From positions 1,712,501 through 1,776,500 of the forward strand of contig NZ_CP024311.1 of assembly GCF_002944315.1 (NCBI RefSeq): a stretch of 64,000 nt of DNA. The letters run 5' to 3'. The translations under genes were made by a program, and so were the position numbers. This DNA is from Rhizobium sp. NXC24 (lineage in GTDB: Bacteria > Pseudomonadota > Alphaproteobacteria > Rhizobiales > Rhizobiaceae). The first letter of the stretch is position 1. Each line of letters begins with the position of its first letter. Positions 1 through 64,000 of this stretch are shown here, one piece after another. The notes under the pieces were generated by a model that worked only from the letters and a program-made list of their open reading frames with translations, was not told the DNA's origin and searched no databases.

Positions 1-455
1 TGCTGTCTGTCGAGATGATTTGACCGCAAGGTATCGAGCCAGGCGTTGAGTTTGATGTCGCCGGTGTCGGCTACGGGGACATCTTTTCGAATTCCCCGTC
101 GTCTGTCGGCTTCGATTGGCGACACATACCAGGTGTCTGGGAGGCGAATAGTCCTATCTTCTATGAGGAGAACGGGCTGCCGGGTACTATCGGGGTCGAG
201 CAGCGATAAGACCGCATGGCCGCCCTGGTTCGACACAATTTCCCGATCTTTGTCCTTCAGATAAAGGTTTGCGAGCTCTTCAAAAAAAACGAGGCGATCG
301 AAGCTCCAAGCTGGGCCGAACGTGACCGTTCTGCTGAGAAATTGGTCGAAGCCGCTGCAAAATTCCGGATCGTCTTGGAACACTTCAATGAGCGACTGTG
401 GCAAATCCCTCAGCATTTCGCGGGCCAAGGCAACGCTCAAAGCCTCGTCGTTCAT
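1..455 (-). CDS. hypothetical protein, C-terminus off the left edge
   Basis: This reading frame starts with ATG at 455 and stays open to base 1, so only the first ~151 residues are present. The protein begins MNDEALSVALAREMLRDL and is acidic and probably mixed helix and strand. I recognise no domain. Its ATG overlaps the TGA stop of the 1359-codon upstream gene in an ATGA arrangement, the usual sign of translational coupling, so it is very likely the next gene of the same operon and its product may act with that protein. Start and operon membership are well supported by the overlap. The function is unknown. Confidence 0.75.
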   Translation of the reverse strand, partial: MNDEALSVALAREMLRDLPQSLIEVFQDDPEFCSGFDQFLSRTVTFGPAWSFDRLVFFEELANLYLKDKDREIVSNQGGHAVLSLLDPDSTRQPVLLIEDRTIRLPDTWYVSPIEADRRRGIRKDVPVADTGDIKLNAWLDTLRSNHLDRQ

Positions 456-3400
456 TGTTCCACCTCGCCTGAAGCGCTTCCACGTGCCAAATCTTGAAAC
501 ATCGCTCGAACGGAGGCGAGGATCGCATCGAACATCTCACTGTCCGTGTCGCGAACTCCTTCGAACACTCTATCGTCGAGAAACGCCAAAAACCTTCGTC
601 TCACGGCCAAAGGCAGCCCACCCACTGCGAACAAGAGTGACAGAAGCTGCTGGCGATAGCGTTGCAAAGCAATTTCCGCATCAGCTCGCTCAGGCATGAG
701 ATGCGCCCAGAAGCGGACGTCCAATAGGTCGAGGACCCAGGCACTTCGAACGCGAGAGACATCGTCCGCAATGCTCTCGGACCAGACGCCTTCCATTGCC
801 GAGATGAACGCATTGACCAAGGTGCCGAACCAAGGGTCTTCTTCTGGTATCTGCAACATAAGACCCATTCGAACGCTCTGAATATTTTCGCGCAGAGCCC
901 GAAGTTCGATCGATTCAAGAACTCGCCCGTCTACCAACGACAGGCCGCTGAGGCATTTTTCCGCTTCCTGAACTGAGACCGGAACGAAACAGAAGTTCGC
1001 CTGGCGTAGGCGAGTGATGGCCTCCAGACGGTCCTCATCCGAAAGCACATCCTCCGCCACCATCTGATTCATGATATCGATCGATGTTACGATCGGCGTC
1101 AAATGCTTCTCGTGCTCAATATTCTGCAGCCGATTGATGAACCGATCGTCGACGACTGCGGCGTCGGCTCTGCTCGCGATTTTGAGAATGGCGGTGGTCG
1201 GGTGGTCAGTTATGGCCTCATTTTCATTCGTTTGCTGATATGGAGCGATCTGGACCTTGCCACTTGATATAGCATCCCTTAGCACGATGCGCAGTTCAGC
1301 AACCTTCTTTTCCGTCTCGGCGGATATCGCTTCGTATCCTAAGAGAGACTCCATTTCCTCCAGTCCAATTGGGTCGACATACGCGGTGAGACCTGCGGCT
1401 TTCAGTCGGTCAATCACCTTTGCCTGGCACAGAAAAACTGTTGCCAGTTGATCCAAATAAAGAACCGCGTTTGGCGCTATCGTTAACTCGCTCGGTATTT
1501 GCTCCTCGTGAAAAGAAAGATAGTTGAGGGCCCGCGTCTCCTCGCGAGCCGTCAACTGTCCCAGCAAGCGCAGGGCTTTCACCACAGCGGAGCAGCTACA
1601 TATTGTTGCCTCATGACCTTGAAGATCTGCATTTTCGCCGGTCAAAGAGCCGACTTTGTGAATGGGATACGGCCGAACTACGAGATGCTGGCGACCTTCT
1701 TCCTCAGAGGCGCTTTCGGCAGCTTTGATAAGTGAGGCAAGGCTCTCACCAACCTCGCGAACCATCGAAATTTCGCCAGGGCGCAAAACATCGAATCGCT
1801 CCAGCTGCCTATCGTCCAAAAGTGATTTTAGCCACTTCGCCTGCACGACGCGGCTGGGCTGATGAAACCCCAGTTTTTGAGACTCCTCGAACAGCCATCG
1901 CATGAACGAATGAGGGATATGAATACGTTCAAAATGCTCGATGACTTTTGAAAGAAGGCCGGTGTAAACAAATACCAGAGCCGATGTGGCTTCAATAACC
2001 AAGGTACGCACATGCGGAACCAGCCCGGGTCGCGATCCAGAGAATGCTGGGATCAACGCTCTTTTCCGCACATCTTTCTCGTGCGTATTTTCCAGTGCGC
2101 GAACCAGCGTCAAATCCACGGTTGTACGATTGAGAAGCTGCGCCGTTAGGAGAGCTGGTGCATTTCCAGACGATAAAAGTTCCCAAGCCTTTGCCTGTCG
2201 TTCTTGCCACTGCGGTGCGAGATCGAAGATCTCCTGCATGGAGACACGCTTTAGCGGGCCGTCTTCGCCCGATAGGTCGGCGGCTGTGGCTAGCCACACG
2301 CCAACATCGGGATCGTCTTCCCAGTCACCGTTCGATGCTGTCTCGTAGCAAGCCAGTAGGATACCGGGATCGTCGAGTGCTTTTCGAGCCGCCTCCTTGA
2401 CGAGCTCTTTGCGTCGAGGGGCATTCAATTGGTGGGCGAGACGCCCCATCATTAGAAGTTCCCGGGCCGAACGCTCCTCGCGTTTTTCCCATTGTTGTTC
2501 CGTGAACGCGACCAGCGCGTCCCATTCGCCAGAGCAGATGTGGATGTTGAAAAACAGGTTTCGATCGTCGGCGACGTCGCGCTCTAAGCGCAGGGTTTGC
2601 AAGATTTCCTTAGCGCTCCGGAGGTCGCCCTGCCGGTAAAGTGCCCATCCAAGTGATGCGCGGGGGCTGTCAGCACTTTCAAAAATCTCGGGAGAGCTGC
2701 GAGAGAAATCGATCAGCTCTTGGTCTCTGTGTGTTACGGAGAGAGCATTAATGTAGTAGAGCGCGACGGTGAGATCTTTGCTCTTATCAAAAAGCGTGCG
2801 ACCATAATTCGCCACACGTGGCCAATCCTCTTGAGCCACCAGCGTCTCAACCAGCTGAATGAGATTTTCGACGGATTTGTCGGCCCTATAGCGACTTTCT
2901 AAATAACTGGCTGGATTTTCCTTAGCCTCGGCGATCCTGATGATGTCGGACCAGTATTCATATTTGGGTTTCGGCAGGCCGCTCTTCCGCATGGCTTCGA
3001 GAACAGCTTCCGCTTCCGGAATTTGATCCGATGAAATAAGCGCCTCAATTCTATGCCCACCGAAAACATTTGGGTCCATGTATGAGACGAGGACATCTCG
3101 ATTGGCAGCAAGATACGCGGCGTATTCATTCGCGGTCATCGCGTAGGGAGCTATGGCAAACTCCGCCAAGACAACATCCCTGGAAGCCTCGACCCTCATA
3201 ACTTTTTGCCGGGCAATTTCGATCTTTACACGTTCGATGTCCAACGGGATCGAGAGCTGGAGGGCGACCGGGACGTAGTGCAGGGATTCATCGGCTATTG
3301 AGAGCTTTTCGGCAATGAGCGCCAGCACGTTTTCGCCTTCATCAGGATCACGAAGACTTAGGAAAAGCGCCGTATCGCTTGCATCTTGAGCTTCAATCCG

Positions 3401-4531
3401 GCAGCCAAATTCCGTAGCGACAGCAGCTGATCTGTCGTAAAGGTTCTTGGCTTTTCGCAGTTGCTCTAGACCAAAGGCGTCGCTTTGTAGAAGCATACGG
3501 GGCGAATAGAATGGAGCAAATCGCAGTACGTTCGACTTCAATTCATCTGGTAAAATCTGCACCATGTGGGCGGATGCCGCCTGCCTCAATAGCTGAGGTG
3601 CGTCGACAAAATCCTGTTCACTCAGGGAATCGGCAAGCGCAAGGGCTTCTGGCCATGATTGCCGTTGCAGTAGGATCGCGAGAGCGTGAAGTCGTCCTTC
3701 CGCGTCGAGATCACCATATTTCCAATTCGTTGCTGCAAACCAGTTTAGAACTTCTTCCGGGTTCAGATTTCTAGACGCGACGAAGAATTTTGCGGAGAGG
3801 GCGGCCGGAGATTGAAGCCCATCTAATTCCCGAAGCGCATCAGCTTTCTTTCCTATGGCGACCAAGAGAAAAGCGCGAGCGAACGTGGCCTCTTGGGTCA
3901 TTGCCAACGCTAGCGATTGATCAATCAGACGCTGGACTTCTTCGCTCGGGGCTTTGACAGAGAGCACGCGCGCGCACCACGCCAAGCCGACCGCGCGCAC
4001 GATATTCGAGGCGCCCGAAAGCGCCCCTTCCTCCAGCTCAATTGCTAACCGCCTTGCCTCCTTGATGCTGTCAAACTCAGGTGAGTGTCGGGCCTTCCGG
4101 AGGCGTTCAATCTGCTTCCTTGCCGCGTCATCCAGGATAGGTAAAGATTGTGTCAGTACATTTGAGGCTTTTGCGATGGACTCAATGCGTTGAAATCCTG
4201 AAGACAGGTCCGTCTTCATACTTTCGAACGTCTGTTGCAGAACGAGCCCAGGCGCTTCCTGCGCAGGCGGTCGCTTCACGAAATCACGAAGATAGCGGTA
4301 GATATCGGCGCTTTTGCTGTCCGGCTTTACCATTGAGAGATGGTCTTCATCCAACGGTATCACCGCGAATGAGGGGGGCAGTCCAGGATCGGCGCTGTCT
4401 GGTTTGACAGGCGTGCCTTTCCGCCCGATTGGCTGCGTCTCCGTAAACACAATTCCTTCCAGGCCATGGCTTACACTGAAGCCTCTGAACCAGGTATTTA
4501 GTTCTCGTAGATGGGGATCATTGCGCGACAA
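452..4531 (-). CDS. large helical-repeat protein with PIN-like domain; N-terminus resembles the end of an alpha/beta-hydrolase, possibly 5'-truncated
   Basis: A 1359-residue product. Residues ~2-90 read like the last part of a SERAC1/esterase-type alpha/beta-hydrolase: a segment LRELNTWFRG, then SADPG, then PLDEDHLSMVKP with H64 in the place of the catalytic histidine. The nucleophile elbow that should come before it is absent. Residues ~110-1000 are helix-rich and TPR/HEAT-like. Residues ~1020-1175 look PIN-like: an early Asp in YLDQLATVFL, an Glu-rich segment, and ADAAVVDDRFINRL followed by TPIVTSIDIMNQM, as in DUF3368-type PIN proteins. No ATG is available upstream; the frame opens at TTG 4531 just after an in-frame TAA at 4544-4546, and the TTG lies in a small hairpin. 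It may therefore be a 5'-truncated gene or use an unusual start. It sits 171 bases after the ImmA/IrrE gene. PIN and hydrolase calls are inferences from motif pattern. Confidence 0.7.
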   Translation of the reverse strand: MSRNDPHLRELNTWFRGFSVSHGLEGIVFTETQPIGRKGTPVKPDSADPGLPPSFAVIPLDEDHLSMVKPDSKSADIYRYLRDFVKRPPAQEAPGLVLQQTFESMKTDLSSGFQRIESIAKASNVLTQSLPILDDAARKQIERLRKARHSPEFDSIKEARRLAIELEEGALSGASNIVRAVGLAWCARVLSVKAPSEEVQRLIDQSLALAMTQEATFARAFLLVAIGKKADALRELDGLQSPAALSAKFFVASRNLNPEEVLNWFAATNWKYGDLDAEGRLHALAILLQRQSWPEALALADSLSEQDFVDAPQLLRQAASAHMVQILPDELKSNVLRFAPFYSPRMLLQSDAFGLEQLRKAKNLYDRSAAVATEFGCRIEAQDASDTALFLSLRDPDEGENVLALIAEKLSIADESLHYVPVALQLSIPLDIERVKIEIARQKVMRVEASRDVVLAEFAIAPYAMTANEYAAYLAANRDVLVSYMDPNVFGGHRIEALISSDQIPEAEAVLEAMRKSGLPKPKYEYWSDIIRIAEAKENPASYLESRYRADKSVENLIQLVETLVAQEDWPRVANYGRTLFDKSKDLTVALYYINALSVTHRDQELIDFSRSSPEIFESADSPRASLGWALYRQGDLRSAKEILQTLRLERDVADDRNLFFNIHICSGEWDALVAFTEQQWEKREERSARELLMMGRLAHQLNAPRRKELVKEAARKALDDPGILLACYETASNGDWEDDPDVGVWLATAADLSGEDGPLKRVSMQEIFDLAPQWQERQAKAWELLSSGNAPALLTAQLLNRTTVDLTLVRALENTHEKDVRKRALIPAFSGSRPGLVPHVRTLVIEATSALVFVYTGLLSKVIEHFERIHIPHSFMRWLFEESQKLGFHQPSRVVQAKWLKSLLDDRQLERFDVLRPGEISMVREVGESLASLIKAAESASEEEGRQHLVVRPYPIHKVGSLTGENADLQGHEATICSCSAVVKALRLLGQLTAREETRALNYLSFHEEQIPSELTIAPNAVLYLDQLATVFLCQAKVIDRLKAAGLTAYVDPIGLEEMESLLGYEAISAETEKKVAELRIVLRDAISSGKVQIAPYQQTNENEAITDHPTTAILKIASRADAAVVDDRFINRLQNIEHEKHLTPIVTSIDIMNQMVAEDVLSDEDRLEAITRLRQANFCFVPVSVQEAEKCLSGLSLVDGRVLESIELRALRENIQSVRMGLMLQIPEEDPWFGTLVNAFISAMEGVWSESIADDVSRVRSAWVLDLLDVRFWAHLMPERADAEIALQRYRQQLLSLLFAVGGLPLAVRRRFLAFLDDRVFEGVRDTDSEMFDAILASVRAMFQDLARGSASGEVEQ

Positions 4532-4702
4532 GCCTTTTAAGGCTTAAGGCCAAAGACTCGAGATCTGATCTTAGCCACCTTTGGCTATCAATCTTTCATA
4601 TCTAACAGGGTGAAAGCCAACATCTCTCGTCCGGAAAACGGCAGGCTAGAGAACCTTCTTAGCTTAGACCGGTGAAAATCCTTTAGGCATGCGTCATTGA
4701 AA

Positions 4703-5311
4703 TTAGAGATCCAGTAAGCCTTGTTGTGTCGATCGCCTTGCCGCCAGACGTAGCGAGTGAACCTCCTGCCATTTCGACATCGTAATATTGCCCCGCGAGA
4801 TACGAAGGGGGACGCCGGTACGAGCGGCCAGCACTTCAGGCTGTTCGCGATGCTCAAACGCGATGTGTGGAGGGAGTAGAAAATGTCTGGCGAACATATC
4901 GGCCTGGTCTTCGGTGCTTTCCCTCGCATTCATGTGCTTGAACCGCTGGACCGCTCCGTTCGGATCTTTGTGCATCTGCACGTTTCGTTCACGATGTAAT
5001 AGGTAGTGGCCAAGTTCATGCGCCAGGACGAAGCGCGCTACAGGGTCTTCGTCGCAGGCAGCACGATAGAGGGAGCGCCTCACAACGATGCGATCGTTGT
5101 GAGGCTCGGTTACCGCGTCTTCCTTCAGCTCGTCATCGCGAACGATCACGAGCCTGAAGTTGGGATACCGTTCGACGAGTTTGAACTCTAGAATCGCTAC
5201 GATGTCGACCCGATCAACGTGCGCAATCTGGAACTCGTGTCGGTACTTCAGGGTTTCGGCCATCATCTCAGGGGTGGTCAGTCCTGTGGATGTGAAGTGG
5301 TCCTTTGCCAT
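4703..5311 (-). CDS. ImmA/IrrE family metallopeptidase
   Basis: The 202-residue product has the zinc-peptidase motif HELGH at residues 98-102 and the downstream third-ligand segment TEDQADMFARHFLLPP, with E134 the likely zinc ligand. This is the standard layout of ImmA/IrrE (DUF955, M78) proteases. Members usually cleave or inactivate a partner XRE repressor, as ImmA does for ImmR in ICEBs1. Here the gene overlaps the upstream XRE gene by 34 bases, which fits that partnership. The C-terminal third, after the metal site, is basic and has no domain I recognise. The site is complete, so the enzyme is probably active. The substrate and inducing signal are unknown; the adjacent XRE protein is the first candidate. 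Confidence 0.9.
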   Translation of the reverse strand: MAKDHFTSTGLTTPEMMAETLKYRHEFQIAHVDRVDIVAILEFKLVERYPNFRLVIVRDDELKEDAVTEPHNDRIVVRRSLYRAACDEDPVARFVLAHELGHYLLHRERNVQMHKDPNGAVQRFKHMNARESTEDQADMFARHFLLPPHIAFEHREQPEVLAARTGVPLRISRGNITMSKWQEVHSLRLAARRSTQQGLLDL

Positions 5312-5646
5312 TTTTCGCGATGCCTCTGCAAATTCACGATATTGGTCCCACCAGTTTCGGCGATGGTCGTCTCAGTCGTCGCTGCCGCGACCTTTGCCCG
5401 TTCGTTTCGCAGAATCTTTGCGAACGTTCCGACGTCTAGCCCGTAGAATTCGCAAAGCCGCTCACGATCGGTCTCGGAGCCGACGTCATCGCCATATTCA
5501 AGCTGACTGATGATGTCTTCTGTGACACCGGATTTTTCCGCCACTTCACGAAAACACCAACGGCTGGTCTGGCGCTGCCGACGGAGCATATCGCCGAAAA
5601 TCTTGAGTGCCGCCACAATACAAGGGTCTACTGTGTCATCATTCAT
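5278..5646 (-). CDS. XRE-family helix-turn-helix regulator
   Basis: The product is 122 residues from ATG 5646, which has GTGAGG seven bases upstream; an in-frame GTG at 5658 is a weaker alternative start. Residues ~15-75 form a Cro/cI-type HTH, with REVAEKSGVTEDIISQLE as the recognisable helix-turn-helix and a following acidic loop. The C-terminal tail is basic and polar. It overlaps the ImmA/IrrE peptidase gene, the common repressor-peptidase pairing, so autoregulation relieved by proteolysis is a reasonable inference. It probably controls the whole minus-strand cluster down to the left edge. DNA target sites cannot be identified from this window alone. Confidence 0.85.
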   Translation of the reverse strand: MNDDTVDPCIVAALKIFGDMLRRQRQTSRWCFREVAEKSGVTEDIISQLEYGDDVGSETDRERLCEFYGLDVGTFAKILRNERAKVAAATTETTIAETGGTNIVNLQRHREKWQRTTSHPQD

Positions 5647-5684
5647 TGATAACCTCACACGATAGGAAACGGTCTAAGAGTAAT

Positions 5685-5708
5685 AAGGCGCTCCTTACGA
5701 AGCGCCTT
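5685..5708 (-). terminator. hairpin between the small protein gene and the XRE gene
   Basis: A perfect 8-bp stem (AAGGCGCT with AGCGCCTT) encloses an 8-base loop. On the minus strand it follows the small protein gene by about 7 bases and comes before the XRE start. There is no good T tract after it, so it could be an attenuator or an RNA-stability hairpin rather than a full terminator. Confidence 0.5.
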
Positions 5709-5714
5709 CCTTAC

Positions 5715-5873
5715 TTATTTTCGACGGCTGGGCTCGCCTTTGGTGTCGCCGTAACCGGGCTTTGGAACGCGTTCGACAGTGGTTGTTCTCGGGCGGCGTT
5801 CAGCTTCCTTCACAGGAATGAACTGACCCGATTTTGAATCCCTGCCGACGTCGAACGTTTTTCTTTCAGACAT
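5715..5873 (-). CDS. 52-residue basic small protein upstream of the XRE/ImmA pair
   Basis: The frame runs from ATG 5873 to TAA 5715 and is preceded by a very strong ribosome binding site, AGGAGGG, six bases before the start. The product begins MSERKTFDVGRDSKSG and ends with TVERVPKPGYGDTKGEPS and a basic tail; it has no membrane segment or cysteine. I recall small proteins of this pattern (GRD..G.F..V.EA.RRP.TT.VE.VPKPG.GDT) being common in proteobacterial genomes, sometimes mislabelled as multidrug transporters. It lies upstream of the XRE gene on the same strand. The function is unknown. The coding call rests on the binding site and on the remembered family pattern. Confidence 0.75.
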   Translation of the reverse strand: MSERKTFDVGRDSKSGQFIPVKEAERRPRTTTVERVPKPGYGDTKGEPSRRK

Positions 5874-6457
5874 TTCGAACCCTCCTGGGTTTGTGGAAAT
5901 CTCTGAGCCAACTCGACGTAACTCCCGAATCCTCCTATAGTGCTCTTGCTTAAGGGCTGGCGGATCAAGGTCTGTCGGTCACGCGAATGCTCAAAGAATA
6001 TTCGCGAGATGTCGTGGCCGAGATTGCAGTCTCGGTTGCGGCATCGCGGAGAAAAGATTCTCCGATTTTACTTCCTTTTGGATCAATCCTCCTTTCGTGT
6101 CTCCGAATCACTTTAAGTAAGGTAGCCAAAATCGCGGCTCCTGTAAATATAATTTCGTTAAAAATCTATTATTTTCAGTATTTTGACGCTGTTTGTTGAA
6201 GAGGAGTCTCCGAATCTGCGTTCAAGTTAAATGGTTTCAAGCTTAAAGCGATATGGGGCGACTCAACGTTTCTGTAAATCCGTTGAGTCGCCCCATAATT
6301 TACTGCATTTCACAGCTTATCTGCTGAATTTAACTTTTCATTGTTTAGGCAATTCGTCCACTCTGCAATTTCCTCTGCGCCTCGTATCCAAAATTCCAAA
6401 ATTTCTATGCCACGGGAAAAGTTGGTTTGGACGCGACAATCGCGGTCAGGCGAATGC
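5874..6457. other. gene-free interval between the left-edge cluster and nrdJ
   Basis: This 584-base AT-rich stretch has no convincing gene on either strand. It should hold the promoter of the small protein/XRE cluster (minus strand, near 5874-5990) and the 3' end of the nrdJ transcript. It contains the long inverted repeat at 6252-6297. No tRNA, integrase or att-like repeat was seen. Confidence 0.6.
6252..6297. repeat. perfect 17-bp inverted repeat with a 12-base loop
   Basis: The arms TATGGGGCGACTCAACG (6252-6268) and CGTTGAGTCGCCCCATA (6281-6297) are perfect reverse complements around the loop TTTCTGTAAATC. It lies 160 bases beyond the nrdJ stop. It could end nrdJ transcription, although no T run follows on the minus strand, or it could be part of a small mobile or palindromic repeat marking the edge of the accessory block. 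Confidence 0.85.
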
Positions 6458-9400
6458 TTAGCTGCACCCGCTCGTCGCGCCGCACGTGTCGCACTTCTCG
6501 CAAGTTCCATTCCGAACCATCGTGAAGTTCTGGCATTCCGTGCACATGTTGCCGGTGTAGCCCTGCATGATGGAGCGGGCGCGGCGTTCGGATTCCAGTT
6601 TCTTGGCGTCCGACTTCGCCGTTGCCGCCTCATCCGCTGCCTTGTCGGTGAAGAGGGCAGTGGAGGCTTCTTCGTTTGCCAGTTCCTCTACGATCTCTTC
6701 AGCCAGTTCCTTGGCGCGTTCCTCGTAATCGCGCTTGAAGGCGACGACTTCCGAGGTGGAGACGGCGCTGGTCGGTTCGAGCTTGCGCGCGGTATTGCCA
6801 GCGATGGAGGTGATCGTCGCGCCAGAGGAGGCGCGGGCAGGGGCTGCCGTCGACGAACCCTTGACCTCGGCTGCCTGGCGCTCACCCGATGTCGGCACCA
6901 GCGTCGGCTTGTAGCCGCGGGTCAGGCCCTTGGAGACGACATCGGCCTTGCCTTCCGACACGCCGCGTCCGAGCGCCGTGTTGTTGAAGTCCGACGTATC
7001 GACGTGGGCGAGATCGTGACGGCCGAGATAGGAGATGGCGAGTTCACGGAACACATAGTCGAGGATCGACGTGGCGTTCTTGATCGCGTCGTTGCCGGTG
7101 ACGATGCCGGCCGGCTCGAACTTGGTGAAGGTGAAGGCATCGACATATTCTTCGAGCGGCACGCCATATTGCAGGCCGAGCGAGACGGAGATGGCGAAGT
7201 TGTTGATGAAGGCGCGCAGCGCCGAACCTTCCTTGTTCATATCGAGGAAGATTTCGCCGAGACGACCGTCGTCGTATTCGCCGGTGCGCAGGAAGATGGT
7301 GTGTCCGCCGATCTTGGCCTTCTGGGTGTAGCCCTTGCGGCGACCGGGAAGCTTTTCCTGGCTGCGGACAACCTTTTCGATGACGCGTTCGATGATCTTT
7401 TCGGTGACGGTGACGGCCTGGGCGGCAGCCGGGGCCTGCAGCAGTTCTTCCACTGCATCCTCATCGCCCTCGTCGTCGATCAGCGAGGCGTTCAGCGGTT
7501 GGCTGAGCTTGGAGCCGTCGCGATAAAGAGCATTCGCCTTCAGGCCGAGCTTCCAGGAGAGCATGTAGGCGTTCTTGCAATCCTCGACGGTTGCTTCGTT
7601 CGCCATGTTGATCGTCTTGGAAATGGCACCCGAGATGAAGGGCTGGGCGGCGGCCATCATGCGGATGTGGCTTTCGACCGAAAGGTAGCGCTTGCCGATC
7701 TTGCCGCAGGGGTTGGCGCAATCGAAGACGGCGAGGTGCTCGTTCTTCAGGAACGGTGCGCCTTCCAGCGTCATCGCGCCGCAGACATGGATGTTGGCAG
7801 CTTCAATGTCCTTCTTGGAGAAGCCGAGATGGTCGAGCAGGTTGAAGCTGATGTCGGTCAGTTGCTCGTCGGAAACCTTCAGCGTGCCCTTGAGGAAGTC
7901 GGCACCGAGCGTCCACTGGTTGAAGACGAACTTGATGTCGAAGGCGCTCTTCAGCGCGGCGTTGACGGCCTCCACCTTCTCGTTGGTGAAGCCCTTGGCC
8001 TTCAGCGTCGAAGGATTGATGGCCGGCGCCTGGTTCAGGTTGCCGTGGCCGACGGCATAGGCCTCGATCTCGGCGATCTGGCTTTCGGAGTAGCCGAGCG
8101 CACGCAGCGCTTCCGGAACGGCGCGGTTGATGATCTTGAAGTAACCGCCGCCGGCGAGCTTCTTGAACTTCACCAGCGCGAAATCAGGCTCGATGCCGGT
8201 CGTGTCGCAATCCATGACGAGGCCGATCGTGCCGGTCGGCGCGATGACGGTGGCCTGGGCATTGCGGTAGCCATGCTGTTCACCGAGGCTCAGGGCCTTG
8301 TCCCAGGCAGCCTTCGCATGGGCAACGAGGTCCTGGTCCGGATTTTCGGCGTGGATCAGCGCCACCGGATTGACCGACAGGCCTTCATAGCCCGAGGTCT
8401 CGCCATAGGCGGCGCGGCGGTGGTTGCGAATGACGCGCAGCATATGCTCGCGGTTCGGCTTGAACATCGGGAAGGTCCCGAGTTCGGAGGCCATTTCGGC
8501 CGAGGTCGCATAGGCGATACCGGTCATGATCGCGGTCAGCGAGCCGGCGATTGCGCGGGCTTCGTCCGAGTCATAGGGAATGCCCGACGACATCAGCAGG
8601 CCGCCGATATTGGCATAGCCGAGGCCGAGGGTACGGTATTCGTAGGAGAGTTCGGCAATGCGGCGCGAGGGGAACTGCGCCATCATGACCGAGATTTCGA
8701 GGACGACGGTCCAGAGGCGAACGGCATGCTCGTAGTCGCCGATGTTGATGCGCTTCGTCGCCGCATCCTTGAAGGTCATCAGGTTCAGCGAAGCGAGGTT
8801 GCAGGCCGTGTCGTCGAGGAACATGTACTCCGAGCACGGATTGGACGCACGGATCGGGCCAGCGGCCGGGCTGGTGTGCCAGTCGTTCATCGTCGTGTTG
8901 AAGTGCAGGCCCGGATCGGCCGATGCCCAGGCGGCATAGGAGATGGATTCCCAGAGCTCGCGCGCCTTCACCGTCTTGACGACCTTGCCGTCCTTGCGGG
9001 CGGTCAGGTGCCAATCGGCGTCGTTCTCGACGGCGCGCAGGAAGTCGTCCTTGATCGAGACCGAATTGTTGGAGTTCTGGCCGGAAACGGTGAGATAGGC
9101 TTCCGAATCCCAGTCCGTGTCATAGGTCTTGAACTCGAGATCCTTGTAGCCCTGGCGAGCGAACTGGATGACGCGCTGAACGTAGTTTTCCGGAACCTGA
9201 TCCTTCTTGGCGGCGCGGATTTCGCGCTTCAGGGCAGGGTTTTTGGCCGGATCGAAGCAATCATCATTGTCGCCTTCGCAATTGACGGCAGCCTTCATGA
9301 TCGCCTTCAGGTGCTTGGCGACAATCTTCGAACCGGTGACGAGGGCGGCAACTTTCTGCTCTTCCTTGACCTTCCAGTTGATGTATTCCTCGATATCTGG

Positions 9401-10261
9401 ATGGTCGATGTCGACGACGACCATCTTGGCGGCGCGGCGCGTCGTGCCGCCCGACTTGATGGCGCCGGCAGCGCGGTCACCGATCTTCAGGAAGCTCATC
9501 AGGCCGGAGGAGCGACCACCGCCGGAGAGCTTTTCGCCTTCGCCGCGCAGCAGCGAGAAGTTGGAGCCCGTGCCGGAGCCATACTTGAAGAGACGCGCTT
9601 CACGAACCCAGAGGTCCATGATGCCGCCTTCGTTGACGAGATCGTCCTCGACCGACTGGATGAAGCAGGCATGCGGCTGCGGATGTTCGTAGGCTGACTT
9701 GGACTTGGTGATCTTGCCGGTGAAAGGGTCGACATAGAAATGGCCCTGGCCGGGGCCGTCGATGCCATAGGCCCAGTGCATGCCGGTGTTGAACCACTGC
9801 GGCGAATTCGGTGCGACGCGCTGGGTGGCGAGCATATAGGCGAGTTCGTCGCGGAATGCCGATGCATCCTCTTCGGAGGAGAAATAGCCGCCCTTCCAGC
9901 CCCAATAGGTCCAGGTGCCGGCGAGGCGGTCGAAGACCTGGCGCGCATCGGTTTCGGAGCCGGTCTGGCTTTCCTTCGGCAGATCCTTCAGCGCCGCATC
10001 ATCGGCCACGGAGCGCCACAGGAAGGAAGGAACGTCGTTTTCCTCAACCTTCTTCAGCTTGGCGGGCACGCCGGCCTTGCGGAAATACTTCTGCGCCAAG
10101 ATGTCGGCGGCGACCTGCGAGAACTGCGCCGGCACGTCGATGTTTTCGAGGCGGAAAACGATCGAACCGTCAGGGTTCTTGATCTCGCTTGTCGCCTTGC
10201 GGAATTCGATCTCCGCATAAGGTGACTGGCCGGCCTTCGTAAATCGACGTTCGATGCGCAT
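6458..10261 (-). CDS. nrdJ: vitamin B12-dependent (class II) ribonucleoside-diphosphate reductase
   Basis: The 1267-residue product matches the long class II reductase of alphaproteobacteria, which makes deoxyribonucleotides with adenosylcobalamin and needs no oxygen or separate radical subunit. Visible features: an N-terminal RNR region with [10 protein letters not shown], the [10 protein letters not shown] segment, the active-site stretch [19 protein letters not shown] near residue 472, and [17 protein letters not shown]. The C-terminal end carries a cysteine cluster, CTEC then CEKCDTCG and a final CS, probably a metal site or the redox-active tail that re-reduces the active site. The length is normal for the family. 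It is transcribed alone, with a long upstream region holding palindromes like NrdR boxes. The ATG follows GAGGTAAGGGATC. Confidence 0.97.
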
Positions 10262-10424
10262 GATCCCTTACCTCAATTCGTTGGCGCCCGTCCTCGAAAC
10301 GAAGGCGCAAAATTCCTGATCCGGCTTCGCGGTTTCAGCGCGCAGCCAGTGTTCAATCCGCTTCCTGACAGGAGGTGTCATCCGGAGATGTCTTTCCCGT
10401 ATCTTGTGGTGATGGTGGCTGCAA

Positions 10425-10440
10425 ACACTAAATATAGTAT
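10425..10440. promoter_or_regulatory. NrdR-box-like palindrome, proximal
   Basis: The sequence ACACTAAATATAGTAT agrees with 14 of 16 positions of the NrdR box as I know it (ACACWATATATWGTGT). It lies about 165 bases upstream of the nrdJ start. NrdR is the ATP/dATP-sensing repressor of ribonucleotide reductase genes. A half-match ending TCTTGTGG lies 31 bases farther on toward nrdJ, the usual spacing of paired boxes. Confidence 0.6.
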
Positions 10441-10669
10441 TAACAGCTTATTGCCGCCAGTCCCCGCATGTCTTTTTTTGGCAGCACCGATCTCGGCACA
10501 AAAGGCCTCCCTGGCGCCATCGATCATGATGATCGCCGTGAATCCAAATCCGATTTCGAGTTAAGGACCAGCCCCCGTTATTCCGTCCGGTCCAGTCGCC
10601 GCCGCAACGTCATTCATTAACTTTGAAAGACCCGATTCCGTCAAGGGGTGGTTTGCGACGGATTTTTAA

Positions 10670-10685
10670 CCACAATATCTTGTGG
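10670..10685. promoter_or_regulatory. NrdR-box-like palindrome, middle
   Basis: CCACAATATCTTGTGG agrees with 13 of 16 consensus positions and its two halves match at 7 of 8 positions. It is about 245 bases from each of the other two candidates, which is far wider than normal paired NrdR boxes. Confidence 0.55.
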
Positions 10686-10921
10686 GCTTGCCTGTGGAAA
10701 TTGGGGAAACGCCAGGAGTCCCAAAGATTCAAGCGCTTGGCGGAAATTGTTCGTTCTCCGCGCGACCGCTTATGAGCCGAATACCACCGACGGCGGAATT
10801 AAAAGCGACAATATTGTGACCGTGGCCTTGAAACCATTGGCAGAGGGGCAAAAGCATGCAGCAACCCCTTATGATTCGCGCCGAAGCCCTTGAATCCCAC
10901 GTAATCCTGGTATCTCGATAA

Positions 10922-10937
10922 CCACTAAATATAGTGG
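10922..10937. promoter_or_regulatory. NrdR-box-like palindrome, distal
   Basis: CCACTAAATATAGTGG agrees with 13 of 16 consensus positions, and its core CACTAAATATAGT repeats that of the proximal site almost exactly. The shared core is the best sign that these are real protein sites rather than chance AT-rich palindromes. Confidence 0.5.
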
Positions 10938-11029
10938 GCGCTAACGCGCCCACATCTATTGCTGATGCCTATGTCCGATTTTGGCACACCGCACAGAATC
11001 ACAACTGATTCGGGTGAGTCTCCTAACGG

Positions 11030-11527
11030 TCAGCCGCGATGACCCTTGGCGATCGGCTCCTGATAGGTGAAACCCATATCCCAGGGGAAATAGATCCAGG
11101 TGTCCTGGCTAACTTCGGTGATGAAGGTGTCGATGGTCGGCACGCCCTTCGGCTTGGCATAGACACAGGCGAAATGCGCATTTGGCAGCATGGTGCGCAC
11201 TTCCACAGCCGTTTTGCCGGTGTCGGTCAGGTCGTCGATCACCAGCACGCCTTCGCCGCCATTGGTGGTGAGTTCCGGCGCGATACCCTTGAGCAGGTTC
11301 ATTTCGCCCTGGCTGGAATAATCATGGTAGGAGGCGATACAGACGGTCTCGATCAGGCGGATATTCAGTTCGCGCGAGATGATGGCAGCGGGAACGAGGC
11401 CGCCGCGGGTGATGCAGACGATCGCCTTGAACTCGCGATTGAGTCCGGCAAGTCGCCAGGCAAGGGCGCGGGCATCGCGATGGAACTGATCCCAGGATAC
11501 GGGAAAGGCTTTATCGGGCAGGGACAT
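11030..11527 (-). CDS. gpt: xanthine phosphoribosyltransferase
   Basis: The 165-residue product is a type I phosphoribosyltransferase that salvages xanthine and guanine to nucleotides with PRPP. The PRPP loop [13 protein letters not shown] is intact, and the N-terminal [17 protein letters not shown] and C-terminal WIYFPWD match the XGPRT (Gpt) family. The start is taken at ATG 11527 ([14 protein letters not shown]) because upstream in-frame codons are Pro/Arg/Ser-rich and unlike the family. The gene stands alone on the minus strand, separated from the stress protein gene by ~290 bases. Confidence 0.92.
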
Positions 11528-11818
11528 GGCTCTAAGGCTCCGGGAGGCAGAGGATAACAACGCACCGGCGCTGCCGGCGACCCTGAGCAGACCCCGCGAC
11601 GGGCGCGGACCAAGGACCAAATCCTGAAACGCGATTCGCTGGCTCTCCGATCGAAGATGATCCCACCCAAACCATTTTGGACTTTAGGGATCACGCTCCG
11701 TGGACCACGCGAATGGGTTCCCTGGCGGGAATTCTCTCATCGGTCGCTGCTTTCTGCTGGATTTGCGCTCAAAAGGCAAGAGCGCCGCTGCACCGCACAT
11801 CCGGCAGGCTTATGGGCA

Positions 11819-12661
11819 TCAGCGCGCAAGCAGCGTCATCGCCGTCATCGATTGCAGCAGCGTCCGCGTCGTGCCGCCGAAAATCAACTGCCAGAGCCAG
11901 GAATGTGTATAGGCACCCATGACGAGCAGATCGATGCTATCGTCGGCGAGGCGATTTTCGATGACCTGCGATGGCGTCTTGCCGCCGCAAGTCGCCGTTT
12001 CCAATCTGGCACGAATGCCATGGCGGACAAGCGTGGCCGTAATCTCCACGCCGGTCTCTTTCGGCGAATGCGTCGAGCTGTCAGAGGTGTCGACGGAAAA
12101 AACCTCGACGGAATCGGCAGTCCGCAGGAACGGCAGGGCGTCGAAGGTCGCGCGGGCGGCTTCCTTCGATCCGTTCCAGGCAATCAGTACGCGATGGATC
12201 GGCTTCGGCTCGGTAAAGATGTAGGGAATGAGCAGCACGGGACGACCGCTTTCGAACAGGAAGCTTTCGACATCGACATGCGAGTCCGAAGATTTGGCCG
12301 GATCGGGCTGCACGGCGATCAGCAGATCGGCGCTACGCGCACTTTCCATCAGCGGCTCCGAACCATAGCCGACGGTGCTTGCAAAGTTGCGCCATTCATA
12401 GGCAAGTCCTTCGCGCTCCATTTTCGCGCGGAACAGCCGCTCGATCTCCACGGCTTGGCTGTGCGCCATGTCCTGCAGAGCCTGCACGGCGACCGGATCG
12501 GGGATCTCCATCGGCGCCACCAGCGGCACGGCCGAGACGATTTCCGCATGCAGACCCACGATATGCGCGCCATGCTCCTGAGCGAACGCGGCGGCGAAAT
12601 CGACCGCCACCCGCGTATTGTCGGGGGTATCGAGTATGACCAGGATGGTTTTATAGGGCAT
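11819..12661 (-). CDS. universal stress protein with two Usp domains
   Basis: The 280-residue product has a tandem UspA layout: domain one begins MPYKTILVILDTPDNTR and domain two begins near residue 155 with HRVLIAWNGSKEAARA. The second ends in the nucleotide-loop region VMGAYTHSWLWQLIFGGTT. In ATP-binding Usp proteins the pattern is G-x2-G-x9-G-S/T; here a Thr replaces the second glycine, so ATP binding is uncertain. The ATG at 12661 has GGGAG eight bases upstream; an in-frame ATG five codons earlier has no binding site. Such proteins act in the cytoplasm during stress or growth arrest. There is no operon partner. Confidence 0.9.
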   Translation of the reverse strand: MPYKTILVILDTPDNTRVAVDFAAAFAQEHGAHIVGLHAEIVSAVPLVAPMEIPDPVAVQALQDMAHSQAVEIERLFRAKMEREGLAYEWRNFASTVGYGSEPLMESARSADLLIAVQPDPAKSSDSHVDVESFLFESGRPVLLIPYIFTEPKPIHRVLIAWNGSKEAARATFDALPFLRTADSVEVFSVDTSDSSTHSPKETGVEITATLVRHGIRARLETATCGGKTPSQVIENRLADDSIDLLVMGAYTHSWLWQLIFGGTTRTLLQSMTAMTLLAR

Positions 12662-12777
12662 GACGTGATCTCCCATGAGGAAAGGTCCTTATCGCTCCAT
12701 TATATCAGTGTTCCGTCCGATAATAATGCGCTGATATGGCCGCGGTTCCCCAACGGGTTAAAAGCATTTGCTGAACG

Positions 12778-13551
12778 TCATGCCTCAGCGGACTGATTTT
12801 CCTTTGCTTTTGCCTGTCTGATTATTTCGATCATGGCGCGCACTTCGGCCGCGACAGTTTCAACCAGCTCGGCCGAGCGGCCCCGCACGACGATCTCGGT
12901 CGAGAAGGATTGGCCGATATAGCGCGGGTAGGATCCGATGCTGGTATCAGGATGGGCTTTCTGGATGGCGCCGAGCGGCGTGCCGATCTCGCCTTCGCCG
13001 TAAGGGCAGGAAATCGCCGTCGAAAGCATGCGGGTGCCGGTGCGCAGCGTCGGGACGACGTTGTCGAGCATCGCCTGAAAGACCTGCGGCACGCCGGCCA
13101 TGACGTAGACATTGCCGATGTTGAAGCCCGGCGCGGTCGAAACCGGATTGGCAATATGTTTGGAGCCGACCGGCATGCGCGCCATCCGTTGGCGGGCCTC
13201 GGTGAATTCCATCTCGCGCCGCGCATACATCTCCGCCATCAGCCGCATCGCTTCGGCCTCATGTTCGCAGGCCACGCCGAAAGCCTTTGCAATGGCATCG
13301 GCGGTGATGTCGTCATGCGTCGGGCCGATGCCGCCGGAGGTGAAGACGTAATCATATTGCCCGCGCAGCGCGTTCAGCGCGGAGACGATGGCGTCTTCGT
13401 CGTCGGCGACAATACGGACTTCCTTCAGATCGATGCCAGACAGCAGCAAGACATCGGCGAGATGGCCGATATTCTTGTCTTTCGTCCGGCCCGAGAGCAG
13501 TTCGTCGCCGATAGCCAGCATGGCGGCGGTGACAATGGTTTCATTGGTCAT
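12778..13551 (-). CDS. MoCF-domain protein related to the CinA N-terminal half
   Basis: The 257-residue product has a molybdopterin-binding-like (MoCF/MoaB) fold: AMLAIGDELLSGRTKDKN, then FTSGGIGPTHDDITADAIA, then PVGSKHIANPVSTAPGF and YVMAGVPQVFQAM. This matches the N-terminal domain of competence/damage-inducible protein CinA, which in full-length proteins is an ADP-ribose pyrophosphatase-like domain; the C-terminal deamidase domain is not present. Short forms of this length are common in rhizobia. The start is taken at MTNETIV, since the longer frame adds 26 residues with no family likeness. A specific activity is not established. Confidence 0.88.
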   Translation of the reverse strand: MTNETIVTAAMLAIGDELLSGRTKDKNIGHLADVLLLSGIDLKEVRIVADDEDAIVSALNALRGQYDYVFTSGGIGPTHDDITADAIAKAFGVACEHEAEAMRLMAEMYARREMEFTEARQRMARMPVGSKHIANPVSTAPGFNIGNVYVMAGVPQVFQAMLDNVVPTLRTGTRMLSTAISCPYGEGEIGTPLGAIQKAHPDTSIGSYPRYIGQSFSTEIVVRGRSAELVETVAAEVRAMIEIIRQAKAKENQSAEA

Positions 13552-13793
13552 GGAAATATCCGTGGAATTGCGCAGTAACGCGTTCGAAAAAACGTTTGAA
13601 ATAGGTAGCGCCGTTTGCGGCGAATGCAAACTGACGTTTTCGTTTGCTTGGCGACGGTCGAAAAAGCAACTGCAAGTGAAATTTCGTCTTCATCGGGTGA
13701 ACAGTGCGTTCCAGTTGCTGGGGCTGCGCCTTCGTTTTAGCGCTGATAGAAATCAGCCCGAAAATCAACGCGTCCAACAATTAGGAGACGTTC

Positions 13794-14393
13794 ATGGCTA
13801 AGGTTCTGGTTCTCTATTATTCCTCCTATGGTCATATCGAGAAGATGGCCTATGCCGTCGCCGAAGGCGCAAAGTCCGCCGGCGCCGACGTAACCGTCAA
13901 GCGCGTACCGGAACTGGTGCCGGAAGAGGTGGCCAGGGCTTCCTACTTCAAGCTCAATCAGGAAGCTCCCATCGCATCGCCGGAAGAACTGGCCAACTAC
14001 GACGCCATCATCGTCGGCTCCGGCACCCGCTTCGGCACGGTGACATCGCAAATGCGTAATTTCTGGGATCAGACCGGCAGCCTGTGGTTCGGCGGCAAGC
14101 TCGTCGGAAAGGTCGGCTCGGTGTTCACCTCCTCCGCGACCCAGCACGGCGGCCAGGAATCCACCATCCTCGGCTTCATCCCGACCCTGCTGCACCACGG
14201 CATGGCCGTCGTCGGCCTTCCCTATGCTTTCCAGGGCCAGATGGGCACGGAAGAAGTCAAGGGCGGTTCGCCTTACGGCGCTTCTACGATCACCAACGGC
14301 GACGGCTCCCGCCAGCCTTCGGAAATCGAACTGGAAGCCGCAAAATACCAGGGCGCCCACGTCGCCAGGATCGCGGCCAAGCTCGTCGCCTGA
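13794..14393 (+). CDS. wrbA: NAD(P)H:quinone oxidoreductase, WrbA type
   Basis: The 199-residue flavodoxin-like protein begins [18 protein letters not shown], the FMN-phosphate loop of WrbA, and has [32 protein letters not shown] and the late [16 protein letters not shown], all family hallmarks. WrbA uses FMN to reduce quinones by two electrons and protects against oxidative stress. TAGGAGACG lies just before the start. It is divergent from the MoCF gene and is followed directly by a strong terminator, so it is probably a single-gene transcript. Confidence 0.97.
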
Positions 14394-14421
14394 TTTGATT
14401 TTCGACATTGCATGGAAACGA

Positions 14422-14447
14422 GGCGCGGCGAGAGCTGCGCCTTTTTT
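14422..14447 (+). terminator. rho-independent terminator of wrbA
   Basis: The stem GGCGCGGC/GCTGCGCC (one wobble) with loop GAGA is followed by six T residues, 29 bases after the wrbA stop. It marks the edge between core sequence and the AT-rich block that follows. Confidence 0.9.
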
Positions 14448-14627
14448 GTGTGCAGCAGTGCTTCGTCCTTGCCCATGGGTCTTGGAGGAGCTGCCTGCCG
14501 GACGCCGCCTCGGTAGCGCAGATAAAAATGAGGACAAACAAGCTTCTGCGAAAGGCAAAGTGTGATTTCACTTGCGGATTCTAAATCAAAATTACAACAA
14601 TGACGTGAAATTAAACTGGAGTTTAAA

Positions 14628-15512
14628 ATGTCGCGTCGATTTAAGCATGAAGTCGCTGCCGTAAATATACGCATCAATGACAAGGATCGGCGTGATTACC
14701 CGAAATTGATTGAAACACTTGCTAATCTCAAGCGGGGAGTGCGCGTACTAGGCAAGACTAATTTGGCGATCAATTACTTCGACAAAAAAACTCTTAGGGG
14801 GATCATTCTGAAATACGATGAACTTCCATCTGATGACGAATGGTTCAATACTGAGAATTTTGACGGCGCGTCGGAAGCCGATTTAGAGGAAATCGTTATT
14901 CCTGAAAGATTGAAACCAAATTACGCACGCTTCTATTTCGCCCTCGATGCTACGTTACACGTGGTGGCTTTCCAAACTTACGGGCGCTCCAAGGGCCTCA
15001 GCACGCTGGCGGTCGAAAAATATTTTAAGGGAGCTCTTCAGTTTATGGAGATCATAGACGCATTCGGTGATGTCGACGCGGATATCATGTCAGACCACGG
15101 CGCGGTCGACCGCATCCTCAATCTCGAAAATTTGAAAGAGCTGGAACTTATAATTCGTCCGCCCAATTCCGACGATATAGGGGAAACACTCGCTCACGTA
15201 ATCGAAGAGCGCCTTCGTGAGCAAAATGCAGACGAGTATCGCGAACGCCTGAAGACCAAGGGAAAAAAGCGTATTGAGCCTAACGAACGTACTCGTGCTC
15301 TCGCGCACGTGGCAGCGCAAAACGGAGAGGTGAAAGCGAAAAACCAAGAAGGTGGCGCGCAGGTGACCTACAATTCAGATGAGTCACCGTTGAAGGAAAT
15401 GAGAACCACGGCAGAGAGCGGTCAAGACCTCACGATGTTTAACATCCTCTCGAAATTGATTTTTCAAACAGTCGAGGCTTTCCGTCAAAGACAGAAAAGT
15501 GCAAATCCATGA
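14628..15512 (+). CDS. DUF4747-like protein of an accessory two-gene unit
   Basis: The 294-residue product begins MSRRFKHEVAAVNIRIND and has KYDELPSDDEWFNTEN, IPERLKPNYARFYFALD, a central LENLKELELIIRPPNSDD and a polar C-terminus. From memory this is the pattern of the DUF4747 family, whose function is unknown to me. The ATG has GGAG six bases upstream. The sequence is visibly more AT-rich than wrbA or ilvA and the codon choice is different, as expected for acquired DNA. The stop overlaps the next start (ATGA), so the two products are likely made together. No catalytic motif or signal peptide was recognised, so it is probably a cytoplasmic protein working with the membrane partner. Confidence 0.8.
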   Translation: MSRRFKHEVAAVNIRINDKDRRDYPKLIETLANLKRGVRVLGKTNLAINYFDKKTLRGIILKYDELPSDDEWFNTENFDGASEADLEEIVIPERLKPNYARFYFALDATLHVVAFQTYGRSKGLSTLAVEKYFKGALQFMEIIDAFGDVDADIMSDHGAVDRILNLENLKELELIIRPPNSDDIGETLAHVIEERLREQNADEYRERLKTKGKKRIEPNERTRALAHVAAQNGEVKAKNQEGGAQVTYNSDESPLKEMRTTAESGQDLTMFNILSKLIFQTVEAFRQRQKSANP

Positions 15513-16048
15513 GTAGCGGAACGGGGCTGATTGAAAATCTTAAGATAGTCTACGAAAGCTATGGGCGCTTTAAGAGCTTCTATCGCTCCGGCTACACGTG
15601 GGTCGCACTTGTCTTTACCGCGCTATCATGGCGCACAGCCGTCGATGGAACATGGGTTCAACTGGCCTTTCCAATTCTGCCGACGCTGGCGGGCTTTTCG
15701 ATCGCTGCCTATGCCGTTTACTTCTCTGTGCTATCGGAAAAAGAACGAGCGGCACTACAAAAGCCGGATCCTAAGCTGAATAATCGGTCGCCGCTTTTGA
15801 TCCTCGCCAGTGCTGTGTCACATGCGGTTTTTGTCCAAGTCGCTGGCATCCTTCTCGCGATAGTTTTCAACGCAAAACCGTTTCCAACACCTACCGGCTA
15901 CGCAGATTGGGCTCGCTATACGAATGTAGTGATTTCATTGATTGGCCTTTTCCTGACGATTTACGGAATTCTACTGATATTGGCGTCAGTGCTTTCGATC
16001 TTCCGTATTCTGTATATCAAAACCAACGTGAGCAATCAGGATCATTAG
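15509..16048 (+). CDS. four-helix membrane protein coupled to the DUF4747-like gene
   Basis: The 179-residue product has about four membrane segments: residues ~30-50, ~51-77, ~95-118 and ~138-168, with a soluble N-terminus of ~28 residues and a charged loop (SEKERAALQKPDPKLNNRS) between the second and third. I do not recognise the family. The ATG overlaps the previous stop by four bases, showing a two-gene unit. Small multi-helix membrane proteins paired with a cytoplasmic partner are frequent effectors in abortive phage-defence systems, but that role is only an analogy here. Composition is AT-rich like its partner. Confidence 0.8.
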   Translation: MSSGTGLIENLKIVYESYGRFKSFYRSGYTWVALVFTALSWRTAVDGTWVQLAFPILPTLAGFSIAAYAVYFSVLSEKERAALQKPDPKLNNRSPLLILASAVSHAVFVQVAGILLAIVFNAKPFPTPTGYADWARYTNVVISLIGLFLTIYGILLILASVLSIFRILYIKTNVSNQDH

Positions 16049-16149
16049 CGCGTCCCGTCGCGTTGTCCCTCCGCGGCCCCGCACGTAGGCCACCGATGTG
16101 CACATATAATCGGTCGCTTGAAGGATAAAGTTTCCATTTGATTTCAATA

Positions 16150-16235
16150 TGGTGCGGACGACGGGGGTCGAACCCGTATAGCCTAAGGCCGAGGGATTTT
16201 AAGTCCCTTGCGTCTACCAATTTCGCCACGTCCGC
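16150..16235 (-). tRNA. tRNA-Leu (anticodon TAA)
   Basis: Read on the minus strand, the 86-base gene begins GCGGACGTGG and ends with CGTCCGC, discriminator A and an encoded CCA. The anticodon loop ACTTAAAATC gives TAA. A long variable arm, as expected for a class II tRNA, lies before the GGGTTCGACCCC T arm. Its 3' end points toward the DUF4747-like pair. Confidence 0.97.
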
Positions 16236-16683
16236 GTTTTCGCGATTTCAATATCTTGCACGGTCTGATTTGGGAAGCTTCGGAACACAGATTTTTGAAT
16301 TCTGAGCGCGAACGCATCCCATCAGCCGAATACCTTGATGAGGACTGGCGTCAGCATCCGCTCTATATCTGAGAGTGTGGCTCACAAGCGAAGCCCGCCG
16401 GCACCGGGGAAACCGGATTGGAGCGGGCCTCTGACCATCATCATGATGGCTGGCTTGCATTGGAGGCGGGCCTTTGCTTCCTGTCAATTCGAAGATTTTG
16501 CGTTGCGACCGGATGTAACACGGTGGCGCGAAATGTAGCAGTTGCGCGTTGGATGGTCGTAGCTGTCGATTTGTGGTGTGGCAATGTCGCTTGGGCAGGT
16601 CGGAAAGCGTAACAAAGAGGCTTTCTTTACTCATCTTTCCTGTGTCATAGCGAAGGTGGATTGAACAGGAACGGACCAAGACC
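16236..16683. other. gene-free interval between tRNA-Leu and ilvA
   Basis: No gene was recognised in these 448 bases. The part near 16236-16300 should carry the tRNA-Leu promoter and the part before 16684 the ilvA promoter. There are GC-rich complementary stretches (AAGCCCGCC near 16393 and GGCGGGCCTT near 16466) that could pair in RNA. I could not identify a leader peptide rich in Thr or Ile. Confidence 0.5.
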
Positions 16684-17934
16684 GTGGACAAGCAGGATGT
16701 TCTCGACGCCACCGAGGCCATGCGTGGCCTTTTTTCCGCAACGCCGCTGCAACTGAACGAGCATCTTTCCGCTCGCTACGGTGCGGAGATCTGGCTAAAG
16801 CGCGAGGATCTGACGCCGGTGCGCTCCTACAAGATCCGCGGCGCCTTCAATTTCTTCCGCAAGGTGATTGCCGAAGGTGGTACGGGCAAGACATTCGTCT
16901 GCGCTTCGGCCGGCAATCATGCGCAGGGTTTTGCCTTCGTCTGCCGCCATTTCGGAGTGCCGGGCGTGGTCTACATGCCGGTGACGACGCCGCAGCAGAA
17001 GATCGACAAGACCCGTATGTTCGGCGGTGAATTCATCACCATCAAGCTGTTCGGCGATTTCTTCGACCAGTGCTACCAGGCGGCGCGCGAGCATGTGCAG
17101 CAAATTGACGGCGTCATGGTGCCGCCGTTCGATCATGCCGATATCATCGAGGGGCAGGCGACGGTTGGTGCCGAAATCGCCGAGCAATTGCCGGAGGGCG
17201 TCTTGCCCGACCGCATCGTGCTGCCCGTCGGCGGCGGTGGATTGGCGGCTGGTATCACCGGCTTTTTTGCCGATCGCCTCGCCAAGGACGCATTCGTCTT
17301 TGCCGAGCCGGCGGGAGCACCGAGCCTCAGGCGCAGCATGGAGGCGGGGCAGGTGGTGACGCTGGCGAAGGTCGACAATTTCGTCGACGGCGCAGCGGTC
17401 GGTCGCATCGGCGACCTGAATTTTGCGGCCCTGAGAAGTTTTGCGCCGGAGCAGGTCATGCTGATTGCGGAAAATGCCATCTGCGTGACGATCACCGATA
17501 TGCTGAATGTCGAAGGCGTCGTGCTGGAGCCGGCTGGCGCGCTGGCGATCACCGCGCTTGAGCAAATGGACCGTGAGAGCATCCGCGGCAAGACGATCGT
17601 TGCGGTCGTCTCCGGCGGCAATTTCGATTTCGAGCGCCTGCCCGATGTCAAGGAGCGCGCCATGCGCCATGCCGGGCTGAAGAAATACTTCATCCTGCGG
17701 CTGGCTCAGCGTCCCGGCGCGCTACGCGATTTCCTCAATTTGCTCGGTCCGGACGACGATATCGCCCGCTTCGAATATCTGAAGAAGAGCGCCCGCAATT
17801 TCGGTTCCATCCTGATCGGTATCGAAACCAAGCATCCCGACAATTTCAAGCAACTGGTCGAGAATTTCGAGCGTGCCGGCATGGGCTATCAGGACATCAC
17901 CGAGAACGACATTCTGGCGAACCTGATTATTTAA
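16684..17934 (+). CDS. ilvA: threonine ammonia-lyase (threonine dehydratase)
   Basis: The 416-residue product converts threonine to 2-oxobutanoate with PLP, the first step of isoleucine synthesis. The PLP lysine lies in SYKIRGAFNF (K50), the substrate loop is SAGNHAQG and the phosphate loop is VGGGGLAAG. The C-terminal ~85 residues (KKYFILRLAQRPGALRDF onward) form a single ACT-like regulatory domain, so this is the short form rather than the two-ACT enzyme of E. coli. The start is GTG at 16684. The hlyU-like gene follows after 37 bases on the same strand, so cotranscription is possible. Confidence 0.94.
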   Translation: MDKQDVLDATEAMRGLFSATPLQLNEHLSARYGAEIWLKREDLTPVRSYKIRGAFNFFRKVIAEGGTGKTFVCASAGNHAQGFAFVCRHFGVPGVVYMPVTTPQQKIDKTRMFGGEFITIKLFGDFFDQCYQAAREHVQQIDGVMVPPFDHADIIEGQATVGAEIAEQLPEGVLPDRIVLPVGGGGLAAGITGFFADRLAKDAFVFAEPAGAPSLRRSMEAGQVVTLAKVDNFVDGAAVGRIGDLNFAALRSFAPEQVMLIAENAICVTITDMLNVEGVVLEPAGALAITALEQMDRESIRGKTIVAVVSGGNFDFERLPDVKERAMRHAGLKKYFILRLAQRPGALRDFLNLLGPDDDIARFEYLKKSARNFGSILIGIETKHPDNFKQLVENFERAGMGYQDITENDILANLII

Positions 17935-17971
17935 CTTTGCCACCCCACGTCCTTCATGCTAAAGGCGATTC

Positions 17972-18310
17972 ATGGCTTCGATCTTGTCGAATATTTTCTC
18001 GATCTTCACCGGCGGCGCTTCGACGACGAGCGCCGAAAAGACCGGCGGTCCCTCCGTCACCGCGGAGCCGCAGGAGCACAACGGCTGCACGATCTATGCG
18101 ACGCCGCAGCGCGAAGGCAATCAGTTCCGCCTGATGGGCCGGATCGAGAAGGAAGTGAACGGCGAGGTGCTGGTGCGCAATTTCATCCGCGCCGATGTTT
18201 TCACCTCGTCGGACGATGCGCTTGAATCGACTTTCCGCAAGGCGCAGCAGATCATCGACCAGAACGGCCCCTCTCTGTTCGGCGACGGCGAAAAGGTTCG
18301 TCAGGTCTGA
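17972..18310 (+). CDS. HlyU family protein
   Basis: The 112-residue product has an N-terminal Ser/Thr/Gly-rich leader and then the HlyU core: HNGCTIYATPQREGNQFRLM, GRIEKEVNGEVLVRNFIRAD and DDALESTFRKAQQIIDQ. The family is named for Vibrio HlyU by some databases, but this alphaproteobacterial group is a distinct small protein type with no HTH that I can see, so transcription regulation should not be assumed. It is 37 bases downstream of ilvA and followed by a terminator. Confidence 0.85.
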   Translation: MASILSNIFSIFTGGASTTSAEKTGGPSVTAEPQEHNGCTIYATPQREGNQFRLMGRIEKEVNGEVLVRNFIRADVFTSSDDALESTFRKAQQIIDQNGPSLFGDGEKVRQV

Positions 18311-18392
18311 GTTCAGGGACTGGCTCGAACGACAAAGGCCGGATGGCCTGGCCTATCGGAAATGCGGAACTAAAGCAGATATTGATGTCGAA

Positions 18393-18425
18393 CCGCTTGC
18401 AGCACAGACACTGCGGGCGGTTTTT
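18393..18425 (+). terminator. terminator downstream of the HlyU-like gene
   Basis: CCGCTTGCAG pairs with CTGCGGGCGG (two wobble pairs) around an 8-base loop, followed by five T residues. It ends the ilvA-hlyU transcript and separates it from the ABC transporter. Confidence 0.8.
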
Positions 18426-18557
18426 CCATTCGACTGACGGCATTCTCAAGCGTTCGAGTGGCGACGGACTGATTTTCTCGACAAGCCCCCCGCGACCGCC
18501 ATTCGTCTTCGACACCGGCACCATGAAACCTTTCGATTTTTAAGCCGTTGTTGCGCT

Positions 18558-20564
18558 ATGACCGACGCTAAAATCAATCCGAAATCGGTCGACGGCACTC
18601 AACCGCACGGTGCCGAGAAGTCGCGCCAAGGGGAGGGATCGACCGTCGAGGTCGCGCCGCCGCCAGATGTGATCGAACCAGATCCAGAGCTCACGCCTGA
18701 GGAGGCCGAGCAGGCGCGCAAGCGGTATTTGCTGAGGCGCTTCTGGATCAGCGCGCGTGGTTACTGGGGTCGCGGCGGCGACCGGCTCTCTTGGCCGTGC
18801 ACGATCGTGCTATTGGCCCTGATCGGCATGAATGTCGGCTTCCAGTATGGAATTAATATCTGGAATCGCGCAATTTTCGACGCAATAGAGCAACGCAATG
18901 CCAGCACCGTCTATTTTTTGAGCGCCGTATTCCTGCCACTCGCGTTGGGAAGCATGACCCTCGTCGTTACACAAGTCTTCCTTCGGATGGCGATTCAGCG
19001 CCGCTGGCGTTCCTGGCTGACGACCGCAGTCATCGCGCGCTGGCTCGCAAACGGCCGCTACTATCAGTTGAACCTCATCGGCGGCGACCACAAGAACCCC
19101 GAAGCGCGCATTTCGGAGGACTTGCGGATTGCTACCGAATCCCCCGTCGATTTCATTGCCGGCGTCATTTCCGCATTTCTGTCGGCCTCGACCTTCATTG
19201 TGGTGCTTTGGACGATCGGCGGTGCCCTGACCCTGACGATCGCCGCTACGACGGTCACTATTCCCGGCTTTCTCGTCGTCACCGCGGTCCTCTACGCCGC
19301 GATCACGTCTAGCTCTATGGCGATCATCGGCCGCCATTTCGTCCACGTTTCCGAGGTCAAAAATCAGGCGGAAGCCGAATTTCGCTACACGCTGACACAT
19401 GTGCGGGAAAACGGCGAGAGCATCGCATTACTCGGCGGTGAGGAGGAGGAGCGTAGCGACCTCGACAAGACCTTCGCCAATGTGCTCGGGCAATGGGCGC
19501 TCCTTGCCCGCCAGCACATGCGTACGACGCTTGTGTCGCAGGGGTCGAGCCTGTTTGCGCCCGTCGTGCCGATTTTGCTTTGCGCTCCAAAGTTTCTTGA
19601 AGGCAGCATGACCCTTGGGCAGGTCATGCAGGCTGCCTCTGCCTTCGCCATCGTCCAGAGCGCCTTCGGATGGCTGGTCGACAACTACCCCCGTCTCGCC
19701 GATTGGAATGCCTGCGCACGGCGCGTCGCTTCGCTGATGGTATCGCTCGACGGGCTCGAGCGCGCGGAGCAGAGCGACGCTTTGGGACGCATCAAGCACG
19801 GCGAAACTGAGGGCGATGCGATGGTCAGCCTGAACGATCTCTCCGTGTCGCTTGACGACGGCACCGCCGTGGTCAAGGAAACACAGGTCGTGATCGAACC
19901 GGGCGAGCGGGTGCTGGTGGCCGGAGAATCCGGCTCAGGCAAGAGCACGCTGGTGCGGGCCATCGCAGGTCTCTGGCCGTGGGGTGACGGCAGCGTCGAT
20001 TTCCACGCCGACAGGCGGTTGTTCATGTTGCCGCAGCGGCCTTACATCCCTTCCGGGACACTTCGCCGCGCCGTTGCCTATCCCAGCGCCGCCGATAGCT
20101 GGACGCTGGATGAGATCAAGGCGGCCCTCGACAAGGTGGGACTCGATTATCTGAACGAGAAGATCGAGGAAGAAGCGCCATGGGACCAGACGTTGTCGGG
20201 CGGCGAAAAGCAGCGGCTCGCCTTTGCGCGTCTCCTGCTGCACAATCCCGATATCATCGTGCTGGATGAAGCAACGTCAGCACTCGATGAGAAGAGTCAG
20301 GACAAGATGATGGAGACGGTGATCAAGGAATTGCCGAAGGTCACCATCATCAGCGTGGCGCACCGCGCCGAGCTGGAAGTCTTCCATAGCCGCAAGATCA
20401 CGTTGGAGCGGCGCGAGGGCGGCGCAAAGCTTGTGAGTGATATCGATCTTGTCCAGCGGGCAAGAAGACCGAATGTGCTTTTGCGCCTTTTGGAGAACCC
20501 GCGCTCCCTCCCGAAAGGCAAAGCGACTTCAAGCAAAACGGCGCCGTCTTCGAATAAAAATTGA
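18558..20564 (+). CDS. ABC transporter with fused permease and ATPase, YddA/BacA-related
   Basis: The 668-residue half-transporter has a charged N-terminal tail of ~60 residues, a membrane domain of about six helices (residues ~75-380) of the ABC_membrane_2/SbmA-BacA type, marked by IWNRAIFDAIEQRN and NPEARISEDLRIATESPVDF, and a C-terminal ATPase. Walker A is GESGSGKST, the signature LSGGEKQRLAFARLLL and Walker B IIVLDEATSALDE. The EAA-like segment NPEARISEDLR is typical of YddA and peroxisomal ABCD proteins. It should dimerise in the inner membrane; rhizobial relatives import peptides or affect very-long-chain fatty acids, but the substrate is unknown here. It is a single gene. Confidence 0.93.
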   Translation: MTDAKINPKSVDGTQPHGAEKSRQGEGSTVEVAPPPDVIEPDPELTPEEAEQARKRYLLRRFWISARGYWGRGGDRLSWPCTIVLLALIGMNVGFQYGINIWNRAIFDAIEQRNASTVYFLSAVFLPLALGSMTLVVTQVFLRMAIQRRWRSWLTTAVIARWLANGRYYQLNLIGGDHKNPEARISEDLRIATESPVDFIAGVISAFLSASTFIVVLWTIGGALTLTIAATTVTIPGFLVVTAVLYAAITSSSMAIIGRHFVHVSEVKNQAEAEFRYTLTHVRENGESIALLGGEEEERSDLDKTFANVLGQWALLARQHMRTTLVSQGSSLFAPVVPILLCAPKFLEGSMTLGQVMQAASAFAIVQSAFGWLVDNYPRLADWNACARRVASLMVSLDGLERAEQSDALGRIKHGETEGDAMVSLNDLSVSLDDGTAVVKETQVVIEPGERVLVAGESGSGKSTLVRAIAGLWPWGDGSVDFHADRRLFMLPQRPYIPSGTLRRAVAYPSAADSWTLDEIKAALDKVGLDYLNEKIEEEAPWDQTLSGGEKQRLAFARLLLHNPDIIVLDEATSALDEKSQDKMMETVIKELPKVTIISVAHRAELEVFHSRKITLERREGGAKLVSDIDLVQRARRPNVLLRLLENPRSLPKGKATSSKTAPSSNKN

Positions 20565-20750
20565 AGTCCGCCCGGTTGGGGGTTCCAAAGGCTTGGGCGA
20601 GGCTCAGTTGGAGGAAGTGCCTGTCGCACGCTCGAAGCACGGAAGGGCTTTTGTCAAAAAAGTCGGTCGCATAACTTTGAGTTCCGCGACCGATTTTCTG
20701 CGACAGCAATTACCAGTGGCCGAATATAGGCCTTGCTTTCTCCGATCCGT

Positions 20751-21527
20751 TTACGCCGTGCGGAAAAGCTTGGCACCCGAGGGAGCGCTGGTCGCGCCGC
20801 CGTCGACGGTGATTTCGATCGCCGTGACGTTCCGGGAATCGTCCGATGCGAAATAGAGGGCAGCGTTGGCGATCTCGTCGGCTTCGCTCATGCGGCCAAG
20901 CGGGCTCAGGCTACCGAAACGGGCTTCGAGGGCATCCTTGGCATCTTCCGTCATCGCCCGTGTGTTCCAGATCGGCGTCTTGGTGGCGCCGGGCGTGACC
21001 TGGTTGACGCGGATGCCGCGCGGGGCGAGTTCGGATGCCAGGTTGCGGGTCATGGCGCGGACGGCACCCTTGGTGCCGGCATAGGCGGAGTAGCCGGGGA
21101 TGCCGAGAACAGCGTGCACGGAACCGTTCAGGATCACCGAGGCGCCGTCGTTCAGATGCGGCAACGCAGCCTGCACCGTAAAGAAGACGGCGGTGAAGTT
21201 GGTGCGCACCACCGTCTCGAACTGCTCAAGCGTGGTCCTTCCAACGGCGGTTTCGCCGGCAATCCCCGCATTGGCGAAGACGATGTCGAAATTGCCGAGC
21301 TTCTGAGCCGCGTCGGCGAAAGCTTTCTCGGTGGCTGCAACGTCGGTGACATCGACCTGCAGTGCCAGCACATCGCCGCCAAGCTCTTCAACGGCGGCGG
21401 CAAGGGTCTGTGGATTGCGGCCGGTGATGGCGACCTTGGCGCCTTCGGCGAGGAAGAGGCGGGCGGTGGCCAGCCCGATGCCGCTGTTCCCACCTGTGAT
21501 GATGGCAACCTTGTTCTTGAGACGCAT
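20751..21527 (-). CDS. short-chain dehydrogenase/reductase
   Basis: The 258-residue classical SDR has the cofactor motif ITGGNSGIG (residues ~10-18), NAG in the central strand, catalytic Ser in LNGSVHAVLG and the YAGTK pair (Tyr and Lys). Arg in GRNPQ after strand two suggests NADP preference. It is divergent from a TetR-family gene with an AT-rich operator between, so it is most likely the regulated target of that repressor. Family members of this sort act on quinones, ketones or sugars; the substrate is not predictable. Confidence 0.92.
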   Translation of the reverse strand: MRLKNKVAIITGGNSGIGLATARLFLAEGAKVAITGRNPQTLAAAVEELGGDVLALQVDVTDVAATEKAFADAAQKLGNFDIVFANAGIAGETAVGRTTLEQFETVVRTNFTAVFFTVQAALPHLNDGASVILNGSVHAVLGIPGYSAYAGTKGAVRAMTRNLASELAPRGIRVNQVTPGATKTPIWNTRAMTEDAKDALEARFGSLSPLGRMSEADEIANAALYFASDDSRNVTAIEITVDGGATSAPSGAKLFRTA

Positions 21528-21560
21528 GTTCGTAGCTCCTATTGGCTTTGATCACGATCT

Positions 21561-21599
21561 GGATTATGATCGTTCTCTATAAGGATTATGATCATAATC
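21561..21599. promoter_or_regulatory. likely operator of the TetR-type regulator
   Basis: GGATTATGATC occurs twice, at 21561-21571 and 21583-21593, 22 bases apart (two helical turns). The second copy is part of a perfect 16-bp palindrome, GATTATGATCATAATC (21584-21599). Its place between the divergent SDR and TetR genes makes it the obvious binding site for control of both. Confidence 0.75.
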
Positions 21600-21633
21600 T
21601 ACATTCGTCAAGGTAGATCGAGGAGATTTTTCG

Positions 21634-22221
21634 ATGGGTCATTCTCAGTTGGAGAAGCAGAAGACGCATGAGCGCATCGTGACACTTGCCGCCAAGCGCC
21701 TGCGGGAGGAGGGGCTGGAGGGTATTGGCGTTGCCGATCTGATGAAGGAAGCCGGCCTGACGGTCGGCGGATTCTACAAGCATTTCGCCTCCCGTGACGA
21801 ACTCGTCGCTGAAGCCGTCCAGGTGGCGGTGGAATCGTGGCGGCGGCAATTGGAGGGGAAGGGGATCGATCCGGCGGATATTTCTCTGGAGGACTATGCC
21901 GACGATTATCTCAGCACGCTACATCGCGACCACCGCGGCGAAGGCTGTGCCTATGCAGCGTTGACGGCCGATATCGCGCGCAGCGGCGATGCCGTGCGAA
22001 CCATTGCAACGGAAGGGATACGGAAAAACTTCGAAACGATGGCCGCGCGCCTGCCGCACCAGGATGCCACGGAGATGCGGCGCAATGCCATTGTCGCCTC
22101 ATGCTTGATGAGCGGCGCGGTCGGCCTTGCGCGCATCGCAAACGACGAAGAGCTCTCCCGTGAAATTCTGGAGGCTGCGAAGAGCTTCTTGAAGGAACTG
22201 GCGACAGACGGCCGGAAATAA
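21634..22221 (+). CDS. TetR/AcrR family repressor
   Basis: The 195-residue product has an N-terminal HTH, with IGVADLMKEAGLTVGGFYKHFASRDEL at residues ~30-56 read in two halves as the recognition and turn helices, and a helical ligand domain containing CAYAALTADIARSGDAVR, typical of the YcdC/NemR-like group with a reactive Cys in a GEGCAYA segment. Cys in that place suggests response to electrophiles or quinones. It is divergent from the SDR gene. GAGG lies upstream of the ATG. Confidence 0.92.
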   Translation: MGHSQLEKQKTHERIVTLAAKRLREEGLEGIGVADLMKEAGLTVGGFYKHFASRDELVAEAVQVAVESWRRQLEGKGIDPADISLEDYADDYLSTLHRDHRGEGCAYAALTADIARSGDAVRTIATEGIRKNFETMAARLPHQDATEMRRNAIVASCLMSGAVGLARIANDEELSREILEAAKSFLKELATDGRK

Positions 22222-22249
22222 AAAATGCGGCCGGTGGGGGACCGGCCGC
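22216..22249 (-). terminator. terminator of azoR, shared with the TetR gene
   Basis: GCGGCCGGT (22227-22235) and ACCGGCCGC (22241-22249) form a perfect 9-bp stem with a five-G loop. On the minus strand it is followed by ATTTTTTATTT, so it terminates azoR; the TetR gene ends within the T tract. Confidence 0.9.
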
Positions 22250-22278
22250 TCGCAGGGAATTGCGATTGTTTTGAAAGC

Positions 22279-22893
22279 TTAGGCGGCAAGTGCCAGTTCG
22301 GTTGCGCGGGCTTGGGCAGCGCCGATCGCCTTTTCAGCGGCTTCCGGACCGAAGGCAAGGCCTTCGACATAGACGGTCTCGACTTCGGTGATGCCGATGA
22401 AGCCGAGAACCGACTTCAGATAGGGAACGGCATGATTGAGCGGGGCAGCCGGACCTTCGGAATAGACGCCGCCGGAAGCGAGCACAATATAAGCCTTCTT
22501 GCCGGTCACCAGACCCTTGGGGCCGGTTTCCGTGTAGGTGAAGGTGCGGCCGGCGCGGGCGATGTTGTCGATCCAGGCCTTCAGCGACGAATAGATGTTG
22601 AAGTTGATGAGACCGGTGCCGATGACGACGGTGTCGGCGGCAAGCAGCTCGTCCACGAGTTGGTCGGAAACCTTGACGGCTTCGGCCTGCTCGGGCGTGC
22701 GAGCCTCGACCGGGGTGCGGATGGCGGCGGTGAAGAGTTCATCGATATGCGGCAGCGGCGCAGCGGCCAGATTGCGATGGACGATCGTCTTGCCCGGGTT
22801 CTGGGCCTTGATCTTGTCGGCAAGCTCGCTGGCGATCTTGGTGGAAAGCGAGTCGCTGCGCGGGCTGGACGTCAAAAGCAGAATAGAGGACAT
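22279..22893 (-). CDS. azoR: FMN-dependent NADH-azoreductase
   Basis: The 204-residue flavodoxin-fold protein begins MSSILLLTSSPRSDSLSTK, has the FNIYSSLKAWIDNIARAG stretch and YIVLASGGVYS, all as in AzoR, which reduces azo compounds and quinones with NADH and FMN. The start at 22893 is chosen because AAGGAA lies eight bases upstream and because the family begins with this strand; six more in-frame codons are upstream. It is divergent from a LysR-family gene with a palindrome between them, which fits induction by quinone-like compounds. Confidence 0.93.
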   Translation of the reverse strand: MSSILLLTSSPRSDSLSTKIASELADKIKAQNPGKTIVHRNLAAAPLPHIDELFTAAIRTPVEARTPEQAEAVKVSDQLVDELLAADTVVIGTGLINFNIYSSLKAWIDNIARAGRTFTYTETGPKGLVTGKKAYIVLASGGVYSEGPAAPLNHAVPYLKSVLGFIGITEVETVYVEGLAFGPEAAEKAIGAAQARATELALAA

Positions 22894-22990
22894 GGTCGTG
22901 TTCCTTTTCAATGAGTTGCGAGAGCCAGGCAGGGAGGCCAGCCATCGTTCGAGAAAAGAAATAAGTCTGCAGTGCCATCGAAAAAACTGT

Positions 22991-23012
22991 GATAATATGG
23001 ATTGGAATTATC
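22991..23012. promoter_or_regulatory. LysR-type binding site between azoR and its regulator
   Basis: GATAAT (22991-22996) and ATTATC (23007-23012) are perfect inverted half-sites with a 10-base spacer and include the T-N11-A type core of LysR sites. It lies 18 bases before the regulator's ATG, so autoregulation is likely. Confidence 0.65.
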
Positions 23013-23029
23013 GATAGAATGGATGGCCC

Positions 23030-23998
23030 ATGCTTCCCAATCCGACCCTCGACCAGTTGCAGGTCTTTCTCACCGTTGCCGAATCCGGCAGCTTTTCCGC
23101 CGCATCGCGAACCTTAAACCGTGCGCAATCGGTCATCAGCTACACGATTGCCAATCTCGAGGCCCAGCTCGAGGTACCGCTATTCGAGCGTTCCGGCTCC
23201 CGTCAGCCAACATTGACGGACGCGGGCAAAGCTATGCTGGAAGATGCGCGTCGTATTCTCGGCGATCTCGAAGTGATGCGTGCGCGCGTCAAAGGTTTGA
23301 AGGCGGGACTTGAATCGGAAGTGGCGGTGGCCATCAGCGTCATGGTGCCGATACATGCCACCGTCGACGTGTTGAGCGAGTTTCGCGAGCGCTTCCCGCT
23401 CGTCTCGCTTCGGCTCGACACCGGCGAACTCGGCACGATGATGGAACTCGTCGCCAGCGGTAAGTCTACGATCGGTATTGGTGGCGCGGTGTTCAAGAAG
23501 GATGATTCGCTGGTCGTCGAGCGTATCGGGCACTCCTTCATGCTTCCGGTCGCGTCGCCCCATCATCCACTCGCTCAGATTGGGAGGCCGTTGACGCTTG
23601 CCGATGTGCGGGAGGAGGTGCAATTGGTCGTTACCGATGCCTCCGGTCTCACGAGTGGCAAAGATTTCAACGTCCTCTCCTACAAGATCTGGCATGTCAG
23701 CGATATCGCGACCAAGCATCAATTGATGCGCGGCGGCCTCGGCTGGGGCGGGCTGCCGGCTTCGCTCATCATGGAAGACCTACAGAAGGGACGGTTGGTG
23801 CCTCTGGCCCTCGATGCGTACGACCAGAGCGAATATCCGATCTACGCCGTCCACAAGCTTGCCAGTCCTCCCGGTCCCGCCGCTGCCTGGATGATCGAAG
23901 CCTTCAGCTCGCGCCTTTCGCGATGCCCGAACCAGGCGGATTTCAAGGCGGCCGTCGAAATGTGTCATCCGAACGAGAAGCCGTTGGCGGCGGAGTGA
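23030..23998 (+). CDS. LysR family transcriptional regulator
   Basis: The 322-residue product has the LysR HTH at residues ~7-66 (LDQLQVFLTVAESGSFSAAS and RAQSVISYTIANLEAQLEVP) and a periplasmic-binding-like effector domain after residue ~95. It is divergent from azoR, with a candidate binding site in the shared promoter, so azoR is its likely target. No second gene follows; a GC hairpin separates it from the convergent cpdB-type gene. Confidence 0.93.
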   Translation: MLPNPTLDQLQVFLTVAESGSFSAASRTLNRAQSVISYTIANLEAQLEVPLFERSGSRQPTLTDAGKAMLEDARRILGDLEVMRARVKGLKAGLESEVAVAISVMVPIHATVDVLSEFRERFPLVSLRLDTGELGTMMELVASGKSTIGIGGAVFKKDDSLVVERIGHSFMLPVASPHHPLAQIGRPLTLADVREEVQLVVTDASGLTSGKDFNVLSYKIWHVSDIATKHQLMRGGLGWGGLPASLIMEDLQKGRLVPLALDAYDQSEYPIYAVHKLASPPGPAAAWMIEAFSSRLSRCPNQADFKAAVEMCHPNEKPLAAE

Positions 23999-24000
23999 AA

Positions 24001-24025
24001 ACCCTCCCCCGCGCGGGGGGAGGGT
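24001..24025. terminator. GC-rich hairpin between convergent genes
   Basis: ACCCTCCCCC (24001-24010) and GGGGGAGGGT (24016-24025) form a 10-bp stem with loop GCGCG, placed between the LysR gene and the cpdB-type gene. There is no T tract, so function as a two-way terminator is an inference. Confidence 0.6.
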
Positions 24026-24033
24026 CAACGGAA

Positions 24034-26022
<1,989 letters not shown>

Positions 26023-26159
26023 GAAACACTCCTTCAACAATGAATCCATGATCCCTCGATCACCTTTCGGGGCGAGGGAGATTAAGACGATTTTTGAAGG
26101 TGTGCACTAGTAATATGACAGACTTATTGTGGCTTCGGCGCCAAGGAGCGAAGAAGCCG

Positions 26160-26519
26160 TCAGCGTTTCAGAACCGGCTGTATGTCCTTGTGGAAAAAGC
26201 GGAAATAGGAAGCAACCTGCGCCGACGCATTGGAGGAGGGGTCGAACTCGATACCGATCCGGCCGCTATGGGTCCAGCGCACGATGCCATCCAATACGCC
26301 GATGTCGTCGCATTCGACCCGGACCTTGCTGCCGGCGGCGGCATGGATCGGCGATTGCAGGTCGAGCGCGATGCCGCCGGTGGAAATATTGACCACACGG
26401 CCGGTAACCGCCTTGGCGAAATATCGGACCCGACCCATCAGACGGGCATACTTGCGCGGCGAACGCCTCGCTTTGATTTTCAGATTGTTTTCAGTAAGCG
26501 GTTTTGAAATCGGCTGCAT
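26160..26519 (-). CDS. PilZ-domain protein
   Basis: The 119-residue product is a single PilZ domain. The cyclic-di-GMP motif is visible: RRSPR near residue 18 as the RxxxR element and VNISTGGIALDL (residues ~43-54) as the D/NxSxxG element, followed by a beta-barrel. It probably binds cyclic-di-GMP and passes the signal to an unknown partner affecting motility or polysaccharide. It is a lone gene. Confidence 0.9.
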   Translation of the reverse strand: MQPISKPLTENNLKIKARRSPRKYARLMGRVRYFAKAVTGRVVNISTGGIALDLQSPIHAAAGSKVRVECDDIGVLDGIVRWTHSGRIGIEFDPSSNASAQVASYFRFFHKDIQPVLKR

Positions 26520-26693
26520 AACTGACCTCGATGCCTGTGTCTGACAATTCCGGATAGCAGGTAGGCGTTGAAAGGTGCTTAGGACGATCGGTAAAATTGA
26601 CAGGATCCGTTCCGAATCGGGACCTGTTGCTTTTAATGTTTCAACTCCGGACTTTCTTATGGAGGTCGAGCGGGAGTTTTGGAGAAAGAAGAA

Positions 26694-27503
26694 ATGGCGT
26701 TGCGCATCGTTTCGCTGAATGTGTGGGGTGGCCTATTGCATGAACCGCTCATGCAGTACCTAGTCGATGTCGACGCGGATGTTCTGTGCCTGCAGGAGGT
26801 CACGCGCACCAAGGATGCACCCTCCGAATGGCTGGTCTATCGCGACCACGGCGTCGAACTTCCGCAACGAGCCAATCTTTTTGAGGAGATCGCCGCTGCC
26901 CTGCCCATGCACGACGCCTTCTTCTGTCCGACAGCGCGAGGCGATGTCTTTGACGGTGATCGGCGGATAGCCTCCGAATTCGGCCTAGCAACCTTTGTCC
27001 GTAAGTCCTATCCGGTCATCGGCCAGGCGTCGGGCTTCGTACATGGGGAATTTTCGGCCGACGGCTGGGGTCCGCACCCGCGGTCGCGCAACGCCCATTG
27101 CATCCGCATCTTCGATTACGAGGGCGGTTTCCCCGTCACCATCGCCCATATGCATGGCCTGCGCGATATCGATGGCAAGGGCGACACACCGGCTCGCCGT
27201 CATCAGGCGGACGCGTTGGTGGAGCTCATCCGGCATGTTCACAAGGGCAATGAGAGGCTGGTCGTCTGCGGCGACTTCAATGTCCTGCCGGGGAGCGTAA
27301 CCTTCGATTCCCTCGGAGCATTGGGGCTTTCCGACCTCGTCACCTCGCGCGGTCATCGCGATACACGGACTTCCTATTACCGCAAGGAGCCGCGTTTCGC
27401 CGACTATATGCTGGTGACGTCCGCGGTGGAGGTGATCGAATTCGACCCCGTCGCCGAGCCGGAAGTCTCCGATCACCGCGCCTTGCTTCTGGGTATGCGA
27501 TAG
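26694..27503 (+). CDS. endonuclease/exonuclease/phosphatase family protein
   Basis: The 269-residue product has the EEP fold: RIVSLNVWGG, VLCLQEV with the metal-binding Glu, HMHGLRDIDGKG, VVCGDFNVLPGS and the final SDHRALLL with the catalytic His. It resembles the DNase I-like phosphatases more than exonuclease III, so the substrate could be nucleic acid, phospholipid or another phosphoester. The start is put at ATG 26694 instead of a TTG five codons earlier; GGAG lies nine bases upstream. It is convergent with the Lrp gene. Confidence 0.9.
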   Translation: MALRIVSLNVWGGLLHEPLMQYLVDVDADVLCLQEVTRTKDAPSEWLVYRDHGVELPQRANLFEEIAAALPMHDAFFCPTARGDVFDGDRRIASEFGLATFVRKSYPVIGQASGFVHGEFSADGWGPHPRSRNAHCIRIFDYEGGFPVTIAHMHGLRDIDGKGDTPARRHQADALVELIRHVHKGNERLVVCGDFNVLPGSVTFDSLGALGLSDLVTSRGHRDTRTSYYRKEPRFADYMLVTSAVEVIEFDPVAEPEVSDHRALLLGMR

Positions 27504-27519
27504 CTCGACCAGCCGCAGC

Positions 27520-27981
27520 TCAGAGCCCGACATTCGGCCGGTCGATAATCTCGCGCAGCGCGAAGCTGGAATTGATCTTCACCACATGCGGCAAAGCGGA
27601 GAGCCAGTCGCGGTGGATGCGTTCGTAATCTTCGAGATCGCGCGCCGCGACGCGCAGGATATAGTCGTATTCGCCGGACATAAGGTAGCAGACGAGCACG
27701 TTCGGGCAGCGTTTCACCGCCGTTTCGAACTCCGACAGCGTCTTGGCGAACTGGCCGGAGAGCGAGATATGGACGATGGCGATCATCTTGTAGTCCAGCG
27801 CCTTGTGCGACAGCCGGGCATGATAACCGCCGATAACGCCATTTTTCTCCAGAATGTCGAGCCGGCGCGAGCAGGCTGAAGGCGACAGGCCGACCTTTTC
27901 CGCAAGCTCGGCATTGGTGATCCTGGCGTTCTGTTGCAGTACTCCCAAAATCGCACGATCGATGGTGTCTATATCCGGCAT
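27520..27981 (-). CDS. Lrp/AsnC family regulator, probable activator of ald
   Basis: The 153-residue product begins [18 protein letters not shown], the standard Lrp start, with [21 protein letters not shown] at ~23-40 and a C-terminal RAM/AsnC ligand domain containing [15 protein letters not shown]. It is divergent from alanine dehydrogenase, the arrangement of AldR in rhizobia and actinobacteria, so alanine-responsive control of ald is likely. The open frame continues upstream far into the antisense of ald, but the family start at 27981 is clear. Confidence 0.94.
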
Positions 27982-28131
27982 TCGAAGATCTTTCGAAAAA
28001 ATTGGCTTAAACGCAATAATCCACGAAAAATGCTTGTTCGGCAAATTGTCTTTGCAAGGACATTTCAGGGCGAAAGTGGTCTCATCCGTACCGGAACAGT
28101 TGCAAACCGGAAAAGCATTCAGGAGGAGCAA

Positions 28132-29250
28132 ATGCGCGTAGGTTGTCCGAAAGAGATCAAGAATCATGAATATCGCGTCGGTCTGACGCCTGCATCCGTT
28201 CGCGAATATGTGGCCCATGGTCATGAGGTCTGGGTCGAGACCAAGGCGGGCGCAGGTATCGGGGCCGATGACCACGCCTATATCGCCGCCGGCGCCAAGA
28301 TCGCCGCCACCGCGAAGGATATTTTCGAAAAGTGCGACATGATCGTGAAGGTGAAGGAGCCGCAGCCTTCCGAATGGTCGCAACTGCGCGATGGCCAGCT
28401 TCTCTATACCTATCTGCATCTCGCGCCCGATCCGGAGCAGACCAAGGGCTTGATCGCCTCCGGCGTCACCGCCATCGCTTATGAAACCGTCACTGATGAG
28501 CGTGGCGGTCTGCCGCTGCTCGCGCCGATGTCGGAAGTTGCCGGCCGTCTGTCGATCCAGGCGGGCGCCACCGCGCTGCAGAAGGCCAATGGTGGTCTTG
28601 GCATCCTGCTTGGCGGTGTGCCCGGCGTTCTGCCGGCCAAGGTTGCCATCATCGGCGGCGGCGTCGTCGGCCTGCATGCGGCCAAGATGGCGGCCGGCCT
28701 CGGTGCCGATGTCAGCATTCTCGATCGTTCGCTGCCGCGTCTGCGCCAGTTGGACGATATCTTCAACGGCCGTGTTCACACGCGCTATTCCAGCATCCAG
28801 GCGCTGGAGGAAGAGGTCTTCGCCGCCGATCTCGTGATTGGCGCCGTATTGATCCCCGGCGCGGCGGCGCCGAAGCTTGTCACCCGCGAAATGCTGTCCG
28901 GCATGAAGAAGGGCGCCGTTATCGTCGATGTCGCCATCGACCAGGGCGGTTGCTTCGAAACCTCCCATGCAACCACCCATTCCGAACCGACCTATGAGGT
29001 CGACGGAATCGTGCACTATTGCGTCGCCAATATGCCGGGGGCGGTTCCGGTCACCTCGGCGCAAGCGTTGAACAATGCCACCATCTATCACGGCCTCGCG
29101 CTCGCAGATCGCGGCCTGCGCGCCATTGCCGAGGACAAGCACCTGCGCAACGGCCTCAACATCCACAAGGGCCGTGTCACCAACAGACCCGTCGCCGAAG
29201 CGCTCGGCTACGAGGCCTTCGCCCCGGAAAGCGTCTTGAACGTGGCGTAA
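28132..29250 (+). CDS. ald: alanine dehydrogenase
   Basis: The 372-residue product reversibly deaminates L-alanine to pyruvate and ammonium with NAD. It starts [20 protein letters not shown] with AGGAGGAG six bases upstream and is the usual length. Visible elements are [10 protein letters not shown] (substrate-binding Lys), TYLHLAPD with the catalytic His, the NAD loop [15 protein letters not shown] and [13 protein letters not shown]. It is a single gene, divergent from its probable Lrp regulator and followed by a strong terminator. In root-nodule bacteria the enzyme affects alanine export and nitrogen release. Confidence 0.97.
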
Positions 29251-29267
29251 ATCCCATCGCGCTCACG

Positions 29268-29777
29268 TCAGACGGAAGCGCCGGCGTCACCGTATGCCGG
29301 CGCTTCTTTTTTATTGATCCGGCACTGATAGCAATTATTGCGCGCCGAGCGGACATGCACATAGGCGATGCCTTCGCGGCTCAGGAGTTCGCCAGCATAG
29401 GCCTCGATGTCGCCGATCGGTGTCACGGCACCGGTGCCGTAGACGATGCGGTTGTTTTCGCCATAGCCGCGCACGATGAAATCCGGACTGGTGGTCAGCA
29501 CGGGCGGCAGGACTTCCTCGGCTTCGTAACGCCGGCAAGGCACCTTATGCAGGAAAACCGGCCCGGTCTCGGCGTAGGGCTGCAGATCCGGAAACGGCCG
29601 ATAGGCGAAGACATAGAGCTCTTCGCCCGCATCGATATTTTGCAGGCAGTGGCGACAGGGATGGCCGGGACCATCCGAGATCATTGTCTCCGGCCGGTGA
29701 CTATAGGCGTCCACGCCGCCGTTCCAGAGAGCTTCGGCATCGGACGTGGGCATGGCGGCAAAAGCAATCGCAGACAT
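29268..29777 (-). CDS. DUF1203 domain protein
   Basis: The 169-residue product has PCRHCLQNIDAGEELYVFAY near residue 40, PFPDLQPYAETGPVFLH and a late VHVRSARNNCYQC. This is the pattern of DUF1203, a small cytoplasmic family without known activity; the CxxC and late cysteines suggest metal binding. The last ~14 codons overlap the ald terminator, so the C-terminus is encoded by a hairpin. The gene is on the minus strand, 71 bases after the acetyltransferase gene, and might be the end of the cysK operon. Confidence 0.85.
   Translation of the reverse strand: MSAIAFAAMPTSDAEALWNGGVDAYSHRPETMISDGPGHPCRHCLQNIDAGEELYVFAYRPFPDLQPYAETGPVFLHKVPCRRYEAEEVLPPVLTTSPDFIVRGYGENNRIVYGTGAVTPIGDIEAYAGELLSREGIAYVHVRSARNNCYQCRINKKEAPAYGDAGASV
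29275..29311 (+). terminator. terminator of ald
   Basis: GAAGCGCCGGC (29275-29285) and GCCGGCGCTTC (29296-29306) form a perfect 11-bp stem followed by a T run. It is inside the 3' end of the convergent DUF1203 gene. Confidence 0.92.
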
Positions 29778-29848
29778 GGCAAATCTCCTTTTTAGGGTTT
29801 GTCATGTGATGCGCCCCGATAGAGGGAGAAGCCACCCGATTCCTGCGG

Positions 29849-30424
29849 CTAGCTTTTCTTTGCCAGCTCCAGCAGTTCCTTGTCGCTCAGCGGCCTGACG
29901 ATGCCTTCGCCGGTTGAAACGGGGGAGAAGCCGAACATCTGGTAGAGCTGAAGCGCCCGCGGATGGTCGAGATTGTTGGTGGTCGTGGTGATGCGTTGCG
30001 GGCTCAGCGTCCACATGGCGTAGAGCGCCTGCAACAGGAACCATTTGCCGATGCCGAGCCCGAGAGCGTGCTCGATCAGGCCGAAATGGCTTAGCTCGAT
30101 CGTCTCCTCATCCTCGCGGAAATATTCGAAGAAGCCGGCCGGCGCGCCGTTGACATAGAGCACGCTGATGTCGTTGCGCTGGTCGTGCAGGACGGCCGTC
30201 AGTTCCTCGTCACGCAAGCGAAGCCGGTCGACCCAATGCCAGCGGGCACCGACCTGGCGATAGAGATAGCGGTAAAACGGCAGGGGAATGCCGGGCGAGC
30301 GCATGATTGCCGTCTGGATATTGACAGGCACGGGCAGGCTCGCCTTGGGAGGCGCGGTCATTTCCAACCGGGTGATATGGACTTTGAGAGACGATGGCGT
30401 TTTCACGGGGTCTGCGCCGCTCAA
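29849..30424 (-). CDS. GNAT family N-acetyltransferase
   Basis: The 191-residue product has the acetyl-CoA fold: PAGFFEYFREDEETIELSHF, then GLIEHALGLGIGKWFLLQAL with the pantetheine loop, then NNLDHPRALQLYQMFGFSP. The N-terminal 40 residues are a variable extension. Its ATG overlaps the sseA stop by four bases, so it is translated with the sulfurtransferase and is the fourth gene of the cysK operon. The acceptor substrate is unknown. Confidence 0.9.
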   Translation of the reverse strand: MSGADPVKTPSSLKVHITRLEMTAPPKASLPVPVNIQTAIMRSPGIPLPFYRYLYRQVGARWHWVDRLRLRDEELTAVLHDQRNDISVLYVNGAPAGFFEYFREDEETIELSHFGLIEHALGLGIGKWFLLQALYAMWTLSPQRITTTTNNLDHPRALQLYQMFGFSPVSTGEGIVRPLSDKELLELAKKS

Positions 30425-31278
30425 TCTTTACCGGTGACGATGCGCGTATCCGGCCGGCTGCCCCATTCCGACCAGGAGCCGTCATAGAGACGATTAGCGC
30501 CATGGCCGAGCGATTCCAGCGCCAGCGTGATAATGGCGGCAGTGATCCCGGAGCCGCAGGTGGTCACCACAGGCTTTTCAAGATCGATGCCGGCCTTCTC
30601 GATCGTTTCGCGCAGTTCCGGCAGGGACTTGAACTTGCCGTTCACCGCGAAGCTGCCGGACGGAAGGCTTTTTGCGCCCGGCATATGGCCGGAGCGCATG
30701 CCTTCGCGCGGCTCCGGTTCGGTGGCGGCGAAACGACCGGCACTGCGGGCATCGGCGATCTGCAGCGAGCCGCTGTCGACGATCTCGCGCATCTCTTCGA
30801 AGGGGACAACACGGGCTGCGTTGAAATTCGGCTTGAAGGTGGCCGGTGCAAATGCGGGCAGGGCGGTTTCCAGCGGCCGTCCTTCGGCCTTCCAGCCATC
30901 CAGGCCGCCGTCGAGCACGAAGACATTCGCGGCGCCCATGACGACATGAAACAGCCACCAGACCCGCGGCGATGCGAAGACGCCGGGACCATCATAGACC
31001 ACGATGCGATCGGTCTCGCTGATCCCGAGCTTGCCGACCTCGGCCGCGAAGAATTCCGGCGAAGGCACCATATGCGGCAAGTCGGTGGAGTGATCGGCGA
31101 TCTTGTCCTGATCGAAGCGGATGGCGCCGGGAATGTGGCCGCTGGCATATTCGGCATCAGCATCGCGCTTCTGCGCCGGCAGGTAGAAGGATGCGTCGAG
31201 GATACGCAGGTCCTTGGCGCCCAATTCGTTCTGCAGCCAGTCGGCGGATACGACGAAACGGCTCTTCTCCGCTGTCAT
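30421..31278 (-). CDS. sseA: 3-mercaptopyruvate sulfurtransferase
   Basis: The 285-residue product has two rhodanese domains. The second carries the catalytic loop CGSGITA with Cys241, the form typical of mercaptopyruvate sulfurtransferase rather than thiosulfate sulfurtransferase. The inactive first domain has DASFYLPAQKRDADAEY and HIPGAIRFD. It moves sulfur from mercaptopyruvate to thiols or cyanide in the cytoplasm. The gene lies 53 bases after alaX and overlaps the acetyltransferase gene; a cysteine-metabolism operon is a fair reading. Confidence 0.95.
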   Translation of the reverse strand: MTAEKSRFVVSADWLQNELGAKDLRILDASFYLPAQKRDADAEYASGHIPGAIRFDQDKIADHSTDLPHMVPSPEFFAAEVGKLGISETDRIVVYDGPGVFASPRVWWLFHVVMGAANVFVLDGGLDGWKAEGRPLETALPAFAPATFKPNFNAARVVPFEEMREIVDSGSLQIADARSAGRFAATEPEPREGMRSGHMPGAKSLPSGSFAVNGKFKSLPELRETIEKAGIDLEKPVVTTCGSGITAAIITLALESLGHGANRLYDGSWSEWGSRPDTRIVTGKD

Positions 31279-31331
31279 GATGATCTCTCCCTGATTTATA
31301 TCGGGCCTTGTTTAATCCAGGAACCGCCGGG

Positions 31332-32069
31332 TCAAACTTCGTCGGCGGGCGTGCCGAAACGGATGCGGAAGCGGCGGTTCTCCTTGCCCTTCTTCTCGAT
31401 CTTGGCGATGTAGATTGCCCCGACTTCCTGCGTTTCCGACACATGTGTGCCGCCGCAGGGCTGGCTGTCAATGGCGGAGTTTTCGCCGATGCAGACAAGG
31501 CTGACGCGGCCGAGTCCGATCGGCGGACGCACGTTCTTCGATTTGACGATACCCGGATTGGCTGCAAGCTCCTCATCCGTAATCCACTGGACGAAAACGG
31601 GATGGTTCTCATTGACGAGCGCCATCATTTTCGCCGTCACCTCGTCCTTGTCGATCGTCTCGCCCATGTCGAAATCGACGCGGCTTTCATCCTCGCCGAC
31701 CGCCGCACCCGTGATCGGATATTGGCAGACGACCGAGAGCAGATGACAGGCCGTGTGCATGCGCATCAGCCTATAGCGGCGCGGCCAGTCGACATGCAGC
31801 ACCAGTTTTTCACCGACGGCAGGCTTTGCTTCTGCCTCAAGCGGCACATGGACGATGATGTCCTTCGTCGCTCCATGCTTCGTCTGGCCGAGCGTGATTT
31901 TCGAACCATCCGCGCGCTCGAAGAAACCGGTATCCCCCGGCTGCCCGCCGGAGGTCGCGTAGAAGCAGGTTTGATTGAGCTCGATGCCCCCATCCTCGTG
32001 AATTGCGGTTACGACAGCCTCGGCGGTCGAGAGATAGAAATCGTCACGATAAAGGGCATTCACCGACAT
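31332..32069 (-). CDS. alaX: alanyl-tRNA editing protein AlaX
   Basis: The 245-residue freestanding editing domain hydrolyses mischarged Ser- or Gly-tRNA(Ala). The zinc ligands are visible in HTACHLL (HxxxH near residue 105) and in SQPCGGTHV (CxxxH near residue 213). The N-terminal ATSGGQPGDTG loop matches the AlaRS editing fold. It starts only four bases after cysK ends, so it is in the same operon; its link with cysteine and sulfur genes is conserved by position but not obvious in function. Confidence 0.95.
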   Translation of the reverse strand: MSVNALYRDDFYLSTAEAVVTAIHEDGGIELNQTCFYATSGGQPGDTGFFERADGSKITLGQTKHGATKDIIVHVPLEAEAKPAVGEKLVLHVDWPRRYRLMRMHTACHLLSVVCQYPITGAAVGEDESRVDFDMGETIDKDEVTAKMMALVNENHPVFVQWITDEELAANPGIVKSKNVRPPIGLGRVSLVCIGENSAIDSQPCGGTHVSETQEVGAIYIAKIEKKGKENRRFRIRFGTPADEV

Positions 32070-32073
32070 AAGA

Positions 32074-33114
32074 TCACGCGAGGTTTTCGTAAGGAATAGG
32101 AATATCGGAATTCGTCGTCAGATATGCCGGCAGCGGCAGACCCTTCGAATTCAGGAAATCCGGATTGAAAAGCTTGGATTGATAGCGGTTGCCATAGTCG
32201 GCGAGGATGGTCACGATCGTATGGCCGGGGCCGAGATCCCTAGCAAGGCGTACGGCGCCGGCAATGTTGATGGCCGTCGAGCCGCCGAGGCAGAGACCTT
32301 CGTGTTCGACCAGATCGAAGACATAGGGCAGGGCTTCGGCATCACTGATCTGATAGGCGAAATCGGGCGTAAAACCTTCCAGATTTGCCGTCACGCGGCC
32401 CTGGCCGATACCTTCGGTGATCGAAGAGCCAGAGGATTTCAGTTCGCCGTTCTTGTAGAATTCGTAAAGTGCCGCCCCTTCCGGATCAGCGATGCCGATC
32501 TTGATGTCCTTGTTGAAGGCATGCAGGCCCATGGCGACACCCGCCAGCGTGCCTCCGGAACCAACGGAGCAGATAAAACCGTCGATCTTGCCGTTGGTAT
32601 CGGCCCAGATTTCCTTGGCGGTGGTTTCAATATGCGCCTGACGGTTGGCGACGTTGTCGAACTGGTTGGCCCAGATCGCTCCGTTCGGATCGGTCTTTGC
32701 CAACTCCGCAGCAAGCCGGCCGGAAACCTTCACGTAGTTGTTGGGATTTTTGTAGGGGACGGCCGGCACTTCCACGAGCTCGGCGCCGAGCAGCCTCAGG
32801 GCATCCTTCTTTTCCTGGCTCTGCGTTTCGGGAATGACGATGACGGTGCGGTAGCCGAGCGCTTTGGCGACCACCGTCAGGCCGATGCCGGTATTGCCCG
32901 CAGTCCCCTCGACGATGACGCCGCCGGGCTTCAGCAGGCCTTTCTTTTCGGCATCGCGGATGATGTAGAGCGCGGCGCGATCCTTGACCGACTGGCCGGG
33001 GTTCAGGAACTCCGCCTTGCCGAGGATGGTCGAGCCCGTCGCCTCGGAGGCACCCTTGAGTTTGATCAGTGGCGTGTTGCCGATCGCTTCTAGGACGGAG
33101 GGATGGACGGTCAT
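32074..33114 (-). CDS. cysK: cysteine synthase (O-acetylserine sulfhydrylase)
   Basis: The 346-residue PLP enzyme makes cysteine from O-acetylserine and sulfide. The PLP lysine is in NPGQSVKDRAA (K44), the substrate loop is EGTAGNTGIG and the PLP-phosphate loop is GSGGTLAG. It is about 20 residues longer than E. coli CysK because of a C-terminal extension. It is the first gene of the minus-strand run cysK-alaX-sseA-acetyltransferase; its promoter should lie in the 295-base gap before the SDR gene at 33410. Confidence 0.95.
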   Translation of the reverse strand: MTVHPSVLEAIGNTPLIKLKGASEATGSTILGKAEFLNPGQSVKDRAALYIIRDAEKKGLLKPGGVIVEGTAGNTGIGLTVVAKALGYRTVIVIPETQSQEKKDALRLLGAELVEVPAVPYKNPNNYVKVSGRLAAELAKTDPNGAIWANQFDNVANRQAHIETTAKEIWADTNGKIDGFICSVGSGGTLAGVAMGLHAFNKDIKIGIADPEGAALYEFYKNGELKSSGSSITEGIGQGRVTANLEGFTPDFAYQISDAEALPYVFDLVEHEGLCLGGSTAINIAGAVRLARDLGPGHTIVTILADYGNRYQSKLFNPDFLNSKGLPLPAYLTTNSDIPIPYENLA

Positions 33115-33409
33115 GGAATCTCTGCCTTCTGTTCAGGACTACTGTAAGAACGGTCTTTTCCCTTCACAAGGCGGCATAGGCAAGAAATTCTGTTCCTTGC
33201 TGCTTGTTCAAGCCGCAAAATTCGACTTGGCAGCATTCGTTTGCCTAAGTCTTTCATGGGGTGCCTAGTCTCCAATTGGTGACATTGTTTTCCGCGCGGA
33301 GCCGCTAAACCGGCCGAAAGCGGCCACAATGATACGCTATTGCTAAAATGCCACGGTCGGTCGCGGCTAAGCGTTTGATGTAGACGACCGCCAGCCAAGG
33401 AGAAGAACC

Positions 33410-34240
33410 ATGAGCCCGTTCATCGCACGTCCTGAACATGGAGTCGTCTGGATCACCGGCGCCAGTTCCGGCGTCGGCCGCGCTCTCGCGCTGAAACTGG
33501 CGGAAGAAGGATACAAGGTGGCCGTTACGGCGCGCAGCCACGAAAAACTCTTGGCTCTACAGGCCGAGGCAGGCGCTCTTGCCGGCAGCATCGTGGTGCT
33601 GGACGGCGACGTGACCGATGCCGAGGATATGGAGCACACGGTTGCTGCAATCGAATATCAACACGGCCCCGTCGCCTTGGCGGTTCTGAACGCCGGCATC
33701 TATTTGCCGGCGCGAGGCGAAGATCTCAATCATGAGGTGTTCGAGCGCAGTTTTGCCGTCAATCTCCATGGCGTCGTCAACTGCCTCGTGCCGGCGGTCC
33801 GGCATATGCGCGCCCGGGGATATGGCCAGGTTGCCTTCGTGTCGTCCGTTGCTGGCTATGGCGGCCTGCCTGGTGGCGCCGCATATGGCGCGAGCAAGGC
33901 TGCCCTTATCAACATGGCCGAAAGCCTGAACTTCGAGCTCGAGCGCATGGGAATTCACATCCAGCTCGTCACCCCCGGTTATGTCGATACGCCAATGACT
34001 GCGCAAAACAAATTCGAGATGCCGGATATGGTGTCGGCACAGCAGGCGGCTGACGCGATATCAGCCGGATTGAAATCATCGGCTTTCGAGATCAGCTTCC
34101 CGAAGCGCCTGGTCTTCCGGGCAAAGCTTTTGAAGTTTTTGCCCTACAGCCTCTATTTCCGCGTTCTCAGATATTTTCTCGGAAGCGGCCGCAACGGCCG
34201 GTCGATGGGGACGCGTGCGACTCCGTACCCTGCCGAATAA
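33410..34240 (+). CDS. short-chain dehydrogenase/reductase
   Basis: The 276-residue SDR has WITGASSGVGRALAL as cofactor loop, LNAGIY, catalytic Ser in VSSVAGYGG and the YGASK pair. The C-terminal ~35 residues (AKLLKFLPYSLYFRVLRYFLG) are hydrophobic and basic and could touch the membrane, as in SDRs acting on lipids. AAGGAGAAG is upstream of the ATG. It is convergent with the photolyase gene, with only four bases between the stops. Confidence 0.9.
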   Translation: MSPFIARPEHGVVWITGASSGVGRALALKLAEEGYKVAVTARSHEKLLALQAEAGALAGSIVVLDGDVTDAEDMEHTVAAIEYQHGPVALAVLNAGIYLPARGEDLNHEVFERSFAVNLHGVVNCLVPAVRHMRARGYGQVAFVSSVAGYGGLPGGAAYGASKAALINMAESLNFELERMGIHIQLVTPGYVDTPMTAQNKFEMPDMVSAQQAADAISAGLKSSAFEISFPKRLVFRAKLLKFLPYSLYFRVLRYFLGSGRNGRSMGTRATPYPAE

Positions 34241-34244
34241 GGTC

Positions 34245-35702
34245 TTATCCATCATTTTTCAGCGATGCGTGCGCGTCGAGCGCGCGTTGCCGCGCGGCGG
34301 CATGATCGACGATCGGGAGAGGATAGTCCTTGCCGAGTTGTATGCCTGCACGTTTTAGCACGTCGGCCGGCGCTTCGAATGGGCGATGGGTATATTGGCT
34401 GTCGAGATCGGCCAGCTCGGGTACGAACGCCCTGATATAGCCGCCATCCGGATCGAATTTCTCGCCCTGTAACACCGGGTTGAAGATGCGGAAGAAAGGT
34501 GAGGCATCGGCGCCGGAGCCCGCGACCCATTGCCAGTTCGCAGCATTGGCCGCTGGATCGGCGTCGACGAGCGTATCGCGAAACCAGGCTTCGCCCTCCC
34601 GCCAGTCGATCAACAGATCCTTGATCAGGAACGAGGCCGTGATCATGCGGACGCGATTGTGCATCCAGCCGTGACGCCAAAGCTGCCGCATACCGGCATC
34701 GACGATCGGATATCCTGTTTGGCCGCGACGCCAGCTATCGAAAAGCTTGACATCCGCATGCCAGGGAAAATCGTCGTAACGCTCGTTCCAGTTGACTGAG
34801 TTCAGCTTCGGAAAGTGGAAGAGCTGGTGATAGCAGAATTCTCGCCAGACAAGCTCCTTTCGAAAGCGAACGATGTCGTCCGTGCGCACCTTACCGGCCA
34901 GCGCTCGCGTCGCATGCCAAATGCGGGCAGGCGAGATTTCTCCGAGTGCCAGATGTGGCGAAAGCAGGGAAGTTGCCGGCTTGTCCGGGAAATCGCGATC
35001 GACCGCGTAGCCGTCGAGCGCGGTCTCCACGAAATTCTCCAGCTTCTCATGCGCGGCAGCTTCGCCCGGTGTCCATATGTCGGGAAAATCCGACGCCCAG
35101 TTCGGCTTGCTGGGAAGTAGCGACCAGGAGTCGAGCGAATTCGAATGAGGCCAATGGCCGGGAGCCGGGAGCTGTTCGGGAGCCACGATAGGAAACGGCT
35201 GCTCGCCGGACTGCTCCAGTGCGCGCCAGAACGGCGTATAGCTCTTGTAGTGATTGCCGGTGCCCGAGCGCAGGCGCGTTGGCTCATGGAGCAACTGGCC
35301 CGCAAAACTATTGGCCTCGATGCCGTTGTCTCGCAGCGCCCGTTTAACTTGCGTGTCGACCGCTATGCCGGCGGGATCATACCGCCGGTTCCAGACGACG
35401 GCTTCAGCCCCGGTCTCCGCAAGAAGTTTTTCAAGTACTGTCTGCGCATCGCCTTGTCGGAGGATGAGCTTGCTGCCAAGGGCATGCAGAGCTTTCTGTA
35501 GTGCGACCAGCGAATGATGCAGCCACCACTCCTGCGCTGCGCCCAGCGGCCCGCTAGCCTTTTCTCCGCGCTCACGAATGTAGACCGGAATGACCGGACG
35601 GTCGGATGTTGCGGCGGCTTGCAGGGCGTGATTGTCGTCGAGGCGGAGATCCTTGCGAAACCACAGCAGCACGGGATTGGGCTCATTTTTCGTGGTCGTC
35701 AT
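34245..35702 (-). CDS. phrB: deoxyribodipyrimidine photo-lyase
   Basis: The 485-residue flavoprotein splits UV-induced pyrimidine dimers with blue light. The N-terminal antenna domain begins at VLLWFRKDLRLDDNHAL; the FAD domain has HLALGEISPARIWHA, FRKELVWREFCYH, the GYPIVDAGMRQLWRHGWMHN segment and WVAGSGADASPFFRIFNP. These mark a class I CPD photolyase. The start MTTTKNEPNPV is set at 35702; upstream in-frame codons are not family-like. It is a single gene. Confidence 0.95.
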   Translation of the reverse strand: MTTTKNEPNPVLLWFRKDLRLDDNHALQAAATSDRPVIPVYIRERGEKASGPLGAAQEWWLHHSLVALQKALHALGSKLILRQGDAQTVLEKLLAETGAEAVVWNRRYDPAGIAVDTQVKRALRDNGIEANSFAGQLLHEPTRLRSGTGNHYKSYTPFWRALEQSGEQPFPIVAPEQLPAPGHWPHSNSLDSWSLLPSKPNWASDFPDIWTPGEAAAHEKLENFVETALDGYAVDRDFPDKPATSLLSPHLALGEISPARIWHATRALAGKVRTDDIVRFRKELVWREFCYHQLFHFPKLNSVNWNERYDDFPWHADVKLFDSWRRGQTGYPIVDAGMRQLWRHGWMHNRVRMITASFLIKDLLIDWREGEAWFRDTLVDADPAANAANWQWVAGSGADASPFFRIFNPVLQGEKFDPDGGYIRAFVPELADLDSQYTHRPFEAPADVLKRAGIQLGKDYPLPIVDHAAARQRALDAHASLKNDG

Positions 35703-35950
35703 CGTCCTTGCCTTTGACCAGGCTTCCTCTTCCTTACATGCTTCTTCGCTGCCGGAACCAATATACGAAGCCGTCAGCACAATAGTTCCGCCACCCGCAC
35801 ATTTCATGGTGAATAGCGCACATAACTCTTGTGAGGGAATCTCGATGCCGCCTGTGATATAACGGGGCCCTTGTCACCTTTTTGTAATGCAAGTTCGCTA
35901 GCAGTCCAGCGAACTTAAGGCCCCAGAATTGACAGGCAGGAAAGCGCAAG

Positions 35951-37063
35951 ATGGCAGAGATCCGGATCGAGCAAGTTCGCAAGGCCTATGGACGCAATCA
36001 GGTCGTGCATGGCGTCGATCTGAACTTCCGCTCCGGCGAATTCGTCGTCATTCTCGGCCCTTCCGGCTGCGGCAAATCCACCCTGCTGCGCATGATCGCC
36101 GGCCTTGAGGATATCACCTCGGGCGAAATCATCATCGACGGCAAGGTCGTCAATCAGCTCGAGCCCCGCGAGCGCGGCTGCGCCATGGTCTTCCAGAACT
36201 ACGCGCTTTATCCGCACATGGATGTCGCCGCCAACATGGGCTACGCGCTCAAGGTGGCCGGTGTACCGCGCGAGGAACGTGACCGTCGCATCAAGGAAAC
36301 GGCCCGCATCGTCGGTCTCGAAGATTTCCTCGCCCGCAAACCATCAGAGCTTTCAGGCGGCCAGCGCCAGCGCGTCGCCATGGGCCGCGCCATCATCCGC
36401 GAACCGAAAGTCTTCCTCTTCGACGAACCGCTCTCCAATCTCGATGCCAAGCTGCGCGTGCAGATGCGTGTCGAAATTCGCCGCCTGCACAAGCGCCTGG
36501 CGGCCACCTCGGTTTTCGTCACCCACGATCAGGTTGAGGCCATGACGCTCGCTGACAAGCTGGTGGTCATGTACAAGGGCAATGTCGAGCAGGTCGGCAC
36601 GCCGCTCGAGGTCTACAATACGCCGCGCACCCGTTTCGTCGGTTCCTTCATCGGTTCGCCGGCAATGAATTTCCTTGAGGGCTCCTTCGCGGCAAATGGC
36701 GAGCAATTTATCTTTGATGGCCTGCCGATCGCTGTCGACGCCAATATAGGCAAGCGTCATGCCGGCCAGCCGGTCACGCTCGGCATCCGCCCGGAACATG
36801 CGCGTCTCGTGCCGGCCGGCACGCCGGGTGCCGTTCCCGCCACGGTGGATTTCGTCGAAGAACTCGGCGCCGGCCGCGTCATCCATTGCGACATCAACGG
36901 CTCCAACTTCGCCGTTGCCGTTGCGGACCATACCACGGGACAGACGGGCGACAGCGTCGGCCTGGAGCTTCCTCAGCAGCATACGCATCTCTTCGCCCAG
37001 GACACCGGCCTGCGGCTCGATACCATTGCCTCCGTCACACCCCTCAAGGTTGCCGCAAACTAA
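35951..37063 (+). CDS. ugpC: sn-glycerol-3-phosphate importer ATPase
   Basis: The 370-residue ATPase of the CUT1 (MalK-like) group powers uptake of glycerol-3-phosphate through UgpAE. Walker A is GPSGCGKST (residues ~36-44), the signature [15 protein letters not shown], Walker [15 protein letters not shown], and a C-terminal TOBE regulatory domain contains [12 protein letters not shown]. The 3' end faces ugpE: it is convergent to ugpBAE rather than the last gene of the same operon. It has its own strong terminator, so expression is separate from the permease genes. Confidence 0.92.
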
Positions 37064-37091
37064 TTTTCAGACATCAATTTTCAGCAAGAGT

Positions 37092-37124
37092 GCCCGGAAA
37101 TCCCTACCGATTTCCGGGCTTTTT
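37092..37124 (+). terminator. terminator of ugpC
   Basis: GCCCGGAAATC pairs perfectly with GATTTCCGGGC around the loop CCTACC, followed by five T residues, 28 bases after the ugpC stop. Confidence 0.95.
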
Positions 37125-37307
37125 ATTGCCTGGGCCAAAGGCAGTTGCTGTGGCCCGAAGCTGGCTCTGTCCTGATCGGCGGGAGCACATTCCATCGACG
37201 TCGCAATATCGCGACGACGTCCGGTTCTGTCACGCGCCACTATCGCCGCAATGATCCGGCCTCGAAAGTCTGCCGCATTCCCCGGGGAAGCGCGGCAGGC
37301 AATCCAA

Positions 37308-38222
37308 TCACTTCTCGGTGGCGATCACTCCGCGAACGACCCAGCGCTGCATCAGCACGACGACGGCGAGAGGCGGCACCATGACGATCAGCGTGCCGGC
37401 CATGGCGATGTGCCACTCGGGAAGACCGCCTACGTTCGGGATGAGCTGCTTGAGCTCGGTCACGGCGGTTGCATGCGACGGATCCGTGGTGACGAGCAGC
37501 GGCCACAGGTATTGGTTCCAGGCCCAGAGGAACATGATGGTGCCGAGCGCGGCCATGTTGGTGCGCGACAGCGGCAGCAGGATGTCGATGAAGAAGCGCA
37601 GCGATCCGGCGCCGTCCATGCGCGCGGCCTCGGTCAGCTCATCGGGTATCGTCAGGAAGAACTGACGGTAGAGGAAAGTACCGGTCGCCGTCGCGACCAG
37701 CGGCAGGATCAAGCCGGGGTAGGAATTGAGCAGCCCCAGATCCAGCGAGACCTGAATGCCAGAAATCCTTTCGATGAGCCAGGTGATGCCGGTAACGTCG
37801 AGGATCGCCTGGTAGGGCGACAATACGTTGGCGGCGACCGCATAGGTCGGTACGATACGCACTTCGAGCGGCAGCATCAGCGTGACGAAAATCAGCCAGA
37901 AGATGAAGCCGCGGCCAGGATACCGGAAATAGACAAGCGAAAAAGCTGTCAGCGCCGAAACGATCACCTTGCCCGCCGCGACGCCGCCCGCGAAGATCAG
38001 GCTGTTCAGCAGCTTGGGGCCGAGATTGGCCGTGGTCCACGCCGTCTTGATATTGATCCAGAAATCGGTGCCGGGGACCAACGACATCGGCACCTGGTTA
38101 ACCTCGGAAAGGTTGTGAGATGCGGCAATCGCGACGATGGCCAGCGGTCCTACCGCCACTATGAAGCCGAGGAACAGGATCACATGGGTGAAGAAATTGA
38201 GAATTGGGGTGCGCTCGACCAT
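37308..38222 (-). CDS. ugpE: sn-glycerol-3-phosphate importer permease UgpE
   Basis: The 304-residue inner-membrane protein has six predicted helices and the EAA loop ELTEAARMDGAGSLRFF near residue 210, which contacts the ATPase. It matches the MalG-like permeases of CUT1 importers. It starts seven bases after ugpA ends and is the last gene of the minus-strand ugpBAE operon. Confidence 0.93.
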   Translation of the reverse strand: MVERTPILNFFTHVILFLGFIVAVGPLAIVAIAASHNLSEVNQVPMSLVPGTDFWINIKTAWTTANLGPKLLNSLIFAGGVAAGKVIVSALTAFSLVYFRYPGRGFIFWLIFVTLMLPLEVRIVPTYAVAANVLSPYQAILDVTGITWLIERISGIQVSLDLGLLNSYPGLILPLVATATGTFLYRQFFLTIPDELTEAARMDGAGSLRFFIDILLPLSRTNMAALGTIMFLWAWNQYLWPLLVTTDPSHATAVTELKQLIPNVGGLPEWHIAMAGTLIVMVPPLAVVVLMQRWVVRGVIATEK

Positions 38223-38229
38223 GTCAGCC

Positions 38230-39114
38230 TCAACGGTAATGCACGCGCCGCTCGATGAAGCGGAATTGGAAGATGGTGAGCACGATGATCAGCAGCATCA
38301 GGATGATGCTCTGCGCCGCCGCGCCGGAATAGTCGAGACCTCTGAAGCCGTCGAAGACGATTTTGTAGACCATGAGGTTCGTGGAATTGTGCGGGCCGCC
38401 GGATGTCATGATGTCGACGATGCCGTAGGAGTCCTGGAAACTTTCGGTGATGTTGATCACCAGCAGGAAGAAGATCGTCGGCGTGATCATGGGGAACTGA
38501 ATGTCCCAGAAGCGCCGGATCACGCCCGAGCCGTCCATTGCCGCTGCTTCGATCAATGAGCGCGGAATGGCCTGGAAGGCGGCAAGGAAGAAGATGAAGC
38601 TGTAGCCGGTATATTTCCACGAGAAGGCGGCAATGATGGAGGCCATGGCGGCAGTGCCGTCGAGGCCCGGGTCCCAAAAGCCCGGCCAATAATGGTTGAC
38701 AACGGACATGAAGCCGGCTTCGGGCGCCAAGATGAAGCGAAAGGCCATCGCCGAAGCGGGAGCCGCGATGCCATAGGGCCAGATAAGTACGACGCGGTAG
38801 AATTTCGAACCTTTGAGCTGCCGGTCCGTGAGAGCGGCCAGTATCAGCGCGACCCCCATGGAAATGCTGGTGCTGATCGCCGCGAAGATGATGCTGATCG
38901 TCACCGAATTCCAGTAATCGGCATTGGCGAGAATGGATTTGAAGTTGTCGAGTCCGACCCAGATATTGCCGCCGCCCCAGGGTTGCTGCAGCGTCAGCGA
39001 CCAGAAGATCGCCTGGCCGGCGGGCCAATAGAAGAAGGTGAAGATGAGGAGGAGTTGCGGCACTGCGAACAGGATGCCGACGCTCCACTTGCTGAAAGTC
39101 GTACGCTTTTCCAT
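38230..39114 (-). CDS. ugpA: sn-glycerol-3-phosphate importer permease UgpA
   Basis: The 294-residue permease has six helices and the EAA loop SLIEAAAMDGSGVIRRF near residue 200. The N-terminal segment VPQLLLIFTFFYWPAGQAIF is typical of UgpA. It follows ugpB after 197 bases that hold a strong hairpin, and precedes ugpE by seven bases. With UgpE it forms the membrane channel. Confidence 0.93.
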   Translation of the reverse strand: MEKRTTFSKWSVGILFAVPQLLLIFTFFYWPAGQAIFWSLTLQQPWGGGNIWVGLDNFKSILANADYWNSVTISIIFAAISTSISMGVALILAALTDRQLKGSKFYRVVLIWPYGIAAPASAMAFRFILAPEAGFMSVVNHYWPGFWDPGLDGTAAMASIIAAFSWKYTGYSFIFFLAAFQAIPRSLIEAAAMDGSGVIRRFWDIQFPMITPTIFFLLVINITESFQDSYGIVDIMTSGGPHNSTNLMVYKIVFDGFRGLDYSGAAAQSIILMLLIIVLTIFQFRFIERRVHYR

Positions 39115-39261
39115 TGCTTCTTCCGGCTTGGACCCCCGAGCGCCGTGCGGTCGTCTGAACGCACACAGGACGCTCTACCGTTTGAATCGAGAATACCTCG
39201 TCCGTTTCAGATGATTCCAACTGAAAGCGGGATATTCTAATGCCATTCGCGGTCATAACGA

Positions 39262-39289
39262 ACGTCCGCCGGGAAAGCCCGGCGGACGT
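39262..39289 (-). terminator. strong hairpin between ugpB and ugpA
   Basis: ACGTCCGCCGGG (39262-39273) and CCCGGCGGACGT (39278-39289) form a perfect 12-bp stem with a four-base loop. There is no T tract on the minus strand. It probably stabilises the ugpB message or partly stops transcription, giving more binding protein than permease. Confidence 0.8.
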
Positions 39290-39311
39290 CGTCTATTCAC
39301 GGGCGAACTGC

Positions 39312-40664
39312 TTACGGCAGTTGCTTGCCCTTGTAGGTGGCTTCGAAGCGATCGAGAACAGCATTGCCGTTCTTGACGAGGTTGTCGATGCCTTCCTGGA
39401 CGCTGACCTTGTTGGCGAAGATGGCCTGCATCTGGTTGCCGAATTCAGCACGGATCTGCGTGAAGTTGCCGAGGCGGACGCCGCGGGTGATCGGGGTTGG
39501 CTCGGAAGCGGTCAAGCTGGCGATGGCGACTTCGCGGCCCTTATAGGGAGCCTTGTCGTAGAAGCCGGAGGACTTCATGAAGTCGAAGCCAGACTTCTTG
39601 ACCGGGATGTAGCCGGTGTTGGTGGACCAGAACAGAGCGGTTTCGGGCTTGCCGATGAAGTCGAGGAACGCTGCAGCGCCCTTGTATTCGTCAGACGACT
39701 TGCCGGAGAGAACCCAGAGCGAAGCGCCGCCGACGAGCGAATTCTTGCGCTCAGTACCGGCGTAAACCGGAAGCTCGGCAACATCCCAGTTCATGCCGGC
39801 CTTCTGCGTCTTGCCGACCGTGCCATGGTCGCCGACCGAGGTCATGATCATCTGGCAATCGCCCGCTGCAAAGGCCTGGACCATATCCTGGCCGAGATCC
39901 TTCGACTTGATCTTGATGAGGCCGGCGTCGTACCAGCTCTTGAGGTCGGTGACGTACTTGACGAACTTTGTCTTGTTGACGGTCAGGCGGGCGTCGAGGC
40001 CGTCATAGCCGTTGTTCTGGGTAGCGACCGGCTCGTTGTGGATGGCCGAGAACTGTTCCATCAACTGCCAGCTCTCGTTGCCGGAGATGTTGATGGCCAT
40101 CGGGCAATCATAGCCAGCGCCCTTCAGCGCCTTCATGTCGTCGGCGGCTTCTTCCCAGGTCTTCGGAGCGGCGGTCTTGCCGATCTTTGCGAAGGCGTCC
40201 TTGTTCCAGTAGAGCAGGGCGGTCGAAGAGTTGAACGGGAAGGAAAGCAGCTCGCCCTTCGAGGTGGCGTAGTAGCGAGCGATGCCGGGGAAATAGTCGT
40301 CCCACTTAACCTTGTAGCCGTTTTCCGACATCAGCTTGCCGACCGGATAATAGGCGCCGGAAAGCATCATGGTTGCGGTGCCGACGTCATAAACCTGCAC
40401 GATGGCCGGCTGCTTGCCAGCACGGAAGGCGGCAATGGTGTTTTGCAGAGCGGCGTCGTAGTTGCCCTGGCCGGTGCAGACGACCTGATAATCGGTCTGC
40501 GAATTGTTGAAGTTCGTGCACAGGGTCTGAACAACACGCTCCAGGTCGCCGGACAGGCCGAACCAGAAATCGAACTTGATCGGAGCAGCAGCAGCCGGCA
40601 GGGCCAGCGCTAAGCTCATGACGCCGGCGGCAGCCGCCGAAATGCAGTTATAAAATTTGGACAT
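39312..40664 (-). CDS. ugpB: glycerol-3-phosphate-binding periplasmic protein
   Basis: The 450-residue solute-binding protein begins with a signal peptide (MSKFYNCISAAAAGVMSLAL, cleavage after AAA) and is of the SBP_bac_1 type: IKFDFWFGLSGDLERV, YFPGIARYYATSKGE and FPFNSSTALLYWN are visible and characteristic of UgpB. It delivers glycerol-3-phosphate to UgpAE. The start at 40664 is chosen because a signal peptide follows at once and AGGGAT precedes. A weak Pho-box-like element lies upstream. Confidence 0.93.
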   Translation of the reverse strand: MSKFYNCISAAAAGVMSLALALPAAAAPIKFDFWFGLSGDLERVVQTLCTNFNNSQTDYQVVCTGQGNYDAALQNTIAAFRAGKQPAIVQVYDVGTATMMLSGAYYPVGKLMSENGYKVKWDDYFPGIARYYATSKGELLSFPFNSSTALLYWNKDAFAKIGKTAAPKTWEEAADDMKALKGAGYDCPMAINISGNESWQLMEQFSAIHNEPVATQNNGYDGLDARLTVNKTKFVKYVTDLKSWYDAGLIKIKSKDLGQDMVQAFAAGDCQMIMTSVGDHGTVGKTQKAGMNWDVAELPVYAGTERKNSLVGGASLWVLSGKSSDEYKGAAAFLDFIGKPETALFWSTNTGYIPVKKSGFDFMKSSGFYDKAPYKGREVAIASLTASEPTPITRGVRLGNFTQIRAEFGNQMQAIFANKVSVQEGIDNLVKNGNAVLDRFEATYKGKQLP

Positions 40665-40730
40665 ATCCCTATTTCCTTTTGAAAGCGCGGAACCGGTGGG
40701 CCTTGCGCAAGTTCGCGGCAGCGGCGTTAT

Positions 40731-40748
40731 AGACAAGCTGTGTGACAG
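40731..40748 (-). promoter_or_regulatory. weak Pho-box-like element upstream of ugpB
   Basis: On the minus strand CTGTCAC, a good PhoB half-site, is followed by CTTGTCT; the two TGTC cores are 12 bases apart rather than 11. Regulation by phosphate starvation is known for ugp genes, so a PhoB site is expected, but this match is imperfect. Confidence 0.35.
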
Positions 40749-40904
40749 TTTGTTGTGGGCGGAAACCTCTCGTCCGCCGGCAGTTTTGCGCCTTTGCGAA
40801 CGCTTTTAAAGGGCTATCGCGGATTAATCCTTTAGGAGGGGAAGACGGCGTCTTATGTATCGCATAAGGTGCATCTAATATTTTGATATGGAGAGGAGTC
40901 GCGC

Positions 40905-41030
40905 ATGGGTCGCAGATCCCCGCGCCTCATCAGAATGGAACGATATATAATGAGGGAGCTGCTTCTGATCATGGCGGCGCTCACCTTAATGGCGCTCGGC
41001 CCTTTGACGCTGCTGATTGCAGGATATTGA
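40905..41030 (+). CDS. 41-residue single-helix membrane peptide
   Basis: A short frame from ATG 40905 to TGA 41030 has GAGAGGAG upstream. The product has a basic N-terminus (MGRRSPRLIRMERYIM) and one hydrophobic helix, LLLIMAALTLMALGPLTLL, ending AGY. It has the look of a small inner-membrane protein with N-in topology. I do not recognise it. It is 97 bases before the acetyltransferase gene on the same strand. The coding call rests on the ribosome binding site and the membrane-type composition. Confidence 0.5.
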   Translation: MGRRSPRLIRMERYIMRELLLIMAALTLMALGPLTLLIAGY

Positions 41031-41127
41031 GGGGCGCAGACTGAGCCGTGAGCTCCCCTTGCCGCCCGCCTGGATCGTGTGCATGATCACCCCGATATGG
41101 TGACGGAGGCGTCGGGGGAGCGGATCA

Positions 41128-41685
41128 ATGGGCAGAAGCGAGCGACAGAAGATGGCGGCGGGAGAATGGTATCGCTGCCTCGATCCGGAACTTGATGCCC
41201 TGCGCGCACTTGCCCGGGAGGCTGTGCATCAGCATAACACCATGCCGCCGGGTGAGCGCGGCGGTATTGGTCCCGCGCTGTCCATGCTGTTTGCCGATGT
41301 GGGCGAGGGCGTGTTCATCGAAGCGCCGTTTCATTGCTCCTATGGCATGAACATCTCGCTCGGCCCGCGCGTCTATTTCAATGCCGGATGCACTATTCTC
41401 GATAACGCCCCGGTGCGCATCGGCGGCGGCAGTATGCTGGGGCCGGGTGTTCACATATATTGTGCCGAGCACCACAAGGATCCGGTGCAGCGGCGCGCAG
41501 GGTTGGAAATCACGCGGCCGGTTGAGATCGGCCGGGATGTCTGGATCGGCGGCGGCGCCATCATCCTCGGCGGGGTAACCATCGGCGATGGAGCGATCGT
41601 CGGAGCAGGCGCCGTCGTTACCAAGGATGTCGCGGCAGGTACGACCGTGATAGGCAATCCTGCGAGGGCTTTGCACGCCAAATAG
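41128..41685 (+). CDS. maltose/nodulation-type O-acetyltransferase
   Basis: The 185-residue left-handed beta-helix enzyme has an N-terminal Mac domain ([20 protein letters not shown]) and hexapeptide repeats, with the catalytic His in YCAEHH and the [20 protein letters not shown] coil. It transfers acetyl from acetyl-CoA to a sugar, like LacA, Maa or NodL. NodL acts on Nod-factor glucosamine, but there are no nod genes here, so the general sugar acetyltransferase is safer. It is convergent with the small membrane gene that follows. Confidence 0.9.
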
Positions 41686-41695
41686 GCGACGGACA

Positions 41696-42010
41696 TCAAT
41701 CCGTCGGGCGCCGCCGTTTTGTCCACCACACGGCAAGGCGTCGTCGCCACCGCCTTACGAGCGGCAGATCATGTGACAACAGGATGAAGCCAAGCGGCAG
41801 CATCCAAAAGCCGAGGATGGGTAGGAAGCCGAGAAGGCCGCCGAGGATCAACGCAAGGCCGATGCCAAGCCGGGCAAGCCTCGATTGCGGAAGCGGAATA
41901 CGAATTGAGCCAAGGACGAGCTCATGTGTGGTATGATCTATTCCGAAACGCCGCGCCTTTCCGTTGCCGTTGCGATCGGTCTTTTCTTTGGTTCTGGCTT
42001 GATCGGTCAT
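41696..42010 (-). CDS. small membrane protein, PGPGW-like
   Basis: The 104-residue product (start MTDQARTKEK at 42010) has a polar N-terminal half and a hydrophobic segment LGIGLALILGGLLGFLPILG continuing to FWMLPLGFILLS, then a basic tail LVRRWRRRLAVWWTKRRR. The two short helices with Gly/Pro between resemble the PGPGW membrane family. No function is known. The start is placed at the second reasonable Met because the earlier frame is Phe/His/Pro-rich and overlaps a region near tRNA-Asn. Confidence 0.7.
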   Translation of the reverse strand: MTDQARTKEKTDRNGNGKARRFGIDHTTHELVLGSIRIPLPQSRLARLGIGLALILGGLLGFLPILGFWMLPLGFILLSHDLPLVRRWRRRLAVWWTKRRRPTD

Positions 42011-42127
42011 CCACAGGAAATGGTAAGGCGACGAAATAATACAAGGGAAATGGATTTTTTTGAAAAAACCGCTTGGCAAATCGGGAAAGCATTTGTATTA
42101 CCCCGCTCACACCGCGCCAAGCGGTAT

Positions 42128-42202
42128 TCCCTGGTAGCTCAGCGGTAGAGCATTCGACTGTTAATCGACAGGTCGCCGGTTCGAATCCGGCCCGGGGAGC
42201 CA
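42128..42202 (+). tRNA. tRNA-Asn (anticodon GTT)
   Basis: The 75-base gene runs from TCCCTGGTAGCTCAG to CCGGGGA, discriminator G and encoded CCA. The anticodon loop ACTGTTAATC gives GTT. All stems pair. Confidence 0.97.
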
Positions 42203-42232
42203 GTTTATTCAGCTTAGTAGCTGACTTTATTG

Positions 42233-42272
42233 TAGGAGCCGGTTCTTGATTGAACCGGCTCCTAATTTTATT
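42233..42272 (+). terminator. terminator downstream of tRNA-Asn
   Basis: TAGGAGCCGGTTC (42233-42245) and GAACCGGCTCCTA (42252-42264) form a perfect 13-bp stem with loop TTGATT, followed by ATTTTATT. Confidence 0.92.
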
Positions 42273-42523
42273 CTAATGGTTCTTTCGCTAAGCGATTGTT
42301 TTTCCTCGAAAGATTAAGTGCTTCCTCGTCATCAGCTTCCGCGCTGCCCCGAGACGGGCGGAGCGAGGTCCGGCCTGGTTTAGCTGAATCGCTATCGAGC
42401 TAGGCGTATTAGCCGAGCGCTCGGACGGTTGTCCTACTCCGATTTACCTATTGCAGAATTTTGCAGCCGCGCCATATTCTAGTTCATGGACCATTTCGAT
42501 CGCTGACCGCGGAGGTACCGGCA

Positions 42524-42727
42524 GTGTCGAACTGGAGCATGAAAGGCCGGCGCGAGGCATCGCTCGGCCTTTCTGTTTTAATGGAGCGCGGCCTTTCCGC
42601 TCGGGTCGCCCAATCTGTCGCCAAACCGCTCGATCACGAGCGTAGCGAAGCCATGAAGCAGGCGACGGAACAGGATCATCGATCAGAAGAAATCATGCGG
42701 CGCGTGGCCGGTGATAGCCTGGGCTGA
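42524..42727 (+). CDS. 67-residue hypothetical protein
   Basis: The frame starts with GTG 42524 and has GGAGG exactly eight bases upstream. The product begins MSNWSMKGRREASLGLSV and is polar and charged, with a probable amphipathic helix (LDHERSEAMKQATEQDHRSE). There is no signal peptide or membrane segment. I do not recognise it. The region is otherwise free of genes from the tRNA-Asn terminator onward (42273-42523 shows nothing). Confidence 0.5.
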   Translation: MSNWSMKGRREASLGLSVLMERGLSARVAQSVAKPLDHERSEAMKQATEQDHRSEEIMRRVAGDSLG

Positions 42728-42905
42728 AACGGGCTGTCGCGGCTTTCTCTTCGCGCCCAGCGTGGCGTTCTCACGCACTCTTCCCGCAGGTTCGGCTGCT
42801 CTCGAAAATGTGAGGATACATTCATGTAGCGTTAATCTGAACGGGCGCAAAAACGTCGTGCGCCTATCGCGCAGCATATTCCCCCAAATGCTTTAGAGGT
42901 TCGAA

Positions 42906-43088
42906 ATGAAAAACCTGATTCTTGCTTCCGCCGTTGCCCTAGCTTCCTTCGTCGGCATCAGCACGCAGTCTGAGGCGGCCACGATCGTGCATGTCGACGA
43001 TCATCATCACCATCATTGCGTTGTGAAGACCGTACGGCACCATGTTCATGGCCATTGGGTTGTCCGCAAGGAACGCGTCTGCCGTTGA
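42906..43088 (+). CDS. small exported histidine-rich protein
   Basis: The 60-residue product has a clear signal peptide (MKNLILASAVALASFVGIS, cleavage likely after SEA) and a mature part of ~35 residues with the run HVDDHHHHHCVVKTVRHHVH and a terminal Cys. Two cysteines and about ten histidines suggest periplasmic metal binding (zinc, copper or nickel) or a disulfide-linked peptide. GAGG lies upstream of the ATG. No homolog is recalled by name. Confidence 0.75.
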   Translation: MKNLILASAVALASFVGISTQSEAATIVHVDDHHHHHCVVKTVRHHVHGHWVVRKERVCR

Positions 43089-43266
43089 TCCTGTCGCTGC
43101 TTCGAACTGCCGGCCGTTAGCGCCAGAAAAATAGGCCCGGCCGTTGCCGCATATATCGTCGGCAACGGCCGGAATGTTTTTGGGATATGGGCACAAGCAT
43201 CCGCTCTTTGCGGCAATCGCATCCGCCGCTTTGACGCGTAACGAATTCGGCACTTGTCGCTATGGA

Positions 43267-43584
43267 TTACCGGAATTCGAAGTAGATGCCTCCGTGGTGC
43301 CGGTGATGGTAGCGGCGATATCGCCAGTCATCATCATCATAGTAACGGCGGCGATCCCAGCGGCTATCGCGCCAGTAGCGGTGGTGGTAGTGGCGATCAC
43401 GCCAATATCGCCCATCGTACCAATCCTGGTTTCGTCGGGATCCGCGCTCCTGAACCAGAATGACGCTGGAAAGGCTAGGCGAGGGCGAGCTTGTCAACGG
43501 CATTGCCGTTGCCGGAACCGCGGCGGCCAGCACTGTTCCCATAGCAAGTGAGGCTGCCAGGGCTATCGAAGCGAAGTGTCTCAA
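43267..43584 (-). CDS. small exported Arg/Tyr/His-rich protein
   Basis: The 105-residue product has a signal peptide (MRHFASIALAASLAMGTVL, cleavage near ATAM) and a low-complexity C-terminal half built of RYWRDRHYHHRYWRDSRWD-like units and a run of Asp. It ends GGIYFEFR. Such proteins are common in rhizobia and sometimes grouped near BA14K, but the defining BA14K segment is not seen. It probably sits in the periplasm or envelope. GAGTCG precedes the ATG. Confidence 0.7.
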   Translation of the reverse strand: MRHFASIALAASLAMGTVLAAAVPATAMPLTSSPSPSLSSVILVQERGSRRNQDWYDGRYWRDRHYHHRYWRDSRWDRRRYYDDDDWRYRRYHHRHHGGIYFEFR

Positions 43585-43793
43585 AGCATCGACTCCTTGT
43601 TTGGACCAACGTCCCTTCAGGACTTAACGCTGCGATGGCCGCAAAGTTCCCCTTTAAGTTACCTGAGTGTCAATTGCAACGTATGGTATAGTGGTGGCAA
43701 TAAGAATGCCGCCTGCCGAAAGTAGTGTCTTCCGCTGTCCCGGTGGGGGATCAGGTGGGGCCGAGGTTATATATTCGGGAGGCGATCGGCATA

Positions 43794-43826
43794 GAAAAGG
43801 GGCCTAGCAGGGAAAGCTAGGCCCCT
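43794..43826 (-). terminator. terminator of the porin gene
   Basis: AGGGGCCTAGC (43798-43808) and GCTAGGCCCCT (43816-43826) form a perfect 11-bp stem; on the minus strand it is followed by TTTTC, 34 bases after the porin stop. Confidence 0.93.
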
Positions 43827-43859
43827 CTCTTCTCTGATCGGAGGTCAATTCAGATCAGG

Positions 43860-44963
43860 TCAGAAGTTGCGCTCGAAGCGGAGGATGCCGGAGACGGTAT
43901 CGTCCTTGGCATAATCATAGTGAACGTAAGTCACTTCCGGCTCGATCAGCAGATCCTTGACCGGATTGAACTTGAGGTTCGAGGTCGCTTCGAAGATCTT
44001 CGAGTCAGTGTAGGCAAGCTGCACGTTCCACTTCAGCTTGTCGTTGATCGGAACGCCAACGCCACCCCAAACAGCCCAATCACCCCAACCGCATTTGGAT
44101 TCGTTCACAGTGCCGTTCGGCGCCGTGCAAGCGGAGATATCCTGGTTGGTACCGGCATACTTGTTGAGCTTGTCGCCGTCGGTGTTCCAGCCGCCCATCA
44201 AGAAAGCCGAAAATGCACCGAAGTCCGCATCGACGCGGGCCTTGACAGCACCTTCTTCGACGATCGAGTCATAACCGCCGACAACCTTGAAGGACCATGC
44301 ACCGGCTTTGTAACCAGCACCGGCCACGACGTCCGGCGCGTAGTGATCGGCCTTGTCATCCGTCCACCAGCTTGCGCCGTAAGAAGCGCCCGAGCCGCTG
44401 GAATTGGAATCTTCGAGCGAGATGACCGCCGTGAAGCCGTTGCCGGCGTCATAGTTGTAGGTCAACTGGTTCAGTTCGTACGGACCGTCATAGATCACAT
44501 CGTCGTTGATGACGTCGCCGGCGTAACCGATGTAGAGGTTGTAGGCCGAGTCCTTCTTACCGACGGTGAAGCCACCGAGGCTGATGTAGGACCACAGCAG
44601 GTTGGTGCTGGTGGAGTTGCCGTCGTTCCAGTCCCAGCGAACGATGGTTTCTGTCTTCAATGGACCGTATTCGGTGTCGGTCGCGGTATCGACGTTCAGC
44701 TCGGCGCGGGTGTGCCAGAGCGTGCCCTGGTGGCTGTCACGGTTGTAAGCGTTGTACCACTCACCTTCCGTACGAACCTTGCCGCCAACCTTGAGGCAGG
44801 TTTCGGTGCCCGGAATGAAGAAGTAGCCTGCACCGTATGCGTCGCAGATGCGAACGTATTCGAGGGGCTCCGGCTCGGCGGCGACAATGGCGTCGGCCGC
44901 GTGAGCGCCGGATGCTGCTGCAAGCGCGGCAGCGGAGCCGAGAAGAAGGCTCTTGATGTTCAT
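43860..44963 (-). CDS. outer-membrane porin, RopA type
   Basis: The 367-residue product is a Porin_2 family trimeric channel. The signal peptide MNIKSLLLGSAAALAAASG is cleaved after AHA. The mature start has EPLEYVRICDAYGAGYFFIP with the conserved Cys, paired with TETCLKVGGKVR, and the chain ends with the phenylalanine typical of outer-membrane beta-barrels (LRFERNF). GGAG lies five bases before the ATG. The upstream 390 bases carry no other gene. Rhizobia have several copies of this gene, so the exact paralogue is not assigned. Confidence 0.95.
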   Translation of the reverse strand: MNIKSLLLGSAAALAAASGAHAADAIVAAEPEPLEYVRICDAYGAGYFFIPGTETCLKVGGKVRTEGEWYNAYNRDSHQGTLWHTRAELNVDTATDTEYGPLKTETIVRWDWNDGNSTSTNLLWSYISLGGFTVGKKDSAYNLYIGYAGDVINDDVIYDGPYELNQLTYNYDAGNGFTAVISLEDSNSSGSGASYGASWWTDDKADHYAPDVVAGAGYKAGAWSFKVVGGYDSIVEEGAVKARVDADFGAFSAFLMGGWNTDGDKLNKYAGTNQDISACTAPNGTVNESKCGWGDWAVWGGVGVPINDKLKWNVQLAYTDSKIFEATSNLKFNPVKDLLIEPEVTYVHYDYAKDDTVSGILRFERNF

Positions 44964-45357
44964 AATAACTCCAATCTTTTCCTGATTGGGCATGAGATAT
45001 CGCGCCGAAAAGACGACGTGCCCAACCCCATCCCGTTCATGTTCCCTATCAGTAGGTGCGAAGTAATAAGCCTCGCGAACTATTTCCTGAACCCGTCTCA
45101 ATGATTTGACAAGATACTAAGACTGACGAACTATTCGCACGCTACTCGAAAAAGAATCTTGTCGCAAAAATGACGCAATCCGCCAATTGGCGGCCTTCGG
45201 AGGTTTAGTTGGTGCTTAATAAATCGTTAAGCTTTGCCGCGCCTTGCCGAGTTCATAGGCTGGAAATCAAGTTATTTGATCATCAGCCGCGATAGGTCTT
45301 GCGCTCCAATAAGATTCGTTCTAAACGCCCGCCATCACTCGCCTTTACAAATCGGAT
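44964..45357. other. gene-free region between porin and tRNA-Cys
   Basis: No gene was recognised in these 394 bases. The AT-rich part at 45110-45260 is the probable porin promoter region and may carry regulator sites; none could be named. Confidence 0.5.
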
Positions 45358-45431
45358 GGCCTCGTGGCGGAGTGGTTACGCAGAGGACTGCAAATCCTTG
45401 AATCCCGGTTCGATTCCGGGCGAGGCCTCCA
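45358..45431 (+). tRNA. tRNA-Cys (anticodon GCA)
   Basis: The 74-base gene runs from GGCCTCGTGGCGGAGTGG to CGAGGCC, discriminator T and CCA. The anticodon loop ACTGCAAATC gives GCA, and all stems pair. Confidence 0.97.
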
Positions 45432-45697
45432 TCCTTCTCCTATCTCATCTCTAATTGGTTGATTTCGGCCCGCCTTTTGGAAGATGTGGCAGTTTGTTCC
45501 TGCTTTAGCGTCCATTGGCTTCGGGTTGAGGCATCGATTTGACTGGCACAATAGGGAACGCCTGTTGTTGCGCCGCGACGCCATGCCATGAATCTCTGCG
45601 CCCGACGCTGCGATGCCTTGAAAGCGTAGCCGCACGCGATTAAGACACGCTGAGCATACAGCAACCCCGGCTTTGCCTTTGGGCGCGAGAGGATATG

Positions 45698-46366
45698 ATG
45701 GATTTCGAAGCAGCACGCGTGAAAATGGTCGAGAACCAGATCCGCACGACGGATGTCACCTCCCATTCCGTGTTGAACGCGTTTTTGACGGTACCGCGCG
45801 AGAATTTCGTGCCGGAGAAGTCGAAGCTCCTGGCCTACATCGACAATGACATTGAGGTCAGCCCCGCAGCTTCCGGCAAGCCGGCGCGTTTCCTGATGGA
45901 AGCCTCGCCGCTGGCAAAGCTGCTGCAGCTCGGTGAAATCACCAAGGAAGACAAGGTTATCGATGTCGGCTGCGGCACGGGTTACGTCTCGGCACTCCTG
46001 TCGATCCTTGCAGGCACCGTTGTCGCACTTGAATCCGATGAGGCGCTGGCTGCAGAAGCCAAGGCCAATCTCGCCGCGCTCGGTCAGGCAAACGTGACCG
46101 TCGTTACCGGCGAGTTGGAAAAGGGCCATGCCGGCAGCGGTCCCTATGACGTGATTTTCGTCGATGGTTCGGTCGAAGAAGTGCCGCAGGTGCTTCTTGA
46201 CCAGCTTGGCGAAGGTGGCCGGTTGATCGTCGTCCTCGGCTATGGCCACGCCGCGCGCGCCACCGTCTTCATACGCGAGCGTGGCGCCCTTTCCGAAAAC
46301 GTCTTCTTCAACGCTTCGGTCAAACCGCTGCCGGGCTTTGCCAAGGCCAAGGCATTCGTATTCTGA
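45698..46366 (+). CDS. pcm: protein-L-isoaspartate O-methyltransferase family protein
   Basis: The 222-residue SAM enzyme has VIDVGCGTGYVSALLSILAG as the SAM loop and the N-terminal MVENQIRTTDVTSH and VPRENFVP of the rhizobial PCMT group. It repairs isoaspartate in aged proteins, though this group is divergent from E. coli Pcm. The second of two adjacent ATGs (45698) is preferred because GAGAGG is five bases upstream. It is followed by a terminator, then popZ. Confidence 0.9.
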   Translation: MDFEAARVKMVENQIRTTDVTSHSVLNAFLTVPRENFVPEKSKLLAYIDNDIEVSPAASGKPARFLMEASPLAKLLQLGEITKEDKVIDVGCGTGYVSALLSILAGTVVALESDEALAAEAKANLAALGQANVTVVTGELEKGHAGSGPYDVIFVDGSVEEVPQVLLDQLGEGGRLIVVLGYGHAARATVFIRERGALSENVFFNASVKPLPGFAKAKAFVF

Positions 46367-46396
46367 CCGCTTAAGCGGTTGAACCATCCTTTTGAG

Positions 46397-46421
46397 ACGG
46401 GCGCTTCGGGCGCCCGTTTTT
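46397..46421 (+). terminator. terminator of pcm
   Basis: ACGGGCGC and GCGCCCGT form an 8-bp perfect stem with loop TTCGG and five T residues, 31 bases after the stop. Confidence 0.92.
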
Positions 46422-46608
46422 CGTTGGGCATTTGGAGAGAGAAGTCCACAATATCAGGTGATTCGCAGCCACCGTAACAAAACTGTGCATCAGGTGGCTT
46501 AGTGCTATCGCGGTGATTTTTTTCCCAAGGGTAGTATTCTACGCTGGCGCTGATTCGGGCGCTGCTTTGGCGGGAATCCGGTCGTTGTCTGGGAAAACGG
46601 GGATGAAT

Positions 46609-47538
46609 ATGGCTCAGCCAAGTGTAGTGCGTGAACCGTCCATGGAAGAGATTCTGGCGTCGATCCGCCGGATCATCGAGAACAACGAGCCCGGCGCCGG
46701 CAAATCCATTTCGCCGTCTCTGCCTGCTGTTTATACCCTTGCCGATGATGAGCAGGATGACGATATCCACCTGACGGTCGATGATCAATTTGCTGCTGCC
46801 GAAATGGATGACGTGCCGTCGGCCGCAGCCGCTGTCCCCGAGCCGCGTTTTGTCGCCGCCAATTCGCAGATTCCGATGCGCGAGCCGGAAGCGCCCGCCC
46901 GCACCATGTCGCTCGCCGATGTCGCCGCGCGCGTTCGTGCCGCTTCCGAGCGCAATGCCGCACAACTGAATTCGGCGCGCGAAACGCCGCAACCGCGCGA
47001 ATTGCCGCCGGCCATGGCCGCGCGTCTTGCCGAGCCGCGTGTCGATCCGGTCGCCGACGTGCCCTTGCGTAGCGCGATCGCCGAAGCGCCTGCACCGGCA
47101 GTGACCTCGCCGGTCGTGGCCCCGCCCGCCGCTGCCCTTCTCGCCGAAGCTGTGGTTGCACCAGCCAAGATCGAACCACAGCCTGAGTCGATCGAAGAGC
47201 GCAAGGCTGCTGCCATTGCTCCTACTGCGGCCGCTTCAGTTGAGATGCCGGTTTTCAATCAGCCGCCATCTACGACAGCCGCGGATCGCTACCTGCCGCA
47301 AGTGCAGGCTGAGCTTACATCCTCGTTGATGTCGGAAGCGGCCGGTGCGCAGGTTGCCCGTTCCTTCGGCGAGCTCGCGGCTGCCATCGACGGCAGCGAG
47401 CGCCGGTCGCTTGACGAAATCGCCCAGGAGATGCTGCGGCCGATGCTGCAGGAATGGCTGGACGATAATCTGCCGACTCTGGTCGAGCGTCTCGTGCGCG
47501 AGGAAATCGAACGAGTGGCCCGCGGCCCGCGTCGCTGA
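46609..47538 (+). CDS. popZ: polar organising protein PopZ (DUF2497)
   Basis: The 309-residue product has the N-terminal motif EPSMEEILASIRRIIE (residues ~9-24), a long disordered Pro/Ala/Glu-rich middle and the C-terminal oligomerisation helices LDEIAQEMLRPMLQEWLDDN and LVERLVREEIERVAR. This is the PopZ layout: the protein forms a polar matrix that anchors the chromosome and recruits cell-cycle proteins. In Agrobacterium and relatives it marks the growing pole. The start MAQPSVVREP follows the family; an ATG two codons earlier is also possible. It lies upstream of valS. Confidence 0.92.
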   Translation: MAQPSVVREPSMEEILASIRRIIENNEPGAGKSISPSLPAVYTLADDEQDDDIHLTVDDQFAAAEMDDVPSAAAAVPEPRFVAANSQIPMREPEAPARTMSLADVAARVRAASERNAAQLNSARETPQPRELPPAMAARLAEPRVDPVADVPLRSAIAEAPAPAVTSPVVAPPAAALLAEAVVAPAKIEPQPESIEERKAAAIAPTAAASVEMPVFNQPPSTTAADRYLPQVQAELTSSLMSEAAGAQVARSFGELAAAIDGSERRSLDEIAQEMLRPMLQEWLDDNLPTLVERLVREEIERVARGPRR

Positions 47539-47564
47539 CAGCCTGAGCCCCGGGTAGACGATCC

Positions 47565-47593
47565 GCCGCTCCGGCTTCCGGGGCGGCTTTTTT
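47565..47593 (+). terminator. terminator of popZ
   Basis: GCCGCTCCGG and CCGGGGCGGC form a 10-bp stem (one wobble) with loop CTT and six T residues. It separates popZ from valS. Confidence 0.92.
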
Positions 47594-47659
47594 ATTGACT
47601 TGCCCGCGACCATCCTATTTACAACCCGCATCACCGAACCCTCCAGATCCGGTCCCCAA

Positions 47660-50503
47660 ATGCTCGACAAGACCTATGATTCCGCCGCCGTCGAACCGAA
47701 GATCGCCCAGAAATGGGATGAGGCCGACGCCTTTCGCGCTGGTGCGAACGCCAAGCCCGGCGCGGAAAGCTTCACCATCGTCATCCCGCCGCCGAATGTC
47801 ACCGGTTCGCTGCACATGGGCCATGCGCTGAACAACACGCTGCAGGACATTATGGTGCGGTTCGAGCGCATGCGCGGCAAGGATGTGCTCTGGCAGCCGG
47901 GCATGGACCATGCCGGCATTGCCACGCAGATGGTTGTCGAACGCCAGTTGATGGAGAGGCAGCAGCCCGGCCGCCGCGACATGGGTCGTGACGCCTTCAT
48001 CGAAAAAGTCTGGGAATGGAAGGCGGAATCGGGCGGCCTGATCTTCAACCAGTTGAAGCGCCTGGGCGCTTCCTGCGATTGGTCGCGCGAACGCTTCACA
48101 ATGGACGAGGGCCTGTCCAAGGCTGTTCTCGAAGTCTTCGTCACGCTCTACAAGGAAGGACTGATCTATCGCGACAAGCGGCTGGTCAACTGGGATCCAA
48201 AAATGCTGACGGCGATTTCGGATATCGAAGTCGAGCAGCATGAGGTCAACGGCCATCTCTGGCATCTGCGCTATCCGCTCGAAGAAGGCGTCACCTATCA
48301 ACATCCGATCGCTTTCGATGAAAGTGGCAAGCCGACGGAATGGGAAACGCGCGACTATCTCGTTGTCGCCACCACCCGCCCGGAGACCATGCTCGGCGAT
48401 ACCGGCGTCGCCGTTCATCCGAGTGACGAGCGCTACAAGGCGATCGTCGGCAAGCATGTTATCCTGCCGATCGTCGGCCGGCGCATTCCGATCGTTGCCG
48501 ACGAATATCCGGATCCGACCGCGGGTACCGGCGCCGTCAAGATGACGCCGGCGCATGATTTTAACGACTTCGACGTCGGCCGGCGTCGCGGCCTGCGCGT
48601 CGTCAATATCCTGACAGCCGATGCCCATATCACCATCAAGGATAACGAGGATTTCCTCGAAGGTGTCGACAATCCGGCGGCGTTGCATGGCGCCTGGGAT
48701 GAGCTTGAGGGTAAGGATCGTTTCGAAGCCCGCAAGATCATCGTCCGCATCTTCGAAGAGGCTGGTCTGCTCGATAAGATCGAGCCGCACAAGCATACCA
48801 TCCCGCATGGTGACCGTGGTGGTGTGCCGATCGAACCGCGCTTGACCGAACAATGGTATGTCGATGCCAAGACGCTTGCCGAACCGGCAATCGCCTCCGT
48901 TCGCGAAGGCCGCACCAAGCTCGTTCCGAAGAGCTGGGACAAGACCTATTACGACTGGATGGAGAACATCCAGCCCTGGTGCATTTCCCGACAGCTCTGG
49001 TGGGGCCACCAGATCCCGGCATGGTATGGTCCGGACGGTCAGGTCTTCGTCGAGAAGACGGAAGAAGAGGCGCTGCAGGCCGCCATCCAGCATTATCTTT
49101 CGCATGAAGGGCCGATGAAGGCCTATGTCGAGGACTTGCTGGAAAACTTCAGGCCGGGCGAAATCCTGACGCGTGACGAAGACGTGCTCGATACCTGGTT
49201 CTCCTCGGCGCTCTGGCCGTTCTCGACGCTCGGCTGGCCGGATGAGACGCCGGAACTGGAGCGCTACTATCCGACCAATGTGCTGGTCACCGGCTTCGAC
49301 ATCATCTTCTTCTGGGTTGCCCGCATGATGATGATGGGCCTGCATTTCATGCAGGACGAAAACGGCGAGCCCGTCGAGCCTTTCCACACGGTCTATGTTC
49401 ACGCCCTAGTGCGCGATAAGAACGGGCAGAAGATGTCGAAGTCCAAGGGCAACGTCATCGATCCGCTCGAACTGATCGACCAGTACGGCGCCGATTCCCT
49501 GCGCTTTACGCTGGCGATCATGGCGGCGCAGGGTCGCGACGTGAAGCTCGATCCGGCCCGCATCGCCGGCTACCGTAATTTCGGCACCAAGCTTTGGAAC
49601 GCTACGCGCTTTGCCGAGATGAACGGCGCGAAGAGTGATCCGCATTTTGTCCCGGAAGCAGCCGAACTCACTGTCAACCGCTGGATCCTGACGGAGCTTG
49701 CCCGCACTGAGCGTGATGTTACCGAAGCGTTGGAGGCCTATCGTTTCAATGATGCCGCCGGCTCGCTCTATCGCTTCATCTGGAACCAGTTCTGCGACTG
49801 GTATCTCGAACTCTTGAAGCCCGTGTTCAGCGGTGACGACGAGAACGCCAAGGCGGAGGCGCAATCCTGCGCCGCCTACGTTCTGGAAGAGACCTATAAG
49901 CTGCTGCATCCCTTCATGCCCTTCATGACCGAAGAGCTGTGGGCGCATACGGCAGGCGAGGGCAGGGAACGCCATGGCCTGATCTGCCATGCGGACTGGC
50001 CGGCGCCCTCCTATGCCGACGATGTCGCTGCCGATGAGATCAACTGGTTGATCGATCTCGTCTCAGGTTTGCGCTCCGTACGCTCGGAAATGAACGTGCC
50101 GCCGGCCGCCACCGCGCCGCTGGTGCTCGTCGGCGCCAACAGCCTGACGCGCGAACGCCTGTTCCGCCATGACGCGGCGATCAAGCGGCTGGCGCGTGTC
50201 GAGAAGATTTCGCTCTCCGACACCGCGCCGAAGGGTGCGGCGCAGATCATCGTCGGCGAAGCGACAGCCTGCCTGCCGCTCGGTAACCTCATCGACCTCG
50301 CTGCCGAAAAGGCGCGTCTCGAAAAGGGGATCGCCAAAAACGAACAGGAAATGGCCCGCATCGTCGGCAAGCTCTCGAACGAGAAGTTCGTCGCCAATGC
50401 TAACCCGGATGTCGTCGCCGCCGAGCGCGAGCGCTTGGGCGAACTCGAAGGCCAACTTTCGAGCCTCAAGGTTGCGCTTGACCGGGTCAGCGAAGCCGGC
50501 TGA
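47660..50503 (+). CDS. valS: valyl-tRNA synthetase
   Basis: The 947-residue class I enzyme charges tRNA-Val. Visible are PPPNVTGSLHMGHALNN with HMGH, the editing (CP1) domain with TTRPETMLGDTGVAVHP, the second active-site motif GQKMSKSKGNVIDP, a helical anticodon domain and a C-terminal coiled coil after residue ~880 (LEKGIAKNEQEMARIVGKL). The start MLDKTYDSAAVEPKIA is used; the longer frame adds 20 non-family residues. The length is normal. Confidence 0.97.
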   Translation: MLDKTYDSAAVEPKIAQKWDEADAFRAGANAKPGAESFTIVIPPPNVTGSLHMGHALNNTLQDIMVRFERMRGKDVLWQPGMDHAGIATQMVVERQLMERQQPGRRDMGRDAFIEKVWEWKAESGGLIFNQLKRLGASCDWSRERFTMDEGLSKAVLEVFVTLYKEGLIYRDKRLVNWDPKMLTAISDIEVEQHEVNGHLWHLRYPLEEGVTYQHPIAFDESGKPTEWETRDYLVVATTRPETMLGDTGVAVHPSDERYKAIVGKHVILPIVGRRIPIVADEYPDPTAGTGAVKMTPAHDFNDFDVGRRRGLRVVNILTADAHITIKDNEDFLEGVDNPAALHGAWDELEGKDRFEARKIIVRIFEEAGLLDKIEPHKHTIPHGDRGGVPIEPRLTEQWYVDAKTLAEPAIASVREGRTKLVPKSWDKTYYDWMENIQPWCISRQLWWGHQIPAWYGPDGQVFVEKTEEEALQAAIQHYLSHEGPMKAYVEDLLENFRPGEILTRDEDVLDTWFSSALWPFSTLGWPDETPELERYYPTNVLVTGFDIIFFWVARMMMMGLHFMQDENGEPVEPFHTVYVHALVRDKNGQKMSKSKGNVIDPLELIDQYGADSLRFTLAIMAAQGRDVKLDPARIAGYRNFGTKLWNATRFAEMNGAKSDPHFVPEAAELTVNRWILTELARTERDVTEALEAYRFNDAAGSLYRFIWNQFCDWYLELLKPVFSGDDENAKAEAQSCAAYVLEETYKLLHPFMPFMTEELWAHTAGEGRERHGLICHADWPAPSYADDVAADEINWLIDLVSGLRSVRSEMNVPPAATAPLVLVGANSLTRERLFRHDAAIKRLARVEKISLSDTAPKGAAQIIVGEATACLPLGNLIDLAAEKARLEKGIAKNEQEMARIVGKLSNEKFVANANPDVVAAERERLGELEGQLSSLKVALDRVSEAG

Positions 50504-50526
50504 AGAAGCTGTAACAATCTGAATGT

Positions 50527-50559
50527 AAGGGTACGCAGCGAAGGCAGCGTGCCCTTTTT
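50527..50559 (+). terminator. terminator of valS
   Basis: AAGGGTACGC and GCGTGCCCTT form a 10-bp stem (one wobble) followed by TTTTT. Confidence 0.9.
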
Positions 50560-50914
50560 CTTTGCGCGGCTGATTCGATGGCAAGCGTCAGAAAAATGTG
50601 TCGCTTTTCAAGACACTCCAGCTTCGCACAGGCAAGAAAGGTTACCCCTAAATTGGTAGGGTTTATTGAAAAGCCGGACTGTTGTCAGATTGTAACAGAA
50701 TTGTTGCAGTGTGGAATGAAAATCTAACCGGGGCCCATTATAGAGATTAGAGAAGCAAAAAATGCCTAAACTTGGCTATGATTGGGCGTGCAGATCACTT
50801 TCTTACGTAAGTCAATCAATATCTCACAACATTGTGGATTGCCGGCGCCGCATTGCCAATTCGGGTGATCGTCGCAACAATCGGATTAATGAATACGAAA
50901 TCGGGGGAGACACA
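50560..50914. other. 355-base region upstream of the FadL-type gene
   Basis: No gene was recognised. An in-frame ATG at 50762 would extend the FadL-type protein by 51 residues, but those are Arg/Asn-rich with no signal peptide, so this is probably leader. The AT-rich stretch at 50640-50760 is the likely promoter. Confidence 0.5.
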
Positions 50915-52168
50915 ATGGCATTTCGTATTGCGCTGAGGGGCGCATTTGCATTCATTATCGGCTCGTCATTCGCCAGCGCCGCTTTTGCGGGCGGGCTTGA
51001 TCGCGCCGGCTACGATATTGACTTACTTTTCGATAAGGGACGTTACGTTTTCGAGTCCGGCGTGACCTATGTGATGCCCGACCGTAAGCTGAAGAATGCA
51101 AAGGACATCGATCCGACCGATGGCAACCTCAATGGCCGTCCGCATTCGGTCGATGCCGGCGAGAATTTTGCGGTGCCTTATATCGGCTTCAAGATCGGCA
51201 TTACCGATGACATCGACTGCATGGCCGATTACTCCGAGCCGTTCGGCGCACACACCAATCCGGGTCTGAACTGGGCCGGCGCCAACAATGAAATCGAGAC
51301 CAAGGTGCGTACGCACAATTATGCGGCGACCTGCTCTTACAAGTTCGATGCGGGTCCGGGTCAGCTACGCCTGATCGGCGGCGGTTTCTATCAGGAAGTC
51401 AGCGGCTACAAGTCCCGTCTGGTCTCCGTCGTTCCCGCTCCGTTTTCCGCCGTCTATGACGGTGTCGGCTCGCTGGATGTCGACGGTCATGGCTGGGGCT
51501 GGCGCGCCGGTCTTGCCTATGAGATCCCCGAATATGCCCTCCGTACCAGCCTCGTTTACAACAGCCGGGTCAAATACGATAACCTCAAGGGCACCGTCGA
51601 TCTGACGGAACTGCCGCCGGTCCGCGCGTTCTTCGGCAAAGCCACGTCCGTCTTCGGTTCGGCCGATGCACCGGACTCCTTGGAATGGAAGGTGCAGAGC
51701 GGCATCGCGCCGGACTGGCTGGCCTTCGGTTCGGTCAAGTGGACCAACTGGAGCGTTCTGCAGAGCATCGCGCTTTGCCCGACCTCCACGCGTGGCATAT
51801 CCTGCCATACGGGCGGCGCGACCGAGCTCACCTCGCTCGATCTGCTTTACCAGGATGGCTGGACGGTCACCGGCGGCATTGGTCATAAGTTCAATGACCA
51901 ATGGAGCGGCGCGCTCAGCTTGAGCTGGGATCGCGGCACAAGCCAGGGTTATGGCTTGAGCTCGGATACTTGGACGCTCGGTGCTGGTCTTTCCTACAAG
52001 CCGACCGAACATGTCGAGTTCACCTTCGCCGGCGCGCTGGGCCTGCTGACCAGCGGCAAATCCGGCACCATCACCTCCAACGGCATCACCTACGGCAATG
52101 ACGCGACCTACAGCTACGGCAATGATCTCGTCGCGGCATTGTCGACGTCGATGAAGGTTAGATTCTAA
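50915..52168 (+). CDS. FadL/OmpP1-type outer-membrane transporter
   Basis: The 417-residue product begins with a signal peptide (MAFRIALRGAFAFIIGSSFA, cleaved near AFA) and then GGLDRAGYDIDLLFDKG, where FadL proteins have the hatch segment. The rest is beta-strand-rich and ends in a phenylalanine (STSMKVRF), the barrel sorting signal. The FadL family takes long-chain fatty acids or other hydrophobic compounds across the outer membrane. GGGGGAG precedes the ATG. It is a single gene with its own terminator. Confidence 0.9.
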   Translation: MAFRIALRGAFAFIIGSSFASAAFAGGLDRAGYDIDLLFDKGRYVFESGVTYVMPDRKLKNAKDIDPTDGNLNGRPHSVDAGENFAVPYIGFKIGITDDIDCMADYSEPFGAHTNPGLNWAGANNEIETKVRTHNYAATCSYKFDAGPGQLRLIGGGFYQEVSGYKSRLVSVVPAPFSAVYDGVGSLDVDGHGWGWRAGLAYEIPEYALRTSLVYNSRVKYDNLKGTVDLTELPPVRAFFGKATSVFGSADAPDSLEWKVQSGIAPDWLAFGSVKWTNWSVLQSIALCPTSTRGISCHTGGATELTSLDLLYQDGWTVTGGIGHKFNDQWSGALSLSWDRGTSQGYGLSSDTWTLGAGLSYKPTEHVEFTFAGALGLLTSGKSGTITSNGITYGNDATYSYGNDLVAALSTSMKVRF

Positions 52169-52231
52169 GCATAAATCATTGAACTGAAGCAGCTTTCGAG
52201 GTCTCGTCCTCGCCGCTTCAAGCGATTCCCG

Positions 52232-52264
52232 CGCCGCGAGCCCTTTTTGGTCTCGCGGCGTTTT
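52232..52264 (+). terminator. terminator of the FadL-type gene
   Basis: CGCCGCGAG (52232-52240) and CTCGCGGCG (52252-52260) form a perfect 9-bp stem followed by TTTT. Confidence 0.9.
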
Positions 52265-52874
52265 AATTCCAAGTTTGGCGCCAAGCCGTTTTCAGATCCG
52301 ACCGGCAAAACCGTCTCACCTAGCGTTTCGTGGTTAACGAAACCTCAAGATCGGCAAACTCTTTGTGACGAATCAGCAACACTTTATTTCAACAGATTAC
52401 GGGCGTGTATCCGGCGCCCAATTTGTCCATTTCCCGCCACAAATGGGGAGCAGCGATTATACGGGCACAGGGGAAGGCCTTAGTAGAAAGTGCGTAAACG
52501 GTTGATGGGTCAGTTTACACTTCGGAAAAAAGAGCAATTCGGGATCGGAACGGTGACGTTCACGACGCAGCCGGAAACGCATTATTTCCCGAAGGAATCA
52601 TACACCCGTTCGATCGTAAATCTCTCTCTTTGGACAGCGAAGCGGCGGGCTGTTTCAAGGGCGACATGTGACCGCGTCAGCGTGGATGCTCGTTTGGACA
52701 TAATTTCAGACTACGCTCGGAAATGTGGCGAACGGCGTTGGGCTGGTGTCCTGCAGACCTCCTCAAAAGGGGATCTCGCTGGTTTGCGCGCCGGTAGGGA
52801 ATACATTCGCAGGCCTTACGGTGCAGATGGGATCACCGTAGCGGATGCGAATGGAGCGAAAGAAATCGACTGTT
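52265..52874. other. 610-base region upstream of exoR
   Basis: No gene is supported here. A 130-codon open frame at 52490-52882 overlaps the exoR start and has no family likeness or good binding site. The region should carry the exoR promoter, which in Sinorhizobium is under ChvI feedback control; no site could be named. Confidence 0.5.
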
Positions 52875-53678
52875 ATGTTTAAGTCCGAGTTCATATCAGC
52901 GAGAATGATGATGCTCAGCCTGTCGCTTGCCACCTCTGTGGCACTCGCAGGCCAAGCCCTGGCATTCGATATCAATGCGGGTGTCACAAAGGAATCGGGG
53001 CCCTTCGATCTCTTCAAATTCGGCTTCCGGGCCTACAAGAATGGCCAGAAGGAAGAGGCGGTCGAAGCCTATCGTTACGCCGCCGAGAAGGGGCACACTG
53101 GCTCGCGTTGGGCGCTGGCCAATATGTATGCCGACGGCGATGGCGTGACCCAGGACGATTTCGAAGCCTTCAAGATCTATAGCGAGATCGCCCAGCAGGG
53201 TGTAGAGCCCGGCTCCGAAGATACCGGCTTCTTCATCAACGCACTGCTTGCGCTCGCCAATTACTACAAGACCGGCATTGCAAACAGCCCGGTCAAGGTC
53301 GACCTCAATCAGGCGCGCCAGCTCTATTTCCAGGTCGCATCGACCTTCGGCGTTCCCGAGGCGCAGTTTCAGCTCGCGCAGATGATGCTGGCAGGTGAGG
53401 GCGGCTCGGCCAATGTGCAGCAGGCCAAGAAGTGGCTGAACCAGGCCCGTAAGAGCGGCCATCCCGGCGCAATGTCCGTCTTTGGCAATATTCTCTTCCA
53501 GGAAGGCCAGTCAGTGCGCGGCCTCGCCTTCATGACGGCGGCGCTCGAAAAGTGCAAGCCGAAGGATTGTCCATGGATGCAAGACCTGCAGGAGCAGGCC
53601 TTCTCGATAGCCAGCGAAGACGACCGTCGCGTCGCCGTTTCCATGGCGCATCAACTGGACGTCGCCGGCGCCGAATAA
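52875..53678 (+). CDS. exoR: periplasmic exopolysaccharide regulator ExoR
   Basis: The 267-residue product begins MFKSEFISARMMMLSLSLAT with a signal peptide cleaved near LAF, followed by Sel1-like repeats: EEAVEAYRYAAEKGHTGSRW, NLARQLYF-type units and AKKWLNQARKSGHPGAMSVF. Length and content match Sinorhizobium ExoR (268 residues), the periplasmic inhibitor of the ExoS sensor kinase; loss of ExoR raises succinoglycan and lowers motility. The start at 52875 is set by the family N-terminus; an in-frame ATG ten codons earlier exists. It is convergent with xth. Confidence 0.94.
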   Translation: MFKSEFISARMMMLSLSLATSVALAGQALAFDINAGVTKESGPFDLFKFGFRAYKNGQKEEAVEAYRYAAEKGHTGSRWALANMYADGDGVTQDDFEAFKIYSEIAQQGVEPGSEDTGFFINALLALANYYKTGIANSPVKVDLNQARQLYFQVASTFGVPEAQFQLAQMMLAGEGGSANVQQAKKWLNQARKSGHPGAMSVFGNILFQEGQSVRGLAFMTAALEKCKPKDCPWMQDLQEQAFSIASEDDRRVAVSMAHQLDVAGAE

Positions 53679-53687
53679 TCCCCGATC

Positions 53688-54480
<793 letters not shown>

Positions 54481-54609
54481 AAGGGACGGCTCCTCTGCTT
54501 CGGTTTTTCTTTTATCCGCAGCAAACGACCTTGGCCACCCGTCCAAATGAAAACCGGCCGTAAGCAACAGCTTCCGACCGGCAATCAATCTGTGGAAAAA
54601 TCAGCAGAG

Positions 54610-54942
54610 TCAGATCGAAAAACTCGTGCCGCAGCCGCAGCTTGCGACCGCATTCGGATTCTTGATCTGAAAGGACTGACCGAGCAGATTATCGACGAAA
54701 TCGATCTCGGAGCCGGCCATATAGACCAGCGACAATTGGTCGATCAGTACCGTAGCGTTGCCCTTTTCGACAACGATATCATCTTCTTGCGGTCCGTCGG
54801 CAAGATCGAATTTGTAGGAGAAGCCGGAGCAGCCGCCGCCTTCGACGGCGACGCGAAGCGCTCGCTTGCCGGTTTCGGCGCTGACGATGGCGGCGATTCG
54901 CTTTGCCGCTGCATCCGATAGGGTTACACTCGTCTCAGTCAT
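54610..54942 (-). CDS. erpA: iron-sulfur cluster insertion protein ErpA
   Basis: The 110-residue A-type carrier has the three cluster cysteines: GGGCSGFSYKF and the terminal SCGCGTSF. The start VTLSDAAAKRIAAIV is typical. It moves Fe-S clusters to target enzymes. It is divergent from dgt, an order kept in many rhizobia. Confidence 0.95.
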   Translation of the reverse strand: MTETSVTLSDAAAKRIAAIVSAETGKRALRVAVEGGGCSGFSYKFDLADGPQEDDIVVEKGNATVLIDQLSLVYMAGSEIDFVDNLLGQSFQIKNPNAVASCGCGTSFSI

Positions 54943-55257
54943 GCCTTCCTCCTGCCGGGGTCAAGATCCGGAGAGAACCAATGAGCCGTCCGCCTTTCAA
55001 ACGGCTGATATCCATAGCCTTTATCATGAAAGTGCGGCCGTTGACAGCTATGGTTTCATGGTTGAGCCATGTGCCATTTTGCTGTTTTTCTTTGGTATAG
55101 GTATGAAGGCCGTGAAGCGGCGTCAATGGGCCAGAGCATCCCGCGTTTGAATGGCATCATCAAAATGCGGAGAAGATGCTCTGGATTGGAAGGAATGGGG
55201 CGACTTTCACGCGTTCAATCGAAAGCGCGGGCGCTCTAACGCCGGAATGGATGGATA
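54943..55257. other. divergent promoter region of erpA and dgt
   Basis: These 315 bases show no supported gene; they should contain promoters for both directions. No regulator site was recognised. Confidence 0.5.
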
Positions 55258-56475
55258 ATGACGATCGACAGGCATGCATTGGGTTTCGGTTATGGTGAGC
55301 GGGCTATCTATGCGACCGATCCCCGGGAATCGCGTGGACGGCTTTATGAAGAGGGATCGAGCCCGACGCGCTCCGATTTCCAACGCGACCGCGATCGCAT
55401 CGTGCATACCACCGCTTTCCGACGGCTGAAGCACAAGACGCAGGTTTTTATCGCGCAGGATGGCGATCACTATCGTACGCGCCTGACGCACACGATCGAG
55501 GTGGCGCAGATCGCCCGCGCCTTGGCGCGCGCCCTGAAGCTCGACGAGGATCTTGCCGAAGGCGTGGCGCTCGTCCACGATTTCGGCCACACCCCCTTCG
55601 GCCACACCGGTGAAGACGCGCTGCATGAGGTGCTGCTGCCCTATGGCGGCTTCGATCACAACGCGCAATCGCTGCGCATTGTGACGAAGCTCGAGCGGCG
55701 TTATGCCGAATTCGATGGTTTGAATCTCACCTGGGAAACGTTGGAGGGGCTGGTCAAGCACAACGGTCCGCTGCTGACATCAGATGGCAAGGGCACGCGC
55801 GGCCCCGTGCCGCAGCCGATCCTCGACTATTGCGAAATCCACGATCTGGAGATTGCGACCTTTGCGAGCCTTGAGGCGCAGGTGGCGGCAATCGCTGACG
55901 ACATCGCTTACAATACCCATGACATCGATGACGGCCTGCGCTCCGGCTATCTGAATTTCGAGATGCTGGAGGAGATTCCATTTCTTTCGGCGCTGATGGC
56001 CGAGGTGAGGGCGCTTTATCCGCATCTGGAGCCGAGTCGCTTCACGCATGAGATTATGCGCCGGCAGATCACCCGCATGGTGGAGGATGTGATCTCCGTT
56101 GCGCAAAAAGCGCTGGGCGAGATCAGGCCGAGCAACGTTGCCGATATCCGCGCTGCTGGCCGCATCATCGCCACCTTCTCTCCGGAAATGGCCGAGACGG
56201 ACAAGCAGATCAAGCAGATGCTCTTCAAACGTATCTACCGCCATCCGGATATTATGCGCATCCGCGCCGGCGCAGCACAGATCGTCACCGATCTGTTCCG
56301 CGCCTATATGGACAATCCCCAGGAGATGCAGAGCCATTATTGGGTCGACCATATCGCCGGCCTCGCCGTTGCCGCCAAGGCTCGCCATGTCGGCGACTAT
56401 CTAGCGGGGATGACCGATACCTACGCCATCAGCGCCCACAGGCGTTTGTTTGACCAGACTCCCGATTTGCGATAG
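55258..56475 (+). CDS. dgt: dGTP triphosphohydrolase-like HD protein
   Basis: The 405-residue HD-superfamily enzyme has [50 protein letters not shown] (HD metal pair) and [18 protein letters not shown], the dNTPase pattern. It splits dGTP or other dNTPs to nucleoside and triphosphate and so limits dNTP pools. The family is called dgt-like type 2. It leads the conserved run dgt-argS-SPOR-nagZ-scpAB. Confidence 0.95.
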
Positions 56476-56529
56476 GCAGCGGCGGCGTCGGGCCGACAGG
56501 GCCCGCCCAAGCTATGCGTGGACACTATG

Positions 56530-58290
56530 ATGAACCTTTTCACCGATTTCGAAGTCAGAATTAAGAACGCTCTTGAACAAATTGATATTGTGAAGGAAAA
56601 GCGATCCGAACTCGACTTTGGACGCATCGGCGTGGAGCCGCCGCGAGATCCCAGCCACGGCGATGTCGCCACCAATGCGGCCATGGTGCTGTCGAAGCCG
56701 CTCGGCACCAATCCCCGCGCGCTCGCTGAGATCATCATCGGCAAGCTGAAGGAAGATGCCGATGTTGCCGAGGTTTCGGTGGCTGGCCCCGGCTTCATCA
56801 ATATTCGCCTTTCGGTTGGCTATTGGCAGCGCCTGCTGGCGACGATGATCTCCGAAGGCCAAAAATTCGGACGCTCGACCCTTGGTGCAGGCCAGAAAGT
56901 CAACGTCGAATATGTCTCCGCCAATCCGACGGGGCCGATGCATGTCGGCCATTGCCGCGGCGCCGTCGTCGGCGATGCACTGGCGAATCTGCTCGGTTTT
57001 GCCGGCTATGACGTTACCAAGGAATATTACATCAACGACGCCGGCTCGCAGATCGATGTGCTGGCGCGGTCGGTCTTCCTCCGTTACCGCGAGGCGCTTG
57101 GCGAGCAGGTCGGCGACATCCCGGCCGGTCTCTATCCCGGCGACTATCTCGTTCCGGTCGGTGAGGCACTGGCGAAGGAATTCGGCACCAAGCTGCGTGG
57201 CATGCCGGAAGATCAATGGCTGCCGATTATCAAGGAACGCGCCATCGACGCGATGATGGCGATGATCCGTGCCGATCTGGAAGCGTTGAACGTCCATCAT
57301 GACGTCTTCTTCTCCGAGCGGACGCTGCATGCCAATGGTGCCGCCCTGATCCGTACCGCGATCAACGACCTGACCTTCAAGGGATACGTCTACAAGGGCG
57401 CGCTGCCGCCGCCGAAGGGACAGTTGCCGGAAGATTGGGAAGATCGTGAGCAGACCCTGTTCCGTTCGACGGAAGTGGGTGACGACATCGACCGTCCGCT
57501 GATCAAGTCGGATGGCTCCTATACCTATTTCGCCGCCGACGTCGCCTACTTCAAGAACAAGTTCGACCGAGGCTTCAACGAGATGATCTATATTCTCGGC
57601 GCCGACCATGGCGGCTACGTCAAGCGGCTGGAAGCCGTGGCGCGTGGTGTTTCGGACGGTCAGGCGAAACTGACGGTGCTGCTGTGCCAGCTCGTCAAGT
57701 TGTTCCGTAATGGCGAGCCGGTGAAGATGTCGAAGCGCTCTGGCGACTTCGTCACGCTGCGCGACGTGGTCGAAGAAGTCGGCCGCGATTCTGTACGCTT
57801 CATGATGCTGTACCGGAAGAATTCCGAACCTCTGGACTTCGACTTCGCCAAGGTGACCGAGCAGTCCAAGGACAATCCTGTCTTCTACGTGCAATACGCA
57901 CATGCGCGCTGCATGTCGGTTTTCCGGCAGGCCAAGGAAGCCTTCCCCGATCTCGATATTGCCTCGCTCGATCTGGCAAAAGCGGTCAGCGGCGCGATCT
58001 CCGATCCGACCGAATTACAGCTCATCGCAAAGATTGCGGAATTCCCGCGAATCATTGAGGCTGCAGCCCAGTCGCAGGAGCCTCACCGCATCGCTTTTTA
58101 TCTTTACGATCTGGCAAGTTCCTTCCATGGACATTGGAATAAAGGTAAAGATTTACCTGAATTACGATTTGTTAACGATAAGAACCGAGAATTAAGCATT
58201 GCCAGACTTGGGCTGGTGCACGCTGTCGCGTCGGTTTTGAAGTCAGGTCTTGGTATAACCGGGACCGCAGCACCGGATGAAATGCGATAA
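56530..58290 (+). CDS. argS: arginyl-tRNA synthetase
   Basis: The 586-residue class I enzyme has [20 protein letters not shown] with [20 protein letters not shown] and a [12 protein letters not shown] loop, then an anticodon domain ending with [19 protein letters not shown]. The start [17 protein letters not shown] follows the family; the frame also has GTG 56518 and another ATG three bases earlier. It lies 54 bases after dgt. The 3' end (58080-58230) is locally AT-rich, but the frame is intact. Confidence 0.96.
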
Positions 58291-58352
58291 ACGTCACCAT
58301 TTACCCACATTGCGCTGGCATTTATCTGTAGCGTTTGCGAGTGGATTGGGTG

Positions 58353-61220
58353 ATGGCAGAAAAACAGTTGGCGTATCGCGCAAGCGGAAACGACGAGTTC
58401 TTTGCGGATGATGATCCGCTTGCCGAACTCGCCCGCATCGTCGGTTTCGAGCCGCGGCCTGCCGCCCAGGCGGCGCCCGCAGCCCAGCGGCAAGAGCCGG
58501 CCTTCGATCTCGAAGATGAGCTCTTGCGGGAGTTCGAGCGTTATGATGCGCCTCGTTTGAGTCCTGCTGATGACATTCCGGTCTCGCCGGAAGATCAGCC
58601 TTTTGCCGGCGAAGCCCAGCTCTCGCATCCGGTCGAGCCGGTGCGCAGCGAACCTCAGTTTGCCGAGTTGCCGCAGCCAGTGGCTCCGGCCAAGCCAACC
58701 GTCGGTGCACGCGATCTGATCGACGAACTGGAAATGTCGATCGCGCCGGCCTTGCAGCCAGCTCCTGCTCCGCAGCCCGTTCCGGCACCGCAGGCGGTAG
58801 CTCCGGCTCCGAAGCCTGCGCCGCTGCCGCAGTCCGCTGCCGCCACCGTGCGGCTGCCGCTTGCTAATTTCACCGTTGCGGCTCCGACGCAAGCAAAGCC
58901 TTTGGCTCAAGCTCCGGTCGCGCCGCCGGTTGTTCAGGCGCAGCCGCCCATCGAAACGGCGCTCGATTTCGATCTGCCGATGATGCAGGACCTGCCTCAG
59001 CCTCGGCCCGCCGTGGCTCAACCGGATGCGCCGGTCGCCAGGGCGCCGGAGCCCGTCCAGATGGACGCTGCGGCTCTTTCCGCCGAAATCGACGATCTGC
59101 TGGCCGATGTCGACCGCTATCCGGTTCCCTCCAGGGGTGCCGCGCCGACGGCGAAGGTCGAGCCGAGCTTCGATATTTTCGGCTTGGAGCCCAAGGCGCC
59201 GGCAGCACCTGTTGATGCCCCCGTCGCTGCTGTGACTGCGCCCGTTGCTGTGCCTCCGCAGCGCGAAGAGCCAAAGCCGATCGCTCTGGAAGCCGAAGAT
59301 CCCTTCGCCGGCCAGGACTTCGAGTTCGATCTCGCAGATATCGAGATGGAACTTGCCGAGCTCGATTTTGCCGAAACGAACAAGTCCGCACCGATCCCGC
59401 AGCCTGCGCCCGCTCCGGTGGTTGCGCAGCAGCCTGCTCCGATTGTCTCTCGGGCAACCCCGGTAGCGCCGCCTCCGGCTGCTCCCGTCGTCACTGTGGC
59501 AGCGATGACTGCCGCAGCTGCTGCGCCCAGCGTCATGCAGCCTCCGCGTCAGGAGCCGGCTCCGCAGCGCCCGGCTGAGCCCGTCGCTGTTGCTACAGCT
59601 CCGATGGCCCGCAAGGCTGCGCCTGTTCTTGATGCCGATCAGGCTCTGCCATTCGATCCGTCCGAAATCTCCGATACTGAAGATCGTGTCGAGAACTTCG
59701 AAGGCTCGCATGTTCCAAACCTGCCGCCGGTCGAGCCGGAAGAGCCGATCGTAGTGCCGCCGGAATATGATTTCGACATCGACTCGGAGATGGCGAGCCT
59801 GTTCGGTACGCCCGCCAAGGAAGCGGCCCCCGAGCCGATCAAGCCGGCTGCCGCAGCCGCCCTCGGCGGCGCCGCGATGGCCGCATCCTGGTCCAAGAAT
59901 GCGGCAGCAAAGCCTGCTGCTGTGGCCAAACAGCCTGCAGAGGAATTCGACGAGTTCGAACGGGCGTTGGAAGAGGATTTCCGCCGCAGCTACCGTGAAG
60001 CGTCCAATCCGGTCGAGAACGTCGCCCGCATGACGCTGAACCCGGCCGCTGTGGCCGGCCGTCGTCCGGCGCGCTCGTTCCGTGGCATGGCGACCGCCGC
60101 TGCCGTCATCGCAGTTCTGGGTCTTGGCGCCTATGGTATCTACGGCTGGGTTCGTCACGGTTCGCCGATTTCGACCTTCTCCGGCGAGCCGCGCGTCATC
60201 ACTGCCGATGCCGATCCGGTCAAGGTCGCTCCGGAAAATCCAGGCGGCACGGTTGTTCCCAATCAGGACAAGGCTGTCTACGACCGCGTGGCCGGCGACA
60301 GCACTGCGGCGCCGAAGCAGAAGGAACTGGTTTCCTCCAATGAGCAGCCGGTGGATGTCGTCCAGAAGACGCTGATCCCCGAATCTGTATCGCCTGACGA
60401 CGGCAGCGACGATCAGGTCACTCCGACTCCGGTCGGCGAAACTGAGGATCCGCGGCTGTTGCCGAACCAGAACGGCAACAATGCCAATACGGCCGCCAAC
60501 GATGATTCGCAGGTTCCGTCGGTATCGCCGCGCAAGGTGCGCACGATGATCGTCAAGCCAGATGGCTCGCTGGTTGCCCGCGAGGAGCCGGCTGTCGACA
60601 ACACCACGACGGCCGCCTCTCCGGCTTCGACACCGAAGACGCCGGCTGCAAAACCGCCGGTCGGCAATCAAGTCGCCTCCGCCGATCTTCGCCCCTCGAC
60701 GGCAGAGACGCAGGCCTCGCAACCGGCTGCGGACCAGGCCGACGACGGCGACTCAGCCAGCGCCGAAAGCACGCCGATCCGTGTCGTGAAGACGACTCCG
60801 GTTCCGACCTCGCGTCCGGCACAGCAGCCGGCCAAGGCCGCCCCCGCCGTCCCTGCCGCTGCCACAAATAACGCCGCCGCCGCGCACCCGGCTCCGGCTC
60901 AGCCGAAACCGCAACAGGTCGCGTCGGCGAGCCCGGCTGCGGCCCAGGCTGCTCCGGCCGCGTCGGCAAGTGCAAGCGGTGCTTACGGCGTTCAGATCGC
61001 TTCGCTGCCTTCCGAGGCGGAAGCGCAGAAGTCGCAGGCCAATCTGAAGGTCAAGTTCGCCAGCGTCATCGGTGGTCATCCGCTCGAAATTCGCAAGGCC
61101 GATATCGCTGGCAAGGGCACCTACTATCGCGTCCGCGTCGTCGCCGGCTCCAAGGATGAAGCTGCCGACATCTGCCAGCGTTACCGCGCCGCAGGCGGCA
61201 CCTGCCTGATCTCTAAATAG
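58353..61220 (+). CDS. large SPOR-domain membrane protein
   Basis: The 955-residue product begins MAEKQLAYRASGNDEFF and has a ~575-residue cytoplasmic part that is Pro/Ala/Glu-rich with short acidic helices (EDPFAGQDFEFDLADIEMEL), one membrane helix at ~578-600 (MATAAAVIAVLGLGAYGIYG), a periplasmic Pro/Ala/Ser linker and a C-terminal SPOR domain (GAYGVQIASLPSEAEAQKSQ) at ~875-955. SPOR domains bind denuded peptidoglycan at division sites. It lies between argS and nagZ, a peptidoglycan-recycling gene, which fits a cell-wall role. TTG 58335 is another possible start. Confidence 0.9.
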   Translation: MAEKQLAYRASGNDEFFADDDPLAELARIVGFEPRPAAQAAPAAQRQEPAFDLEDELLREFERYDAPRLSPADDIPVSPEDQPFAGEAQLSHPVEPVRSEPQFAELPQPVAPAKPTVGARDLIDELEMSIAPALQPAPAPQPVPAPQAVAPAPKPAPLPQSAAATVRLPLANFTVAAPTQAKPLAQAPVAPPVVQAQPPIETALDFDLPMMQDLPQPRPAVAQPDAPVARAPEPVQMDAAALSAEIDDLLADVDRYPVPSRGAAPTAKVEPSFDIFGLEPKAPAAPVDAPVAAVTAPVAVPPQREEPKPIALEAEDPFAGQDFEFDLADIEMELAELDFAETNKSAPIPQPAPAPVVAQQPAPIVSRATPVAPPPAAPVVTVAAMTAAAAAPSVMQPPRQEPAPQRPAEPVAVATAPMARKAAPVLDADQALPFDPSEISDTEDRVENFEGSHVPNLPPVEPEEPIVVPPEYDFDIDSEMASLFGTPAKEAAPEPIKPAAAAALGGAAMAASWSKNAAAKPAAVAKQPAEEFDEFERALEEDFRRSYREASNPVENVARMTLNPAAVAGRRPARSFRGMATAAAVIAVLGLGAYGIYGWVRHGSPISTFSGEPRVITADADPVKVAPENPGGTVVPNQDKAVYDRVAGDSTAAPKQKELVSSNEQPVDVVQKTLIPESVSPDDGSDDQVTPTPVGETEDPRLLPNQNGNNANTAANDDSQVPSVSPRKVRTMIVKPDGSLVAREEPAVDNTTTAASPASTPKTPAAKPPVGNQVASADLRPSTAETQASQPAADQADDGDSASAESTPIRVVKTTPVPTSRPAQQPAKAAPAVPAAATNNAAAAHPAPAQPKPQQVASASPAAAQAAPAASASASGAYGVQIASLPSEAEAQKSQANLKVKFASVIGGHPLEIRKADIAGKGTYYRVRVVAGSKDEAADICQRYRAAGGTCLISK

Positions 61221-61248
61221 GAGATCGAGGCCCCAAGATTGTTGAAAG

Positions 61249-61277
61249 CGGCGGGCCGAGGCTCGCCGTTTTCTTTT
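61249..61277 (+). terminator. terminator after the SPOR-protein gene
   Basis: CGGCGGGCC and GGCTCGCCG form a 9-bp stem (one wobble or mismatch) with a two-base loop and TTTTCTTTT after it. Confidence 0.8.
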
Positions 61278-61333
61278 GTGTATCTCGGTTTGAGGTTATT
61301 CGCATTTCGCGAGGTGGCCTTTATGATTCGAAC

Positions 61334-62347
61334 ATGACCGAATCAAAATCCATGATCCTCGGCTGTAGCGGCCATTCCATCACGCCCGAAGAGCGTTCCT
61401 TCTATCAGTCGGAACAGCCATGGGGCTTTATCCTGTTTGGACGCAACATTTCCGAGCCCGCGCAGATAGCCGATCTCGTCGCTTCGTTACGCGATAGCGT
61501 CGGCCGTGATGCACCGGTATTGATCGATCAGGAGGGGGGCAGGGTGCAGCGCATCCGTCCGCCGATTCTGCCGCATTATCCGTCCGGCCAAGCACTGGGC
61601 GATATCTATCGCAAAGATCGCGAACAGGGCCTGCGCGCCGCCTGGCTGATGTCGCGGCTGCATGCCTTCGATCTCCTGAAGTTCGGCATCAACGTCGATT
61701 GCCTGCCGGTGCTCGACGTGCCCGTCGAAGGTTCGAGCAATGTTATCGGCAACCGCGCCTATGGCGGCGATCCCGCGACGGTGACGGAGATGGGGCGCGC
61801 GGCCGCCGAAGGTCTGAAGGCTGGCGGCGTGCTGCCGGTGATGAAGCACATGCCCGGGCATGGCCGCGGCTTTGCCGATTCGCATCATGAATTGCCGGTC
61901 GTCACGGTTCCGCGTGCGGAGCTGGAGGCGCATGATTTTCCGCCCTTCGTGGCGCTCAAGGACGAGTTGATGGCAATGACCTGCCACGTCGTCTTTACCG
62001 ACATCGACCCCACCAATCCGGCGACGACGTCGCGCAAGGTCATCGACGAGATCATTCGCGGCCATATTGGCTTCCAGGGGCTGCTGCTTTCCGACGATAC
62101 CTCGATGAACGCTCTAGCCGGCACAATCGGCGAGCGGGCGGCGAATATTGTTGCGGGCGGATGCGATATCGTGCTGCACTGCAATGGCGTCATGGATGAG
62201 ATGCAGCAGGTGGTGCGTAATGTTCCGGTGCTGGCCGGAGCTTCTCTGGCGCGTGCGAAAGCGGTCGAGGCAGCCTTCGGCCGCAACGACGGTGCCGACG
62301 AGGCTTCGATCCGCGCTGAATTCGACGCGATATTTGCGGTGGCGTAA
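61334..62347 (+). CDS. nagZ: beta-N-acetylhexosaminidase NagZ
   Basis: The 337-residue GH3 enzyme removes GlcNAc from anhydromuropeptides in the cytoplasm. Motifs: VLIDQEGGRVQRIRPP, KHMPGHGRGFADSH (His/Asp catalytic dyad) and LLSDDTSMNAL with the nucleophile Asp. It begins MTESKSMILGCSGHSI. A RIME-like repeat follows, then scpA. Confidence 0.95.
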   Translation: MTESKSMILGCSGHSITPEERSFYQSEQPWGFILFGRNISEPAQIADLVASLRDSVGRDAPVLIDQEGGRVQRIRPPILPHYPSGQALGDIYRKDREQGLRAAWLMSRLHAFDLLKFGINVDCLPVLDVPVEGSSNVIGNRAYGGDPATVTEMGRAAAEGLKAGGVLPVMKHMPGHGRGFADSHHELPVVTVPRAELEAHDFPPFVALKDELMAMTCHVVFTDIDPTNPATTSRKVIDEIIRGHIGFQGLLLSDDTSMNALAGTIGERAANIVAGGCDIVLHCNGVMDEMQQVVRNVPVLAGASLARAKAVEAAFGRNDGADEASIRAEFDAIFAVA

Positions 62348-62356
62348 GACCGAACT

Positions 62357-62400
62357 CTACAGCGCCGCGCGTCTTTTAAGACGCGCTAAGGACGCTGTAG
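62357..62400. repeat. RIME-like repeat, left hairpin
   Basis: CTACAGCG (62357-62364) pairs with CGCTGTAG (62393-62400), and inside it GCGCGTCTT pairs with AAGACGCGC around a TT loop. This two-part stem is the left unit of a rhizobial palindromic intergenic element of the RIME kind, as I recall its sequence. It lies in the nagZ-scpA gap. Confidence 0.8.
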
Positions 62401-62412
62401 CGCTTTGAAATG

Positions 62413-62456
62413 CTGCATAATTCCTTAAATCGGTACCGATTTAAGGAATTATGCAG
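62413..62456. repeat. RIME-like repeat, perfect 44-bp palindrome
   Basis: The 22-base arm CTGCATAATTCCTTAAATCG plus GT is followed at once by its exact reverse complement, with no loop, centred on GGTACC. It is the right unit of the same element and is AT-rich compared with the coding sequence around it. Confidence 0.95.
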
Positions 62457-62470
62457 TAGGGATCTGAAAG

Positions 62471-63316
62471 GTGAACAAGGTGGACGGCACGGAAAACAGC
62501 CTGCAGGCGGCGGCGCCGATGGACAAGCTGTGGCAGGACAATAGTGCCGAGCGCGGCATGCATGAGCCTGCCCTGGTCGTCGATATCGCCGGTTTCGAAG
62601 GCCCGCTCGACCTTCTGCTGCATCTTGCCCGCAACCAGAAGGTCGATCTGTCGCGTATCTCCGTGCTGGCGCTCGCCGAGCAATATCTGTTGTTCATCGA
62701 GCGTGCCCGCCGGATCCGTATCGAGCTTGCCGCCGATTACCTAGTCATGGCCGCCTGGCTCGCCTATCTCAAGTCGAAGCTGCTCATTCCGCAGCAGAGC
62801 AAGGAAGACGGTCCGACCGGCGAGGAAATGGCCGCAACGCTTGCCTTCCGGCTGAAGCGTCTGGAGGCGATGCGGGATGCGGCAACCGGCCTCGTCAACC
62901 GCAATCGTCTCGGCCGCGACGTCTTCGTCCGCGGCGCGCCCGAACATATTCCCGACCGGCGCCAATCGGCCTATGACGCAAGCCTCTATGATCTCTTGAC
63001 TGCCTATGCCGGCCTGCGTCAGCGCCAGGCGATCACGCAGGTAACGATCGAGCGTCGCCGCGTTTGGTCGCTGGTCGACGCCCGGACGATCCTCAACCGC
63101 ATGATCGGCGAGATCACCGACTGGACTGCCTTGGAACACTATCTGCTGCGCTATATGACCAGCGCGAGCGAGCGTGTCACCGCCATCGCCAGCGCCTTTG
63201 CCGCCTCGCTGGAACTCGTGCGCGAGGGCAAGCTGGAAATCCGCCAGGAGGGCGCGTTTCAGCCGCTCTATATGCGTCGCGGGCCGAACCATATAGAACT
63301 CGAAGCGGCGGAATAG
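62471..63316 (+). CDS. scpA: segregation and condensation protein A
   Basis: The 281-residue kleisin subunit of SMC-ScpAB has the N-terminal LVVDIAGFEGPLDLLLHLAR with KVDLSRISVLALAEQYL and a C-terminal winged helix. It bridges SMC heads with ScpB to compact chromosomes. GTG 62471 is used here, but a GTG at 62480 has AAAGGTG better placed upstream, so the true start may be three codons later. scpB follows after 13 bases. Confidence 0.94.
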   Translation: MNKVDGTENSLQAAAPMDKLWQDNSAERGMHEPALVVDIAGFEGPLDLLLHLARNQKVDLSRISVLALAEQYLLFIERARRIRIELAADYLVMAAWLAYLKSKLLIPQQSKEDGPTGEEMAATLAFRLKRLEAMRDAATGLVNRNRLGRDVFVRGAPEHIPDRRQSAYDASLYDLLTAYAGLRQRQAITQVTIERRRVWSLVDARTILNRMIGEITDWTALEHYLLRYMTSASERVTAIASAFAASLELVREGKLEIRQEGAFQPLYMRRGPNHIELEAAE

Positions 63317-63329
63317 AGCAGGAGCGAGC

Positions 63330-64000
63330 GTGACCGGCCCGGACGACGACCACCATATGGACGATGAAGCGGCTGCGCCGACAGAGCCGGCCGTCGACGA
63401 ACACCTCATCCGCGAGGCCGAACGCATCGCCGAGGCCTTGGTCTTCGCCTCCGCTCAGCCGGTGTCCGAAGGTTTTATCGCCGATCGCGTTCCCCGCGGC
63501 ATCGATGTGCGCTCCATCATGCAGCGTCTGAAGGCCGATTATGCGACGCGTGGCGTCAATCTGATACAGGTCGACGGCGCCTGGGCTTTTCGCACGGCCG
63601 CCGATCTTTCCTTCGTAATTCGCCGCGATGACAACGAGGTGCGAAAACTGTCGCGTGCAGCACTCGAAGTCCTGGCCATCATTGCCTATCACCAGCCGGT
63701 GACGCGCGCCGAGATTGAAGATATCAGAGGCGTGCAGACCTCCAAGGGGACGTTGGACGTCCTGATGGAATCCGGCTGGGTTCGGTTTCGCGGTCGCCGG
63801 CGCACCCCCGGCCGTCCGGTGACGCTGGGTACGACGCGGGATTTTCTCGATCATTTCGGGCTGGAAGAGCTGCGAGACCTTCCCGGTCTCGAGGAATTGA
63901 AGGGGGCAGGGCTGCTTTCGGGCCGTATTCCCGCCAACTTCAACATTCCGTCGCCATTGATGAGCGACGAATTGACCGAGGACGAAGATCCGATCACGCA
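63330..64000 (+). CDS. scpB: segregation and condensation protein B, C-terminus off the right edge
   Basis: The frame from GTG 63330, with GGAG five bases upstream, stays open to the end of the window (223 codons). It has EHLIREAERIAEALVFASAQ (first winged helix), LSRAALEVLAIIAYHQPVTR and GRRRTPGRPVTLGTTRDF (second winged helix), as in ScpB. ATG 63357 is an alternative start. It is probably cotranscribed with scpA, and only the last few residues are missing. Confidence 0.93.
   Translation, partial: MTGPDDDHHMDDEAAAPTEPAVDEHLIREAERIAEALVFASAQPVSEGFIADRVPRGIDVRSIMQRLKADYATRGVNLIQVDGAWAFRTAADLSFVIRRDDNEVRKLSRAALEVLAIIAYHQPVTRAEIEDIRGVQTSKGTLDVLMESGWVRFRGRRRTPGRPVTLGTTRDFLDHFGLEELRDLPGLEELKGAGLLSGRIPANFNIPSPLMSDELTEDEDPIT

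Follow-up and report, generated by a model that had tools for sequence, protein, structure and literature searches.

Organization of the locus

Four minus-strand genes stand together at the left edge of the 64-kb stretch of Rhizobium sp. NXC24 DNA analysed here (hereafter the window): an XRE regulator, an ImmA/IrrE metallopeptidase, a very long gene (gene 3) and a further gene (gene 4). The locus raises the question of whether these genes constitute one defence module, in which a sensor peptidase releases a toxic repeat-nuclease as put forward in the original prediction, or whether the regulator-peptidase pair is a separate neighbour of the other two.

All four genes are present and are closely spaced or coupled on the same strand, as had been noticed. 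The XRE regulator (5278..5658, minus strand; HTH_31, 40.3 bits) probably starts at the ATG at 5646, judged by eye, and overlaps by 34 nt the gene of an ImmA/IrrE (M78) metallopeptidase with the motif HELGH (4703..5311, minus strand; Peptidase_M78, 36.4 bits; hereafter IrrE). A gap of 171 bp separates IrrE from gene 3 (452..4531, minus strand), which is 1359 codons long, combines truncated esterase, TPR, HTH and double PIN regions in this order, and overlaps gene 4 by 4 nt (452–455). The first 151 codons of gene 4 are in the window (3..455, minus strand); the whole gene (L002:12545-14455) encodes 636 aa. Upstream of XRE there is a 52-aa ORF (5715..5873, minus strand), kept together with XRE and IrrE in the congener G821, and a terminator-like hairpin (5685..5708, minus strand) lies between this ORF and XRE. 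No minus-strand promoter or terminator was called in the 171-bp gap between IrrE and gene 3, and the layout is compatible with, without being decisive for, a single operon of XRE, IrrE and genes 3 and 4.

The block is AT-rich, as had been remarked: the GC content is 53.6% in positions 1–5873 vs 58.5% for the 64-kb window, and is this low or lower in 3 of 117 sliding 5.9-kb segments, positions 1–5873 being counted among the three.

Gene 3 is a member of the TPR-GreAB-C-PIN family

The TPR-GreAB-C-PIN systems were predicted to be counter-invader systems by Kaur et al. 2021 (PMC8195603). In the available part of that description, TPRs, GreA/B-C and PIN make up a constant, fast-evolving core that is combined with swappable N-terminal effectors; the effector EAD10 can give way to one of 13 effector domains, most of them encoded by stand-alone genes; and GreA/B-C is proposed to contact RNA polymerase, with PIN cutting the transcript as it is extruded (PMC8195603). 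We found no experimental test of these systems, including against phage, in the open-access literature.

Gene 3 matches the Pfam family HTH_upst_double_PIN (PF24407) with 70.7 bits (cut-off 27) at residues 765–834 (2030..2239, minus strand). It also matches PIN-TPR-GreABC (PF20698) with 35.3 bits (cut-off 27.8), a sum of two stretches; a single stretch in a six-frame search of the Rhizobium sp. NXC24 genome scored 22.2 bits, below the cut-off. The latter family match bears out the PIN-like domain expected in this protein. The helical repeats expected there are of the TPR type: a consensus-TPR match and the predicted model of residues 500–764, a TPR-like superhelix, support a helical/TPR region at residues 131–764 (2240..4141, minus strand), so that TPR repeats precede PIN as in the family core. 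The first PIN-like domain (approximately residues 840–985; 1577..2014, minus strand; inferred boundaries) has E847 as its first acid, and its E883 is conserved in 59 of 59 aligned rows. The second (approximately residues 1017–1160; 1052..1483, minus strand; boundaries likewise inferred) retains all of the acids D1027, E1059, D1128, D1129 and D1152. A sequence search of PDB with gene 3 gave no match. The fold searches with genes 3 and 4 were filled by helical repeats and are uninformative on the PIN and GreAB-C parts; the fold check suggested for the 1359-residue protein thus recovered the superhelix and was silent on PIN.

A search with the protein P0006 yielded 690 proteins above threshold, the query included, and PF20698, PF24407 and PF24388 (Permuted_GreAB-C) all occur among the relatives of genes 3 and 4. 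The four-gene arrangement had been noted as unfamiliar; genes 3 and 4 belong to a family already predicted (PMC8195603). The N-terminal effectors of the relatives include a DUF676 esterase, HNH, TIR, SMEK and a metallophosphoesterase. We scanned 130 relatives, comprising the best 120 of the 690 proteins (found with P0006, itself a fused protein) and the gene 3 search set, with the window's own protein included; a GPRG-type HNH motif is present in 69 of them. The N-terminal HNH in the profile of gene 3 relatives matches the HNH effector of PDB 9om4 (E 1.9e-11) and, weakly, the SAVED domain-containing structures 8ysq, 7rwm and 7rwk (E 0.012–0.09). Unlike the HNH/SAVED structures, the gene 3 relatives have no SAVED part, and the window copy carries an esterase remnant instead.

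Genes 3 and 4 form the two halves of a predicted system

Gene 4 starts with a β-rich region followed by a long helical repeat (predicted model, mean pLDDT 86.3). Searched alone, it gave nothing in Pfam with E up to 1, and its nearest relative, P0013, gave nothing with E up to 0.1. The assignment of its N-terminal region therefore comes through relatives. Precomputed PF24388 annotation is present in 29 of the 51 listed proteins of the gene 4 family, gene 4 being one of the 51. The curated PF24388 cut-off is passed by P0015, P0058 and gene 4 of locus L062, with P0014 and P0061 below it; of the fused proteins, P0008 is above the cut-off and P0006 below (19.5 bits). The PF24388 region of P0015 aligns with residues 47–94 of gene 4, which are β-rich in the model. 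We thus consider the N-terminal β-rich region of gene 4 to be a putative homologue of the Permuted_GreAB-C domain of its relatives. The fold search with gene 4 gave helical repeats only, and at E ≤ 0.001 Foldseek matched nothing; the matches listed include neither PIN proteins nor Gre factors, an absence that is uninformative. A PDB search with the gene 4 profile gave only chance-like matches. Likewise, a search of 398 genomes of the phylum for the Permuted_GreAB-C family found zero matches, even in the genome of Rhizobium sp. NXC24, and is uninformative on absence.

A gene-4-like region is fused to the gene 3 core in 24 of the 130 relatives scanned and is lacking in the remaining 106; 22 of the 24 fused proteins are at least 1900 aa long. 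In P0006 and P0008 (about 2000 aa), the gene 3 core comes first and the gene-4-like region follows. Because of these fusions, genes 3 and 4 are, on sequence comparison, halves of one system. The pairing is also seen in the neighbourhoods. In 14 other loci, a gene 4 relative adjoins gene 3 in eight and is fused to it in two (L010 and L066); with L013 and L014 added, it is adjacent or fused in 10 of 16, and it was undetected at six distant loci (L064, L065, L067, L068, L013 and L014). All nine loci that score above 700 bits to the gene 3 profile have it adjacent or fused. The 4-nt overlap of the two genes recurs in L004, L011 and L061. Three plasmid records contain the adjacent pair (Agrobacterium fabrum twice, with equal length, and Methylophaga thalassica); among the 28 and 118 plasmid records that our searches matched, most align with the esterase or HNH part only.

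The locus differs from the family, as described in the available part of PMC8195603, in that its core is distributed over two coupled genes, with a putative permuted GreAB-C in the partner gene. PIN-dependent anti-phage protection has been shown for the DefensePredictor systems DS-3 and DS-5 (PMC13092281), which are set apart from genes 3 and 4 by their description in the available part of that source, as a one-protein split PIN and as a PIN with an AcrIF4-like partner.

The esterase of the window copy is truncated

A full DUF676-type esterase forms the N-terminus of P0002, the Mesorhizobium protein P0003 and P0005, and of proteins in L011, L061 and L062. Its motifs in intact relatives are GHSLGG or THSLGG, and GTPH or ATPH; P0004 has a later start and still keeps AHSLGG. 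The gene 3 protein begins at a LSRND motif and aligns to P0002 from residue 151 on. It therefore lacks the first approximately 150 residues of the esterase, the nucleophile motif among them, and retains a catalytically incomplete piece, the C-terminal part of the domain, at residues 1–90 (4262..4531, minus strand; homology from 4543). This agrees with the hydrolase remnant that had been suspected at this place, and we hold both the truncation and the family membership with high confidence. Gene 3 may start with the TTG at 4531; alternatively, it may start at codon 28, a GTG, where the database entry P0001 (1332 aa) begins. The missing residues have no match elsewhere in the genome: a search with P0002 (E ≤ 0.001) matched only from residue 151. 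We also considered that XRE-IrrE had been inserted into the esterase gene, displacing its front part farther upstream, and rejected this; tblastn with four relatives, run over 116 kb, gave no credible match to the absent residues.

The remnant is 57% identical to P0002 and 61% to P0003 over residues 1–90, where P0002 and P0003 are 60% identical to each other. It thus shows no extra drift, which implies either a recent loss or some remaining constraint; judged from these identities, the loss looks recent.

The strongest alternative to a working module is that gene 3 is a decaying remnant: a deletion would have taken its start, promoter and effector, and it would now be neither expressed nor functional. 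The cut lies inside the esterase domain, the upstream gap contains stop codons in all three frames, no clear start of gene 3 is kept as judged by eye, and in another damaged relative, L063, an in-frame stop breaks the reading frame. However, 1359 and 636 codons are still open and the acids of the second PIN are present. Moreover, proteins without a visible effector domain are not restricted to the window: in 15 of the 130 relatives (1263–1294 aa) the core is preceded by no more than a short peptide, and the same holds for the protein of L004 (1267 aa). These 15 belong to 19 relatives of 1260–1300 aa, of which another three seem to be HNH proteins cut at the start and one lacks much of its front. 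Given these short N-terminal peptides, an enzymatic effector may be dispensable for the core. We regard decay as a serious contender, if one that we lean somewhat against.

The XRE-ImmA/IrrE pair is probably an independent neighbour

CapH+CapP pairs, in which the XRE protein is cleaved by an ImmA/IrrE peptidase activated by ssDNA, control adjacent immune operons, as far as the available part of the source goes (PMC13373217), so that a similar DNA-damage-responsive control of genes 3 and 4 is conceivable. Both components, an XRE repressor and an M78-type peptidase with HExxH (HELGH), are found, and a DNA-binding repressor and a peptidase are likewise encoded upstream of a predicted immune operon (PMC13373217); the pair is on the same strand as gene 3, 171 bp away and with no minus-strand terminator called between them; and the PADLOC capP model gives IrrE 46.7 bits. 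This score is not specific, because RmrA models also match IrrE (up to 30 bits).

The comparison of loci points the other way. A protein with the HExGH motif (HE[LFMIA]GH) was found at none of 14 other gene 3 loci, four of which (L004, L063, L065 and L068) are covered by only 6.5–9.3 kb, and BLASTP with XRE and IrrE found no match at eight other loci, six of them among the 14. Conversely, the congener G821 has a 1.3-kb block of the 52-aa ORF, XRE and IrrE, with the same overlapping pair and 74% DNA identity, and no genes 3 and 4. Matches to IrrE occur in 6 of 60 genomes of the genus, this one included, and besides it only that of G821 is close (75%). Since an HExGH protein was seen at none of the 14 loci and the XRE-IrrE block stands alone in G821, the four-gene operon is not a conserved unit in the loci examined; the co-occurrence search that had been proposed as a test of the four genes in other genomes thus spoke against it. 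Unlike CapH+CapP and the operons they control, XRE-IrrE has no recurrent association with the gene 3–gene 4 module in these loci, and no XRE-ImmA/IrrE neighbour is mentioned in the available part of the TPR-GreAB-C-PIN description (PMC8195603).

No inverted repeat was found in positions 4531–4760. Nothing resembling an operator shared by XRE and gene 3 was seen either: the gap before gene 3 and the region upstream of XRE have one 9-mer in common, vs a mean of 0.8 in shuffled sequences. For the peptidase release of a toxic repeat-nuclease there is a general precedent in CapH+CapP (PMC13373217), but nothing found at this locus ties XRE-IrrE to gene 3. We consider a CapH+CapP-like controller of genes 3 and 4 unlikely, and place low confidence in any regulatory switch by this pair, which is probably a separate neighbour adjacent to genes 3 and 4 by coincidence.

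Distribution and genomic context

The module is rare. Gene 3 was found in one of 61 genomes searched, and PF24407 in 3 of 385 genomes of the class, 4 of 398 of the phylum and 6 of 397 of the order, the genome of Rhizobium sp. NXC24 being counted each time. The nrdJ end beside the locus is present in 59 of 60 genomes of the genus. The flank at this end, fetched from seven of them, is common to five; those of this genome, G821 and G809 differ, with 535 bp shared between this genome and G809. Pieces of the flank common to the five congeners sit on another contig of this genome. These observations fit an accessory locus that may have been moved horizontally. Relatives were found neither in phages, searched with P0006, nor in viral contigs, where the viral pattern matches stayed unconfirmed.

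Co-location with known defence genes, another of the expected features, was seen in part. Two distant relatives have defence-type genes immediately upstream, HmaB/HmaC-like in L066 and type I restriction-like in L067, whereas two genes adjoining the locus in A. fabrum (L011) have no PADLOC match.

Proposed function of the module

Taken together, genes 3 and 4 very probably represent a split member of the TPR-GreAB-C-PIN family of the esterase type, from which the esterase arm has been removed and of which XRE-ImmA/IrrE is independent in the loci examined. Of the defence module initially envisaged, the predicted part in which a gene is linked to a protein of helical repeats and PIN stands, but the membership of XRE-ImmA/IrrE is not supported.

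With moderate confidence, and extrapolating from domain content, we suggest the following mechanism. Both chains, of gene 3 and of gene 4, would contribute their helical superhelices to a scaffold. Docking on RNA polymerase would fall to the putative permuted GreAB-C region of gene 4, and the double PIN of gene 3, the second with its acidic set, would cut the transcripts of a hijacked polymerase, which could give the system an anti-phage role. The N-terminal enzyme, an esterase in the closest relatives, may act as a second, cell-suicide arm. In the window copy this arm has been lost, it seems recently, and the independent XRE-ImmA/IrrE unit is located just upstream of the break; the copy may therefore be either an effector-less RNase module or a module in early decay.

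It is also imaginable, although improbable, that the truncation is adaptive, with the DNA-damage-responsive XRE-ImmA/IrrE switch replacing the esterase trigger and producing an inducible effector-less double-PIN module that targets RNA polymerase; if true, this would amount to a novel wiring of TPR-GreAB-C-PIN systems. VapBC-type toxin-antitoxin pairs consist of a small VapC and a small antitoxin, and although a PIN domain and a partner coupled by 4 nt recall such a pair with gene 4 as the antitoxin, proteins of 1359 and 636 aa, the latter unlike VapB and with relatives that form one chain with the PIN protein in 24 of the 130 proteins scanned, make this reading highly implausible.

The split and truncated TPR-GreAB-C-PIN module is thus ordinary in kind, as a member of a predicted immune family, and unusual in being both divided and decapitated. 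The four-gene switch is best dropped as a candidate conserved system. A 636-aa protein family without annotation is now tied to the double-PIN protein, so that the two appear as halves of one predicted immune machine, and the idea that GreAB-C and PIN cut transcripts at RNA polymerase becomes testable with a two-gene construct. The truncated copy of Rhizobium sp. NXC24 is a naturally occurring example of a core that lacks its effector.

Genomic neighbourhood of the module

Near the module, about 2.8-5.4 kb to the left of where the window begins (L002:8555-11167), lie a 198-aa ORF and, after it, a gene for a 662-aa AAA+/peptidase M41 (FtsH-like) protein. IetA models also score on the latter protein. 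They are followed by a gene for a 391-aa protein (L002:11250-12425) that is convergent with gene 4 and has a weak PcfJ-like match, below the cut-off; its end is separated from the end of gene 4 by 119 bp. The 52-aa ORF (window 5715-5873) is strongly conserved together with the XRE-IrrE pair in the congener G821 (L041), where genes 3 and 4 do not accompany the pair. The XRE-IrrE block in G821 adjoins genes that, judged by eye only, resemble an IS630-type transposase and Tn7-like TniQ/TnsC genes.

Relatives of genes 3 and 4

P0013, a gene 4 relative from Mesorhizobium (854 aa), carries an additional C-terminal stretch of about 210 residues; a Pfam search of the protein, this stretch included, gave no match. 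The family's second damaged member is the gene 3 relative at L063:2225-6400, which an in-frame stop interrupts. A distant relative in Leptolyngbya (L014:896-11038), annotated as a caspase, is located after a multiubiquitin/ThiF/DUF6527 cluster. At L066:264-13091, the gene for a fused TPR-PIN-GreAB protein starts 21 bp after the end of HmaB- and HmaC-like genes; this is possibly an Hma-type locus to which the fused protein has been added.

The effector-less relatives of gene 3 carry short N-terminal peptides of two types. The first, SGDxSxNxxAGxD/N, is common to ten short proteins (e.g., P0084, P0103 and P0128) and L004, and the second, IIARDI.DSTIIQ, is found in five others. Perhaps these peptides serve as an adaptor for an effector encoded by a separate gene.
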